In this document: piece after piece, positions 1-64,000 of the stretch
Layout of the letters: each line of letters opens with the position of its first letter
How positions within the stretch are numbered: the stretch's first letter is position 1
From: Antedon bifida
Taxonomy: Eukaryota; Echinodermata; Crinoidea; Comatulida; Antedonidae
Direction of reading: 5' to 3'
Length of the DNA stretch: 64,000 nucleotides
Assembly (NCBI GenBank): GCA_963402885.1
Contig: OY727101.1
Span: 16,282,417 to 16,346,416 of the forward strand
Position numbers and translations under genes: made by a program
The notes under the pieces: model-generated
Database searches by the model: none
The model's input: only the letters and a program-made list of their open reading frames with translations
What the model was told of the DNA's origin: nothing

Positions 1-53
1 AAGCTATATATTTCTAATTTTTGCATTAATTCTAAGTTATTCTTAATAACTTT

Positions 54-205
54 AAGCTCTTTCTACACTATCAAACTTTGTGAACACAAAATGTGATGTG
101 CCCATGGACTTGATGTCATATCCCTACCGTATTTGAGTACATCAATACCATATTGGGCACATCACATTTTTTTGTCAAACTAGTTTGGTAGTGTAGACAG
201 AGCTT
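54..205. mobile_element. MITE family A, copy 1
   Basis: Foldback element with terminal inverted repeats AAGCTCTGTCTACACTATCA (one mismatch here). The core is GTGATGTGCCCA ... TGGGCACATCAC around an ATGTCATATC centre. No coding capacity. Confidence 0.85.
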
Positions 206-1569
206 TAGGCTCATTTGAAAAGTGGATAGTTTCAACTAATACAACATCTGTGTCTTTCATGTACATTCTCAGGCCATTCTATGTTATGAGTTTCACATCA
301 TGAGTGAGAATTTATTTGTCATGTTTTGTTGAAATTGTAATTTAAGATAGAAATTAAATATTATATGAAATGATAACAGCAGCCTATTTGTAACTTATTG
401 ACTCGTTTCAGACTGAACAAAGTAATTATTTCAACAGTATTAGGTTTCATTGGTAAAAATCAATGAATGTATCCGATTGGTTAATTCAAATGTAATAAAC
501 AAAACCCAAAAATTATGAGACTAGATTGTAATTTACTTTTAATGGTGGAGGGTGCTGTTTATGCAAAGTTTGTAGAATCTTGTGCTAGAGGGCAGTGTTG
601 AAGTTATATATGAATGTGTAATTAATACAGTATACCCTATGTTAATAATTGTTGGGAGTGACTAAAGAGTGCTGAACAGAAATTGATAAGTTTGTTAAAG
701 TTAAAATGAGACATTCCAATTTCTCTGAGAGCCTCCTGAATTTTCATCGAATCTCCCGAATATTCCCGAACAAAATCTCCTGAAATTTTAATGTTTTAAT
801 AATTAAAAACATTTTCAAACCCACGTTTACAGACTGAGTTCTGTTTTTTAGAAAGTTAATTCCATATTTATCACATAATTACATCAGATTAGTTGCTAGA
901 ATGCTTGATGATAAATCATAATGCCAATTGCGTTCGAAACATTTCAAATTCATTGAAATGCATAAAATTGGTTAAAAATGTGTTAATAGGTTGGAACATA
1001 AATGCAATTTCAAGAAAACAATCCCCTACTAATACTAACCGGTGACTGCCTTTAGTAAAGTGATTTATTTATTTATCTGGAGCAACCCCACCAACCAGAA
1101 TAAATGGTTCCCATCCCATCTCTGTGTCACTGGGTGTAGATGATATTATCGGATTGCATGTAGATGATAATGCCAGATTCCATCGACCAGGATTCCCTCC
1201 ATCGACATCACTAGTTGTATAGATGATAGTGGCAAATTCCATATGATGTAGATGATGACAATGCCAGATTCTATCGACATCACTGATTGAAATGATGGTG
1301 GCAGATTCCATTTCTTGTGGTGTTTTGGTAGATTCCATTTTCTTGTAAGGTTTTGTTGAGCAGAAAGAAATAAACTGAAAGATAAAAAAATACAATTAGA
1401 GATACCTACTAGCCTAGACTTTTAAAAGGGTAGATTCACACCTAGCTTCAATTTCAGAAAACGGTAAGACAGCACTATACAAATAATTGAAAGAGGCTCA
1501 TTAAATGAATTGGGTATGAATGCAACTACAAGTAATATCGTAAATTAAAATTTGTAAATAAAAAAATCC
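206..1569. other. No gene seen
   Basis: AT-rich. A minus-strand frame at 1069-1395 follows an imperfect repeat of GATGATAGTGGCAGATTCCAT type and shows no family resemblance. Confidence 0.5.
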
Positions 1570-2060
1570 TAGCTAGGCTATTTTTAGTCCCAGAGTAGGC
1601 CTCTAGTCTTTCAATTACTAATTAGTCACACAGTGTGCTTTGCTTGTTACAATTTTATTTTACTTTACCTATTAAGCCTAGGCCTAGTATTAGGCCTACC
1701 TACCAGCAGTAGTTAGTACTGTAGGGTGTAGGAGGTTAGCTACTGGCCTACTAACTAGGACTAACTAGGCTAGTAGTAGTAGCAAGGAAGAAACATTTCC
1801 CTAGTTAGGCTAAGTTAGGTGGTAGGCCTAGTAGTACTAGCGGGACGTACTAGCCTACCTAGCTAGCTAGACCTAGGCTTACTCTTTCTATTTTCATGCA
1901 TTTTAGAGAGGTCAAAACTGACTAGGCCTAGCTGTGCCTAACTTTTTTAGCTAGTAGGGGCCTAGGCCTACCAACCTACTAGCGTAGGCCCTACTCTAGG
2001 CCTCTAGGCTAGTAGTAGTATTGTCCGTAGTCCAGCCTCCGTACCGTGATTATGAGATTT
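1570..2060. repeat. AGGCCTA/CTAG-rich tract
   Basis: Unusually dense in TAGGCCTA, GCCTAGG, CTAGCTAG and TAGTAGTAG. Short direct and inverted copies overlap throughout. No coding. Confidence 0.7.
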
Positions 2061-2449
2061 ATGCATTTACTATTTTTATATACTGTAGGCTAGGGCGCAG
2101 TCTTGGACCGCAGTCTTTACATAACATAATTTAAACGTATAAAATTATTCTTTGCTAGGCTACAGAGTAGTCGCGTCGATCGTCGTGGTCGATCGTCTGC
2201 TTCGTGGTGTCACATGTGCGTTTGTTTGTTTACATTTTTTAACTATCGTGAAATAAAGCGCCCTCTAGCATTACAAAAATGAAGATTTTAACGTCGTAAA
2301 CACTATCATATTTCTCATTTTATATAGGTTAATGATTAAAATATATAAATAAATATCATATAAGTGCCTAAATACTACAAAATAAATGTTATTGTACTTT
2401 TAAAAACTAAAATAATTGTATCTTATCTTTGTCAGCTTATACGCAACAA

Positions 2450-2531
2450 GACGAGGTGGCCGAGTGGTTAAGGCGATGGACTGCTAATCCATTGTGCTCT
2501 GCACGCGTGGGTTCGAATCCCATCCTCGTCG
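2450..2531 (+). tRNA. tRNA-Ser (anticodon GCT)
   Basis: The acceptor strand GACGAGG (2450-2456) pairs with CCTCGTC (2524-2530), with discriminator G at 2531. A-box TGGCCGAGTGG and B-box GGTTCGAATCC are intact. The anticodon stem ATGGA/TCCAT closes the loop CTGCTAA, putting anticodon GCT at 2483-2485. A long variable arm follows, as expected for serine tRNA. There is no intron. A T-run just after the gene at about 2535 would serve as the pol III terminator. Confidence 0.96.
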
Positions 2532-3579
2532 CCATTTTTTAAATGTTTTTTATCGCTTTGATTTTTTTTTACTAATATAAAATATATTAACAATATACTT
2601 TTGCTTTGTGTTATCACTGTTATCATTATTTCCCATTGTTTTAATTTTTTATTTTTAGTCAAATTCAACAGCGGGAAATCCATCAATAACGGTATTAAAA
2701 ACCAATAATTATAAATATGATTTCAAAATTATTTCAGAAAAGTAAACTTTGAGGTTTCATTTCTTTTTGTTGTGAGATTACAATTCATTTTCAGCTCCAT
2801 TTTATATTTAAAAAGAAAGAAAGAACAACATCAATAATTCATTTCATGATAAATTTTATTTATTCTTCTATATTATTCAAAAAATGGATTGTAATTATAC
2901 AGTAAAAATAAAATAATTAAAATTAGTATATATATATATTTCAATTGATCACATTATATTTGATTGTTAAAAAAAGTTCAGTTTCTTTAAATATATTTGT
3001 TATCATTTTAAGTTTTATTTCTCAGGGTGTTCAAAGACTTGCAAGTAGGTTAGTGTACACATACCTGTATTGTACTTCGAGATTCAAGATTGAAGATTCA
3101 AGAAATTTTATTTGTCCATAAAAATGGAAATTCACTTTGCTTGGTAGATTAAAACAACAATATTGCAACAATTTAAAACGTGCAGTATATAACAGATTAA
3201 AAATACAAGATAAAAAGTTAAAAATACTGTTAAAAATGTAAAACTATTTAAAAATTGCATTATCGTCTTACATTAGAATTAAAAATACTTATTATAAGTG
3301 GAGTACAACATTTTGTTTTACATATTTTAGTGGAATAAATAGAAAATAAAACCATTCAATAAACATATTCTTCCTAAAATATACCATTAAAATGTAATTA
3401 ATCAGGTGTTTTTTTTTTTTAAAGAAGGGTTAGGAAGGGTTTCGAAAAATGGCCAAAGCTACTTTTGCTAAAAATAACATTTTGACATACATATTAGCAT
3501 TTGACATTTAGTTCATCTTGCATGCATATTGCATGATGTTTGGTAAGTTTACAAATTAAATTTGGTTATAGTAAAATCC
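2532..3579. other. Probable BHMT 3' untranslated and flanking region
   Basis: Runs on the minus strand from the BHMT stop at 3580 towards the tRNA. Several TTTATT words (AATAAA on the gene strand) occur, including one in the LINE-like tail near 3110 and one near 2870. The true poly(A) site cannot be chosen from sequence. Confidence 0.4.
3078..3190 (-). mobile_element. LINE-like 3' tail
   Basis: On the minus strand this reads TTTTTATGGACAAATAAAA followed by repeats of TTGAATCTTCAA. A GGACAAATAAA word and a short-repeat tail are typical of L2/CR1-like LINE 3' ends. It lies about 0.4 kb past the BHMT stop codon in the same orientation, so its AATAAA could serve as a BHMT polyadenylation signal. 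Confidence 0.45.
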
Positions 3580-6500
3580 TCATTTTTTAGGAACCGGGTC
3601 GATTGTAGATAACAGTACACTCTCATTCCTACCAGTTCCTGGTTTCATGTCAGACCAATACTTTCTATTTCCTCTGCAATAAACAAATAAAAATAACATA
3701 ATCAATAATTATTGATGAACGTTAAATATATATATTTTATAAGACCAGTTAAGATCGGATAATATGGTTTAAATAGAAATTGTAGCTTTGTTTTCTCTAT
3801 TTGTTTAGCTTATGTATATATTTTTTTTCTTTTCATACTTGTATTTAATGTTATATTGTTGAGTGGGTCAAACTTTCTGACTTATATGACCCTCATGATT
3901 ACTTCATTGTATTTTTTATCCTGTATGTATGTTATTATATTGTGGAAATAAATTTAATTGAAATTGAAATTGAGGGGGGTGTCTCGAACAAGCTACAGAA
4001 GCTCAGTGTACAGGCTATATAACAAAATGTAAGCGTTAGATAATAAACAAATTGTGATGAAATCATATCAAACCAGGGTAAGCCTAATTGGTTGTTCAAT
4101 GTTGATGGTTAATATTAATTAATGCTATTTTTTATCTAGCTCTTGAATTATATCTGATACAAGAAAAGTTTTATTATTTACAGGATATAGTCATTATATG
4201 GATGAGTCTTTCAACCCATCAAATACAGAGGATGGGGGTGTCCCGAAACAAGCTACAAAAGCCCAGCAAACAGGCCTGAAGTATCAAGCAATTCCGTACC
4301 TTACTCGCTGTTCTTCAAACATACTATCCTTAAGAGATTCAAAGCCTGAAGACATGTCTTGACCAGGAGGACGGCATCCTCTTTCTACCGCTAGCTGAAA
4401 ATTAATTTAAAAAACAAAAATTAAGATTTCTACACAGTAAAACACTTATTACAAAGTTAATAAAGTATGGCTGTGAATGTTTTAACGTTCAGCGGATATT
4501 GTGCTACAACTATTCCCCAGAAGACAGTTGTTGCATAAAGCTCTGTCTACACTATCAAACTTTATGTGTCCAAAAAAATGTGATGTGCCCATATGTGGAC
4601 ATGATGATGTCATATCACTACTATATTTGGGCATATCACTACCATATTTGGGCCCATCATACTTTTTTGTCACATAAAGTTTGATAGTGTAGACAGAGCT
4701 TTGCAACCAAAACATCAATACATTCTCAACTGATGATGTACTGTAGTGTACCTTAAACCTTACTGAATACTGAATACTGAAATGCTTTATTTGTCCATCA
4801 TCATCATAAAATAACAACAGAAATTCTTCTTGAAGATTGACAATTATTAGTAAAATAATAAATAGATATACAATAAAATATATTATGTACACACACATAA
4901 TTGCACAAAAAAATATAAGTTATGAAACACGTGTAAAAATGACAAGGTATTAAAATTGAAAAGGATTCAGGAGATTAAAATAGTTTTTTTACTGTACTGT
5001 TTATTCAGCATGCAAACTTTTAAACAATATTGTTATATTATAGATACTTACTTCTTCTGCCAATGCTCTGATATGATATGGTTCAAATCCACAGCAACCA
5101 CCGATGTAATTTACGCCAAGATTATAAGCGTCACGTGCAAACTTGTGAACATCCATACGATTTAACAAACGTGTTTCCATTGCTAAAAATATAAAATATG
5201 AATAATAATATTTTTTAATTATTGACAATATTTTTACCTATAGGTTTTTTCTGTACTATTCAATTAATTTAGGTGTGGTTTTGAGTGGACTTCATACCAT
5301 CTAATGAAAAGGTAAAATATAAATGGCACACATACAAAAACACTCTCACCAATGCAAAAGATAGGACATTGGGTTAATTCAGCACTTACACAATTAAATT
5401 TTAACGGCCTTCATTTATTTGAAAGATCCTGGATCTGCTACTGGCCATATTCACCATTCACACTTAGACTAAGGGAAACACTTACTGTATCCTTAAAATA
5501 AATAAAAATCTCCTATCTAAATGAATACGATTTAAGGGAAATACTTAAATATTTAAGGGAAATATCTCACTTAAGTGTGATTGGTGAATATGGCCACTGA
5601 TTTCAAACAAAACCAGGCTTGAAATATCCACATTTAAGTACATATTATCCCACCCATAATCGAAAAATATATGGAATTAAAATTACACAAGGTCAAGTAC
5701 ATATTACGTATATCAATTTATAATAATATCAATGAAATTGAAATCAATTGATAATCTAAGTATATACATTCTATTGATAAGTTTATATATTATCAACATG
5801 AACACAAGTGGTTTGAATGGAGGTTGTAGATACAGTACCCTATAAAGATATGTAGATAAACTTCTCACCCTAACCACTATGGACCTATTTCTGTTGTTGA
5901 GGAACTGGTTCAATACTGTGTGAATTAATTACCTAAACTTTGGCAGCAGAAAAAGTTTTTGAGGAAATAATCATTAAAACACCCATTTATTGTGTAATTT
6001 AAAGTTGTAGCTATGCAAAATAATGGTTGATTGATCTGACTAAGTATAAACATATTTTTAACAAAATGGAACACACATTGAAATGTGTACTGGTTTTTGA
6101 GCACTTTGTGGATATGTGCGCTTTATAAATCTTGTTATCTTATCTTATCTTTATATAAAATTTGAATTCTTACTAAAATAAAACTTATTTTTAAACTATT
6201 CAGCAGAAATTATGACCATCCTTTTAACTCGATCAAGTTTTTAAATTGTTTTATATGTTTATATTGTATGTATCTGTCATCTTACTTACCAAAGGGAAAT
6301 TCAGGCAATGCAATATAGCCACGGGTATCTTTTTCAATTTCCTGCGTATGGTAGCCTACAGGCTGTGCCATTAGAAACACTTTGAGGTCATTTTTATCCA
6401 AAGTATCCTTCATCATCTTAAGAGTTTTCAATGCGATAGCTGGATCATACATGCAGTTAGTTCCTATAATGTCAGCACCTGATTGCATACAAAATAAAAT

Positions 6501-9500
6501 TGCATAAAATACAAAGAAACCCCTTAACGTATAAAAAAAATAGTAGGGTATCTGTTATGCTTGGTTCACATTAGAGATGCAACACACCGACACAAGAACG
6601 TTAACCAATGACAAGTGACAGTTTGAATAATCCATCACTTGTGATTGGTCAAATCACTTATGTTTTGCACTTCTGTCCTTATGTGGGAACCAAGCATTAA
6701 AACAATGGTATGTTAACTTTTTGTGATTTCTTAATAATAATATGGATTTAAATAGCGCACATACCATTCAAGAGTACTCAAGGTGCGTTAAAAAAAATAT
6801 AATAATTATATTGATGAGATTAAAGGGCATTTAGAAAGTTTTTCTATATTTATTTAAAAAACATCTTGGGACTGAAAATACTGCAATTAAAATACCTGCT
6901 TTAGCCATCCTCAAAGTACACTCTTCAACAGATACTCCATCTAGATCTCCACATATACCAATTCGCATTGTAGTAGCAATAGGCATACCAGCACCTTTCA
7001 TTACCTCTATAGCCCATTCCATTTCTACAATGTGGCCAAAGAACTATAAACAAAAACGATTAATGATTTATTATTTGATTATAATAAAAAAGATTCAATT
7101 ATTAAACTTAAATTTTAAATGGTTGTTCGTATACCAACATTCTGATTTGATGCTTTTAGAGACCATATGTCAAAATCATACAACTGTAGTTACTGCAGTA
7201 ACTGCAGTATGATTTTGACAAATGGTTTACTCTTGAACCTGTTTATGTAATCATTTAGCAATTTTTGTTTGGCTAATCATACACATTGTTTATTACAGCA
7301 GTAACTGTCTCATTTTAAACTGCTACATTGAAAGAACTAAATCATACATTATCACAGTGAAAAAATGCAGTTACTGCAGTAACTGCAGTAGAATAATGTT
7401 GACATGATCCCTTAGGATCTGTAAGACAACATTTTATATGGCATTTTTCACCATATTATGCTGCAATAGGTTTCAGTATATCTTCCTATACAAAGGCCAA
7501 TAGCAAAGGTCTTTATCAAAATGTAGTGTTAACATTGAGTAAACAAAGCTTATTTTAAGTAAACATGGACAGAAGGCACTGGAGGCACTTTTGTGTTTTA
7601 AACAAGTTAAAAATATTAACTATGTTCATGAATGCTGGAACATATGGCTAGTCATAATGACTTTGCAATTCTAATAAACATCTTGACAAGACATATCAGC
7701 AAATAAATGTGTTCAAATATGCACAATGACAATGAAATTATATGTGAGTCATTACAAATTTCATAAATTTTAAATTTTCTTTTTCAATTTAAACAAAAAT
7801 ATATGAAAAATGTATACTGAAAGAATATTACTATTGGACAAGAGTCTATTTTGTGCCTGCTTACCTGGATAAATGGACAATATAGCCCTCTCTATCCGAA
7901 GAGAGGATACAATTACGAAAAGAAATGTTGGTTTGTGTTTTAATGTGTCAGATAAAACATACAATACACATTCTTTTTCTGGGGTATTTTTCCTCATTTT
8001 AAAAACTCACTTCTGCTAGCAGAAAATCAACTTTTTTCTTCTTGTAAACCTCTATTTGTTTACGGAACTCTCCTTGCACAAACTCTTTTCCTTTGCCTTC
8101 AGTATAAGCCGGTGTTGGTGAAAGACCTCCACATACTAAGATACCACTGTCACCAGCGACCTCAAATGCTATATTACAGGCCGATTCATTCACCTCTTCA
8201 CTCTAGAAATACAATAAATTCACATTTTACAAACAAAGTTTGTAATTCACAGAATTTAATTACGTTTTCTAAAATAAATATTATAAATTGCTTTTTAAAA
8301 CAGTGCCGTAGCCACCAGTACGGTTGGTAAGGTTTCAACTTGACCACTTTTTCGCAGAGGCCTTTGACAACCCAGTGGCTTCAACAGAAACCACACCACT
8401 TTATTTATTTATTTCATCACTGTAAAAATGTATTGAACTTTTATATCAAAAGTTTTATCCTGTATGTTTCAATGCCTACAGATAATATCAATAAAACTTG
8501 GGTGCAGGATTCTTATCCTTCTTTCAGAGGATTAAAATCTATTTTAAAAACTTTTATTTCCAAAGCACTTTGAAATTTTCAAAATTTGTATTGCCATGCC
8601 AATATGAAAGTAATCTATTGAAATAAATAATCGGTTCCCGTACTATTTCAGAACAGGACAAAAACCCTAAAGAATCTGCATTGTCTAACTTTTTATTGCC
8701 AGTGACTGCTTTGTTCCTGTAATGGTAAATTTCCTGTTAACCTTTGTGACCTCCTCCATACTGGGGGCCCCTGGGAAAGTTGAAAGATACACATGAACGG
8801 GCAGGCTATTAAGCGGGAATGGAGCAGATAAATTCTTTCTCAATTTATACATTTGTCCCATCCTTTCACCAATTAACAATATTAAATCTCTTTGGCATTG
8901 TACTCTTGTTTGAAATCAATGGTAATAGAAGACTAAAGGCAATTTTCAAACAATTAACTCGGCGAACAGATAAAAACAAATTATATGGCCATTCAGTCTT
9001 ATAATAGCAACCACCTTTTCACACAAACTATACAGTACTAACTAAAATTTATCATAAATTGTGTTTCTTGTTACACAGTACTTTTTGAACTGATACTTTC
9101 AATTTGAATATAGTAAGGAAAAACAATGCTGTCCTCCTCTGTGAAAAAAATTGTTTTTTTACACAAAGAATTGAATCTTTATCTTTATATTTCCATGAGT
9201 TGAAGAGACTGTTCTATTCAACAAGGCATAATCAATGAGACAAGGAATATAGAACATTCATTATTTGTTTTATAACTCATTAAACTAATCTGCTGCTTTC
9301 AATAATCAATGTTACAAGTCAGACAAGAGACTTATAGGCCATTCATAAAGATAACATTTTGATTTTGGTCGCAGAGTAGAACAACAGCCCATAGTCGACA
9401 CGCACTACAGGTCACCAGCGTCAATATTTTGTACAAAAAGCTACTGTGTAATAGAATCATTAAATATAAAATTTACAGTGCAATAGAGCAAATACTGAAC

Positions 9501-12476
9501 AGCACATGATGTATCAGGTGTACCTACACTGTAAGTGACTTTTTTGCCTTTTCCTGTTGTAAAAGAGAGTTTGTCATCGGTTCCATAAAATGAGAATGCT
9601 TGTATGATATCTGAACCAGCACGTATATAATCCTTATGCAGTTGTTTTACTGAAATATACAATACAGAGAGTTACTGTAGCTCTAGTAATAAAAAAAAAC
9701 ATGATACACAAAGTAGTACAGTAGTAATTATGAAAAAATGATGAATTTGTATCCATAATTTAAGATTATTTCACTTCACTAGCTCTGTCTACACTGAAAG
9801 TATAGGTGACAAAACATGTGCCCATTATGGACATGATGAAGTCATATCACTACCATATTTGGGCATATCACTACCATATTTGGGCACATCACACTTTTTT
9901 TGTCAAATTAGGTTGATAGTGTAGACAGAGCTTTAGGTTCTTTCTTCAGACTCTGTCTTTACCCATAGTTGAAGTCCACACGTTGCAGGGCTTCCCTTGA
10001 AGAACCCACTTTTTTCTTAGCACCAATATCTTTGATATAATGGATTGATGATATTCATCAAAATCTGAGACAGTCAGAGTCAATCAGAATTTTGGTTTTT
10101 CAAATTTGGTTGATTTGACTCAGAAATGATTTAATGTGAAACACTATTAAAATTTGTAGGCAATGTGTCCCTTACTTCCACCCCTTTCTTTTTCAAACTC
10201 CTGGATCTGACACTGTAACACTCCCATTTTGTAAAATATTGTATTCCTAGTCTTAAGCAATTCAATCGTATGGTGCATAAGGGAGACTTGAAAATATCAG
10301 ATAACCAGCCAAATTGATTTTGACTTAAAAGGCCAAACAGACATTGCACTCCGGAAGTGACAAATGTTGTTGCATTTATATTTAATTTATGTTCTATTTC
10401 TTGGCCTTTTCTTTCTGGGATTTCACCCCTTCTTAATTTATGCATAAAACTTTTTTTTTTTAATTTGTTGTTATAATTGAGAAAGACAAATATGTTAATT
10501 GTAATTGGATGTTCTAGTGGTGAGAGGGAGGAGGGGGGCAGCTAAACATTGTAAAATGAAGTTTGTTTTTTTTTTTTTTTTTTTCTTTTGTATTGTTGCT
10601 TTTATATATGATTTGTAAATATTATACACCTGTGATATCAACTATAGGTCTTCAGTACCTGATGTTGAAACACAATGGTTTGTAATGTAAACTCTTTACT
10701 ATATATTTTATGTTTATTTTTATATACCTTTTTAAATTATCAACTCAAACCTATGATACTGTAGGACAATTTAATACAGTACCTGTATTACCATGTTGAT
10801 AATGATTTTTCTTTTATATTTTTGCAAATAGTTTAAGAACCTGTATCCGTCATATTATGTATTGTTTTGATGTATTATGTTAATTTGGATGCACCACTTC
10901 TGTGTGTGCCACCGATGCAAAGGTGTCATTTCCTAATAAATTATTATTATTATTATTATGAAGTACAATTACCACTACAACTACTTAGCTTAGTGTGTTT
11001 AATTTTCACAATTAGAGTTGGCGGGCAGGCTTGCAAAAGTCTTTATAAATTACCTCTCGTGTTCATCACCACCACACCACCTCCCACTCATAGTGGTGCT
11101 ACTGTAATTTTGTACCTAACATTCATGCTGGGCCATCCGCAGCACAGCTAGTGAATGTTTTTAAATTGGGTGGGTTAGGTACTAAGCGTCCCTAATAATA
11201 GTTAAGTGAATACAAAATCTGAGTTACCGGCTTCTGGATATACAACAGATGCCTCTGGGGTCCAGGTACCAGCTAATACATATCCCCTCTTTTCCAGAGT
11301 GACAACATAGCTACCATCTCCTATCACTGGTTTCTCTGCTAACAACTCAAGTATTCCTTTCTTTTGCTAAAAAAAATAGAAAGTTGTACAGATAAAAATG
11401 CTGTATAAATAATAATAATCATTATAGTATAAATAATAATAATCATTATAGTAATGAATTATTCATTGTGCATCTTTTAAGGTGAAATTCAAATTTGCTT
11501 AAAACCAAAAACTCCTTAGACTTAGATACACTATTATTAGTTAGTAGTACAGTTACTAGTAGCTAGCTAGGCTTAGTATGTTGGCTACTAGTACTACACA
11601 CCACTTTGCAGAAGTAGAAGTTGCTGATGTTGTTTTTAGTTTTTGCAAATAAAAATCATACCTTTTCTCTCTGAGAACTTGTCGAAAAGCTGCACACCGA
11701 AAATCGAGTAATATTTTTAGACCTAGCTAGGGCCAAAGTTGATCGGAATACAGATCCTAAATACCTCATTTTGACAAATTTATTGTGTTACTCTTATGTT
11801 TCAAATCACAACCAGTACAACATAGAAATCAGTCAAGCGTAAAATAAGCACTTGCTCTGAACTTTACTGAACCATGGCTGACCTGGGAGGCGAGTACCAA
11901 TCAAGAGCATGGTATGTTGATTTGTTATTACTGTATATCATATTATATTGATCATTGTGATAAAAATTAACGTAAATCTGCTTTATACAATGAAATACTG
12001 ATTTTAATACTGAATTTAATTAGTTCCGCAAAATATTCAAAAGAAATATTTTAAAAAAAACTCCATTAATTTGAAAGTTTTAAACGCAAATCTCAATCAA
12101 ATCCGAAGTAGTTAATTAATTTAACCCATCTTCGGTACAAATCGGACTGTTTAATCTGCTGGTGATTGTTCTAATTTTTAAAAAACATATAACGTTATAA
12201 ATACACGTCACCTCATGAAATTATAAGTGTTACGTAATAATTGTGTTTTTGCACACCACCCTTTTAGATTGCAAATGCTTCTTTTTTTCTTTGATTCCGT
12301 GGGTCAGGAAAGACCAAGTTACGTGACCTAAATTTCCAAAACCCACTGCAGGTAGCTTACTGTTCTTCAACTAATCGAGACTAAATATTAATACAAAGTC
12401 TAAAACTGGGCAATATATTATCACCATGCAAATAAAGACGGTGAAAATAAAACAATATTTTTTTTACCTGAGACAT
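3580..12476 (-). CDS. BHMT: Betaine-homocysteine S-methyltransferase, complete, two alternative first exons
   Basis: Transfers a methyl group from betaine to homocysteine, giving dimethylglycine and methionine; a zinc enzyme of the Hcy-methyltransferase family. Coding exons in transcript order: first exon 12468-12476 or 11662-11769, then 11228-11366, 9528-9649, 8011-8202, 6896-7043, 6290-6478, 5052-5182, 4300-4394, 3580-3673 (TGA at 3580-3582). All have GT/AG ends and matching phases. The short form is 372 aa and the long form 405; human BHMT is 406. Short-form landmarks: IGDG (Asp20), AGTWTPEA (Trp38), SFYGTDD, VDFLLAE (Glu154), and the zinc ligands Cys212 (GTNC) and Cys296/Cys297 in [13 protein letters not shown]. 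The C-terminus (RGNRKYW to DPVPKK) is shorter than in vertebrates. The residue after Glu154 is Phe where I recall Tyr in vertebrates. I am very sure of the family; exon ends are hand-called. Confidence 0.95.
3780..3975 (+). mobile_element. LINE-like 3' end with short-repeat tail
   Basis: Ends in TGTGGAAATAAATTTAATTG followed by ATTGAA-type repeats, a common layout for LINE 3' termini. No reverse transcriptase coding is visible here. It lies in the last BHMT intron, opposite to the gene. Confidence 0.4.
4539..4702. mobile_element. MITE family A, copy 2
   Basis: Both ends carry the AAGCTCTGTCTACACTATCA repeat in inverted orientation. The core has two tandem CACTACCATATTTGGGC words. Lies in a BHMT intron. 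Confidence 0.9.
4755..4880 (-). mobile_element. LINE-like 3' tail in BHMT intron
   Basis: The minus strand reads GATGGACAAATAAAGCATT followed by repeats of TCAGTAT. It shares the GGACAAATAAA word with the copy at 3078-3190. It lies in the intron between 4394 and 5052. Confidence 0.45.
5445..5595. mobile_element. MITE family F, single copy
   Basis: Inverted ends GGCCATATTCACCATTCACA and GTGATTGGTGAATATGGCC, flanked on both sides by ACT, a likely 3-bp target duplication. Internal AAGGGAAA words are repeated. In a BHMT intron. Confidence 0.75.
6557..6698. mobile_element. MITE family B, copy 1
   Basis: Inverted ends ATGCTTGGTTCACA and TGTGGGAACCAAGCAT. Internal arms carry AACCAATGACAAGTGA and TCACTTGTGATTGGTC. 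Lies in a BHMT intron. Confidence 0.8.
7156..7414. mobile_element. MITE family D, copy 1
   Basis: Ends TTAGAGACCATATGTCAAAA and TTGACATGATCCCTTA are inverted repeats. The doubled word CAGTTACTGCAGTAACTGCA occurs near both ends. Lies in a BHMT intron. Confidence 0.7.
9781..9933. mobile_element. MITE family A, copy 3
   Basis: AGCTCTGTCTACACT at the left and GTGTAGACAGAGCTT at the right. Core words as in other copies. Lies in the BHMT intron just upstream of exon 9528-9649. Confidence 0.9.
10800..10962 (+). mobile_element. Retroelement 3' end with ATT microsatellite tail
   Basis: The region ends CATTTCCTAATAAATTATT followed by an ATT run to about 10960, as seen at the 3' ends of some LINEs. 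Only the tail is recognisable. It lies in the BHMT intron between 9649 and 11228. Confidence 0.35.
11662..11769 (-). CDS. BHMT: Alternative first coding exon of BHMT, predicted mitochondrial presequence
   Basis: ATG at 11767-11769 opens 36 codons that end exactly at a GTATGA donor in phase 0, so it joins in frame to exon 11228-11366. An in-frame TAA lies upstream at 11788-11790, which supports this start. The peptide begins [19 protein letters not shown] and continues through [17 protein letters not shown]. It holds five Arg and one Lys before its only acidic residue near the end, with Ser, Leu and Phe between them, the usual make-up of a matrix-targeting presequence. The [12 protein letters not shown] stretch resembles a processing site. 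Translation and phase are seen directly; import into mitochondria is inference and transcription is untested. Confidence 0.7.
12468..12476 (-). CDS. BHMT: Short first coding exon of BHMT (cytosolic form)
   Basis: ATG TCT CAG followed by a GTAAAA donor, phase 0, joining to QKKGILELL in exon 11228-11366. An in-frame TGA at 12498-12500 lies upstream. The resulting N-terminus ([12 protein letters not shown]) resembles ordinary cytosolic BHMT proteins that start just before the KKG motif. Only nine coding bases are involved, so the call rests on start context, donor and phase. The longer first exon 0.7 kb nearer the gene body is the alternative. Confidence 0.55.
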
Positions 12477-12710
12477 CTTTGTGTTGAAGCTACCAGGTCA
12501 TTCACACACGTCACTGCACTAGTGACTTTTAGAACTGGGAGACGTACACTACTATGGCCTATGTAATTAAAAGCAACCAATAGCTGGCGTTAGACGACCA
12601 ACACGTTGCAATGGTTGTTTTTATCATCATCCATATCAACAGTTTATTTGATTCGTGATGACGTCATTCGTCAATAAATAACTTTTTTTCATTTGCCTGA
12701 ACCACGGGCA

Positions 12711-12837
12711 GAGTAAAGAATTCTTTACTCAATGCCTGAACACTGGTGTCGAAATACGCGAAAACTGCACAGTAGTCTACTGTTATCCGTCGGACTTATC
12801 TGAAACCATGGAGTAAAGAATAATTCTTTACTCCATG
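12711..12837. repeat. Two related palindromes, GAGTAAAGAATT
   Basis: 12711-12730 is a perfect 20-base palindrome, GAGTAAAGAATTCTTTACTC. 12807-12837 is a 31-base near-perfect palindrome with the same arm, CATGGAGTAAAGAAT. They lie 80 bases apart, upstream of the BHMT start region. Confidence 0.8.
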
Positions 12838-13069
12838 CTGAAACGGGTTAATCATTTTATAATGAAATTAATTAGGTCGATCCCTACTTAATTAGACTTA
12901 ATTGTATTATATAAATACATAGAAACAGAGATATAATACTTGGTACAAACATTATTTTATAATCAATTTTCATAATCCATGTAGCTGTATACACGATCAT
13001 ACGGCGGGTTCATTCAAATGAATAAATGATTAATCATCGAGGTTTTCATTCTGTTTACGTTGTTGTTCT

Positions 13070-13231
13070 TAAGCGTGGTTCCCACTAGATACGCAACACA
13101 ACGACGTAACTCAACGTAAGGGATTTGACCAATCACAAGCTAGCGATAGATTTATTCGACTGCAGCTCGTCATTGGTCAACTCGTTTGCGTTGCGTCTAC
13201 GTCCTTGCATTGCGTACTAGAGGGAAACAAG
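13070..13231. mobile_element. MITE family B, copy 2
   Basis: Starts AAGCGTGGTTCCCACTAGAT, with inner words TTGACCAATCACAAG and GTCATTGGTCAAC and a right end GTACTAGAGGGAAACAAG. An open plus-strand frame that starts in this element is not a gene. Confidence 0.75.
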
Positions 13232-14639
13232 TTGTACATTAGGCCTACATCCATCTTTTCTACAAATATATTCTATTTCGGCTTTGTACGTCCGGTGTTT
13301 TGTTTGATCAATTATCGGGACAACCATCACACAAAAAACCGCGCCAATAGGTATTATACCCGTTCTTTTTTCGCGTATTACAGAATCGTTAGAGAATGCT
13401 TGAGAGACTTTATTCATTGTCATTGTCGTTATCAACATCGTCATCTTATTCATGGAACGTTGACGTCATAATGTTACTTTCGTATTCATATTTTGTCAAT
13501 CACGTTTAGCGTTGTTGTTATTTTACGTATTCTCTTTTAAAAACAAATAAATGATGACTCTGCATTTCATGAAATTAATTCAATTAGTTATGTCTACATT
13601 TTATCTATTTCGTTTGCAGATACAGTTTCAAGAAAAAGTAACAATAACATGGCCAAATTGTAATAATGTAATTGAAATCAAATAATAGACCTATATCAAT
13701 TGTCAATATTGACCTGCTGTTCACCGATTATAAAAATTAAACGTCAAATAAACGTATATTATTACGTAAAATAAGCCAATCATAATCAATATTTGCTTTC
13801 TTCTTTCTTTCTGAAAATGACTAAATTGAAATAAAATGTTACCAAAACCTTTATGGTAAACAACTCAAATAAATAAATAAGGCCTATAGTGTATTCATTT
13901 GAACATGAATTTTGCATGCTACAAGCATTAATTATCTAAACTCATTTCTTTCTCTAACTAACTTTCCAAAATAACTTTTATTAACAAATTATTAAGAGTT
14001 ATTTTGAATATTTGGAAAGTTTGTAATAACATATTATTACCCCACAGCACATTCTAATAACAATATTGTTTTTGTCTACAAAGGTTAACATATACGTACC
14101 TAATTCACAATATTGTATCAATTATGGTACTTAAGTTTGATTGGGAAAATACGACATTGTTTAAAATTATATTAATATAATATATAAATGTTATACTTCT
14201 TCTCAAATAAAGAAACGTTAGAAATTTCGTGATATTTCATTTTCTTCAATTATTAAATACATTTTTTTGCTATTATTTTTTTCAAACGGCTGTTAAATTA
14301 CATCAACCAAAACTAAGGAAACACCATTGTCATGTATTAAATATTATGTAACAGTAGAGTATACACCACATAAAACACATGAATAACTAATAGTAGTAAT
14401 TTGCTATGAATAACTATTAGTCATTTGCTTAGTATTATACATCACTATACTATTTTCAACCAGAATATAAATCAAATACAGTAGACATTTAACTATAATA
14501 TAATAGGGAATTATGTTATAATCATACATAAGATACATTCTTGTATAATTGTGAATATTATCGGATTTAAATGATAAAATAATCGCAGTCTTTAAATAAA
14601 TGTATATAACGACCATCGCTCCTCGATGATGAGACATAA
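13232..14639. other. Intergenic, nothing recognised
   Basis: AT-rich sequence with short low-complexity frames only. No splice-supported coding and no repeat partner elsewhere in the window. Confidence 0.5.
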
Positions 14640-15236
14640 GAGATCAGCATAAAGACCATCAATCTTGTGGTATCCCAATATACTACACCCATACCAACTT
14701 AACCTGATGCTACTTGAGAGATCAGCAAAAAGACCATCACTCTTGTGGTATCCCAATATACTATACCCATACCAACTTAACCTGATGCGACTTATCAGCA
14801 AAAAGACATTAAATCCTGTGGTATCACCATATACTACACTCATACCAATGTAACCTGATGCTACTTGAGAGATCAGCAAAAAGACCATCACTCTTGTGGT
14901 ATCACCATACACTACACTCATACCAACTTAACCTGATGCGACTTATCAGCAAAAAGACCATTAAATCTTGTAGTATCACCATATACTACACTCATACCAA
15001 CTTAACCTGATGCGACTTATCAGCAAGAAGACCATTAAATCTTGTGGTATCACCATACACTACACTCATACCAACTTAACCTGATGCTACTTGAGAGATC
15101 AGCAAAAAGACCATCAATCTTGTGATATCCCCATATACTACACCCATAACAACGTAACCTGATGCGACTTATCAGCAACAAGACCATTAAATCCTTTTGT
15201 ATCACCATATACTACACTCATACCAACTTAATGGAA
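14640..15236. repeat. Tandem array of eight ~74-78 bp units
   Basis: Units share ATCAGCAAAAAGACCAT, CTTGTGGTATC, ACTACACTCATACCAACTTA and ACCTGATGC. Two subtypes are mixed: one begins TTGAGAGATCAGC (about 78 bp) and the other TTATCAGC (about 74 bp). More diverged copies continue to about 15420. Short ORFs across it follow the repeat and are not genes. Confidence 0.85.
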
Positions 15237-16015
15237 CTTCAGAGATATGAAAGCCAAGACATTCACTCTAGAGCTCTTGCATACCAAACTGGTAATTTAG
15301 CCAAAAGTCATTCACTCCAGAGCTATTACTTACATACCAAACTGGTAAAAGACCAAAAGATTAATCCAAAGTGTGCTACACTAGAGTATAAATATACCAA
15401 CCTGATGTGACTTTTGAGTCAAGATCTGGGATACACGACAATGTGCTGTCGCCCACAGTAAGAGCAAGGAAGCATCAGCCTGTTACCAAATTACAATTAC
15501 CCATATAGAGCAACATGAAACATAATGTAATCAAAGTCTGAATTAGTTATACAGTAGTTCAATTACACATAAATTAAAAGAAACATTAAATTTGCAATAT
15601 TATAATCTTAAAATACAATATATTTAGTCAATGGTGCAATATATATAATACAGGTGGTAAAATGTAAGGACAGAGTAAAGGAAAGCAATTATGGTAAAGG
15701 AATCAGAAAGAAAGATATCTGAACCATGGAGGAAATATGATATAATTTATATATTTCCTCCATGTCTGAACTTAGCATCAGTACTCCATTTAGTACAATA
15801 TATGAGACTACATAACCAAGGGCCCTTTTTCCAGAATTAAGTGTTTGTCACTGCAGTGTTTCCAACCATGGATTGACAAAACAACGGTTGACTACAGAAC
15901 ACATTGGGGTAAAGTTGTTTAATGAGTATGTCCACACATGTGCATTTTCAATCAACAGTTTCATTCCTACATTTACCTAACTGATACAATGGATTCAAAT
16001 AAACATGCTTTTGTT

Positions 16016-16146
16016 AAGCTCTGTCTACACTATCAAACTAGTTTGACAAAACAAGTGTGATGTGCCCAAATATGGTAGTGATATGTCCATATATGGGCAC
16101 ATCACATTTTTTTGTCAAACAAAGTTTGATAGTGTAGACAGAGCTT
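16016..16146. mobile_element. MITE family A, copy 4
   Basis: Near-perfect inverted ends AAGCTCTGTCTACACTATCA; shorter core. The flanks GTT and ATG show TTA-like sequence next to the ends, so a TA target duplication is possible. Confidence 0.9.
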
Positions 16147-16334
16147 TATGTTCATGTTTTGTATTCATTGGAAAACATGTACCAAACCACAGCTTGACAA
16201 TTCTTTCTATTTCACTTTTCATAAATTTAAATTATTTTAGTTATAAAACACAAGTGCATAGCATTTTGTAATTACTGTATTCTAGTCAATATGTTAAAAA
16301 TGTTTTGTTCTGGTCCTAAAGCTTAACTGGAAAC

Positions 16335-16640
16335 TGAAGAAATTTGGATTAGGCCCTTCACAGACCCACGGCAGCCAGCAGTGCAGCACCTACCAGATCA
16401 GCATACAAGGAGACCATCCCCTGCTCTTTTCGAATAATGTACCAAGTTCTTTAATGTGCACTATATGTACACGGAACCAACAACTTTAAATCCCATCCGA
16501 AGGACGAGGCAATGAAAGTAAAGCATCTTTGCAATCAGTACAATACAGATAGACTCGAACCCATGCCTATCACATGCTATGCTAGTCAGAAATTATCATT
16601 ACACTATCACTTTCCGGTATATACAGCACCCACCACGATT
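16335..16640 (-). mobile_element. Inverted SINE-like repeat
   Basis: Contains TCCCATCCGAAGGACGAGGC and then AATGAAAGTAAAGCATCTTT, a block I recall from dispersed repeats in several marine invertebrates. It is followed by ACTCGAACCCATGCC, the reverse complement of a tRNA B-box. This suggests a tRNA-headed SINE on the minus strand. The A-box side is degenerate. Confidence 0.5.
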
Positions 16641-18693
16641 CCCAGACGGTTTCCCATTAAGTATGTATGTAACCGGGCACAACGTTGCGTGATCTGATGA
16701 CAACCGATATTTCAGCGCAGTATGGCCGTATGATATTCTTATCTATATTTACAAATACTAACTACAGTGTGGTGCAAGTAACATCAAAATGTTACAACCT
16801 TTAAGGTTTTTACTTAATCCATGGACCTATACATTAGATAGGTCCATTCTAAATCAATGGAAAGTACGGTAGACCTCCATTGGTGTATTATACACATACT
16901 TATTTCTAATTTTTTTTTCTTTTAGGTGAATTAAATACAAATTAGTATAATAGTGTGCTACTATACTAAAACACACACAAAATATATTTACACTTTTTTT
17001 TGCAAAAATTCATAAATAAAATTGCAGCAATAGAATCTTAATCTCCATTTTCTTGTTTTCAATTTGTAATAAAAATTTGGCGATATTGTGCGACGATTAA
17101 AATACTATGTGATACAGGTCCCACCGTGAAAAAATACTACGCTTCCATAATGCCAAATTTTCCAAATCATAACAACTTTTTTTAAATAATTTACATAAAA
17201 TTATAAAAAATATATATTATATATATATTTGATAAATAACTATCTATACAATATAATGTACATTAATTTTAAGTTTTTATATACAAAACAGTACTTGGTG
17301 ATTATTAATGCGCTACCAAAACGGGTTAGCAGATAATTTTCACAGGCAGTTTCAGTAACTTCATAAATCTTGTACAATTAATTATTATTAGACCGTTATT
17401 TTTGTATTCAACATCAATTTTAAAATTAAATTCTTGCTTGTGTCCATATGATAGTGTAGCTACATTAGTATCGTCTTAAAGTAAAAAATATGGCAGTGAT
17501 TGTAATCTCATAGCCTAGGTTTAGACTATGAATAGATACTGGCTGCATACGTTACCATAGAACGGACACTTTTCCTTACAAACGTTATGCAATCATTTGA
17601 GATCGCGAAAAAGAATTTTGAAATATGAATAAAAAGTGCTAACTATAAATTACTTTCATTGTTATAAATAACAATAAAGTAAAATGTACTGGTCAATATT
17701 TACAGAACAATTTAATATTAATGTTTACTTTCTATAGGATACAGAATAATGCAACTTTCTTATGCTCTGTCTACACTATCAAACTAGTTTGACAAAAAAA
17801 GTTTGATGTGGCCAAATATGGTGGTGATTTGCCAAACATGGTAGTGATATGACATCATCATGTCCATATATGAGCACATCACATTTTTGTCACAAAGTTT
17901 AAAGTGTAGACAGAGCTTTATTCTGGAAAATTTGGTAAGTGTAATTTCTGTGTCATGTGTGGAATTTATTATTAAACAACTTTTATCCCAGGAACAATTG
18001 TAGAGTTTCTTCTGAAAATTGTCTAAACGTCAACGAACAGGAAAGGGCGGGTGTTTCAAAATATTTTTAGGTTGAAGTTCAAAGAAAATATAGTTTTCTG
18101 AGCATGCAAGTAAACTATTTTTACAGTAATTTGAAAAACAAAGTAGAAAAATAAAAACAGATAATCACAAATTATCTAAATCAAAATACGGAATGAATGT
18201 TTATAAATACATTCCATAGTAAACATTTTCTTTGATAAATTGAGACAAAATGTCTTTACTTTATCTGATTTTTGCACATATTTTAATATCAAAACTAAGC
18301 TTGAGAGACATGGGTTTGAAACATGGGTTTGAAATCAAGTCTTGTAAGAGGTGGAGCTTATAACAGCAGGCATGGTGAGGGAAATCAGATTAAAAACGGT
18401 GATTGACGAGTGAACTGAATAAACAATACTTACGAATACTTTAAAGTTTAGCACCAAGTATATAAATATATTGCACCATTGACTATTTTACACATAATAA
18501 TATCTTAATCTATAATGAATTAAAAAAAAAAATGTTATATGTGATTTTATATAGATTTGTAATTTATATGTATATTTTTTATTATCTCTGCAGTGTATAT
18601 AAGAAGAAATCCTGATGTATTTTTTAATATTGGACCAAATAAAGAATAATAATAATAATATATTGTTTGAAGGTTTGCATGGCGAAATCAAAT
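16640..18693. other. Intergenic, one MITE, nothing else recognised
   Basis: AT-rich. It holds MITE A copy 5 (17763-17918). An ATA-rich microsatellite (AATAATAATAATA) at about 18645-18660 follows an AATAAAGAAT word, again like a retroelement tail. Confidence 0.45.
17763..17918. mobile_element. MITE family A, copy 5
   Basis: GCTCTGTCTACACTATCA at the left and AAGTGTAGACAGAGCTT at the right, with the GATGTGGCCAAATATGG core duplicated. Confidence 0.85.
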
Positions 18694-18909
18694 GTTGATA
18701 TAAAGTTTGCGGTACACCACATGTATTAGTTAAAAGAACTGTTGAGTTTCTCAATGTTTCGATCAATGTGCTTTAATCGTCCTCAGGAGTGAGTGAATTT
18801 GATCGTCCTCAGGAGTGAGGACGTTCAAAGCACATTGATCGAAACGTCGAGAAACTCAACAGTTCTTTTCAGAACTAATACATGTGGTGTACCGCAAACT
18901 TTATATCAA
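18694..18909. mobile_element. Foldback element family C, copy 1
   Basis: Long inverted arms start TTGATATAAAGTTTGCGGTA and include GAACTGTTGAGTTTCTC. The centre duplicates ATCGTCCTCAGGAGTGAG. Most of the length can fold into one hairpin. Confidence 0.8.
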
Positions 18910-19326
18910 TAATAACAATATTAATTATGTTTACACTTTGCTCTCTATTATACTGTAAAAAAAACGGCTGTTCTGTCAACTAGCATTCCTGCTCCCAATC
19001 TGTCATCCAACCACAAAGGTACTGATGATTAAGATAGTCTGTTTAGTGTGTGATGACACTATAGAATGGACCCAAAACATGACAAACTTTCAGTTAAGTT
19101 TATAATGGAATTCTGTAGGATTTAGTAACTTACACACAACCATTCATCTCTGCTTAGCAGCATCTATGAGATTTATATACAAATATGAAGATGTTAGCTC
19201 TTAACTTATAAAAATATTAATACAAACCAATAACACTTTTTTGTTGGTTTATATTAATAAGCAACTATCACATAAAACTACACTGATGAAACCAGTGTTG
19301 TTTTCACATGTTCTGATCTTTAAACA

Positions 19327-19516
19327 TTAGGGACAATGTCAAAATTATTACTACATTTTGTTTACTATTTAGCCTCTTTATACAATTATCTAAAGCCATT
19401 TTGTGGGTAATCGTACATAGTAACTGACTCGTGAAATTCTACATTACAACCAAACAAAATCATACAATGTGGTTATCACAATAACTGCAGTAGAATAAAT
19501 TTGACATGATCCCTTA
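19327..19516. mobile_element. MITE family D, copy 2
   Basis: Ends TTAGGGACAATGTCAAAATT and AAATTTGACATGATCCCTTA are inverted. The interior includes TATACAATTATCTAAAGCCA, shared with the 25.5-kb copy. Confidence 0.7.
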
Positions 19517-20082
19517 GGACGCATCAAATAAGAAATATGTTTTAAAATCAAGTTTAAAGTATGTAGTGTAGATGAATGACTTCTTTAAAAAGTTCAGGAT
19601 CCAAATCGAATGACATATTTGATTAAGTTTGGTTGCTATTTTAAAACATGCTGTATTTAAAATAAAATGTAATTAATTATTCTTGTTTGTATTCTCAATT
19701 TTTGAGTGGACATATAAATTACACAATATTTAATTTATATTCTTACTTTTTTTACTATTTTTGATTACACACTTTTGAATAAAGGAAGGAGCTAAAACCA
19801 ATTATAGATATAGTGTTGATGTATAGATTTTACTAGTTTTATTAGTTTTTGTAAAACTCTCATGATAATATGTTGGTATTCTAATTCTTTTATCAATCTT
19901 GAATAAATACTCAACCCTATCACCATGTTTTATTATACTAAGTGGTTCACTAACTAACCTACAACAACTTTTAAAGAAAACACTTTTGTCTATATGTATA
20001 CAGACAACATTATGTACACTTACAATTTCAACTTTTAACCTTGCCAAACACTGGTGTAATGAAAGTACGTTGTTCATACAAA
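19517..20082 (-). other. Probable TRAF3 3' untranslated region
   Basis: Lies just past the TRAF3 stop codon on the minus strand. The gene strand has AATAAA words near 19911 and 19660. The transcript end is not defined by sequence alone. Confidence 0.4.
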
Positions 20083-23000
20083 TTACACATACAAATCGGA
20101 AATGTCGACTATAATTTTGAAAAAAACTGTATCCTCTTTTACATACATACCATCCTGAAGTACGGACTGGGCAACAAATAAAGGGCATCCAGACGCAATA
20201 TTCATATCGGTGACGGGACGCTTGAAACTGCTGCTCGACGGATCTGGTCGGAACGAATCCGATAGGTGTCGTCGACCAGTTTCTTGGTCGAGAAGCATAA
20301 GTGTTACCTGTAAAAAATGCAAATTATTTACATAATAACTACAAATATTAGAATTATTATTACATTATATTAAAAGTGAAATGTGCCCAAATATGGTAGT
20401 GTTATGCCAAAATATGGTAGTGATATAACATCATCATGTCCATATATGGGCACATCACATTTTGTTGTCACATAAAATTTGATATTTTTTGAGTGTATAT
20501 TTATATAAATATAAATTTGAGTGTGGACAGAGCTTTATACTAACCTTTTGTCTGAATGGCCAAGGAAGAAGAGCATCGTAGTCCCCTTTCATAACAACGA
20601 AAAAAAGAGAAACATGCGAGCCCTTTCCCATACCATCTCCGTTCAGATACACTCTTGCGCACATCTTGTATCCGAACCGACTGGTGTAGAATGGCTGGCT
20701 GTAAAGCGACAATGTCTTTCCCGAATCGGCATCACGTTTACGTCTGCTCAAATCCTTTATTTTCCAAATAAGAACGCCATCGTAACTGGCCGTCTCTAGA
20801 ATCTGAAATCTCAGATCCTGTTCTGCCAAGCGAATGGAGTGTAGTCCAACATCTTTATCCAGTGTTGTAATTCGACTGTGAAAGTTATCTGCAAATATAG
20901 CAGAAAAGTTAATTTTTGTATACTGGAGGTGAAAGTTATTAGTTAACTATAATATATTGTAAAATGTGAAACACAGATGCTTCCGACAGATCAAGTCTAT
21001 ATGCACCAAAGGTACTTTCAGTGGAGTACATTACTATTGTAAGGGACTACTGCACTTACTATTATTAGCCGGTTTACATAATCCCAAACTATAATAATAC
21101 TCACTTAATTGTGCAGCCCCAATATTAGATGCTCCGCCTCCTCCAACTGGCACTGAAAACCTTGTCTCTTCAAGAATTTGAACTTTTGATTCAAGATTTT
21201 TTACGGCATCATGTTCACTCAGTAACTTGGCGCTCAATTCGTTTATTTCTTCTTTATTCGATGTCGTTTGTATCTTTTTTTCCAACTCAGTAATGACGTC
21301 CAATCGAGTTGCAAGCATTCTCTGAAAGATTTAGCGACAATATTTGTTCCATCCTTAAAATATGACTCAGCCCTCTTGAACCGTAAAATAGGTGCACGAA
21401 TAAAACATTGTTACTTTTTATCAATTCAAACATAGGTTGAAAAATGCTGACAAAATATGATAAAATGTAGTACCAAATATGTTCGGGTATAATCCCACTT
21501 AGGGTCTAATCCCACTCCTACTTTATGTCTGATTTAACAAACAAGCATATCCCTGGTATAGTCCCAGTATTAACTTTTGGTCTGGATGTAGGCCTCTCTT
21601 TAGCCAGTTCAGATGAGTTTTTACAAGAAATGCTTACCAATCATTTTTTTTAATGAAACAGGCTTTCCCCGGATATAGTCCCATCCCCCAAAGTCTAAGG
21701 CCTAATTTCTTGTTCTATGTGGGATTATACCTGAGAATATACAGTAGTATGGTGCTTACAATTTTGTAATAATCAACATTTAATTAGTCAAACCTGTCCT
21801 AGTGCACATGTAAAGAATTTGGGTTATCAACAATTCAAACAATATTAGGACTCAATTTACCATAATCGACCAAATCATATTTTCACAATTAGATCAATTT
21901 CCTGGTCATCGAAAATTAATTTGATAGCTAAATTTAAAAATTATTATGACCTTCTTTGCAAGTTCCTAAAAATCATAAATGGTCCTTATTACAGCTTATT
22001 TTTTAGTTGCGACGACCTACACCCTATATTTCTTATTAATTAACTGTGTGTGTGTGCAGGGCCAATGAGATGTGCTCATTTTAGTCCTTGATTCAATTTT
22101 GACAGATATTATGTCTAGCATAGCAATATAGTGATAGGTCTTCGCAACTCTAATTATTAAATCGTTAATGATCACAATATATATATTGGTATGTGATATC
22201 ACAATATAATATATATTTGTTTGTGATCATGTAAGTATGGCATTCAATGCAATTAGACAATTAAATCTATATTATTAATATATACCTCTGTTGAGCAACA
22301 ATGAAAAATACACTGTCAATCCTAATATAAACTGGAAACAAAACAGAATTTTGAATTCATGCAATTTCATATCATTATTAAATTTTGATTTCATATGTAA
22401 GGTATGACAGTGCTTTTTCAAGGCATTTCCATTCATAATTTTAGCACACAAAAAATGTGTTTTTTTCCCATAAAATAAAAATAATAAATGCAATTTTTGT
22501 TAGTAAATTAGTAAATGTAAAAAATAACTAATTAAACTTTACTCAAAGTTTATCAATGTTTTCTGCCATGGCACACATTATCCACATTCTTCAGAGAATA
22601 TTTGTTATTATTCAGAAAATGTATAGTATCTGTTCCTATGTTTCAGCATTTGCCTCCTTGCCAAAGTTAAGCCTTAGTTTTTTAAATATCTTAAAAGAAT
22701 ATAGTACTGCAATTGTGCCATGTTGATCAAGATTTGATTGAAATTCCAAAGGCAAATTTTTTAGCGATTCTAGCTTACTTTGATTGTAGATAATTTAATT
22801 CGTTGACATCTGATGTAGAAAATAGACTTCTGTTCTGAGAGCTATTCACATCTGTAACTACAGTACCTTCTTCTGTATTAGCTTTTTAAACAAGGCAATT
22901 TGGAAGAAAAAGACTAAACTTTTTCTACTACTATCCAGTACTGATTACGTTAGTTACATTACAAATAAACGTAACAGAACTAATTTTAGTTGGGTTTATA

Positions 23001-26000
23001 TTTCAATAAAAACAAAGTATTGTTAGACAATAGGCACCTGGAGATTGTGTAGTAGTTTTTCATTTTTCATACACTTTTCTTTGGTAGCTCTTAATTCTTT
23101 GTCGGTCTCTTCATACTTTGTTTCTATCAAGCTCATTTTGCCTTGTAAGTCTGTTACCAATCGCACTGCTTCAGCATATTTCATCTCCAACTGGGTAGTG
23201 TGTTTTGAAACCATCTCTAAATGAATATCAGCAAATTCGCTCATATGGCTTTTCATTAGCTTGAGGAAACCCTGGTATGAAAATACAAACAGTTCATTAG
23301 GAATTTAACAATTGCTCTTTTTAATATAAATAATTAAATACATTAAATTGACCAAAATCAGTCAAATATTTTAGTATTCTAGTTATATTGAGTTTTATCT
23401 GTTAAAATATCCCAATATGTCCCAAAAACATGAAAATGAAGTTTAATAAAATCAAACTTTGAATAGGCCATTTTGAATTTTGTTTTCACTTATAAAATAA
23501 AAAAATAAATGTTTAAATTCAACCAAAAAACCCACTGGCAGCCAATTTGACTATTTTTTGCTTTAAATTACAGTTTTTTCAACTATTTTGTGGCATTAAA
23601 ATGGAACAATTTTTTAAGAATTATTTTTTCAGGGGGACAATACATCTTTAACCATGACATGACTTTACTTTCAATTTACATATTTATATTATAACAATAA
23701 AATCTTATTTATCAACTACCAAAAAAAAAAGGTTACCATCATCATTATCACCATCATCAACAAATTCATTAATTGGTAACAATCAAATCATATACCAAAA
23801 ATACATCCTCATTATCAAAATCAACACTAATACAAATCATTCAGAAAATCATCACCAAGACAAGCAAACAATTAGGGAGTTTTTCATAAACGTTACCTTT
23901 AACAACAGTGACATCAACATTCTACTAATTTGCATAACAGCTATTTTTCAGAAATAATGTTTGACGACATTAGTTTTCCGTAATGCTTGCACATTGCATG
24001 TTGGGAAATATTGTTAAAGTTAATGTGCTCCTGCAAAACTCCCTATTATTATCTCAAAAACTGTATTCTTCAACGATCCTTTTAATATTGTAATATACTA
24101 TAAGCCACCTACAATGTCGTCTGTTATCTGTTCGTCTTTCCCTTTTTTTTTTACAAACAGGCAAAACAACAAAGACTTACGTTACACTTCTACAGCTCTA
24201 TCCATCGTCGATCTAACCCAAGACTTTTCCAACATTTCTGACTAAAGCAATTCACTTTTATTCAACAACCATTCAAATAATTCAATAAATTAAAATAATA
24301 TTTCTGGTCATAGTTTGAACAACACAAAAACATTGTTTAATAACAAATTGATCACTTTCAAGAGCTTTTTCCAACTTCAACACTAGTTGCTTTTTCATTC
24401 AACAACTCAATAAGCAAGCAAACAAAAAAGAAAAGAATCAAATGCTGTTTTTTAAACAATTCTTCCATGTCATTCTTTTTCTTCACAATTACAAACAAAA
24501 AAAAGGGAAAAATCAGTGACAATCTACTATCAGAGGATTAAAATACAATGATTATAAAAAAATACTGCAGGAAATATTTAACAGGGTGGCATGGATGGTT
24601 AAACAAAGTTTTAACGGCCAGGCATCGGAGATACATTTAATGCATTTGCTTTGAGTTAGCCAAGAAACATCACAATTGATAAAGCATAAAGCAATCTGTA
24701 ACATTTTGATATTTATGCTTAAATTTGTTCATGACAGGGCAAATATAGCTTTGGATACTAACTGTTCAAACATAGGCCTACCCTTACCTGAAATTCACAT
24801 CCGTATATATAATACTTGCAGGTTAACAACGCTTTAGTGCAAGTATTCTTCAAATGTTCTTCAAGCTGTAAAAATAGTACAAATGCATTTTACCTCTTAA
24901 ATACAGTCCCCAAAAATAACAGAATGCAAACAATTGAACTGTTGTAACCTTCTAATACTCAGTCTGAGTCCTTTGTTGTTATTCTGTTCAACCATAAAAT
25001 ATTCCACCCCTAATTAATCAAACATCAAAGTCGCAACAATACTAAAAAATATTTACCAAGGACATGCATCCAGATTATCAAAAAAAAATCATCAGTTACT
25101 ATTTGATCAACTAATCTTTAAGTTTAATGTTATTTCTTGCACGAAGCTGGAAATAAATGCAGTATACGAAAAAAACCTAGATAGTTTCCTAGCTCTATAA
25201 ATAGCTTGTTAAAAAAAAACCCCTGGAAAATCCAAGTTTATATGCAGATTGTAAGATGTTACGGTTCGATGGATAAAATCGATATGGTTGAAAGAAAACG
25301 CTTAGTGTTATGTTACAATGGTACATGTATGTTTACCTATAATACTGTAGTAAAAATGCAGTGCATGATAATTGAAATATTCGATTAAACCATTTAGCAA
25401 TTAGGGTAGATAACAAAATATATATACATAACATATATCTAAAAAATCTAAGATACATTATTAAGGGACCATGTCAAATTTTCCTGCAGTTACTGCAGCA
25501 AGTGTTTACTATACCTCTCTATACAATTATCTATCAAGCTATTTTGTTGGTAGTCTTATTTTCAGTAACTCAATAAATTTCTACATTGAACAAACTAAAC
25601 TCTGTAACTGGAATAGAATATTTGGGAATTTCCAAGACATAGAATGTGAAAAGTTTGCAGCATTTCCCGACTGAATGCATGGGCCAGAGAAAGGAATATG
25701 TTGATAGGCTCATCAACATCATTCATGCAAAATTTATCCAAATATTATTATTAACTTTTCTGAATTTTAAATAGATTCGTAGATAAAAATCCAGATTTTA
25801 TAAAGCTCTGTCTACACTATCAAACTTTGTGACAAAAAATTTGAATTACCCATATATGGACATTATGTCATCATCATTACCATATTTGGGTTTATCACTA
25901 CCATATTTAAGCACATCTTTTTTGTAAAACTAGTTTGATAGTGTAGACAGAGCTTTATACCTAAATTAATTAATCACATTTAATTATAACTATATTTTTG

Positions 26001-29000
26001 TAATAAAGTTTTTTGTAGACAACAAAACATCTGACACCAACCCTCACACCGAGATGGGATCATACAGAGTCAGTTAGAGAATACACACTTAAACCTGAAT
26101 TATAACTTACTTTATTCTGTGGAATATTTGTGATGCCACACCTGTTTGGGCAATCGACTGGTTGCATTTTGCACGAATTTTCATGATCCTAAGAAATAAA
26201 ATATAAAGAAAATAAATACACAAGGTGATATGCTGAATCTCGTAAGCTCAGCAAATTTAACACATCATTTGGTTAAATTTTGTGGTGGGCTTAAAACGCA
26301 AAGGACAAAATATACCATAGTTGATCGGCCTAGCCTTCAAACATACAACATTTTTGCATGAACTTTACATAAATTGGTAATAGGTGTTATTGTTTTTTTT
26401 AAATAACATAAATAAATTAGAAGTATTATTCTTTTGGAAATGTAAAGCAGTAAATACTGTATACCTATATATATAATATATGTATAATCCCACTCCTTAC
26501 TTTATGTCTGATTTTACAAACAAGCATATCCCCGGGTATAGTCCCAGTATTGACTTTTGGTTTGGATGTAGGCCTCTCTCTACCCAGTTCAGATAAGTTT
26601 TTACAAGATATGCTTACCAATCATTTTTTTCCCTGAACCAGGCTTTCCCCGGGTATAGTCCCACCCCCAAAGTTAGCCCAAATTAATGTTCTAGAGGAAG
26701 GGAATATACCAGAGGATATACGGTAACTGAATATAGTCCGAGGGCTATCCAATTTGAGGAAAATTATGGGTGGATTACATCATATATAGTAGGCCTAATC
26801 AAAGAAATGATACCCAGTTTATCCATGGTCATAATTTTTATAATGTAAAGTAATAATATTCAAATAACAATACTTTAGAAATATTAAGTAGAAAAAGTTA
26901 AATCCAATTGTTTGATAAATCAGATCAAACTTAAACACGCACTTTCTCTGCTATATTTTAATTAAGTCAGTCAGTGCATTTTCAATTTTTCACATCAGTT
27001 GAATGTTTAGAAAAAAATTCTATTTTTGGCGATGACAAAACATTGACCAATGGTGGGATGCCAGCACTACAGACATTATTGTTAAGCTGTGTTGAGCCGC
27101 ACCAGATTTAAAAGTTTGAGTATATATTCATGTGCAGTACTAGTAGTTGCACACACGAGGAGAAAGAGATAAAATAGTCTAATTAATTATCAGTGAATAT
27201 TATAAGATAGAGTGCCTTACTCAAATGGGCATCATGTACGCCTTGTTCCTGTGTGTCTATGTTTTAAGCTGATACTATGTTGTTTAAATGAGCTTTGAAG
27301 TTGATATTATTTTGGTTTAGCAGAGGGTGAGTTGCAATTATGCTATATTTCAATAATCAAACAGAGGGCATTTTCTCGTTTTCACAGATTTCATCAATGT
27401 TTAAAAATTATGGGTTTTTTTTTAATGTTAAGGTTAGGCTTGATATTTTGAATGATTTAGTTCAGGTTTATAATGGACTCTTGCCAACAGGTTTTCTGGA
27501 ATTCCCTCTGAGGTTCTCTTTCATAAGTGATGGTATTTACATTTATTGAATGACGTATTGTCTGAATAATTAATGAGCAATAATACATTTCAGTCATCGT
27601 ATTCAATTACAGTATATTGTCACAACAACAAAACACTAGGGGTCATGTCAGTACATCATTTAATTTACCTTCTTCTCTGGCTGACAGTTTTTCTAGAATT
27701 CTATTATAATCTCTATTATAATTGATGTTATTTACATGTATTGAATCTATTGTCTGAATAATTATTGAGCAATAATATCTAGTTCAGTCATCGTATTCAA
27801 TTAAAGTATATTGTAACAACAAAACACTAGGGTCATGTCAGTACATAATTAATGATTATCAAGAAGGAAGTTTATCAACCAATACTATAGCTTCTTAGAT
27901 TTGAGCAAAGCATTCAACAAATCAGAACGCTTGTTACACCCACATATAACTAGAAAGCAAGACACGTGACTTGTTGTACAGTATTGAGTTTGAGTATTAC
28001 AGCGGCAAAAGGCAGTTAGCCATGTTGCATGATGGAAATAACCAGAAACAAAAACCTACGTTGGTGATCTGTTGACAGTTGGCAATGTTACTTTTTGGTT
28101 AGTACATTTAGTATTTCTGTTTATGTTATTGATAAACTAGTCTTCATTCTATAATTAAAGGGCAATTATTTAATTTGGTCATCATGAAATTATGCTGTAT
28201 GTATGAGCATAGAGATATTATATGCTATGAGTATACAAAGGGTTGTTTGATATAGATTACATAAAGTAGAACCCTATTATGGGGAAATATTTTGGACCAA
28301 AAATGTCCCTTACTAAAGGTGTCCACATGAGGGGTTCTAACTGTTTAACTTTATCTGTAATTGTGCTATTCCAATCTGTATCATACTTTTACAAAGGTGG
28401 CTGTATGATAAATAAAAACCATCAAAACAAATAACTTTATGTGAATTGAACGCAAAGATGTTAGTGTTTAAATTGTTGTTGTTTGTCAATAGTGTGAGAA
28501 TTTGATTTTTATAAATTGTAATAGGATAGCCCCTATATAGAAATAGCAACCATGTATATGGTTCTCTCTCATATAATTTACATTTATTAAAAGTATTGTC
28601 TGAATAATTATTGAGCAATAATATCTAGTTCAGTCATCGTATTTAATTAAAGTATATTGTCACAACAACAAAACACTAGAGTCATGTCAGGACATTAATG
28701 ATGATTAATAAGGAAGTATTTATATCCAAGACAGTGACATGTGCATTTAGCCATTCAGATTTTAAGCAATGCAACAGCAAGTAGTGATTTTACATGGTGG
28801 GAATAACCTGAAAAATATTTATATCTACCAATAGCTATATGGCAGAAATCAACAAATCAGAAGGCTTGATTAGAAAAGCATGGCTGAGACAGTGACAAGC
28901 AATATGTACTTGCTATAAACCATGTGCGTTTAGCCATGTTGAGTTTCAGAAATAAACAGCAACAGGCAGTAGTGACTCTGCATGGTGGAAATACCCTGAA

Positions 29001-31622
29001 ATATATTGATATCAATAGCTGTTTAAATTTGAGCATGGCAGAAATAAAAAAAATCAGAAGGCTTGAAAGATAGAAAAGCATGGCTGAGACAGTGAAAGGC
29101 AATTACTGTATTATGAGTTTCAGCAAATAAACAGCAACAAGCAGTAGATATTTTGCATGATGGAAATAACTAGAAAAACAAAGACGTATTATGGTGATCT
29201 GTTAGTTGGCATGGTGATCTGTTAGTTGGCATGGTGATCTGTTAGTTGGCATGGTGATCTGTTAGTTGGCAATATTACTTTTAAGCAGGTTTGTAAGTAC
29301 AATAGTATTTGTTTATTTTATGGATGTTTGTAGATAATATAACACACATATAACACCTTCCTCTTTGGGCAATACAAACCATAAGTTTACCTTTTTCTCT
29401 TGCATGGTATATTCTTCTCCGCAGTTGATGCATGTAATGACACGAAATTGACAGTCAATTTTTAAATGGTTCATGTAATCTTGTCTGGCCATTCTCGCAG
29501 TACAACCCCTCTCCTTGTGCATACAGTCTATCATTTGAAATGCACATACTTCGAGATGAGACTTTAATTCTTTTAGTTTGAACTCATATGTACAGCCACT
29601 TGGTTGGTTAGTGCAAAAGATTATCATGTTTTCAATTTTTTTACGAGCAAAATGATCTGGATTCATTTCGTTTATGTTGATTTCTTCTTCCTTGCAGTTT
29701 GGGCATTGAAAGATCGGGCCGTCTGCCTGCCTAAGTATTTAAAAATATATATAACATTTTTTACAATTATATTTTTAATTTTTCTGTTCACTTAAATGGA
29801 ATATATATAAGTGTACAAAAAAATGATTTGACGTTAATGAACAAACTAACAATCAATTAAACATGGGAGCACTAACATAATAATGTTAATAGTCATCAAA
29901 AATAGATATCACAAAAGTGGTAGTCAGAGAGGGATGCCCCTAATGTTCCATGGATGTGGATTTCTATAGTAATCCCAGGTATTATTTAGGTATACATTTA
30001 CACCTCCCTCACTGTAGATGTTTTATAATTAAAGGTTTCATTTGTCTTTTTTTTACATTTTTTGTAGTTGACTGTTTTTGTATACTTAAGTGTTTTGTTT
30101 TTTACGTAAGGTAAGTTTAAATCTGCAATTATTTTGAGAATGTATTTTTTTTTCATAGTTCTGAACAGTATGATGATGAGTATGAACATTCCAAACATTG
30201 ATTTTTCCTATGACCTATTTATGGGTTTCAAATATTACTTTGAATGGGAAACTTTAATACAATAAGCACATTGTATTGACTACAATCATGGACATTACGC
30301 AATGGTAGAATTCTGCAGACTGTATGGTCGTTAAAATATCATGTTACATATTAATTTATGTCGGATACTTTGAAAGGTCAAGGTAAAGTTATCTAACTTT
30401 TTGTATAAGAACTTAAATATGTAAATGAATTAAATGTTTCTCATAAGGATATTAACAGTAAAAAAATAGTTTTCCCTTTGTGATTGATGTCTATTGAAAA
30501 AGTACATTGTAATTATATGTCAGTTAAATTATGATAGAAAATCTGAATTGGTTAGCCAGACAGGATACTTGTCTTCAACTTTTTTATAATTATTTTTAAA
30601 ACTTGCTTTCACTTCAATTTAAAGGAAATAATCTGATGACATCTCAACATTAAATATAAAATCATTTACCTGGTGGAGCTCAAACAGAATGTATTGAAGA
30701 TTTGTGAGTATTGGTAATTTTTAAATACTATTTGTTTTTTTTTAAATATCTTAACAACATTAAGTAGCTTGGTTAAAGTCTAGACAGACTGATGACAAAC
30801 CTCTATATCTCAACAAATACACTAAATCATAATTAATATTTTTCATTCACATTGTTGGAGATTATGCCATGAATGAATATGGTTGAAATTTTTAAAATAA
30901 TTTGTTGTTCATTAAATTTTCAATATAATGTTTACTGTTAATGTTTATGCATGAAATTATTTACAGTTAATACAGTACTATGATTTTTCTTTCACGTTTA
31001 TCGATGGTAAGTTTCATATTTTGATTATCTCTATTTCTTTATTGAATATCAATTTTTTGTGTATATATTACTTTTACTAACTTTTTAGATAATCTAAATA
31101 TTGTGTTACACAACAGTTTCATATTTTCAATGGTAGTGTGTTTTTCTGTAGGCAAGTATAGGGGAGATATTTCTTCATGGGGAAAGGTTGGACAAACACT
31201 GATGAGGCATATTGTTCAAAAAAATAAATTCTAAATTTAGTACTAGTACTCATAGTAATAACCAGTAAACTTTTCATTTGTGACAGTTAATTATTAAGAC
31301 CTAGTGCATAGAAAGATTCTTGAGCAATTTAACGAGGGCTACATGAATGCAAGGCAGTCAAATCTAACGCTAACTTTCCCAGTTATCAGTAGTAACACCC
31401 CTAGACTTACTCTGCATAGCGCATAATGCAGCCTTTGCAGAACCGACAACCACATGTTGCTTGTTGAGGCCACCTCAGTGCAAATTTACATATTCCGCAG
31501 AAGAACTCCGCTATAAGAGCAATCTTGAATACCACATTGTAGCCTTCTTTCTCCCCGATAGAAGAAGGCGGAGAGGATGATGCTGAAGACAGAACAGACG
31601 ATACTAGACTGTTCGATGCCAT
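20083..31622 (-). CDS. TRAF3: TNF receptor-associated factor, TRAF3-like, complete coding region
   Basis: Cytoplasmic adaptor and E3-type protein that binds TNF-receptor-family tails and regulates NF-kB and interferon signalling (family knowledge). Coding exons in order: 31411-31622, 29391-29730, 26111-26188, 24788-24865, 23038-23271, 21105-21321, 20545-20888, 20083-20307. Phases are continuous and give 575 aa; human TRAF3 is 568. RING: residues 42-83 ([17 protein letters not shown]). TRAF zinc fingers: about 100-240. Coiled coil: about 255-370. MATH domain: about 405-565, with [46 protein letters not shown] and [13 protein letters not shown]. These MATH blocks are closest to TRAF3 among the TRAFs I remember. 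The usual RING His is Cys59. The ATG follows an acceptor (gttttacag), so a non-coding 5' exon must lie upstream. Human TRAF2 and TRAF5 are less similar. Confidence 0.95.
20371..20535. mobile_element. MITE family A, copy 6, in last TRAF3 intron
   Basis: The left end is decayed; the right end GTGTGGACAGAGCTT is intact. The core has ATGTGCCCAAATATGGTAG. The element ends nine bases from the splice donor of TRAF3 exon 20545-20888 and fills most of that 237-base intron. Confidence 0.8.
21484..21745. repeat. Dispersed repeat J, copy 1 (TRAF3 intron)
   Basis: Matches 26480-26725 in the same orientation for about 250 bases. Shared words: AATCCCACTCC, TACTTTATGTCTGATTT, ACAAACAAGCATATCCC, GGATGTAGGCCTCTCT, ATGCTTACCAATCATTTTTT and CAGGCTTTCCCCGG. 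No terminal inverted repeats were seen. Confidence 0.75.
23402..23651. mobile_element. MITE family E, copy 1 (TTAA-flanked)
   Basis: Left end TTAAAATATCCCAATATGTC; right end GGGGGACAATACATCTTTAA. The right end matches the inverse of the left end of the 61.2-kb copy. In a TRAF3 intron. Confidence 0.6.
25461..25640. mobile_element. MITE family D, copy 3 (right end missing)
   Basis: Starts TTAAGGGACCATGTCAAATT, then CTGCAGTTACTGCAG and TATACAATTATCTATCAAGC. The matching right terminus was not found. In a TRAF3 intron. Confidence 0.6.
25803..25955. mobile_element. MITE family A, copy 7
   Basis: Intact inverted ends, flanked by TATA on the left and TATA on the right, consistent with a TA-type duplication. 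Lies in a TRAF3 intron. Confidence 0.9.
26480..26725. repeat. Dispersed repeat J, copy 2 (TRAF3 intron)
   Basis: Partner of 21484-21745. The phrase GGTATAGTCCCA occurs twice in this copy, about 120 bases apart, which hints at an internal duplication. Confidence 0.75.
27540..29280. repeat. Nested tandem and interspersed repeats in TRAF3 intron
   Basis: A unit of about 110 bases with ATTGTCTGAATAATTATTGA, CAGTCATCGTATT and AACAAAACACTAG recurs near 27560, 27748 and 28596. A second unit with GGCAGAAAT, AATCAGAAGGCTTG, AGAAAAGCATGGCTGAGACA and AACAGCAACA recurs between 28740 and 29160. At 29192-29271 the 20-base word ATGGTGATCTGTTAGTTGGC is present four times in perfect tandem. Confidence 0.8.
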
Positions 31623-32739
31623 CTGTAAAACATAACATTGAAAAAGACATTAGTAATATACTGTGTGGTAACTGTAAATGCGGGAATAACCTGTGACTTG
31701 CAGACCAACTGAATTGCACAGGTGTGGACGAGACATTTCATAACTTTCTTATCCCCTAAGGGTCCCTTCATGTCGAGTGCTGCCACCACTTACACTACAG
31801 GTAAGCTTCTGTTTCAAGTAATCTGATATAGCATTAATTTTGCTTAGGTTACAGCATAGAAAGGTTGCCATTCCTACTGCACTATTAAAGTTATGCAAGA
31901 TGATGTCATTGTGTGGCTACCACATATATTATTAAAATGTTGTCCTATTTAAAGCCCCATATGAACTCATAAACCGTAGTTGTGCTGAAGAAATAAATAT
32001 ATAATAGTTAATATTCAAACATTACAAAGCATAGTTGTTTGTTAAATAATTAAAATCTATAATTGAATGCTATTTTAAAAGTTTACTTACATACTTTGAA
32101 TTTTGAGTTTTGTGTGTCAATTCATTATTATAAACAATGGAAAAATCGAATGTCATCATTTCCTGTATTGATATATGATTTTGTAACACGATTCATTGGG
32201 CACATGAGTAATTTAATCCGCTTATTCGCTTTCCTTTTTACAAAATGATTAAAACAAAAACATACATTGTTTCTCTTTCCATTTATTTTTTTTGATATAT
32301 AATAATTTTGAAACATTGTTGAACAAATAACAAATTCTTAAGACAGTAATTATGTATTTAACATAAATGAGTTAGTAGTATTTAATCCATTTATTGGACG
32401 ATTTCCAATTTTTAATAACATCCCTTTGAAATAATCAATCAGTCTACAGAGCGCGTTAAACGAATGCAGTGAACCACACGCTGTTTTTTTTTTATCATGT
32501 TATTTACTTTTTGACGATATAAATAACTTTATTGGATTTTCCCTCAAACGGTAAAACATTCTTCAAAAACCTTTTATAAACTGTAAATGTTACCTCTGTT
32601 AAAAAACAATTTAATTTGTTATCACTTTATAGACTGGGTAAATAACAACATTCTTTCAATTTTACAAAAGTTTGGCCACCTCTCGATGGATTTAAGCAAA
32701 ATTAAGAATTATCAGGGAAACCTTGCTTTGAATCTAAGC
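31623..32739. other. Region upstream of TRAF3 coding start
   Basis: Starts with the 5' splice acceptor of the first coding exon, so it is an intron of the 5' untranslated region. On the minus strand a GTAAGTAAAC donor-like site lies at about 32090, but no exon can be proved. Confidence 0.4.
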
Positions 32740-33175
32740 TCAGTTAGGCCTAGGCCTACTAGGGCCTAGAGTGCTAGCTAGCCTAGCTAGAGGGAACCTA
32801 CACTACATGATGGACCTGGCTGGTATTCGCCCCACTAGCACACTAGAAAGAGGCCATACTATAGGCCTATAGTATAGGCCTAATAGACTACTAGGAGTGG
32901 CCTTAGTTAGCCTAGGTTAGGGCCTACTACTAACGGATTCCCCTACTGACTGAGGCCCTAAAGCCTAGGGCTAGGCCTAGCCTACACTAGCCCGGCCCTT
33001 GCTTGGTCTAAACCAGTGGAGGTGGTATCCATGATGCATCGACTGTTGGTCTAACAAATTACTGGGCTCGGGGGCCTCCTCCTAGGCCTAGGTTACTGTA
33101 GGCCTACCTACTAGCCTAGCTAGGCCTAGCCTATAGCTAGGCTAGGCTGGTAGTCCAAACACAAAACAGGCCCTT
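32740..33175. repeat. AGGCCTA/CTAG-rich tract upstream of TRAF3
   Basis: Same composition as the tract at 1.6-2.1 kb (TAGGCCTAGGCCTACTAGGG, CTATAGGCCTATAGTATAGG). It lies 1.1-1.6 kb upstream of the TRAF3 start codon, where a 5' exon or promoter could be. Confidence 0.65.
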
Positions 33176-33681
33176 TGTTTACCCAAAATTGTATTTTATA
33201 TACTTTATTTATTACCTTGGGTAACCCCTCAAAACAAACACTACCACACAATCTCTAAAAAGGGTAGGCCTGCCCTAGAGAAGAGACCAAGCACCTCACC
33301 CATGCCACACTGAAACAGGGCATGCTGCAGCAGAAAGAAGAGAAAGGGTGAGAGAGGTAAGTATAGTGTGTAAGAGACTAGCATTCCTTCCTTCCCCGTT
33401 CAGAAAAAGTCACGTGGTACACTATCGGCCATTCTTTGTTATAAAAAAAATGTATACACCGCCAATGGTCACAAGGCTAAATTTAACTATTTGTTTAAAG
33501 GTTTTTGTTAAAATAATAACTAAATTATAAAGTTACTTTCAACATGATTTTAAAAAAATATGTACAAATAATGTATTAAATATAGGGAAAAAAGGAAGGA
33601 AGAAAATAAAAGAAAACGTGAGAAGCGCGCCATACTACAAGAAATATTAAACCATGGAGCTATAAAATTAGATTAAACCTT

Positions 33682-33826
33682 ATGCTTGGTTCCCACTAGA
33701 GACGCAACACAAGGACGTAACGCAACGTAAGCGAGTTGACCAATCACAAGCGATGGATTATTTGAACTATCGTTTGTCATTGGCCAACACGCTTGCGTTG
33801 TGTTTACGTCCTTGCACTGTACTGTA
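33682..33826. mobile_element. MITE family B, copy 3
   Basis: Starts ATGCTTGGTTCCCACTAGAG, then ACGCAACACAAGGACGTAAC, GTTGACCAATCACAAGCG and the inverted TTGTCATTGGCCAACACG. The right terminus is lost. Confidence 0.75.
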
Positions 33827-33934
33827 CACAGCAAAGAGAAAAAGGAAAAAAAGAAAATAAGAAACTGATGTAAATAATCACTATTTGAAAAATGTGTTTT
33901 ACCACCCGTTTGGAATGGGTCGGTCCTGTGCTGC

Positions 33935-34690
33935 TCATTACTTGAGGATAGCTCTAGTTTTACTGCATCTAGATTTCAAGAAAGCTTTTGACTCCGTGCC
34001 CCATCAACATCTTTTATTTTAGTCAAATTAGCTAGTTTTGGGATCAGTGGAGGTATGTTGAGAACTAGATTAGTGCTTCTCTGAAAGATCTCTCAACACT
34101 ACTGCCTAAATAGTCACCTTTCTTCTAAATCTGAAGTAATCTTTAGTGGAGTTGCACGGGGAAGTGTCTCGGGCATCCTTTTCTTACTTATAAGAAAAAG
34201 AAATCGATAGTTATCGATGTAATTGTTCGCCGATGATACAAAGCTTTTTAGAATTCGGATGATAAATTAAACCTCAAAGTTGATATTGACGCATTATCTG
34301 CATGGTTGAAAAATGGCAGCGCCTTTTAACGAAGAAAATGTTTTAAAAGAAGAAGTAAAAATAAAATATAAAAAGTGCAGCAACGTGGTACTCGCATGTT
34401 CTCAGAGTTTAAACATTTGCCGTAAACCAGATTAAGAGCTTTCTCAAGTAGGCCTACCGTAGACAGAGCGCGTATATTCTTCAAACTTTCGGGATTAATA
34501 GAGGTATCGATAATGTCTCAACAGGTTTAATTGTTTACTTTATTAGCAGAGGAAATTCATTTGAAACATCTATGTCGAACTAACTTGAGGCAGGGATCCT
34601 TCTCCAGGAGAATTGTATAAATGCGGTGGAATTCTTTGTCTAATGATGTCGTAAATTCGACTGATCTGACCACCTGCACATATACGTTTA
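33935..34690 (+). pseudogene. Decayed LINE reverse transcriptase
   Basis: Plus-strand frames, interrupted by stops and frameshifts, contain reverse transcriptase landmarks in order: DFKKAFDSVPH near 33972, a GVPRGSVLGILF-like block near 34150, an FADDTKLF-like block near 34228, and a C-terminal RRIV..WNSLSNDVV block near 34605-34645. The order matches a non-LTR retrotransposon and the copy is clearly dead. Confidence 0.75.
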
Positions 34691-37171
34691 ATACAATACA
34701 GTATATGCTTGGCCTCTATATACCCAGGATGCTTTCCTGGGATACAAGTAAATACTAAACAAATACAAAGTCTATTTTGAGATTTACACTTGTATTTTGA
34801 GTGACAATTTTGCTGCGTATATGACAACAACCGAAAATAACTGACTCGGAGAGGCAATCGGATACCATTGTCATTATTGGAGGATTGTGAGCGGGGCTGT
34901 GGATTGTACGGTAAGAGTTGAGTACAATGACGTTATACTACCTATACTACCGTATGCCAGTAAGACAACTGGAGTGGGATGGGGGACAGGTACGCCCCTG
35001 AGTAATTTGTATCATTATCTTGCCTCGTAGTTTTACGCACCTTTGAGTGCCGCAATGTAATTTATGTCAATAAATATCATTACGGTATTACTGTAAGACA
35101 TGAGAAATAATTTGAACCTGTAAAAAATGATGGTTAGGCCTACCGTATGTATAGGGCCTTCTTAATTACAATTGCCCTGTCTGGCTAATTTTATTTATCT
35201 TGGGCCAATTATATACGCGCTTGTCACGTACCTTTCTCCCTTAGCACATTTTTATAGGCCTCTGTAAGATAAAATGTCATGATGATGTAAGATAAAAATG
35301 CCATGATGATGTGCTGGAAACATGATGTGATGTTCGACGACAACTGGAACGTTTACCAAACCGGTAGTAGTAGGCCTAATGCTATAATACGTGTCAATCA
35401 TAATATGATACTACGTGTCACCTATTTTGAACACGCTGGAAAAACCAAACCTAAGCTCGATACTATTTAAAACCATTTTGATAGCCTCCTGTACTAAAGG
35501 TAAAAGGAATAATAAAATACGGCCCAACGACTTAAGGTCTTCCTTCTAAAAAAATACGTGAGATGACCGAATGACAACATTAAGATTAAAAGAGTTGTTG
35601 CTACCACCTCCAAATCGAGGAAATAAGTTTATATTTCGTTGTTCATATTCTTGACAATCAGTTGACTTCTTCTTCAACTAGCACCACGGGTTCTAAAAAA
35701 AAATATTTATCATAGCATTTTAAGAAGATCGATGATGTAGTCATACCAAGAAAAAGTTATGTTAACTTCTTTCTCCATGGTCTCCGCCATGGTCATACCC
35801 AAGAAAAAAAACCACACGCCTTTTCATCGCCGCCGTCATATGAAAATATTAAAACGTCCTTGGAATTTTGTACGGGGTTTTCCATGGCCAATGTCATCAT
35901 CATCATTAAACCTATAACCTTGAGAAAATACTCAGTATTTCATAATCGGTTGCCATGGTATGTTGTTGGGCGGGGTATGGTCACATCTCCTTTTATTTAT
36001 TGGTGTGAAAAACAGCACTCCGCGATGACAAGAAGTCCCTATTGTTATTGCAGCTCCGAATCAAAATGCGTACGGACGTAGTACTAGTAGGCCCTACTTT
36101 TCATACTCTCTGTCGCACATAATGTGATCCGTTGACGAACACAGACATGCTATAGTAATTACCTACTGATTCTACATTCAGTCTACAGGATAATGTACAA
36201 TACCATCCTAAAACCCCAAAATAAAGGTAATTTACTTCACTTACAGTGTATTATATGCATTGTTGCTACTGCAAATCGTAATAAGTAAGGTACTATTTTT
36301 ACATTGGTTGGTGTGATCAGCTATTAATACATTACAAATAAATAGGGCATGCCTTATCACAAAGAACGTTTTATTTAGAAGATAATATTTTATGGATAAT
36401 AAAAAGGACCACAGTACACCAACTTTTCTTGTACTGTATTAATTACTTTTTATTGCTTGAATTTATTGTGTACGTTGATGATCAAATAAGGGATGATCAA
36501 TAACCGTCGTTTTCAGCTAGCAGACGCGACACATTTCCAGCTGCACATTTCTCAACTGTTGATCATTGTAGCCTACTGAGGTATATGATGTTAAAATATT
36601 GTGGGCCTACATTTCCGAGGCAAGCCTGTATTAATTATCATTTTAAAATATTAATCGATAATCTAAGATCCAATAAAATAAGCGCATCATCCCGCTTGGA
36701 TTTCCGTGATTGTTTTCGACTTTGGTATACACGGGGGTATATACAACAAACAATGTACATGTGTGTGCCTAAGATACAAAGTGTACTACTATTATTGAGC
36801 TTGCGTGGGCCACTTTGATTGGAGGACGATCGTCCAATCATTCATTCACATAACTCGTAAAATGTTACGATTTTCGTCATGGACGAATTATCGATTTGTG
36901 TATTATATAGTATGTGATGTGTATTATATTTTTGAAACATTATTAATTAAGAATTGATTACACGAATAAAACACATTATTTATCAATGTTAATCTCATAC
37001 TTTTAATAAATGAGTGATTGCTATACATTATATATATATTTTTTGTTATCTCAAATATTTGTTAATATACTTGTTCATAAGAATATGGTACATTGTTTTG
37101 TTCATAAGAATAGTACATTTTTTTGTGTTTAAAGATCTAATATCAACTTCTACAACACTCACATAGGTACT

Positions 37172-37196
37172 CCCCCCCCCCCCCCCCACAAAAAAA
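37172..37196. repeat. C-run followed by A-run
   Basis: About 16 consecutive C, then ACA and about ten A. Such runs are hard to sequence; the length should be treated as uncertain. Confidence 0.8.
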
Positions 37197-37768
37197 AATT
37201 GCGACTGACCGCTGTCTGACTGAGCTTTTATATGCAGGGTATAGATATTGTTTATGAGATATTCTCCCGTTGTTAGTATTCTTGCTATATTCATAATTAA
37301 TAGTGACGTATAGTAGACCGAAAAGATGATGTCGGTATTTCCAACGACTACAACACGTATGCCTGTGCATTTAGTAAATTCTGATTCGAGTGACGTTGAT
37401 GTCGTTCTTTACATTCATTCTCCATATTCACAAATCTCATCATCCTTTTATATATACCCTTTGTGAATTAATCACGTGTATAGTTTATTTTTTACTTTTT
37501 GGGAATTACCAAATGATTATTTCTAAAAACCTGAACTCGCAATCTGCTAGCTAGACTACTCCACTTCAATTGGTGAACAGTGATACGACAACTGGGGGCG
37601 GCATCAACCTGCAATGAGGTGGACTTTTCCATTCATTAAATAGGGATCACAGCAAAGATCTGGTCTCTCCTCCTTCAAACGATGAGTGTTTGAAGACCTT
37701 ATGGTTCGTTGCAATATAAAAAAGTAAGTTGTTATACGCCATCCGCGTTTTCTGATTCTTGTATCATT

Positions 37769-37794
37769 AGTTATCCGCACCTTGGCGGATAACT
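37769..37794. repeat. Short perfect hairpin
   Basis: AGTTATCCGC and GCGGATAACT form a 10-bp stem around a 6-base loop, followed by TCATTG. No T-run or promoter is visible beside it. Confidence 0.6.
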
Positions 37795-40700
37795 CATTGT
37801 GATTGTTGATATTTTTGTGAATTTTAATATGATATAGGCGTAATTCTGAAATTCAGAAAATGCTTGCAATAATTGTAATTCGAATTGATTATATAAATAA
37901 ACACCACAATATATTTAATTTTAAAAGTTGTTTTATCAAGTAATGATTACTTAAAATGATACTACTGTATTAATAATAGCCTTATCCCTTCATCAAAGTG
38001 GAATGATCCAAACAGGGATTTTCCCTGTACTATTAATATTAGGTCTACTATGCAAAGATTGCATCGATCTTTGTTGAAGTAGCCTACAACCCGCTTAATT
38101 TGAAAATGCAAAGTAAATATGTGTATGGTTCTAAAACAAATTAACTATAAATAGCCTAGCATGAACACTTCACACTGAGCAAGTTAAGCTACATAAATTA
38201 TGATATTTGTTTAATAGAGTTGCAATACCGAAGAATTCTTACCAAATAAATATTGGAGCTTGTGCGCCTTAATTGTGCTTATCTTCAACAAGGTATTGTG
38301 GTATTTCGAATAAGAAACAAAACGTGATTGGCTGCTATATCCACCAATCAAATAATTCTATTCTATGTACGTTTACTTTTGTTTAAATTTAATGTATTGT
38401 CTTTCTGCACGAAACGATAATGGGTAGTAGGTATTTGCATGGAGGAAATGGTATTTGTATATGCAGTACTTCCTTTTCATTTTTGTTAGAGGAAATTGAA
38501 AATAAACTATTTTCTTTCACTGCAGGGCTGAACTATATAAGAAAAGATTTAAGGGGGAGAAATAGGTATACACAATTTAGGTATTTTCAATAGGCAAAAA
38601 TAAATACTGTAAATCATAGCAAACCGTGCTCAGTCCTTCAACGTTACAATGTTGTAAGAAATAGATATGCCGGTTATGTGTATTATAGCTTAAGGTATAG
38701 TCTCTGATACTCAACAATCAGTACAGCATAGATTAACTGATATTTACCGATGTACGGTGCACTACCGATATATTAAAACCTACCGTTATTAAAACTTACC
38801 GATATTTTTCTTTCTTGTTTTGAAAGATAAGTCATGTTTTCTTGAAATTAAAAAAAATGTAGGCCATGAAACGGTTTAGATATATCTGCAAAACATGCCA
38901 TGGTAAAACTACTTGTAATGGATCGCATGCAGTAACTGTATGATACCACCAGGAACTAAACATGAAAATACAGTTGCATATAGGGGATCGGAATCTTTAT
39001 TCTATTTTAAAATACAATAACTACATTCGGTAATAAAGCACCTCGTTAACCACCAGAGGGTTTCAGTCTCTCATACAAAACAATAGGGACTTTATTAGGA
39101 AACAGGACGGGAAGCCACAGACGGTGCTCATGAATAATTTATGCGGAGATTTGTCGTCTTAACCTTTTGAAGACGATAAAGTTGGCATTTTCCCGTTTAC
39201 GGAAAACGACTAGAAATAAGGTAGGCCTGCATATAGGCCTATAACCTTAAATATACAGTTCAAATTTTAACTTAAAAGTGGGCTTTTCAAAACTCTAAAT
39301 AATATTTGAATTTCTAATTTAAATGTTTTAACGAAATAACATTTTTATTGGGTTAAATTGTTAAAAGCAATTTTGCGCGACGTTTGAATGTGAGTCCCTA
39401 GCTATGAAGGCCAGTGCTGATCACCAGAGCCAAAGGATGGATTGCTGCATTTTTTACAATAAAATTACAATATCTATAGGCCTAATTATAAAAGACAAAC
39501 ACAAAAAGTTTGTCCTCTATGCATGCCGCGGTACAACCTCTGATTGGTTTGCACTCTTGCAACGGAGATGGTCATGGTCTATATAAAAAGTTTGTAAACC
39601 AAATATTTATTAAATTATGACTTATTAAATATTTTAAAATTACCACTTATCAAAAGGTTATGAAATGTTGAATTTCCAGAGGGCGTCATTAAGACTATAA
39701 AAGCAAGAACCGAGAAAAACCGGTAGCATTACCGTTTAGAGAGTCGATAGGGTAGGCACACTTTTTAAGTAATAGAAAAGCCACGTGGTCGTGGAATACT
39801 TCAGTTCACTTCCATTTGTAAGAATAAACATTTATAGGATGATTTATGTAGGTTATAACTATTATTGATATATAGTTCTACAATTTGAAGTGCAGGCTCT
39901 ACGTTTATTCGTTTTCTTTCATTTAGCGTGCAAAATCGTACAATGGCTATGCCACCTGTATTATAACAATGGGAATGCGAATTATTCGTTTTAAATAAGG
40001 TGATCATTACAATAACCTGATGCTACGTTTTTATTCTAGGCATACTCTAGCTCTGACCGTCCCTACACAATCCCATGTTATACCTGAGGTTTGAACGTAG
40101 TATTCTTCATTATTCTACTAATCCGCCGAATAATTACCAGCTTATCGTTGGTACAGAATCGTAATTATAATTACGGCTACCTTTTGATAATGATTTTGTT
40201 TAATTTCCTAATTTGTAATCAAACAGTATGTAATGGATTTTAATTTTACTTTGCAGTGCTTACATCAGTGTACTGTACCTACAAGTCCCATTGTATCATC
40301 GTATTCGGGATTGTCAACGTTGGACCACTCAAGTCTATTTCCAGTTTATTGATCAGTATAGTAGTAACGTAATTGATAGCTTATATTAGTTTTTGCTTTT
40401 TTGTCTCTCCAATCCAAGTAAACTTTTGTAATGAAAGTCCTACAATTAAACAAGTGTTAATGTATGGAGTAATTTATAATCCTTCCATAAGCTTCCTAAT
40501 TACATGTACATGTATACAGTAAAGGTACGTAAAAGTGTCAAATTTTATATCTTATTTGTTTTGTGTATTTGCATTGTATTTCAGAAGAAAAAAACCGGCT
40601 ACTAGCCTACATACATTTTGGTACTGTAAAGTAATATTAATTTAAAAATATTAATATTTAATTATTTGCATATCTACAGACGTACCACCACCATTTTCAA

Positions 40701-42641
40701 AATTCAAACTGTTCTAGCAATACTTTCGAATTCATAAATAACAATGGACTTGCCTTTTGAACTTCAAATTACGGATGGTACCCAAAACTTGCAAGAATGT
40801 TCTGTATTTATTTTTGTTACAATGAATTTTACTGACCGCATACATTGCATACTTATAATAAGCATTTAGCCTACCAGACGTATGTAATGTTAAACTTAAT
40901 TTCAATTCGTTTTGTATCAATGGATTTAAAGCATAGAAAATGAGACTTCAATTGTAACTCCTGCAAATATTATAATTTTGCATACGTTTGACAAGTTTCC
41001 TCGGCGCTGTTGAAAAATCTGTTAATCAGCGGGGATCATACCCGTCGAAGACGGGTTCTAATGCTAGTTTAAATATAAAAATCTTCATTGAGAAATATAA
41101 AAAATCTATGTATAATGACATTAAAAAAGTAAAAATATAAAAAACATCATTGATCATGACAACAATAAAAATATATTTGCAGCCAAACTTCCATCGGTAC
41201 GGTTGATAACTGCGCCTGTATTAATCCTATATACAGTATAACTTTATGAGCTCAGGGCCTACCTGATTATATTTTAGCTGTCCGATCACGACAGGTAATA
41301 TAATATAGGATCTTACAAATCAAGTGCCATTTTCCATGTTTGTTTATGCCTGTACATTATATTCCTCTATATATCTCCGAGACATTAACGTTGTGGTAGT
41401 CTGCATTAGGCGTTACGTCTATAGATACCGTATATGTCAAATACTTTGGAAATTCCAAATTTATCGGAAATTACATTTCTATTGATAACGATCTGTCCAC
41501 TCACAGAGTGATAACAATATCTGAAAAAAGTATTTCATAACATTATCGTAATCACAGTCGTATTTTGATAATTGTCATTGTTAGTTTCCCGCATGGCCCT
41601 CTTTTCGAAAAAAAAAGAAGCCCATCAAAAAAATTCCACTTCCTCTGTTTGCAAAAGCACGCTATGAACATAATTCTATGGTTAAAAAAATGTCTCATAT
41701 TCCCAATTATTTTAGTAGTAACAATTGACAGCAAAAGAAAAGAACCCCCTTCTTTATAGTTTGTAAGAGTAATCGTGAAAACGGAGTCTATCTCGAAAAG
41801 AAGCCCATGTGCTTAAAAAAAGAACCATTAAACAGGTCACAGAAAGATAAACATAACAATTACCCGAGTGGTAACTGGTAGATCCCAGATCGCTAGCATT
41901 CAAACATAGGTATCTTAATTTGGCAAGTGTTTATAAAACACGACATATAGAATTAAATAACACCTAATAATTGTTCCTTATATATCAAACATTAGAATGA
42001 TATAAAAATTAAAATGCTACTTACAATTATATAATGAAAAATTAACCCCAAACTTAGCTACAATCCAACGGTCTGTCAAGTGAAGGCTTGATAACACAGG
42101 CAAACCCTATTTGAATTTTGCCGCCTTTTTGAGGATGTTTTAGATTTAAAAAAAATAGTTTTTGCTATTTTGACACAGTCTATTTTAAGCCAATGCTCAT
42201 AAGAAAAGTATGTATGGAATCTATGAATATTCAGATTTCTTTTAAACTATTCAAAATGATTGATGACATACAAGTGTTCTTAAATTGCAAATAAAACACT
42301 GTGGTGCTTTAGAAAATAGGTAAAAAATTTACCTCACACTGTCAGCGGGCAATGGATGGTGAGTTTTAAAACGTAAAATGACACATACTTTTTGTAACTT
42401 TACAATGTCAAACATATATCATAATGTTCAGTATTGTCTGCAGTTTATTTTGAGCTACTATCCAAAATAATCCGATTAATAATAGTCGAGATATTTAGAT
42501 GGGAACAAGAAAATCAAGTGTTTTTGTAGAATATCACGATGCCCGTGGAATGTATTGAGGCAATTTAGATATTTCGTTGCTCAAGAGATTCATATCCTGC
42601 AACGGAATAGAAGTTAACTAACGTGATGATGTCAAACTATG

Positions 42642-42793
42642 TTGATATAAGTTTGTGGTACACCACGTATGTTAGTTCTGAAAAGAACTGTTCAGTTTCT
42701 CGACATCAACGCATATTGATCGAAGCTCAGAGAGAAACTCAACTCAAATTCTTTTCAGAACTAACATGCGTGGTGTACCGCAAACATTTGATT
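42642..42793. mobile_element. Foldback element family C, copy 2
   Basis: Same arms as the copy at 18.7 kb (GGTACACCAC, AGTTCTGAAAAGAACTG, GAGAAACTCAACT, GTGGTGTACCGCAAAC). The central spacer is shorter. Confidence 0.8.
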
Positions 42794-43009
42794 TCTCAAT
42801 GAAATTTTCAAACAATATGATGTCAAACTACACATGCATTAGGACTTTTCAAGGATGGCAATTTATCTTAAAATCTGGAATAATAAATTATTGCTCTAAA
42901 TAGGCCTAAATCATGAGAGCTATCACTTTTTTTAAATGACTAAGGCTTAATTTGTAGAATTGAAGGTTCATTTGAGTTAAAAGAGGTTTAGTGATGATTA
43001 TAGACACTG

Positions 43010-43262
43010 CACTTCTTCAGAAGAATGACCAATCATTTCCAATATTTTTCAAATCTCTTCACTTGTGATCAGAAATAGGCTAAGTTTAATTTAAATTAAA
43101 ATGTTTAATTTTTCTTTTTTGTATTTTATTTTATTTCTAACACCATGTTTTAAAATCCTACTCTGAAATATACGCGAACCTGTAAACAAAATTAACCAAT
43201 GCCAACAAGTTCAGAATGCTGGGATGACGAGCCTAATTAATGACGATAACGACATGAAAATG
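43010..43262 (-). pseudogene. Decayed copy of the 46.5-kb coiled-coil exon
   Basis: This stretch aligns along its length with 46475-46785. Shared words in the same order include CAGAAGAATGAC, ATCATTTCCA, AAATCTCTTCACTTG, ATTTCTAACACCA, AACCAATGCCAA and GAATGCTGGGAT. Small deletions and substitutions destroy the reading frame. The word GACCGCCCTCT follows it at 43266, and the same word occurs at 47400, beyond the insertion that interrupts the better copy. It is part of a larger duplicated block. Confidence 0.65.
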
Positions 43263-43297
43263 TATGACCGCCCTCTTGAAACTTTTAAGTTTAAAAG

Positions 43298-43423
43298 AGC
43301 TCTGTCTGCACTATCAAAAAGTATGTTTCCAAATATGGTAGTGATATGACGTCATCGTGTCAATATATATGGGCTCATCACATTTTTGTATCACATCAAG
43401 TTTGATGGCCTAGTAGACAGAGC
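43298..43423. mobile_element. MITE family A, copy 8
   Basis: Diverged ends (GAGCTCTGTCTGCACTATCA and AGTAGACAGAGC). Inserted between the two parts of the left copy of the duplicated coiled-coil block. Confidence 0.8.
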
Positions 43424-43586
43424 ATATTAAATGTTTATTTTTGTTTACTTTATGTCTGTAGGCACATGTGACCAAGGATTACCTAATTTGCATATTTAAA
43501 AAATGGCGGCAATTTGTCCGATATCTCCGCAAGTCGTAGAGAGCTGATTGTTTTGCCAGAATGTTCATAATAATATACTGTATTTC

Positions 43587-43810
43587 TATTTACTCTAATT
43601 TATTGATCTTATTCATTTTATTTCCTTTCTAAAATATTTATATATGTAAGATAGTAGTATATGACTATACTAGGTGTGATTTTAAAATTTATTTTTTTAA
43701 AAAAGTATTGAACAAAAATATGTATCGTATCCAATGTTGGAAGATAAAGGTTCTTGAATCTCGTCCCAATCCAGTCGCTTTGTAATAAAATATTTGGTAT
43801 AAGTCATTAT
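43587..43810. repeat. Duplicated block, upstream segment (partner 48385-48600)
   Basis: Matches 48385-48600 in the same orientation. Shared words: TCTTATTCATTTTATTT, GTATTGAACAAAAATA, GTATCGTAT, TTCTTGAATCTC and TAATAAAATATTT. With the coil remnant at 43010-43262 it forms the left copy of a local segmental duplication. Confidence 0.6.
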
Positions 43811-44106
43811 ATTCAAAATAATGTGAAATAAAACTAACAGTTCATTTTATATTGTCAATGAAAATAGTGCGAATAGTTCTATCAACAGATGATGATGTTC
43901 AAATAGTTTTTCTTTAGATAAAATAAATATAAATGTATAGGCTATTGAAAATTTGTTGTGGAAATCGAATCTCCGTCTATAAAACAAATGGTCATAAGAG
44001 GCTATAGTCATGACGTTAAATGAATCATCTTCTTGGAATTTCCAATTTAAAAACTGATTAAAAAAAAGATGGGAAGAACCTACGGTAAAAAGAAAAACAT
44101 AGGCGC

Positions 44107-45600
44107 TAATGCAGTTTCGTACCCACCCCTTAAAATTACTCAAAATCTTCATCCAACCTACTCACGAGTTGTCTACAACATCCTGAAATCATAAAATTGT
44201 AAAAATTCGATATTTTTTTTATTTATAACTATTTTTAATCAATTAATACTGAGCACCCTTCAGAAATACATCGCCAGCTTAGCTTCGCGAAAATCGTCGC
44301 TAGGCCTGCCGATAAAAGTACGGAGGCCTCACAGGACATTAACTCTTGATAGAGTAAACAGTTGCGTTCTATAGAGGGCGTAATTTACTAATGTTTAAAG
44401 CACGCACTAAATAATAATTTGCATTATTTCCGACATGAATTTCGTATTTTTAATAAAGAAATAATATACAATTATTGTATTCATCATTGTGGGTATCATC
44501 ATATGTTATGTTTTTAATTTGTTTTTCATTTTTAATAGTAGAATTTCACACAGGAAAGAAGATAAATTGTATGGGACTGCTGACTTGAAGATTTAAGTAC
44601 TACAGACCAATTTTCCTCTGTTTTAGTTTATTTTACATTATGATTTGTAGGTCAAATAAATAAATAAAATGAAATAAAAAGAATTACAGTACTTCGTTCA
44701 GTCCTGAGCTACATTGTTATAACACAATAAACAAGGAGCTTATGACAAATTAATTGTTTTAGTAATGTTATCACTATATTAGAAACACTAATGGTTTCCT
44801 TGTTTTAAGATTTTATAGAAGTATATAAATTAACATTTGTTATTCACCCATGAAAGACCTCTTCAAATACATGGAAATAAGAAATGCAACAAAAACAGAA
44901 AGATATAATTTATTGAAATGTAATGTACAGTAATAAAATGATAATTATAATAAAAATGTTTTCCATCAATTACTAGAATTTATTTTACTTCTGCTGACAC
45001 TGAAAACATCATTTCATGTCTTTCATTTCTTCCTTTTTATCTTCTTTCCTGTTGTGTTTATTAAAATAAAATAAAAATATAACATTTAATAATGAAGCAA
45101 CTGTTCCTTTATTTATTTCAACAATATTTTACGAGGGTGGTCCATCCAGCCGAAGCTGATCATTAAAGACCCTCACAAAAATATAATTTGACAAGACAAT
45201 AACACTCAAATTAAAAAGAATTTCTAAAAATTAACAACATAATTAAACACAAAATATTTCTTTATGAAAAAACTTAAAAGTTCGTTTCACGAGGAATATT
45301 TTTTAAAGACATTATAATATGACCATAACAGCGTCCTCTATTGATCGATGCCCTATGAGGCCTCCGTACTTTTATCGGCAGGCCTAGCGATGATTTTCGC
45401 GAAGCTAAGCTTGCGATGGATTTCTGAAGGGTGCTCAATTATCAATTGATTAAAAATATTTATAAATAAAAAGTTATCGATATTTTACAATTTTATGCTT
45501 GCAGAATGCTGTAGACAACTCGTGAGTAGGTTAGATGAAGTATTGAAACAATTTTGAGTAATTTTAAGGGGTGGGTACGAAACTGCATTAGCGCCAAAAC
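44107..45600. repeat. Large imperfect inverted repeat
   Basis: The left arm 44107-44392 and right arm 45325-45600 are reverse complements along their length. Shared words: GCGCTAATGCAGTTTCGTAC, CCACCCCTTAAAATTACTCA, CTACTCACGAGTTGTCTACA, GAGCACCCTTCAGAAAT and GGCCTGCCGATAAAAGTACG. The spacer of about 0.93 kb has no gene. The outer ends of the arms are at the GCGCTAATGC side. Confidence 0.85.
45100..45235 (-). mobile_element. Possible LINE 3' tail inside the inverted repeat spacer
   Basis: The plus strand reads TTTATTTATTTCAACAATA and then GAGGGTGGTCCATCCAGC and GACCCTC, which resembles the reverse of invertebrate LINE 3' ends. No coding is seen. The assignment rests on recall of similar tails. 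Confidence 0.3.
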
Positions 45601-46465
45601 ATATAGGAATGTATGATTCTTAGGCCTATATAGAACAAATAAAATATTATTATTGCACAAATAAATAAAGCGTTTAAGGCAACACCTCTAAGCGATTCAC
45701 AAAGTGCATGTAAAATCAGTATCACAAAATATAGATACCGAATGTATAAATTGAATATGTACCGTACGCTCGAGGCTTGCCCATATGTCCGGGTTTTCCC
45801 GAAGTTTTAATAATGCCTAGAATATTGAGACTAAATGGTATTATATTGGATATTGTCCGATTTTGTAGTAAAATAGACTGTGGTATGAGATGATACGGAT
45901 ATCAGGAAAAACAGAGAAATCTACGAACAATTTGCACTTACCGTTTGAATCGCACAACCAACACGCCCAGTTTGTGGTAACATGTGTATATGAAGCCGCT
46001 GAGTAAACCATTAAACAATACTACAGATGCAGTTAATTGAACGGATATAGGCGTGTCTTCGTAATGATATATACGATAAAATACTGATTGTGGTTTGAGT
46101 GACGAATAAGATGGTTGTATTTCAAAGCTTGCTAAACATTCTCAACATTACCTTCCTTTTTTCCGGATGGTGATATGTATACTGACGAAGGCGGTGACAA
46201 AAGAAAAAAAACAGTAACAATATTGTTTCAAAACATGTTATTTCATGACATGTAGGCTACCTATAGCCAAATTCAAGTTTTGAGATACACTGTGATATTG
46301 AATATAACTATTACTTGATTTTAAACAATGTATGAAAGGCCTATTTTGTAGAAATGTATAAATCAATTGAACGCTCATTCCAAAATTCATGTTTATATGT
46401 TTGATTGTACCATTATGATTTTTCTTGTCGAATAATTAATAACGAAGAAAATGCTGAAATGATAC

Positions 46466-46825
46466 TTAAACAACCTCAGAAGAATGACTAATCATTTCCA
46501 GTTTGTTCATCAGATTAATGTTTTCATATCTAAGCTTTGAAATCTCTTCACTTGCAATCAGAAATCGTTCAATTAAACTAGAATGTTGAAATTTTAATTC
46601 CTCTTTTTCGTCTTTTATTTCTAACACCACGTTTTCAAATACTTCATTCTGGGCTTCCAGTTTCTTAACTCTTAAATATAAAAAATAGCGGTGAACTTGT
46701 AAAAAGAAAACCAATGCCAATATACAGTTCATGAATGCTGGGATAATAATGTTACTGACTGTAGTAAATGACAATGATGATACAAACCAAGACGCCCGAA
46801 ATACAAAAAGGGCATGATAAAACAT
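46466..46825 (-). CDS. Unrecognised coding exon: transmembrane-like segment plus coiled coil
   Basis: Not recognised. The frame encodes NIIIPAFMNCILALVFFLQ, a convincing membrane-spanning stretch. A coiled-coil run follows (VKKLEAQNEVFENVVLEI, KDEKEELKFQ, ASEEISKLRYENINLMNKL), ending at TAA. An acceptor (catttactacag) would start the exon at 46758 in phase 1, the same phase as the neighbour at 47893. Direct splicing from the neighbour does not work: its candidate donor leaves phase 2. A decayed copy of this exon lies at 43010-43260. Both copies are on the minus strand, so this looks like a small local family. Confidence 0.4.
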   Translation of the reverse strand: MFYHALFVFRASWFVSSLSFTTVSNIIIPAFMNCILALVFFLQVHRYFLYLRVKKLEAQNEVFENVVLEIKDEKEELKFQHSSLIERFLIASEEISKLRYENINLMNKLEMISHSSEVV

Positions 46826-47390
46826 ATTGTCCTATTTAGTAGGCCTAAGAGAACGTCTAGGCCTAACCCATTTTCACATAGGCCTAGGCCTAAACAACTT
46901 CTACAAAATATTTTTATTTATTTCTTTATTCTGACATAAAATCATAGGATAAAAACACAATAAAGTACCGCGGACGGCAAACTTATTTCCATTGTGGTCC
47001 TAAACAAATATTACAGAATAAACAAGAAAACCACACTTAATTAAACATAATAAACATAGGCCTACATAATTATAGCAAATTAAATTTCTCTCAATCTAAG
47101 AATTTCACGAAAGTAGCCTTTAGATCTCTGTTTAAATAATTGCATTGAAGAGGAGCTTTGAACAAAATAGGGGAGTGAATTCCATAACTGAATGCTTGTT
47201 ATTAAGTAGGTTGACCTGTTGTGAGTTCCAATAACTGGAATTTGGATCGAAATGCTGTCTATAATTAGGCCTAACCAAGACACCAGAAAATGTTTTTGAT
47301 AAATGTTTGTGGTACGAGAGTAGATTCCATTTTTATAATCAGACAGCAGACTTACCAAACAACTTCTAAAAAAGGAAGGGGAATAACGTT
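46826..47390 (-). mobile_element. LINE 3' fragment (reverse transcriptase C-terminal tail)
   Basis: A minus-strand frame at 47080-47358 reads RSTYLITSIQLWNSLPYFV, then QSSSSMQLFKQRSKGYF. This is the WNSLP...FK pattern that ends many non-LTR reverse transcriptases. Below it is an A/T-rich 3' region near 46915. It separates two parts of the duplicated block that are nearly adjacent in the 43-kb copy, so it was inserted after the duplication. The element is truncated and inactive. Confidence 0.65.
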
Positions 47391-47429
47391 AATGCATGAC
47401 CGCCCTCTCGAAACCAACACATATTAAGA

Positions 47430-47963
47430 TTAAGAATACCTTTCCTTCAAGTCAGCTTTCTCGTTCACCAGAATCAACTTGGCTGAATGTGCCGTGTTCC
47501 TACTTTCTTTCATAATGCTAAGTTCTCTTTCCACTTTTTCCAAAGTGTTTTGTAACACCAGATTAGCGTTATACAGTTGTCGACGTCTGTTCCTGTTCCA
47601 TCTCCTGTCATGTTCCTGTCGTTCTTTAGCCTTTATTAGCTGTATCTCCAAACGGGTTTTCTCTGCTTCCAATTCATTCAGTTGGTCGATGTTTCCATTG
47701 TTTTCTTTGTTAAGTATCTCATTTTCAAAGTACAGTTTTTGAAGTTTGTGGTTTTGAGCTTTAAACTCATTTTGAATACCCAGTTCTTGGACCAATTTGA
47801 CCATGTCCATCATAAAATTAGAGATAGAAGCAATAACTAGTATCGCTCTAATGTTTGTAAGATCAATCGATGTCAAATCAACGTCACAAAATACTGTTTT
47901 AAAAATGTGCAAGGGACACGCGCGTGCATGCTCGTTTCCGATACGCGCAATATCCCGCCACAC
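47430..47963 (-). CDS. Unrecognised coding exon: hydrophobic segment plus coiled coil
   Basis: I do not recognise this protein. The open frame reads NIRAILVIASISNFMMDMV (hydrophobic) and then a long heptad-like, Glu/Lys/Asn-rich stretch (ENEILNKENNGNIDQLNEL, EAEKTRLEIQLIKAKERQE, QNTLEKVERELSIMKE), ending at TAA. A good acceptor (tttttaaaacag) puts the probable exon start at 47893 in phase 1; the upstream Met at 47963 would be the start only if unspliced. It resembles the ORF at 46466-46758 in layout and entry phase, which suggests duplicated exons or genes. The product could be a membrane-anchored coiled-coil protein. It could also be a pseudogene or part of an element; no flanking exon was identified. 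Confidence 0.4.
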   Translation of the reverse strand: MWRDIARIGNEHARACPLHIFKTVFCDVDLTSIDLTNIRAILVIASISNFMMDMVKLVQELGIQNEFKAQNHKLQKLYFENEILNKENNGNIDQLNELEAEKTRLEIQLIKAKERQEHDRRWNRNRRRQLYNANLVLQNTLEKVERELSIMKESRNTAHSAKLILVNEKADLKERYS

Positions 47964-48384
47964 GTACGTATGTGTATGTACGCACGTACAAAGAGTTTAT
48001 GATCGGTAGCCGCGATATGATTATTCTGTATAGGCTTACAGTTACAATGAACTTTGCAAACAGTCTTTCAACACAGACCGGTATTAAAAATATAATATAG
48101 GCATAAGGTCGCCCAGTATAAATATAAACAAACAAACAAACAAACAGTAGATTGTAATAAGCTTTTTAAAATTTTTGATGGATTAACAAAAGCTAACAAA
48201 AATACACATAGTATACACATACAAAAAACATCTAAACTAAAAAAAGTTAACCCTTGCTTCTTAGTAGTAGTCGCAAAATGATGGATTTCGACTAAAACTT
48301 GTTGTTCAGTTGTGCTTTATGTTGATGATTTTTGTTAAAACGATATAGCGCCCTCTGTCAGTTTATAAATGTACTTGATTTGCA

Positions 48385-48600
48385 TAGTGTTCTTATCTTA
48401 TTCATTTTATTTTCCTTTTAAATATACAGTATTAATATAATAGTATACGAAAGGTCTGATGTGAAATGAAAAGGTATTGAACAAAAATAAGTATCGTATT
48501 CAATGTTCAAAGATAAAATTCTTGAATCTCTTCTTAATCCGGTCACTTTATAACGTATCTTTTTTGTAATAAAATATTTTGTGTAAAAATAATTACTCCT
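48385..48600. repeat. Duplicated block, upstream segment (partner 43587-43810)
   Basis: Right-hand copy of the duplicated segment. In this copy the distance to the coil exon is about 1.6 kb, because a LINE fragment and the 47430-47963 exon lie between. In the left copy it is about 0.3 kb. Confidence 0.6.
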
Positions 48601-50854
48601 AAATGAGACATTATTACGTATAGATAAACGCATCAATTCCACCATTCGTCAGTTAGTTAATTCGCCGAAAATGTTAATAACTACGTCATGAGAAAAGCTT
48701 AAATGACGTCAGTGATTTCGATGACATCACGTTGTAGGAAAGTGTTATTTAATGAATTTTTTACCAGAATTAACTGATAGTATCGGTTTTGGTCGGTCAG
48801 TGAGGATGTGTATGTCTATAGATTATTTTATAATGGAGAAAGATAAATTTTGACTAAATGTGAAAACTTCAATTGAGTAAAGATACATTCTACTACCACC
48901 ACTGTATACTATTACTAATTTTGGATGAATCAATTTAAAACTGTTTTAAAAAATAATTTTAAACAATGCTAGAAAAAGATGATGAATCGTAGTATGATTA
49001 ATTAAAGATGATATGAAATCGATAAATTGATTGAACCATGATGATATTTTTTCACGATTAATATTAATTTTAACTGCTTGAACAAACATCATATTTACAG
49101 TGTTTATTAGTATGGATATACTATATACTAACTAAAAAGAAAAATTAGAAAAAAAGCCAACACGGGATTATTCATGTTTCATTCTGCTTATGAATATTTA
49201 TGAGATGACTATGACGTTTACCAACAAAAAGACGACGGGAACCAGAATACACAATTGCCGATTGATGAAAATAAACACCACACATACATACACACAGAGA
49301 CTTGGCCGGCACGTTGAGAAGAAAAATTGCTTAATTTAATGCATTGTTAAAACCCGGTTTAAATTCATTTTGAGACATTTTAAACAGACTGCTAGTAGCC
49401 AAATAAATGTAAGTATCACATAACATGACGTTACATTTGATAACGAAATATTTTGTATAAAATTCGTATATTTCTGTATTCATTTTCTAGGCCCACTGTT
49501 TATTTTTATTTTTTCACGAGACCCCGCCTTCTTTTTCACACGACAGCAGAGAAAGAGAGGCTGTTCAGGCCTAGGCATAGTGTGTACATTTAGTTGTTGA
49601 GCCTAGCTAGGCCCCTTTAGTCGTGTAGTAGGAAAAAGGTAGCCTTCAAAATATTATATAAATATATCCTAATTTTCAATCGTAAATAATTTATACAAAA
49701 AAAACTAAATTCAGTAAAATGTACTTAATTTTTGAATGACTGAATATAATTTATAAATGAAGAAATCAACAAAACAGGACGAAGGATGGACTGGCTGACC
49801 TAGATTAGGCCAACTTTGTACTACTAGCTAGGCTAAATATAGTAATACCAGATCTGGTAATAGGTACACTTTATCAGTTATCGCAGCCTGTACTATTTGT
49901 AATTATTAAAGTAATGAACACAAGTCACATGATTTTTACCATTTATAAACAATTTACAATTTAAAATGTTTATTTCATAAATATTTTAGAGTGAAGCGTC
50001 AGAGCCAAATAAGTGCAATATTTAGTTAGTTTGTAACAACTTTCATTGGTGCTGTCATATTTCATTAGCATGCATTGTGTAACTGTAGTTTTTGTGTGTC
50101 AGCATGGAATCAATATGATATCATCATCGTATCAAAAGTTAGAAAGACACAGCTTGATACAGGTCATAGAGGTACAAAACACAACCATTCTGTGATTTCA
50201 GGTAAACTTGTTCCACCACAGAATATTAAGTACAACCTAGTATTGTATACTCCCATAGGGCCTAGCTAGTTAATCTAAGTTTGGTGCTGTGATTTTGGAT
50301 TGCATTAACAAGTTCATCCAAGTTTAGTCAAAATTTTTTTACCCATAATTAATGCCTTTCACATTATAAGAACTGAATTACCATGGTTTATAATTATTTA
50401 TTTTGTTAATTTTAATTTTAAATTAATTTTGAAAACTAAAAACAACAGCAGAAACAAATACGCCGCAGATGAAGACTGGAATTAAACCAATGTTATAAAA
50501 TAAACTTAGCCTACTAATGTAACCATTTTTAAGTACATTGGCTCTACTAGTAATATAAGTTTAAAAATCCTAACCTGGATACAAGATTTGTGTTTTCCGT
50601 TGATATGCTAGTCTACAACCGTTTGAAGAAAATATCAAAATCTATGGTCTTCTTAATGCAGATTCATAAACTCGTTATGCGAGCTTGAAAGGAAATAACA
50701 TTCCATCAATTCATTTCATAGCTTGCAGGAAAATTCCAGACCTGGATTACTTATTATGTAGCAACAACAGGGAAGTAAATCTTTTGGGAATTAGAGGATT
50801 GTGCAGGGTTGCAATAGTAATAAGAAGAAATGTAGAAACTAATTAAAGATTTGT
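48601..50854. other. Intergenic, possible non-coding 5' exon
   Basis: No coding recognised. A plus-strand GTAAGTAT donor consensus at 49409 follows a stretch with some GC (ACTTGGCCGGCACGTTGAG), which could be a 5' untranslated exon of a plus-strand gene. This is unproved. Confidence 0.3.
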
Positions 50855-51320
50855 TACTAAATTCAGGTAATATTCTAATGCATACTGTATATTTAATGAG
50901 ATGAAGATTAATAGAATAAATAATGATTAATAAACAAATAAAACTAATCATGTCCTGTATAGTGGTTTAGATTTGAATCTAATTTAATTTGTTTGTAATT
51001 TGTTTAAAATTTGTTGTTACTAATTGAGGTAATATTCTAATACATTTATTTAATGTGTTGAAGATTTAGTCAAATTGCCAAATATAGTATGAAAATTACA
51101 CTAGAATAATACTATTACTAATCATGTCTTGTATAGTGTTTTAGATTTTACAATAATTTAATTTGTTTGTAATTTGCCTAAATTTAAGTAATATTCTAAT
51201 GCATTTATTTAATGAGATGAAGATTTAGTCAAATTGCCAAATATAGAATGAAAATTAAAAAGTACTAAAATAAAAACTAATCATGTCCTGTTTAGTGTTT
51301 TAGATTTTAACCTAATTGAA
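50855..51320. repeat. Three ~150-bp tandem units
   Basis: Units share TAATATTCTAATGCAT, TATTTAATGAGATGAAGATT, AGTCAAATTGCCAAATATAG, CTAATCATGTCCTGT and GTTTTAGATTT. The first unit is the most diverged. Confidence 0.75.
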
Positions 51321-51984
51321 TAGCATTAAAGATAATGTTTCATTTTAAATCTTGATAACCTTTAGTTAAGCACCACCAACATTTTTACTGGGTTGTGTTT
51401 TTAGTACATTTTTTATGATAATATTATATTTAAAATGTTAACGACGAACTGGCATATTACAAACTACTGTATATAGTGTTTCATGTGATATTCTAACAAT
51501 TTCTGCAATTATTTATAGAAATTAAACTTACAAAGTCTTTTTTATATTTCATTCAAACAACAATAAACCAATCGATGAGTACTATTATCCATACACATTC
51601 CTTTTTACACCTTAACTTGTTTTCCCCAAAAAAATACTATAGGCTATTTACTGAAGCCTTCTAACGCATTGTAAATTTCTATAGCAAATATTGATCTTAA
51701 ACGATTTGTGATTACTTTTCAGTCTATTGAGAATTTATGTATGAATGACATAGTGTCAAGATTGTTTGTGACTTGAATTGGTGCTAATTTCTAAGTGATT
51801 GAAATGCAGTGGGCTGGTCTCCTATACTGTACAAATAGAGAAATATAAAATTGAGTGTACAGTACAGTAGGTGGTTTTAGGCTCTCGAGTTGTATTGTAA
51901 CACTGTACCTGCTTTTAAGATTAAACATACAGTTTTAAAAGTATTTTTCAGAAATTGCCGATTGTAATAATATCCCAACAAGGC

Positions 51985-52400
51985 CCAATTGAATGAGTCT
52001 CCTCCACACCCCTTTGAATAAGTCACTCCCCTGTTTGAATGAGTCCCCAATTGAATGAGTCTCTTCCCCACCCCCCCCCCCCCCACATTTGAATAAGTTA
52101 CTTCCCTGTCTGAATGAGTCCCCAATTGAATGAGTCTCTCCCACCTCCCATTTGAATAAGTCACTCCCCTCTTTAAATGAGTCCCCATTTGAATGAGTCT
52201 TCCCCCGAGTACTCCATTTGAATAAGTCCCCCATTAAAATGAGTCCTATTTTGAATGAGTCCCCATTTGAATAAGTCACTCCCCTGTTTGAATGAGTCCC
52301 CTTTAAATGAGTCCCCATTTGAATGAGTCTTCTCTCCCACCCCTCCATTTGAAGTCCCCCATTAAAATGAGTCCCAATTTGAATGAGTCTCCCCACCATG
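51985..52400. repeat. Minisatellite, TTTGAATGAGTCCCC type
   Basis: Dense copies of TTTGAATGAGTCCCC and AATTGAATGAGTCTC with C-rich interruptions, including a C-run near 52071-52083. The minus strand is open in two overlapping frames (to 52188 and 52456) only because the unit lacks stops; the peptide is low-complexity. Confidence 0.85.
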
Positions 52401-52879
52401 TGCCATCCCCCTTTCCCCATCCCCATGTCATAGCAAAGTGAGGTCTCCCATCCCAAAATATGGAATTGTAATAGTTGATTCCTTGTGTATACTAATCACA
52501 TGGTTAATAAATATGTAAACGACTGATAATTCTCTGAAATACTGTAATTACACAGTTCATGGCTATGAGTCATACAAATAGTACTGCGTACTTGTATAAT
52601 AACATTATTGTATCAATACATGTACTCTTCTGACCTTTCACTAAACATTGAATGCTTAAACTCAATTTCAAAGAAGGCTCTGTTTATCAAATTATATTAA
52701 TCTGGCGAAAATAATCTTATAATATTGTACTGTCCGTTTCAGGTTATTAAATCATTAAATTTTTATAATTGTTTGATATAAAGTCACGATATTGGGTAAT
52801 TATACCTGGTCTATCGGTATTATGTTAGCTAATTTCAAGAATTGTAAATTATATGGTTTAACACTGTATGTCCTGATGC

Positions 52880-53390
52880 CTAAAGCCTGTTTTCCTCTCG
52901 ACGTAACGTTGCAGCAAGTTGCGTTGAGTTGCATTGAATTTTCAAATTGCTAAAGTTGAAAATAAATAACAATAATGATGATGATCGAGCCGGACCGCTA
53001 ATATTTACGGATTACGTCGTTTATTTATTTATTGTTTATAGTTTCTTGGTTTTCTCAAGCGTTGCTGAGGCACGCGGATGTGAAGTGTTGCAAAACCAAG
53101 GCCGGCCCGGCTGCGCGTAAAAAGAAAGTTTTGATGCTTCAGCCCAGCCTGGGACATGTGTTAGCTGATATCTTAATCTAGGCTTACACTAAAGACAAAC
53201 ATAAAATTAAATAGTTTTAATTTTATAATTTAGTTATTTTTGCAATTGCAATGATGTAATTTGTGAACCATTTGATTGGTCAGTTTTAACGTTTCGATTG
53301 ATTGTTAACATAAAATCGTTGAATCCAGTCAATTCAACGCAACTTAATGCAACTCTCCGTAATGTTACGTCGACAGGAAAACAGCCTTAA
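52880..53390. mobile_element. Inverted-repeat element, 510 bp
   Basis: Left arm AAAGCCTGTTTTCCTCTCGA then CGTAACGTTGCAGCAAGTTG. Right arm, inverted, TAAGGCTGTTTTCCTGTCGA then CGTAACATTACGGAGAGTTG. Arms are about 60-70 bases around an unrelated interior. Confidence 0.6.
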
Positions 53391-56300
53391 CAACAAAATA
53401 GTAGGCTCCTAACTCAACAATTATAAACCAGAATTTTGAAGAAAATTGACGCCTCTTTTTTGTAGTTAATTATAAAAGGGATAATGTTTGTACAGACAGT
53501 GTTTTTAATACATGTTGGGTAGCAATGGATAGAATATTTTATGGACTTTCATTTGTTACCAAATAGTTTTTCCAAACACTTAAATTATTTAATATTATAT
53601 AAATAAACTTAACAATTACGCTACCAAATATTCATATTTTGTATAAAAGTAATCAAAATATGCACATTTTCCATACAATTAGCTTCATAATTAAAAATTT
53701 TCAATACAAGTTGGGTAGCAATTGGTAGCATATTGTGTATGCTTTCATTTGATACCATACAGTTTGTCCATTGGCATTTAAAAAAATAATTTAACCCGAA
53801 AATGTGTTTTTTGGTCATTTTTGGGTCAAAGGTCAGTAAAAGCATTTCCGGTCATTTTTTCGCTAAAAGTTGTGTTAAATTGAATATAAATATGTATATT
53901 CTGAACAATTTGACACCAAAAGCAAATCTGTACGACAAGTGGTTGTCGAGATATAAGAACCACACATTTTTAACCTTTGACCCCGATTTTGGGCATGTTC
54001 GCCCCGGATAGCGAATTTGGCACACATTCCATGTTGTTCGTGGGGGTCAAATTATCCTATAACAGTTGAGATATTCTCTCCTAAATTAAATGCATACAAA
54101 TCTGACCCAGGTCCTAGACTATCATGAAAAACTTGTGGGTTAGACAGGTTGACTGACAACTGAGACAATATTATACCTGTATGTTCATTTTTGGACTTCC
54201 CCTATTGCCCATACAAATTTAAACCAAACATTTACAAACTAAAAGACAATTAGTTTTGTTAATTGGACTACATTTTATCCCAAAATATTTTGAAGGTTAT
54301 TGATCTCCCTACATGTTTTGACAAATTTACAAATATTTTGTTGTAATTAACTAAACTGTTATAATATCAGTCCAAGTGTAAAGTACAGTACAGTACCTAT
54401 GACAAAGCTTTTTTGACGAGCAATTATTTTTTTCTCTTGTTATTTATTTTTGAAAAAAGGTATTGAATAATCCTACTGTATTTACATTTACCATGCGTAT
54501 CTAAATAACTGGAATATGACATTTGGTCAGCTGTCATTGTTAACCCAGGGGGTGACTACAATCTCGCTGTGGGCGATACGACCACCAACTCGTTTATATG
54601 TCACTTTAGCAACCACTGTCTGCGTCTATTTAATAACTTGTCAGTCATTTTATGTTTACTTTGATCATAAACAATCATAATATATTTCTTTGCTACTAGA
54701 CCACCGGGAAAGTTATATCTAGGAGTAATTTTCAATGGATTAACCAGGTACAAATTAAGAAGTAGCTGGTAGTCCTGCATTAGAAAATAATTGCATTTGG
54801 ATAAATATTTTAATAGTAAAATTTTGTTTTGTTGAAATAATTTAAAGTACAAAAAAGTTCCGCAAACGCTCTGTTTGCTTTCCCAAATATACTGTTGTTG
54901 GTTACAGCCTAGCTTAGTGTTAGTGAGGCCGCTGTGTTTGACTGCGTCCTTGAAGGTGGTCCCTCCCCCTCTTACTGTAGTACATTGAATTAGTACTAAA
55001 TCAAGTAATTGATTAGTTGGAATAGTTACTTAAGCTTTGTCTACACTATCAAACTTTATGTGATGTGCCCATATATGGACACGGTGATGTCATATCATTA
55101 CCGTATTTGTGCATATCACTACCATATTTGGGCACATCACACTTTTTGTAGGCAGAGCTTTAAATCAGTGATTACTGATGAAAGGACTATAAATAATATC
55201 AGGAAACAGTTTATTAATATTATAATTTACAAATATATTTATTCATCATTTTTTATTATCATGTTCTCATGCATTATCTTCAAAGACCCACGTCAGATCA
55301 ATGCATTGTTATTGTACTTACACTTTGGACTCTTTGGATGACTCCATTTATTTACATATATTATTATTGGTGTATAATTGAATACATCAGATCGACTTCA
55401 CTCATTTCTGTTCGCCGATGCATCTAGGTTAGATTCTATCTAGTTGAAGTTGGGTATAATATTATTGATTTTTCTACCTGCAACTGGGTTTAATGTGTGA
55501 TTTTGTGGACGTGAACTGATTCACGATTCTTAGCTATGTACAAGAAGAACAAACAAAGACAGGTACTGTAACTGTGTATAATAATTATTAACTTGCATTT
55601 TTAATTTTTAAAATCTTCAAACGTGTTTTGTCAAACTAGCTTTCTAATGTTATTGTTCGTGTAAAAATGAGAGATCAACATTATGTGATTACAGTATTAA
55701 CAATTTAAATTTGTATATATAAAAAAAAGTGAACTTATGTATATTCAAGAATGCTCGTTGGTTTTTAAAATAAATTTAAATGGACTTATGTACCTGTTCT
55801 TGGTATAAAATATAAACAATACATTACATCTTCAAAAATAATTTATGAAGATCTATAATAATAATTTATGTTAAAAAATGTTTTGTTCAATCAATGTGTT
55901 AAACAATTATTTAATAATTTTACTTATTTAGTCAATGATTTTTTCTTTCCTTTATAAAATAAATTTTAGATCTTGAATTACTGTTGTGAATGTGTTTCTG
56001 TATCATTTACAGTATTATAGTAGAAGTTTTCTCAATTGCTTACTTTTATAAAATTAGCTTGATTTGTACGGTAGCTATTTTCTATATATCAACTTTTGGT
56101 TACATTTTTTTTCTTTACGTAATCATATAGTTAAGTATTTTACACATTGTGTTTTAAGAGAGATATAAAAAATAACTTTTTATTTGTACTGTATTGGATT
56201 TTTCAGGAATATCTCAAAGTGTCCTATATTCTACTAAATTAATAAGTTTTTAGATGAATTGTTGGACATTAATTATCTATTGATATCCTGAATGGTATCG

Positions 56301-56750
56301 TTGTTGTTATCAATTTTGCATTATCTTCATGGTCATCATTATCACAATATCAGCATACTGCACTATTAAACCATCTTTGTCTTGTAAATGTCAGCTCACA
56401 TTTTTCCCACCGAGTTTGAATTTTGTATTTCCCATTTAAACAGAAATTTTACGATTTTTGTATAATACAGTATTATGTTTGCTTTGAAAACAATGTTCTT
56501 TTGATGTACAGTATAAAGTTTTTGACAAATTGTTCTTGTGTATTACTAATATCATAGAGATATTATAATATCTCTATGCTATTATACACATCTTTTTCGT
56601 ATTCTGGAATGTGTTTGGGACAATCAATGAGTCGTCGGTCTTTGTCGAGGTTGGGAGTGAGGAAGCATATCCCAAATTTTACATGACCTAGTTAATAATA
56701 GTTTGTCGTTCGTTGCAAATCGAAAGTTTCCTGTTGAATTCAGGTGGTTC
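53391..56750. other. Intergenic upstream of FRMD8
   Basis: Holds MITE A copy 9 and AT-rich sequence. An ATG at 55536 opens nine codons (MYKKNKQRQ) to a GTACTG donor at 55563 in phase 0, with an in-frame TGA upstream. It could precede the FRMD8 exon at 58847, but nothing else supports it. Confidence 0.3.
55032..55160. mobile_element. MITE family A, copy 9
   Basis: Left end AAGCTTTGTCTACACTATCA; the right end is shortened to GGCAGAGCTT, so the right terminal repeat is partly deleted. Confidence 0.8.
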
Positions 56751-56876
56751 AGTTCTGTCTACACTATCAAACTAGTTTGACAACAAAATTGTGATGTGCC
56801 CAAATAGGTAGTTAGTGATATGACATCATGTACATATGGGCAGATCACATAAAGTTTGATAGTGTAGACAGAGCTT
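56751..56876. mobile_element. MITE family A, copy 10
   Basis: Ends TTCTGTCTACACTATCAAAC and TTTGATAGTGTAGACAGAGC; the core is reduced. Confidence 0.85.
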
Positions 56877-57001
56877 AGAACCTTTAGGGACAAATGTTGC
56901 TACTTCATAAAGTATGCATATTTTTACGGCCATGTTTTTATTAAACTTTTATATATGAATAGTTTTGAAAATAAAATTGATTGATATTCAAATTGTTTGT
57001 A

Positions 57002-57632
57002 TTAAAGCCCCCTTCCCTACGTTTTTTAGATCTAATTTAAGATCACAAACTATATTTGATGTAAAAATAATACTATATGGTCCTATTGCGATAACTTATT
57101 TCGTCTTTAAACGGTTAAAAATGTGAAAAATAAGTCGATTCTAATAATTATAGCGGCCCGCTATAAATCCCAAAATGCATTGCGCGCGGATTGATATTTT
57201 GTTTTTCACCTGTAATTTGCCCACTTTTCGATCGATCGTGAGGCCAAAACAAATGGAAGACTCCTAACTTTTCAGCGAAAATACCGGGTTTTCCCCAATT
57301 TGTATCAACGGAGTCTGGCAAAAATAGAAAGACAATTAATGCAGCAACTATACAACGTCAGGCTAGGTATAGCTAGCGTACGATGTTCGTACGTTACCGA
57401 TGTTTACCAGCTAGGCCTACAAAACTAAGCTAGGCTAGGCCTAAGACCGTCCACGAGAGGTCGATCGCCGCGAGCTACTTACTGTAGGTAGTGCATTGTT
57501 TCTCACTTTTTATCATAATTTACCATAAAACGTACATTTAAGACAAGGAATGACATGGTTTAATGTTTTTAAAGTGATATATATGTATTATTTTCCAAAA
57601 AACGTCCAAAATTGCAGGGAAGGGGTCTTTAA
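57002..57632. mobile_element. TTAA-flanked non-autonomous transposon candidate, 630 bp
   Basis: Ends TTAAAGCCCCCTTCCCTACG and AGGGAAGGGGTCTTTAA are inverted, with TTAA at both boundaries and ACGTTTTTT/AAAAAACGT inside them. The interior (57150-57480) is much richer in CpG than its surroundings (TGCGCGCGGAT, TCGATCGATCGTGAGG, GATCGCCGCGAG). No ORF of note. Confidence 0.6.
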
Positions 57633-58846
57633 GATTATGACAATTTCATGAATTGAATCTGTATTGCAACATGATAAAGATATTCTGTAGTAATAATATT
57701 TCTATGGTTACACAACTCTTTTGTTATTCTTTTTCACAATAGATCTATAGTAATAAACAATGATATTTAAAAGCTAGTTACACATTTACACTCATTCATA
57801 AATTTATTGAATACATTGAATGTAAAATGAAACTAAATATGGATGATAGGATTAGGTGAAAAATGTCTATCTGACGTCATTTTAAAATAAATTTGAATAC
57901 AATCGATGTTCTTTCAATTTGGTAGAAAAAAGTCACATACTATTACTAATAGTACTGTACAGTAAATTCCGAGAATTTCTGTTTATGAAAATTATGCTCT
58001 TCCAGAAATGTTGTTGTTTTGGTTATACTCCATGATAATAATAAAAATATAAATAAAATATAAAATATTGTAATTTCTTTTTAGGATGTTCTTTTCTATA
58101 TTGTTTTCTATTTGCTATAAAAAATATTTTAATTCTAATGCATAATGGTACTATTAAATAACCGGGTAAACAAAATATAAAGTATGTATTTTTATATAGT
58201 TTACACTAGAGACAAATTGGTTACCACAGTCCATAAAAATATCTTTCTGAATAAATACTGAACATTCATTCAAAATGTAGGTCTGATAGAAATAGTTCAT
58301 GAAAATGTTGGGGCTTCAGGTTCTATTGCTGCAGGTCATGGAAGCTCTAGTTCTAGAGGCAGGAAGGACTACAATCAATAGTCCTAACGAAACCACTCAG
58401 ACCTGTTAGATAATATCTTCATACTCAATTTAATTGGCATCACATCTGACTATGATTAATTGATTTTTTGTTTTGTTTTCTGAATGGCTCTAAGACTAAT
58501 TGAAGGTCAGATATAAAGAGGTCATCTTTTTATGTAATTTTAACAATGAATTTTATATTTTGTTTCTGTCCTTATAGTTATAATACAGCATTATATAGCT
58601 ACAGTATTCTAACATTATTTTTTATTACAAATCATATTTATTAGGACCTTCACTAAATTAAAGTCACATACTGTTTTAAATCTTTCAAACAAATACTAAG
58701 AAAATAATTTTGTATTCTTTTTCATAAATTATTCAACCTGGACTATAAAAGGCCACCTCTAATGTTCCACAAATTAATTCACCTCCCAATATGCCTACAT
58801 ATAGTTTAACAGACAGTACTTTTATTTGCGTTTTTTCTTTCTTCAG

Positions 58847-61800
58847 ATGGCTACAGCCATGCATCGGTATCATCTTCAGCCGACATCAACAGATGACAGC
58901 ATAGCTTCAAATTTTACTAACCCAATGAGGATGACAAGCACATCATCTTCTCTCAATCGGCGTAAGTGATAAATAATCTGTATAATTGTAAAGCTCTGTC
59001 TACATTATCAAACAAATAAAATGAATATTTCACACAATATATAAATATTAAATGGTATTTGTCAAAAATATTACCAAATACTAAAAAAATAACCTGTTGA
59101 TTGTTATTAAGTCCAAATAATCTGAATTGTTAAAAAATATTTTGTTACTAAATTATTTGAATTCATTGTGACAGATGAAATACTAAAGATAAAGAACATG
59201 AAATTACTCCAAATATAGACAAACATTTGAGCAATCTGATTATTATTTTCAATAAATGGAATGTTTTTGTCATTTTTGTTCATAACAACAATTCTAGACA
59301 ATGCAAAGTTGTGTGCTTTGTCCCTGTCTATATATTATCTATCATATTAATAGATTAGGTTTTGAAAAACACTTTTTGTCATCAACTTTCAACACAAATC
59401 CAATTGCAAAACATTTTTTTTTTGGAAATATGTATAGAAAAAAATAATAATACATGGAATATGATGCTTATGTAATTCACTATTGAAATAATATTTTGAG
59501 ATAGAATTCCAATCGAAAACAATTTTTTTTTGTTTTTTTACAATTTTTAATTTATAGACACAAAGAAATAATGAGATTATTTATATGCTGATGCTTTTTT
59601 TTGTTTGATGCTTTTTAAGTGAATTCAAATTTCATATTTGAGATTTGTAATTTACTTATAATATTTTGTTTCTTTTATGTTTACTACAGCTGTTGAAATG
59701 TGCATATTTCTAAGAACTGGTAATGTTTATGAGTTTACATTGGATAATGGCGGAATGGTTACAGCGTCATCACTACAAGAAATGATGCTTGAAACATTAG
59801 ACATGACAGAGGAAGCAGATGAGGTATTCTACATCTGGCTCACATCCCCACTTCTTAGTAAGTTTTCCTGACAAGTTATTTGAGCTTGTTTCGTACTTGG
59901 ATGTTAACGTGAGTTGACCAATCACAAGTGACAGTTTGGAAAATCCATGTGTCTTGATTGGTCAAATTGTTGCATCCAAGTGGGAACCAAGCTTAATTTG
60001 TTAAGCTGGTCGGGTCATACAAAAAAAAAACATTTTTAAAAACAAAGCTTAATGTCATAAGATATTAAAAGCTCTAGTTGTTTGGTAACAAATTAATTTG
60101 ACAAATTAAAATAAGGTTTCTGCCTGCAAAAGGCTTATATAACCTAATACAACAATGAAGCAAGTGTATGCTACTATAATACCCACAGCCTGTAGAGTCC
60201 TACTGACTTGGATCATTTTACATACATTATTGGGGTGGGCTTATATACCTGAGTGTGAGCCTATAGTCGCATCTACTATTTATACGATTTTAAGAAATGA
60301 TGTCAATAATATTTTAAGAGTATGAAAAAGTCAAATTTGTATATATATATATATTCATATTATTAGCATTATCAGCATCCATGTTAATCTTTTTGACCGT
60401 GCTGTCAACTTATGCTAATATCTTCAGGAAAAGATTTTCTCATACCCTTTTCCTGCCTAAAGTAATTTTTCCTAAAAATCTGGCAAAACTACCAGTTGGC
60501 TCTTAGCCAATAGGAACTGAGTGTATTCATTCATACATTTCATTTTCTAGTCAAAATAATTCAAAATGATTGAAATATATACAGTAAATCATACATGTAT
60601 TAATATAACTATTTAAACAACAAAACATGATGTCTCAAAAGCACTATTATAGTACTATATACTGTATTTGTAATGAACTTTGACCTAATAACATTGCTTG
60701 GAGACCAAAGTGCTAAATAGGAGTCTGTGCTGTGAGATCCAGAACCATGACACACATTTGTGCATACAGTATAATACTGTGCATATTTACTACTCTTTGT
60801 GTCTCAAGTTTTGTGCACTAATGTTGTTATACATCATCGGGCAACACCCTATTATATAATATACTAATTGCAATATTATTCCTATTAATTATAATTCTAT
60901 AATTTCAAAGCTACAGTACCTTTTGAAAAAATGATTTAATTAAATCCTTTCGTAGCCTTTAGTTCATAGATTTTCCTGTTCTACTATATTTCACACTATA
61001 CACTAATGATATGCGTTCTGTAGCCAGGGTAATATTAAGTGCCTTGGCGTATCTTATTCTTAATCAAGAATAGTCAATAATGTAGATGCGTAAGAGTAGT
61101 AGCAACAATACCATGTCTCCTCTTCCTTTATATTACTCTATAATTATAGTATACATAATAATAATAACTCTGCATCCGTTCATTTAAAGATGTATTGTCC
61201 ACCAAAAACATAAAAAATGAAGATTATAAAAAGGCAAAATAAATGTTAGTAAATTCAACCAAAAACCCATTTTTTGCCATATCCAACAAAAACATTAAAA
61301 ACATTAGTTAGTTTTTCAGGGGGAAAATATGTTTAAATCAAAATAAACAGGATACTACTGTACATATAGATGTGAATATTGTGTATTTTTTTTTAAAGCA
61401 ACAAAAAATGGGAAATTAATAGGATTAGTACACAGATTTATTCCGGTAATCAGCCACTCCTTAATGAGCAATATCAGTAATGGTGAAGGCCATGCCTAAG
61501 TTGCAGCCTTAACTGACTTAACTTAAATTGAATGAGCATATTTTAATTTATATTTTAATGAGTATTGTTGGTATTTTTTTTAGAACTCCAGTTGAAACCA
61601 AATCATATACCTTTGAAACTATGTAGGCAGTGGCATGACCTTCTGGAGAAATTCACAAATGCAACAAACGAACAAATCGCAGCTGGTAAATATAATGTGT
61701 GATTATGATGCATGCAACAAAATTACTTGGTTCAAATCCCTAGCAACAGACAATAAGACTCGATTTCATAGGATCATAAGTTATATGAATATAAGAAAAT

Positions 61801-63410
61801 CATTAACTTTATGAATGCAAAGACATGAGTTACTTTATACTGTTTTTAGACAGTAGCTATAGGAGCTGAGTAGCCGAGTGGTTAGGACACTTGACTTTAT
61901 ACAGAAAGGCCTGGGTTCAATTCCTGACAACACCCAGTTCATTTAACTCCAAATGAGTTACCTGGTTGAAAAATATTAGGGAGGATAAGGCACCACCACC
62001 ACATAATGGCAAGAAAGCTTCTAAGACAGCATTATACGACGAGGCCCGACTCTTTGGTGCTGTCTGAGTTAAATCCTGATGAGTTGTCTTAAGATAGCAT
62101 CAGACATAGGTTTTAGGTAGTTGGGAGAACTTTAAACATTATTTTTTCTCCTGATGATACGACTCGTCTGGCATCATGGTACAACGATTTGGCCTTAATA
62201 CTACAACTTATTCCCAAACGATAAGGTTGAATACAGGACTTGCGGCCTTTAGATTTTGACAGTTCTGAATTTTAATGAAAAGAATTATTTAAATGTGATT
62301 ATAATGTCTCATATTTTTATTTGCAGATGAGCCATGTGTCTTTTTTCAACGAAATGCTTTCTATCCAAAACATAAAGAATTACAAGTCAGTAGTATTTTT
62401 ATTAATTCCATTTTAATTAGATTTAAACCCCATGTTTTAGAACACCTCTATTTAAAGATTTATCTTTTGAGAACAAAAAATATTCTACCAAAACAAGATC
62501 AATTAATGCATTGCATTTTACCTTTAATATCGTGTCATACAATTTTTTATTAAGGCACATTTTTATTGGTCCCAAAGGTGTCCCTTTAACAGAGGTTCTA
62601 CATATCTATCCTGTTGGCTATTTTATATGCTTTAACGCTTTCTAATTTGTGTTTTTAATATAAAAAATTAGCTTTTTAAAATTACTTAGACTGCTGGCTA
62701 ATCAACCATTTAATGCTATTCATGCAGCAAACGAGAAAACCAGATTGTTAGACTTTAAGAATATTTAATTTTAAAATATACATTATTTTCAATTTATATC
62801 TTGACATTCACCTGTTTACTTTTAAATTGTTACTATGGCAACTGCAGGTGTTTTATTAATAAATAGCTAAGGTAAAAAACAACTGGCTGTTAGAAGATTT
62901 TAATATATGCTTGTAAATAAAGTATAATGGGTTTATATTAACTAACAAAAACCAATTCAAAGTTACTTGCTATCAAAAATGTATTAATGTAAACCTTGAA
63001 TTGAATATTAACAAAACTCCTGCAGTTATTTATAATTACAATTTACTCATGTTTATACTGTGAATATAGAATAACATTAAATGTAAATGTTAACATCAAT
63101 TTAGTGATTGTATGTTTTGAATAATTTATATTTTGTACTGTACGAAGCTAAGGAATGGTGTAATGTTATCGTATGTTAAATTGATGATTGATGATTTCAT
63201 TCACAATTTAAGGCCTATTTAAACATTATTATTAAATTTATAGATTACAGATGAAAAAATATTAAGGCTACTGTTCTGCGAGGCCAAGGAACATGTTCTG
63301 GATGGTGTGTACGGATGTGAGAATGATGAATACGAATATTTAGCAGGCATATTAGCGTTTATCGAACATGGAAAATATGACTCAAAAAAACACACACCCA
63401 TCTTCCTTAG
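58847..63410 (+). CDS. FRMD8: FERM domain-containing protein 8, 5' part (truncated by window end)
   Basis: FRMD8 (iTAP; Bili in flies) binds iRhoms and stabilises the iRhom/ADAM17 sheddase complex in mammals (family knowledge). Exons: 58847-58961, 59690-59857, 61584-61685, 62327-62385, 63244-63410, all with AG/GT ends and matching phases. The last donor is at 63411 and the rest lies outside the window. The read protein starts MATAMHRYHLQPTS, followed by a Ser/Thr-rich leader. The FERM N-lobe comes next (VEMCIFLRTGNVYEFTLD, EVFYIWLTSPLL), then LQLKPNHIPLKLCRQWHDLL, EPCVFFQRNAFYPKHKELQ and ITDEKILRLLFCEAK. These align in order with human FRMD8. The ATG directly follows an acceptor (ttcttcag), so at least one exon lies upstream. 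KRIT1 and other FERM proteins fit less well. Confidence 0.93.
58991..59013. mobile_element. MITE family A, single terminal repeat remnant
   Basis: One end only (AAGCTCTGTCTACATTATCA), just inside the first FRMD8 intron of the window. No partner end within 500 bases. Confidence 0.6.
59880..59994. mobile_element. MITE family B, copy 4
   Basis: Contains GAGTTGACCAATCACAAGTG and the inverted TCTTGATTGGTCAAAT, ending AAGTGGGAACCAAGCTT. It begins 23 bases past the donor of FRMD8 exon 59690-59857. Confidence 0.75.
61184..61336. mobile_element. MITE family E, copy 2 (TTAA-flanked)
   Basis: Starts TTAAAGATGTATTGTCCACC and ends TTTTTCAGGGGGAAAATATG then TTTAAA. Shares ATTCAACCAAAAA with the 23.4-kb copy. 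In an FRMD8 intron. Confidence 0.6.
61861..62140 (+). mobile_element. tRNA-derived SINE in FRMD8 intron
   Basis: Begins GCTGAGTAGCCGAGTGGTTA, an A-box, followed about 45 bases later by GGGTTCAATTCC, a B-box. The anticodon arm is not tRNA-like. About 200 bases of unrelated body follow (AAGGCACCACCACCACATAA, GAGGCCCGACTCTTTGG). This is the layout of a tRNA-headed SINE. It lies between FRMD8 exons 61584-61685 and 62327-62385, in the sense direction. Confidence 0.75.
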
Positions 63411-64000
63411 GTAATAGTACAAAATCTTCTGTCTTTTTCAAATGTTTAGGGATAGCATTAAATGCAGCATTCTATTTACAACATAACTAACAATTAATTG
63501 TGAGTTGTGATGAGAAAGTCCCTTGATAGCATCTATTTTTTGTTTGCAATCTATCCTGTGAATTATAATTGTATGTATATTGGAAATATAAATGATATGA
63601 TGATGTTTGGTAAAACGTACGACTGATTACATATTCTTAATAACACACTTGAATATTAAAGCTACCCTGGATATTGTTACCCTGGATGGTGCTACCCTGT
63701 AAAATTCTGCAGATTTATTTATGTGATCAATCCATTATATTTAATAGTTTTTGATGTTTTAAAAGCCTACTTCCATGCTTTTAAGAGGTTTTTATATCAA
63801 TAACTAACATGCATCAATTAATGTAGACATTTTAGCATATCCTTTATGTATGAAATTAGATTGAAATAGAATACACTTTTTAATCTAGCGATTTACTTTT
63901 TTTTTTACTATTTTTTTCTACTGTGTATATATAGTCATATTATTGTATACAAGCATCATGTGTGAAACACATGAGATGCTGTATCATAGAATTTTGCTAC

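Follow-up and report, generated by a model that had tools for sequence, protein, structure and literature searches.

A BHMT-like gene of Antedon bifida with two in-phase candidate first exons, one encoding a putative mitochondrial presequence

Vertebrate mitochondria both produce betaine and oxidize dimethylglycine, and the BHMT step between these two reactions is cytosolic. The accessible part of PMC8773781 discusses BHMT among the pathways of cytosol and nucleus, and the available text of a deuterostome study describes sea urchin with BHMT only and BHMT2 as confined to mammals, where it lies in tandem with BHMT (PMC4516251). In the main text of that study, as far as it is available, the string 'mitochondri' is absent. 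BHMT is present in mitochondria prepared from icefish muscle (PMC9330239); since the same table, in the portion accessible, also holds cytosolic and muscle proteins, this entry is not counted as evidence for a mitochondrial BHMT. Among the matches listed in full-text literature linking BHMT to mitochondria, to invertebrates, or to its residues, none describes a mitochondrial BHMT, which is weak evidence of absence since few subscription papers were covered. With regard to protein architecture, the hook (Y363) and the C-terminal tetramerisation helix are named as BHMT regions (PMC4516251, available text), and the betaine-site residues of BHMT include F76 and Y77 (PMC3871600, available text).

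The window, which is the whole 64-kb stretch of DNA analysed here (G000:C14:16282417-16346416), comes from a genome of 315.6 Mb in 27 contigs. Contig C27 is the mitochondrial genome (15,844 bases, 73% A+T), whose COX1 gives a sensible translation under the echinoderm code, such as RNVNTTFFDPAGGG, where AAA is taken as Asn, the expected COX1 motif matched against it being our assumption. On the minus strand of the window lies a BHMT-like gene whose exons 2-9 join into an intact 369-residue frame up to the stop codon. Exon 2 (11228..11366; QKKGILELL...) begins in phase 0 behind a good acceptor (tttttttttag followed by CAA) and is common to both candidate starts discussed below. Its boundaries and phases, and with them the intron position, are identical at both ends to those of a paralogue on contig C15. 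The joined open frame continues through exon 3 (9528..9649), exon 4 (8011..8202), exon 5 (6896..7043), and exon 6 (6290..6478), the last of which encodes the Cys aligned to C217 of human BHMT. By the same alignment, exon 7 (5052..5182) encodes the Cys pair equivalent to human C299/C300, and it also carries a match to PF02574 (S-methyl_trans) above the cut-off. Exon 8 (4300..4394) has a donor after 4300 that leaves the frame open to the stop, and exon 9 (3580..3673) contains the stop codon and, from the alignment, ends in a C-terminus shorter than that of canonical BHMT.

The earlier note had named this gene BHMT, which holds at the level of the family. phmmer comparison with four human and rat BHMT structures (PDB 1lt7, 4m3p, 8d45, 1umy) gave E-values of 4e-118 to 2e-116, and homology spans human residues 8-365, with none beyond 365, where 11 residues are left. 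The orthologue lies elsewhere, however: a canonical full-length BHMT on C15 (exon 2 from ~13,248,178) has 67.1% identity to human BHMT as against 51.4% for the window copy, which shares 48.5% with the C15 copy, the two values that involve the C15 copy being approximate since that protein was assembled from joined pieces. Further BHMT-like copies are present, at least three on C12 and at least one at C14:14.34 Mb, and the genome contains at least six BHMT-type copies, the window copy among them. By sequence comparison, the window gene is thus a diverged BHMT paralogue and not the BHMT orthologue. A single genome-contig scan for bacterial relatives gave one match, of 29%.

At 21 compared human positions, the C15 copy keeps 18 residues and the window copy 12, namely C217, C299, C300, D26, G27, W44, T45, F74, F76, Y77, E159, and W352. 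Changes in the window copy include Y160F, E21K, G28S, and H338, those at E21 and H338 being dependent on the alignment. The three retained cysteines C217, C299, and C300 are those which we take to be the zinc ligands of human BHMT in this numbering. At the betaine site, to which W44 and Y160 presumably also belong, the window copy keeps F76, Y77, and W44 and has Phe at Y160, and the C15 copy keeps all four. The hook and C-terminal helix of canonical BHMT are not matched, as Y363 is changed and similarity ends at human residue 365. Given the change of Tyr160 to Phe and the missing C-terminal tail, betaine is only a putative substrate of the window copy. The window copy is probably active as a zinc methyltransferase, its putative methyl donor being betaine or a related compound.

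Upstream of exon 2, two candidate first exons lie 699 bases apart on the minus strand, each ending in a phase-0 donor and each joinable to exon 2. The distal exon (coding part 12468..12476) reads ATGTCTCAG followed by gtaaaa (donor CAG, then gtaaaa) and adds MSQ. The proximal exon (11662..11769; donor AAG, then gtatga) adds a presequence-like leader of 36 residues, of which a 24-codon alternative ends at 11698 at a weaker internal phase-0 donor. Both ATGs have A at -3, and both follow an in-frame stop, TGA 24 bases 5′ of the distal ATG and TAA 21 bases 5′ of the proximal ATG, so that the exon positions, phases, encoded residues, spacing of about 0.7 kb, and upstream stops given in the earlier note are all confirmed. 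The MSQ and leader donors score 2.32 and 2.98, where the seven donors of exons 2-8 span 0.33-4.94, on an assumed donor matrix. In-frame splicing of the whole leader after MSQ, as an internal exon, was ruled out, as no AG lies between the upstream TAA and the leader ATG. Derivation from a repeat or transposon is unsupported, the leader and its flank having matched solely their own locus in a genome search in which the best candidates were scored.

Between exon 2 and 16.5 kb, four ATGs reach a phase-0 donor scoring at least 1.5 (11769, 12476, 15964, and 16417), and within 4.5 kb the MSQ and leader ATGs are the sole candidate first-exon ATGs. The two farther ATGs, as well as non-coding first exons, which are invisible to an ATG-donor scan, would suit an explanation in which neither start is the main one, the first exon being non-coding or farther away, and translation begins elsewhere. 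Yet 15964 and 16417 sit 4.6-5.1 kb off in DNA with a CpG o/e of 0.07-0.66, and this explanation is considered very improbable.

Counting MSQ itself, 128 kb of strand hold 33 ATG-donor pairs that span 2-10 codons and equal or exceed MSQ in donor strength, or 0.26 per kb, so the MSQ exon taken alone is near chance. For the leader, a presequence rule was defined on the first 30 residues (3 or more Arg, no more than 1 acidic residue, a net charge of +4 or higher, and a moment of 0.40 or higher). In 340,002 strand-bases, comprising the window and the fetched methyltransferase regions on both strands of each, 156 ATGs reach a phase-0 donor (score of at least 0) within 20-60 codons, and four of the resulting exons pass the rule, the leader and three with weaker donors. 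The corresponding expectation is ~0.01 presequence-like exons per kb of strand, or ~0.03 per 3 kb, which is optimistic since the rule was fixed after the leader had already been seen. With a looser charge filter applied to the window only, 4 of 29 pairs were kept, two that begin at the leader ATG and two in a single Lys-rich frame at ~30.2 kb. Because so few ATG-to-donor exons pass the rule and MSQ-like pairs are so frequent, the leader is the better supported of the two first exons and MSQ the weaker.

The low information content of the MSQ exon leaves room for a purely mitochondrial gene, in which MSQ would be a chance pair, only the leader start would be used, and the canonical C15 copy would be the cytosolic enzyme, the two compartments having been divided by duplication and not by promoter choice. 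The strong divergence of the window copy from the C15 copy is consistent with this arrangement, as is the presence in the genome of a canonical BHMT for which none of the seven candidate first-exon ATGs meets the presequence rule. However, MSQ has an upstream stop of its own, very short candidates for a first exon turn up often near the paralogues, and CpG preservation reaches ~2 kb upstream of the leader, beyond MSQ. We therefore regard a gene devoted to mitochondria as rather improbable.

The composition of the leader (5 Arg, 2 Lys, one Glu, and 11 Ser/Thr) agrees with its earlier description as rich in Arg and Ser and nearly free of acidic residues. Residues 1-30 (4 Arg, 1 Lys, 0 acidic, 9 Ser/Thr) form the Arg-rich, acid-poor N-terminus typical of a matrix presequence, with a charge inside the range of the controls. 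These controls were 12 human presequences (2-5 Arg, 0 acidic), eight of which pass the rule; their helix moments are 0.26-0.75, and that of the leader is 0.46. The amphipathicity of the leader does not exceed what its own composition yields, as 2183 of 10000 shuffles reach its moment, and this shuffle comparison lends the proposed mitochondrial presequence no support. The processing-site-like motif is canonical in part: RF/S fits the R-2 rule, but where the R-10 octapeptide rule calls for F, L, or I at -8, the leader has S.

A single long open frame at C15:2401848-2403434 encodes choline dehydrogenase (757.5 bits to TIGR01810, cut-off 732.1), which we take to be mitochondrial, and the residues N-terminal of its conserved domain are ARSFSTTSSRSQEYSHVIVGAG. 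SFSTSSQ of the leader resembles RSFSTTSSRSQ of this N-terminus, a likeness noted by eye and without a statistic. FAO_M domains (dimethylglycine-dehydrogenase type) were matched four times from six candidates in the genome. Together with choline dehydrogenase, these domains suggest that the genome probably encodes the enzymes of the steps flanking the BHMT reaction.

A CpG-preserved, promoter-like block without strand extends over 11684..13900, as delimited by CpG o/e and a change point, covering the MSQ exon and fading at the leader exon. In 600-base intervals, CpG o/e is 0.93-1.67 at centres 12200-13800 and intermediate at the leader (0.59, centred 11800). The gene body is depleted (0.07-0.65, centres 3400-11400), and values are low again farther upstream (0.07-0.66, centres 14200-16600). 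A two-segment CpG fit from 13.9 to 3.5 kb, the 13.9 kb limit having been chosen to exclude the depleted DNA farther upstream, places the change within the leader exon at 11684 (supported range 11608-12105), with a log-likelihood gain of 33.9. The same fit on the C15 paralogue gives a change at 8869 (6630-9150; gain 11.8), beyond 8178, where its exon 2 starts, so that the change point is a coarse marker and does not choose between the MSQ and leader starts. Gene-body methylation is common in invertebrates, and if gene bodies are methylated here, an unmethylated promoter block covers MSQ and extends to the leader.

The location of the highest CpG o/e, at centres 13000-13400 and hence upstream of MSQ, with the lower value at the leader, also accords with an account in which transcripts start solely at MSQ or at some other site than the leader, intron 1 is open across the leader by chance, and the product is an ordinary cytosolic BHMT-like enzyme. 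When no donor is required, 19 of 1054 ATG frames of at least 30 codons meet the presequence rule, the leader among them, so that a presequence-like open frame is in itself no rarity. Codon usage lends the leader no support, as it scores -0.009 bits/codon in frame with the other two frames slightly higher, and among 50 overlapping open stretches taken from introns (mean -0.22), 5 score as high.

The paralogues bear on this account and on that of a dual gene alike. Within 4.5 kb upstream of each of five paralogues (3.5 kb for one), none of 35 candidate first-exon ATGs (7, 6, 1, 13, and 8) passes the presequence rule in a scan that the leader does pass, which is in keeping with a chance leader and equally sets the leader apart. 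Several of these candidates have at least 20 codons and donors stronger than that of the leader, including GRPMDY-repeat frames and MIIIISFFYDKPVFRKRSTLQYYSAGTWERMATQVK near the copy at C14:14.34 Mb (3 Arg, 2 Lys, 2 acidic, moment 0.22). Many others are very short, like MSQ, a likeness that favours the dual gene. Picks made by eye are all short: for the C15 copy, MADLQTRYRA (TATAAAAGG lies 136 bases upstream of it) or MAARVNEK, and for other paralogues MPRKVK, MEKNIK, MDKRPK, and MATQVK. Against a chance origin stand the upstream in-frame stop of the leader, its donor, which is stronger than that of MSQ, and the rarity expected for its combination of composition and donor. On balance, exclusive use of a non-leader start is viewed as unlikely.

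Dual localisation by promoter choice, as the earlier note had put forward, is a reasonable reading of in-phase exons and a presequence-like leader at a CpG-preserved block, its weak part being the near-chance MSQ exon. A mitochondrial form, whether from a dual gene or from the leader start alone, probably exists. That one gene serves both cytosol and mitochondria through the two starts is our tentative preference, held with a little less than even confidence. Transcription from the CpG-preserved region at ~11.7-13.9 kb would begin at two places. From a start 5′ of 12476, MSQ would be spliced to exon 2 to give a cytosolic enzyme; from a start just 5′ of 11769, the leader would be spliced to exon 2 to give a precursor for import into the mitochondrial matrix. 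Cleavage of the leader in the matrix would then leave nearly the same enzyme as the MSQ form, and this matrix enzyme may methylate homocysteine, with betaine or a related compound as the donor. More doubtful is the fuller proposal that two promoters and a matrix form of BHMT bring choline oxidation, homocysteine methylation, and dimethylglycine oxidation into one compartment, with methionine regenerated on site. Mitochondria are described as lacking MAT activity and importing SAM (PMC8773781, accessible part), so a complete methionine cycle is not expected in the matrix. If the proposal is true, a matrix BHMT would close the compartment gap between the two mitochondrial reactions and place methionine synthesis beside mitochondrial translation, and it would reveal the reuse of a duplicated enzyme of betaine metabolism by a marine animal.

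The window gene is like vertebrate BHMT in its homology over human residues 8-365, its 51.4% identity, and its zinc cysteines, and differs from it by Y160F, E21K, G28S, the change at H338, the lack of C-terminal similarity past 365, and the possible leader. Mammalian BHMT2 is, by description, a diverged second copy as well, and the available comparison of BHMT with BHMT2 mentions missing carboxy-terminal residues (PMC4516251). The window gene differs from BHMT2 in belonging to an echinoderm and in lying on a different contig from canonical BHMT. Two BHMT-type proteins, BHMT1 and BHMT1-like, also occur in the proteome of an echinoderm, the sea cucumber Apostichopus japonicus, for which the accessible text gives neither localisation nor sequence (PMC4783884). 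The alternative-start mechanism, which for the window gene we infer from DNA alone, is known for aminoacyl-tRNA synthetases and Gpx4. In the synthetases, as described in the available part of PMC7600831, one gene produces two transcripts, with and without a presequence exon, as proposed here, and Gpx4 displays the same dual localisation through alternative starts (PMC4510835, available part).

Over 4.5 kb of sequence at the canonical BHMT paralogue (L026, G000:C15:13240001-13250000), seven candidate first-exon ATGs were found, of which two, MAARVNEK and MADLQTRYRA (L026 positions 5938 and 7326), were picked by eye as attractive, and TATAAAAGG lies 136 bases upstream of MADLQTRYRA. None of the seven opens a presequence-like stretch (at least three Arg, at most one acidic residue, net charge of at least +4, and moment of at least 0.40 in the first 30 residues). 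Since the paralogue offers seven candidates, two of them attractive, having more than one first exon may be habitual in the pair that it forms with the BHMT-like gene of the window.

Upstream of the latter gene lies a minus-strand TRAF-type gene with a MATH domain and a TRAF zinc finger (window 20458-20946 and 29316-29738), called from a domain scan covering 7 of 38 long open frames. Past the 3′ end of the BHMT-like gene is a plus-strand tRNA-Ser (GCT) gene (2450-2534), where CpG is preserved in a small patch (2200-2600). Elsewhere in the genome, two highly similar BHMT-like genes stand side by side (L032/L033, G000:C12:9463000-9482999), probably through recent tandem duplication, and a short repeat reading GRPMDY lies between their second exons.

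The choline dehydrogenase body is a single long open frame of 636 codons (L050, G000:C15:2401848-2403434). Because this frame contains no in-frame ATG ahead of the conserved domain and has a presequence-like end there, a further exon likely lies upstream.
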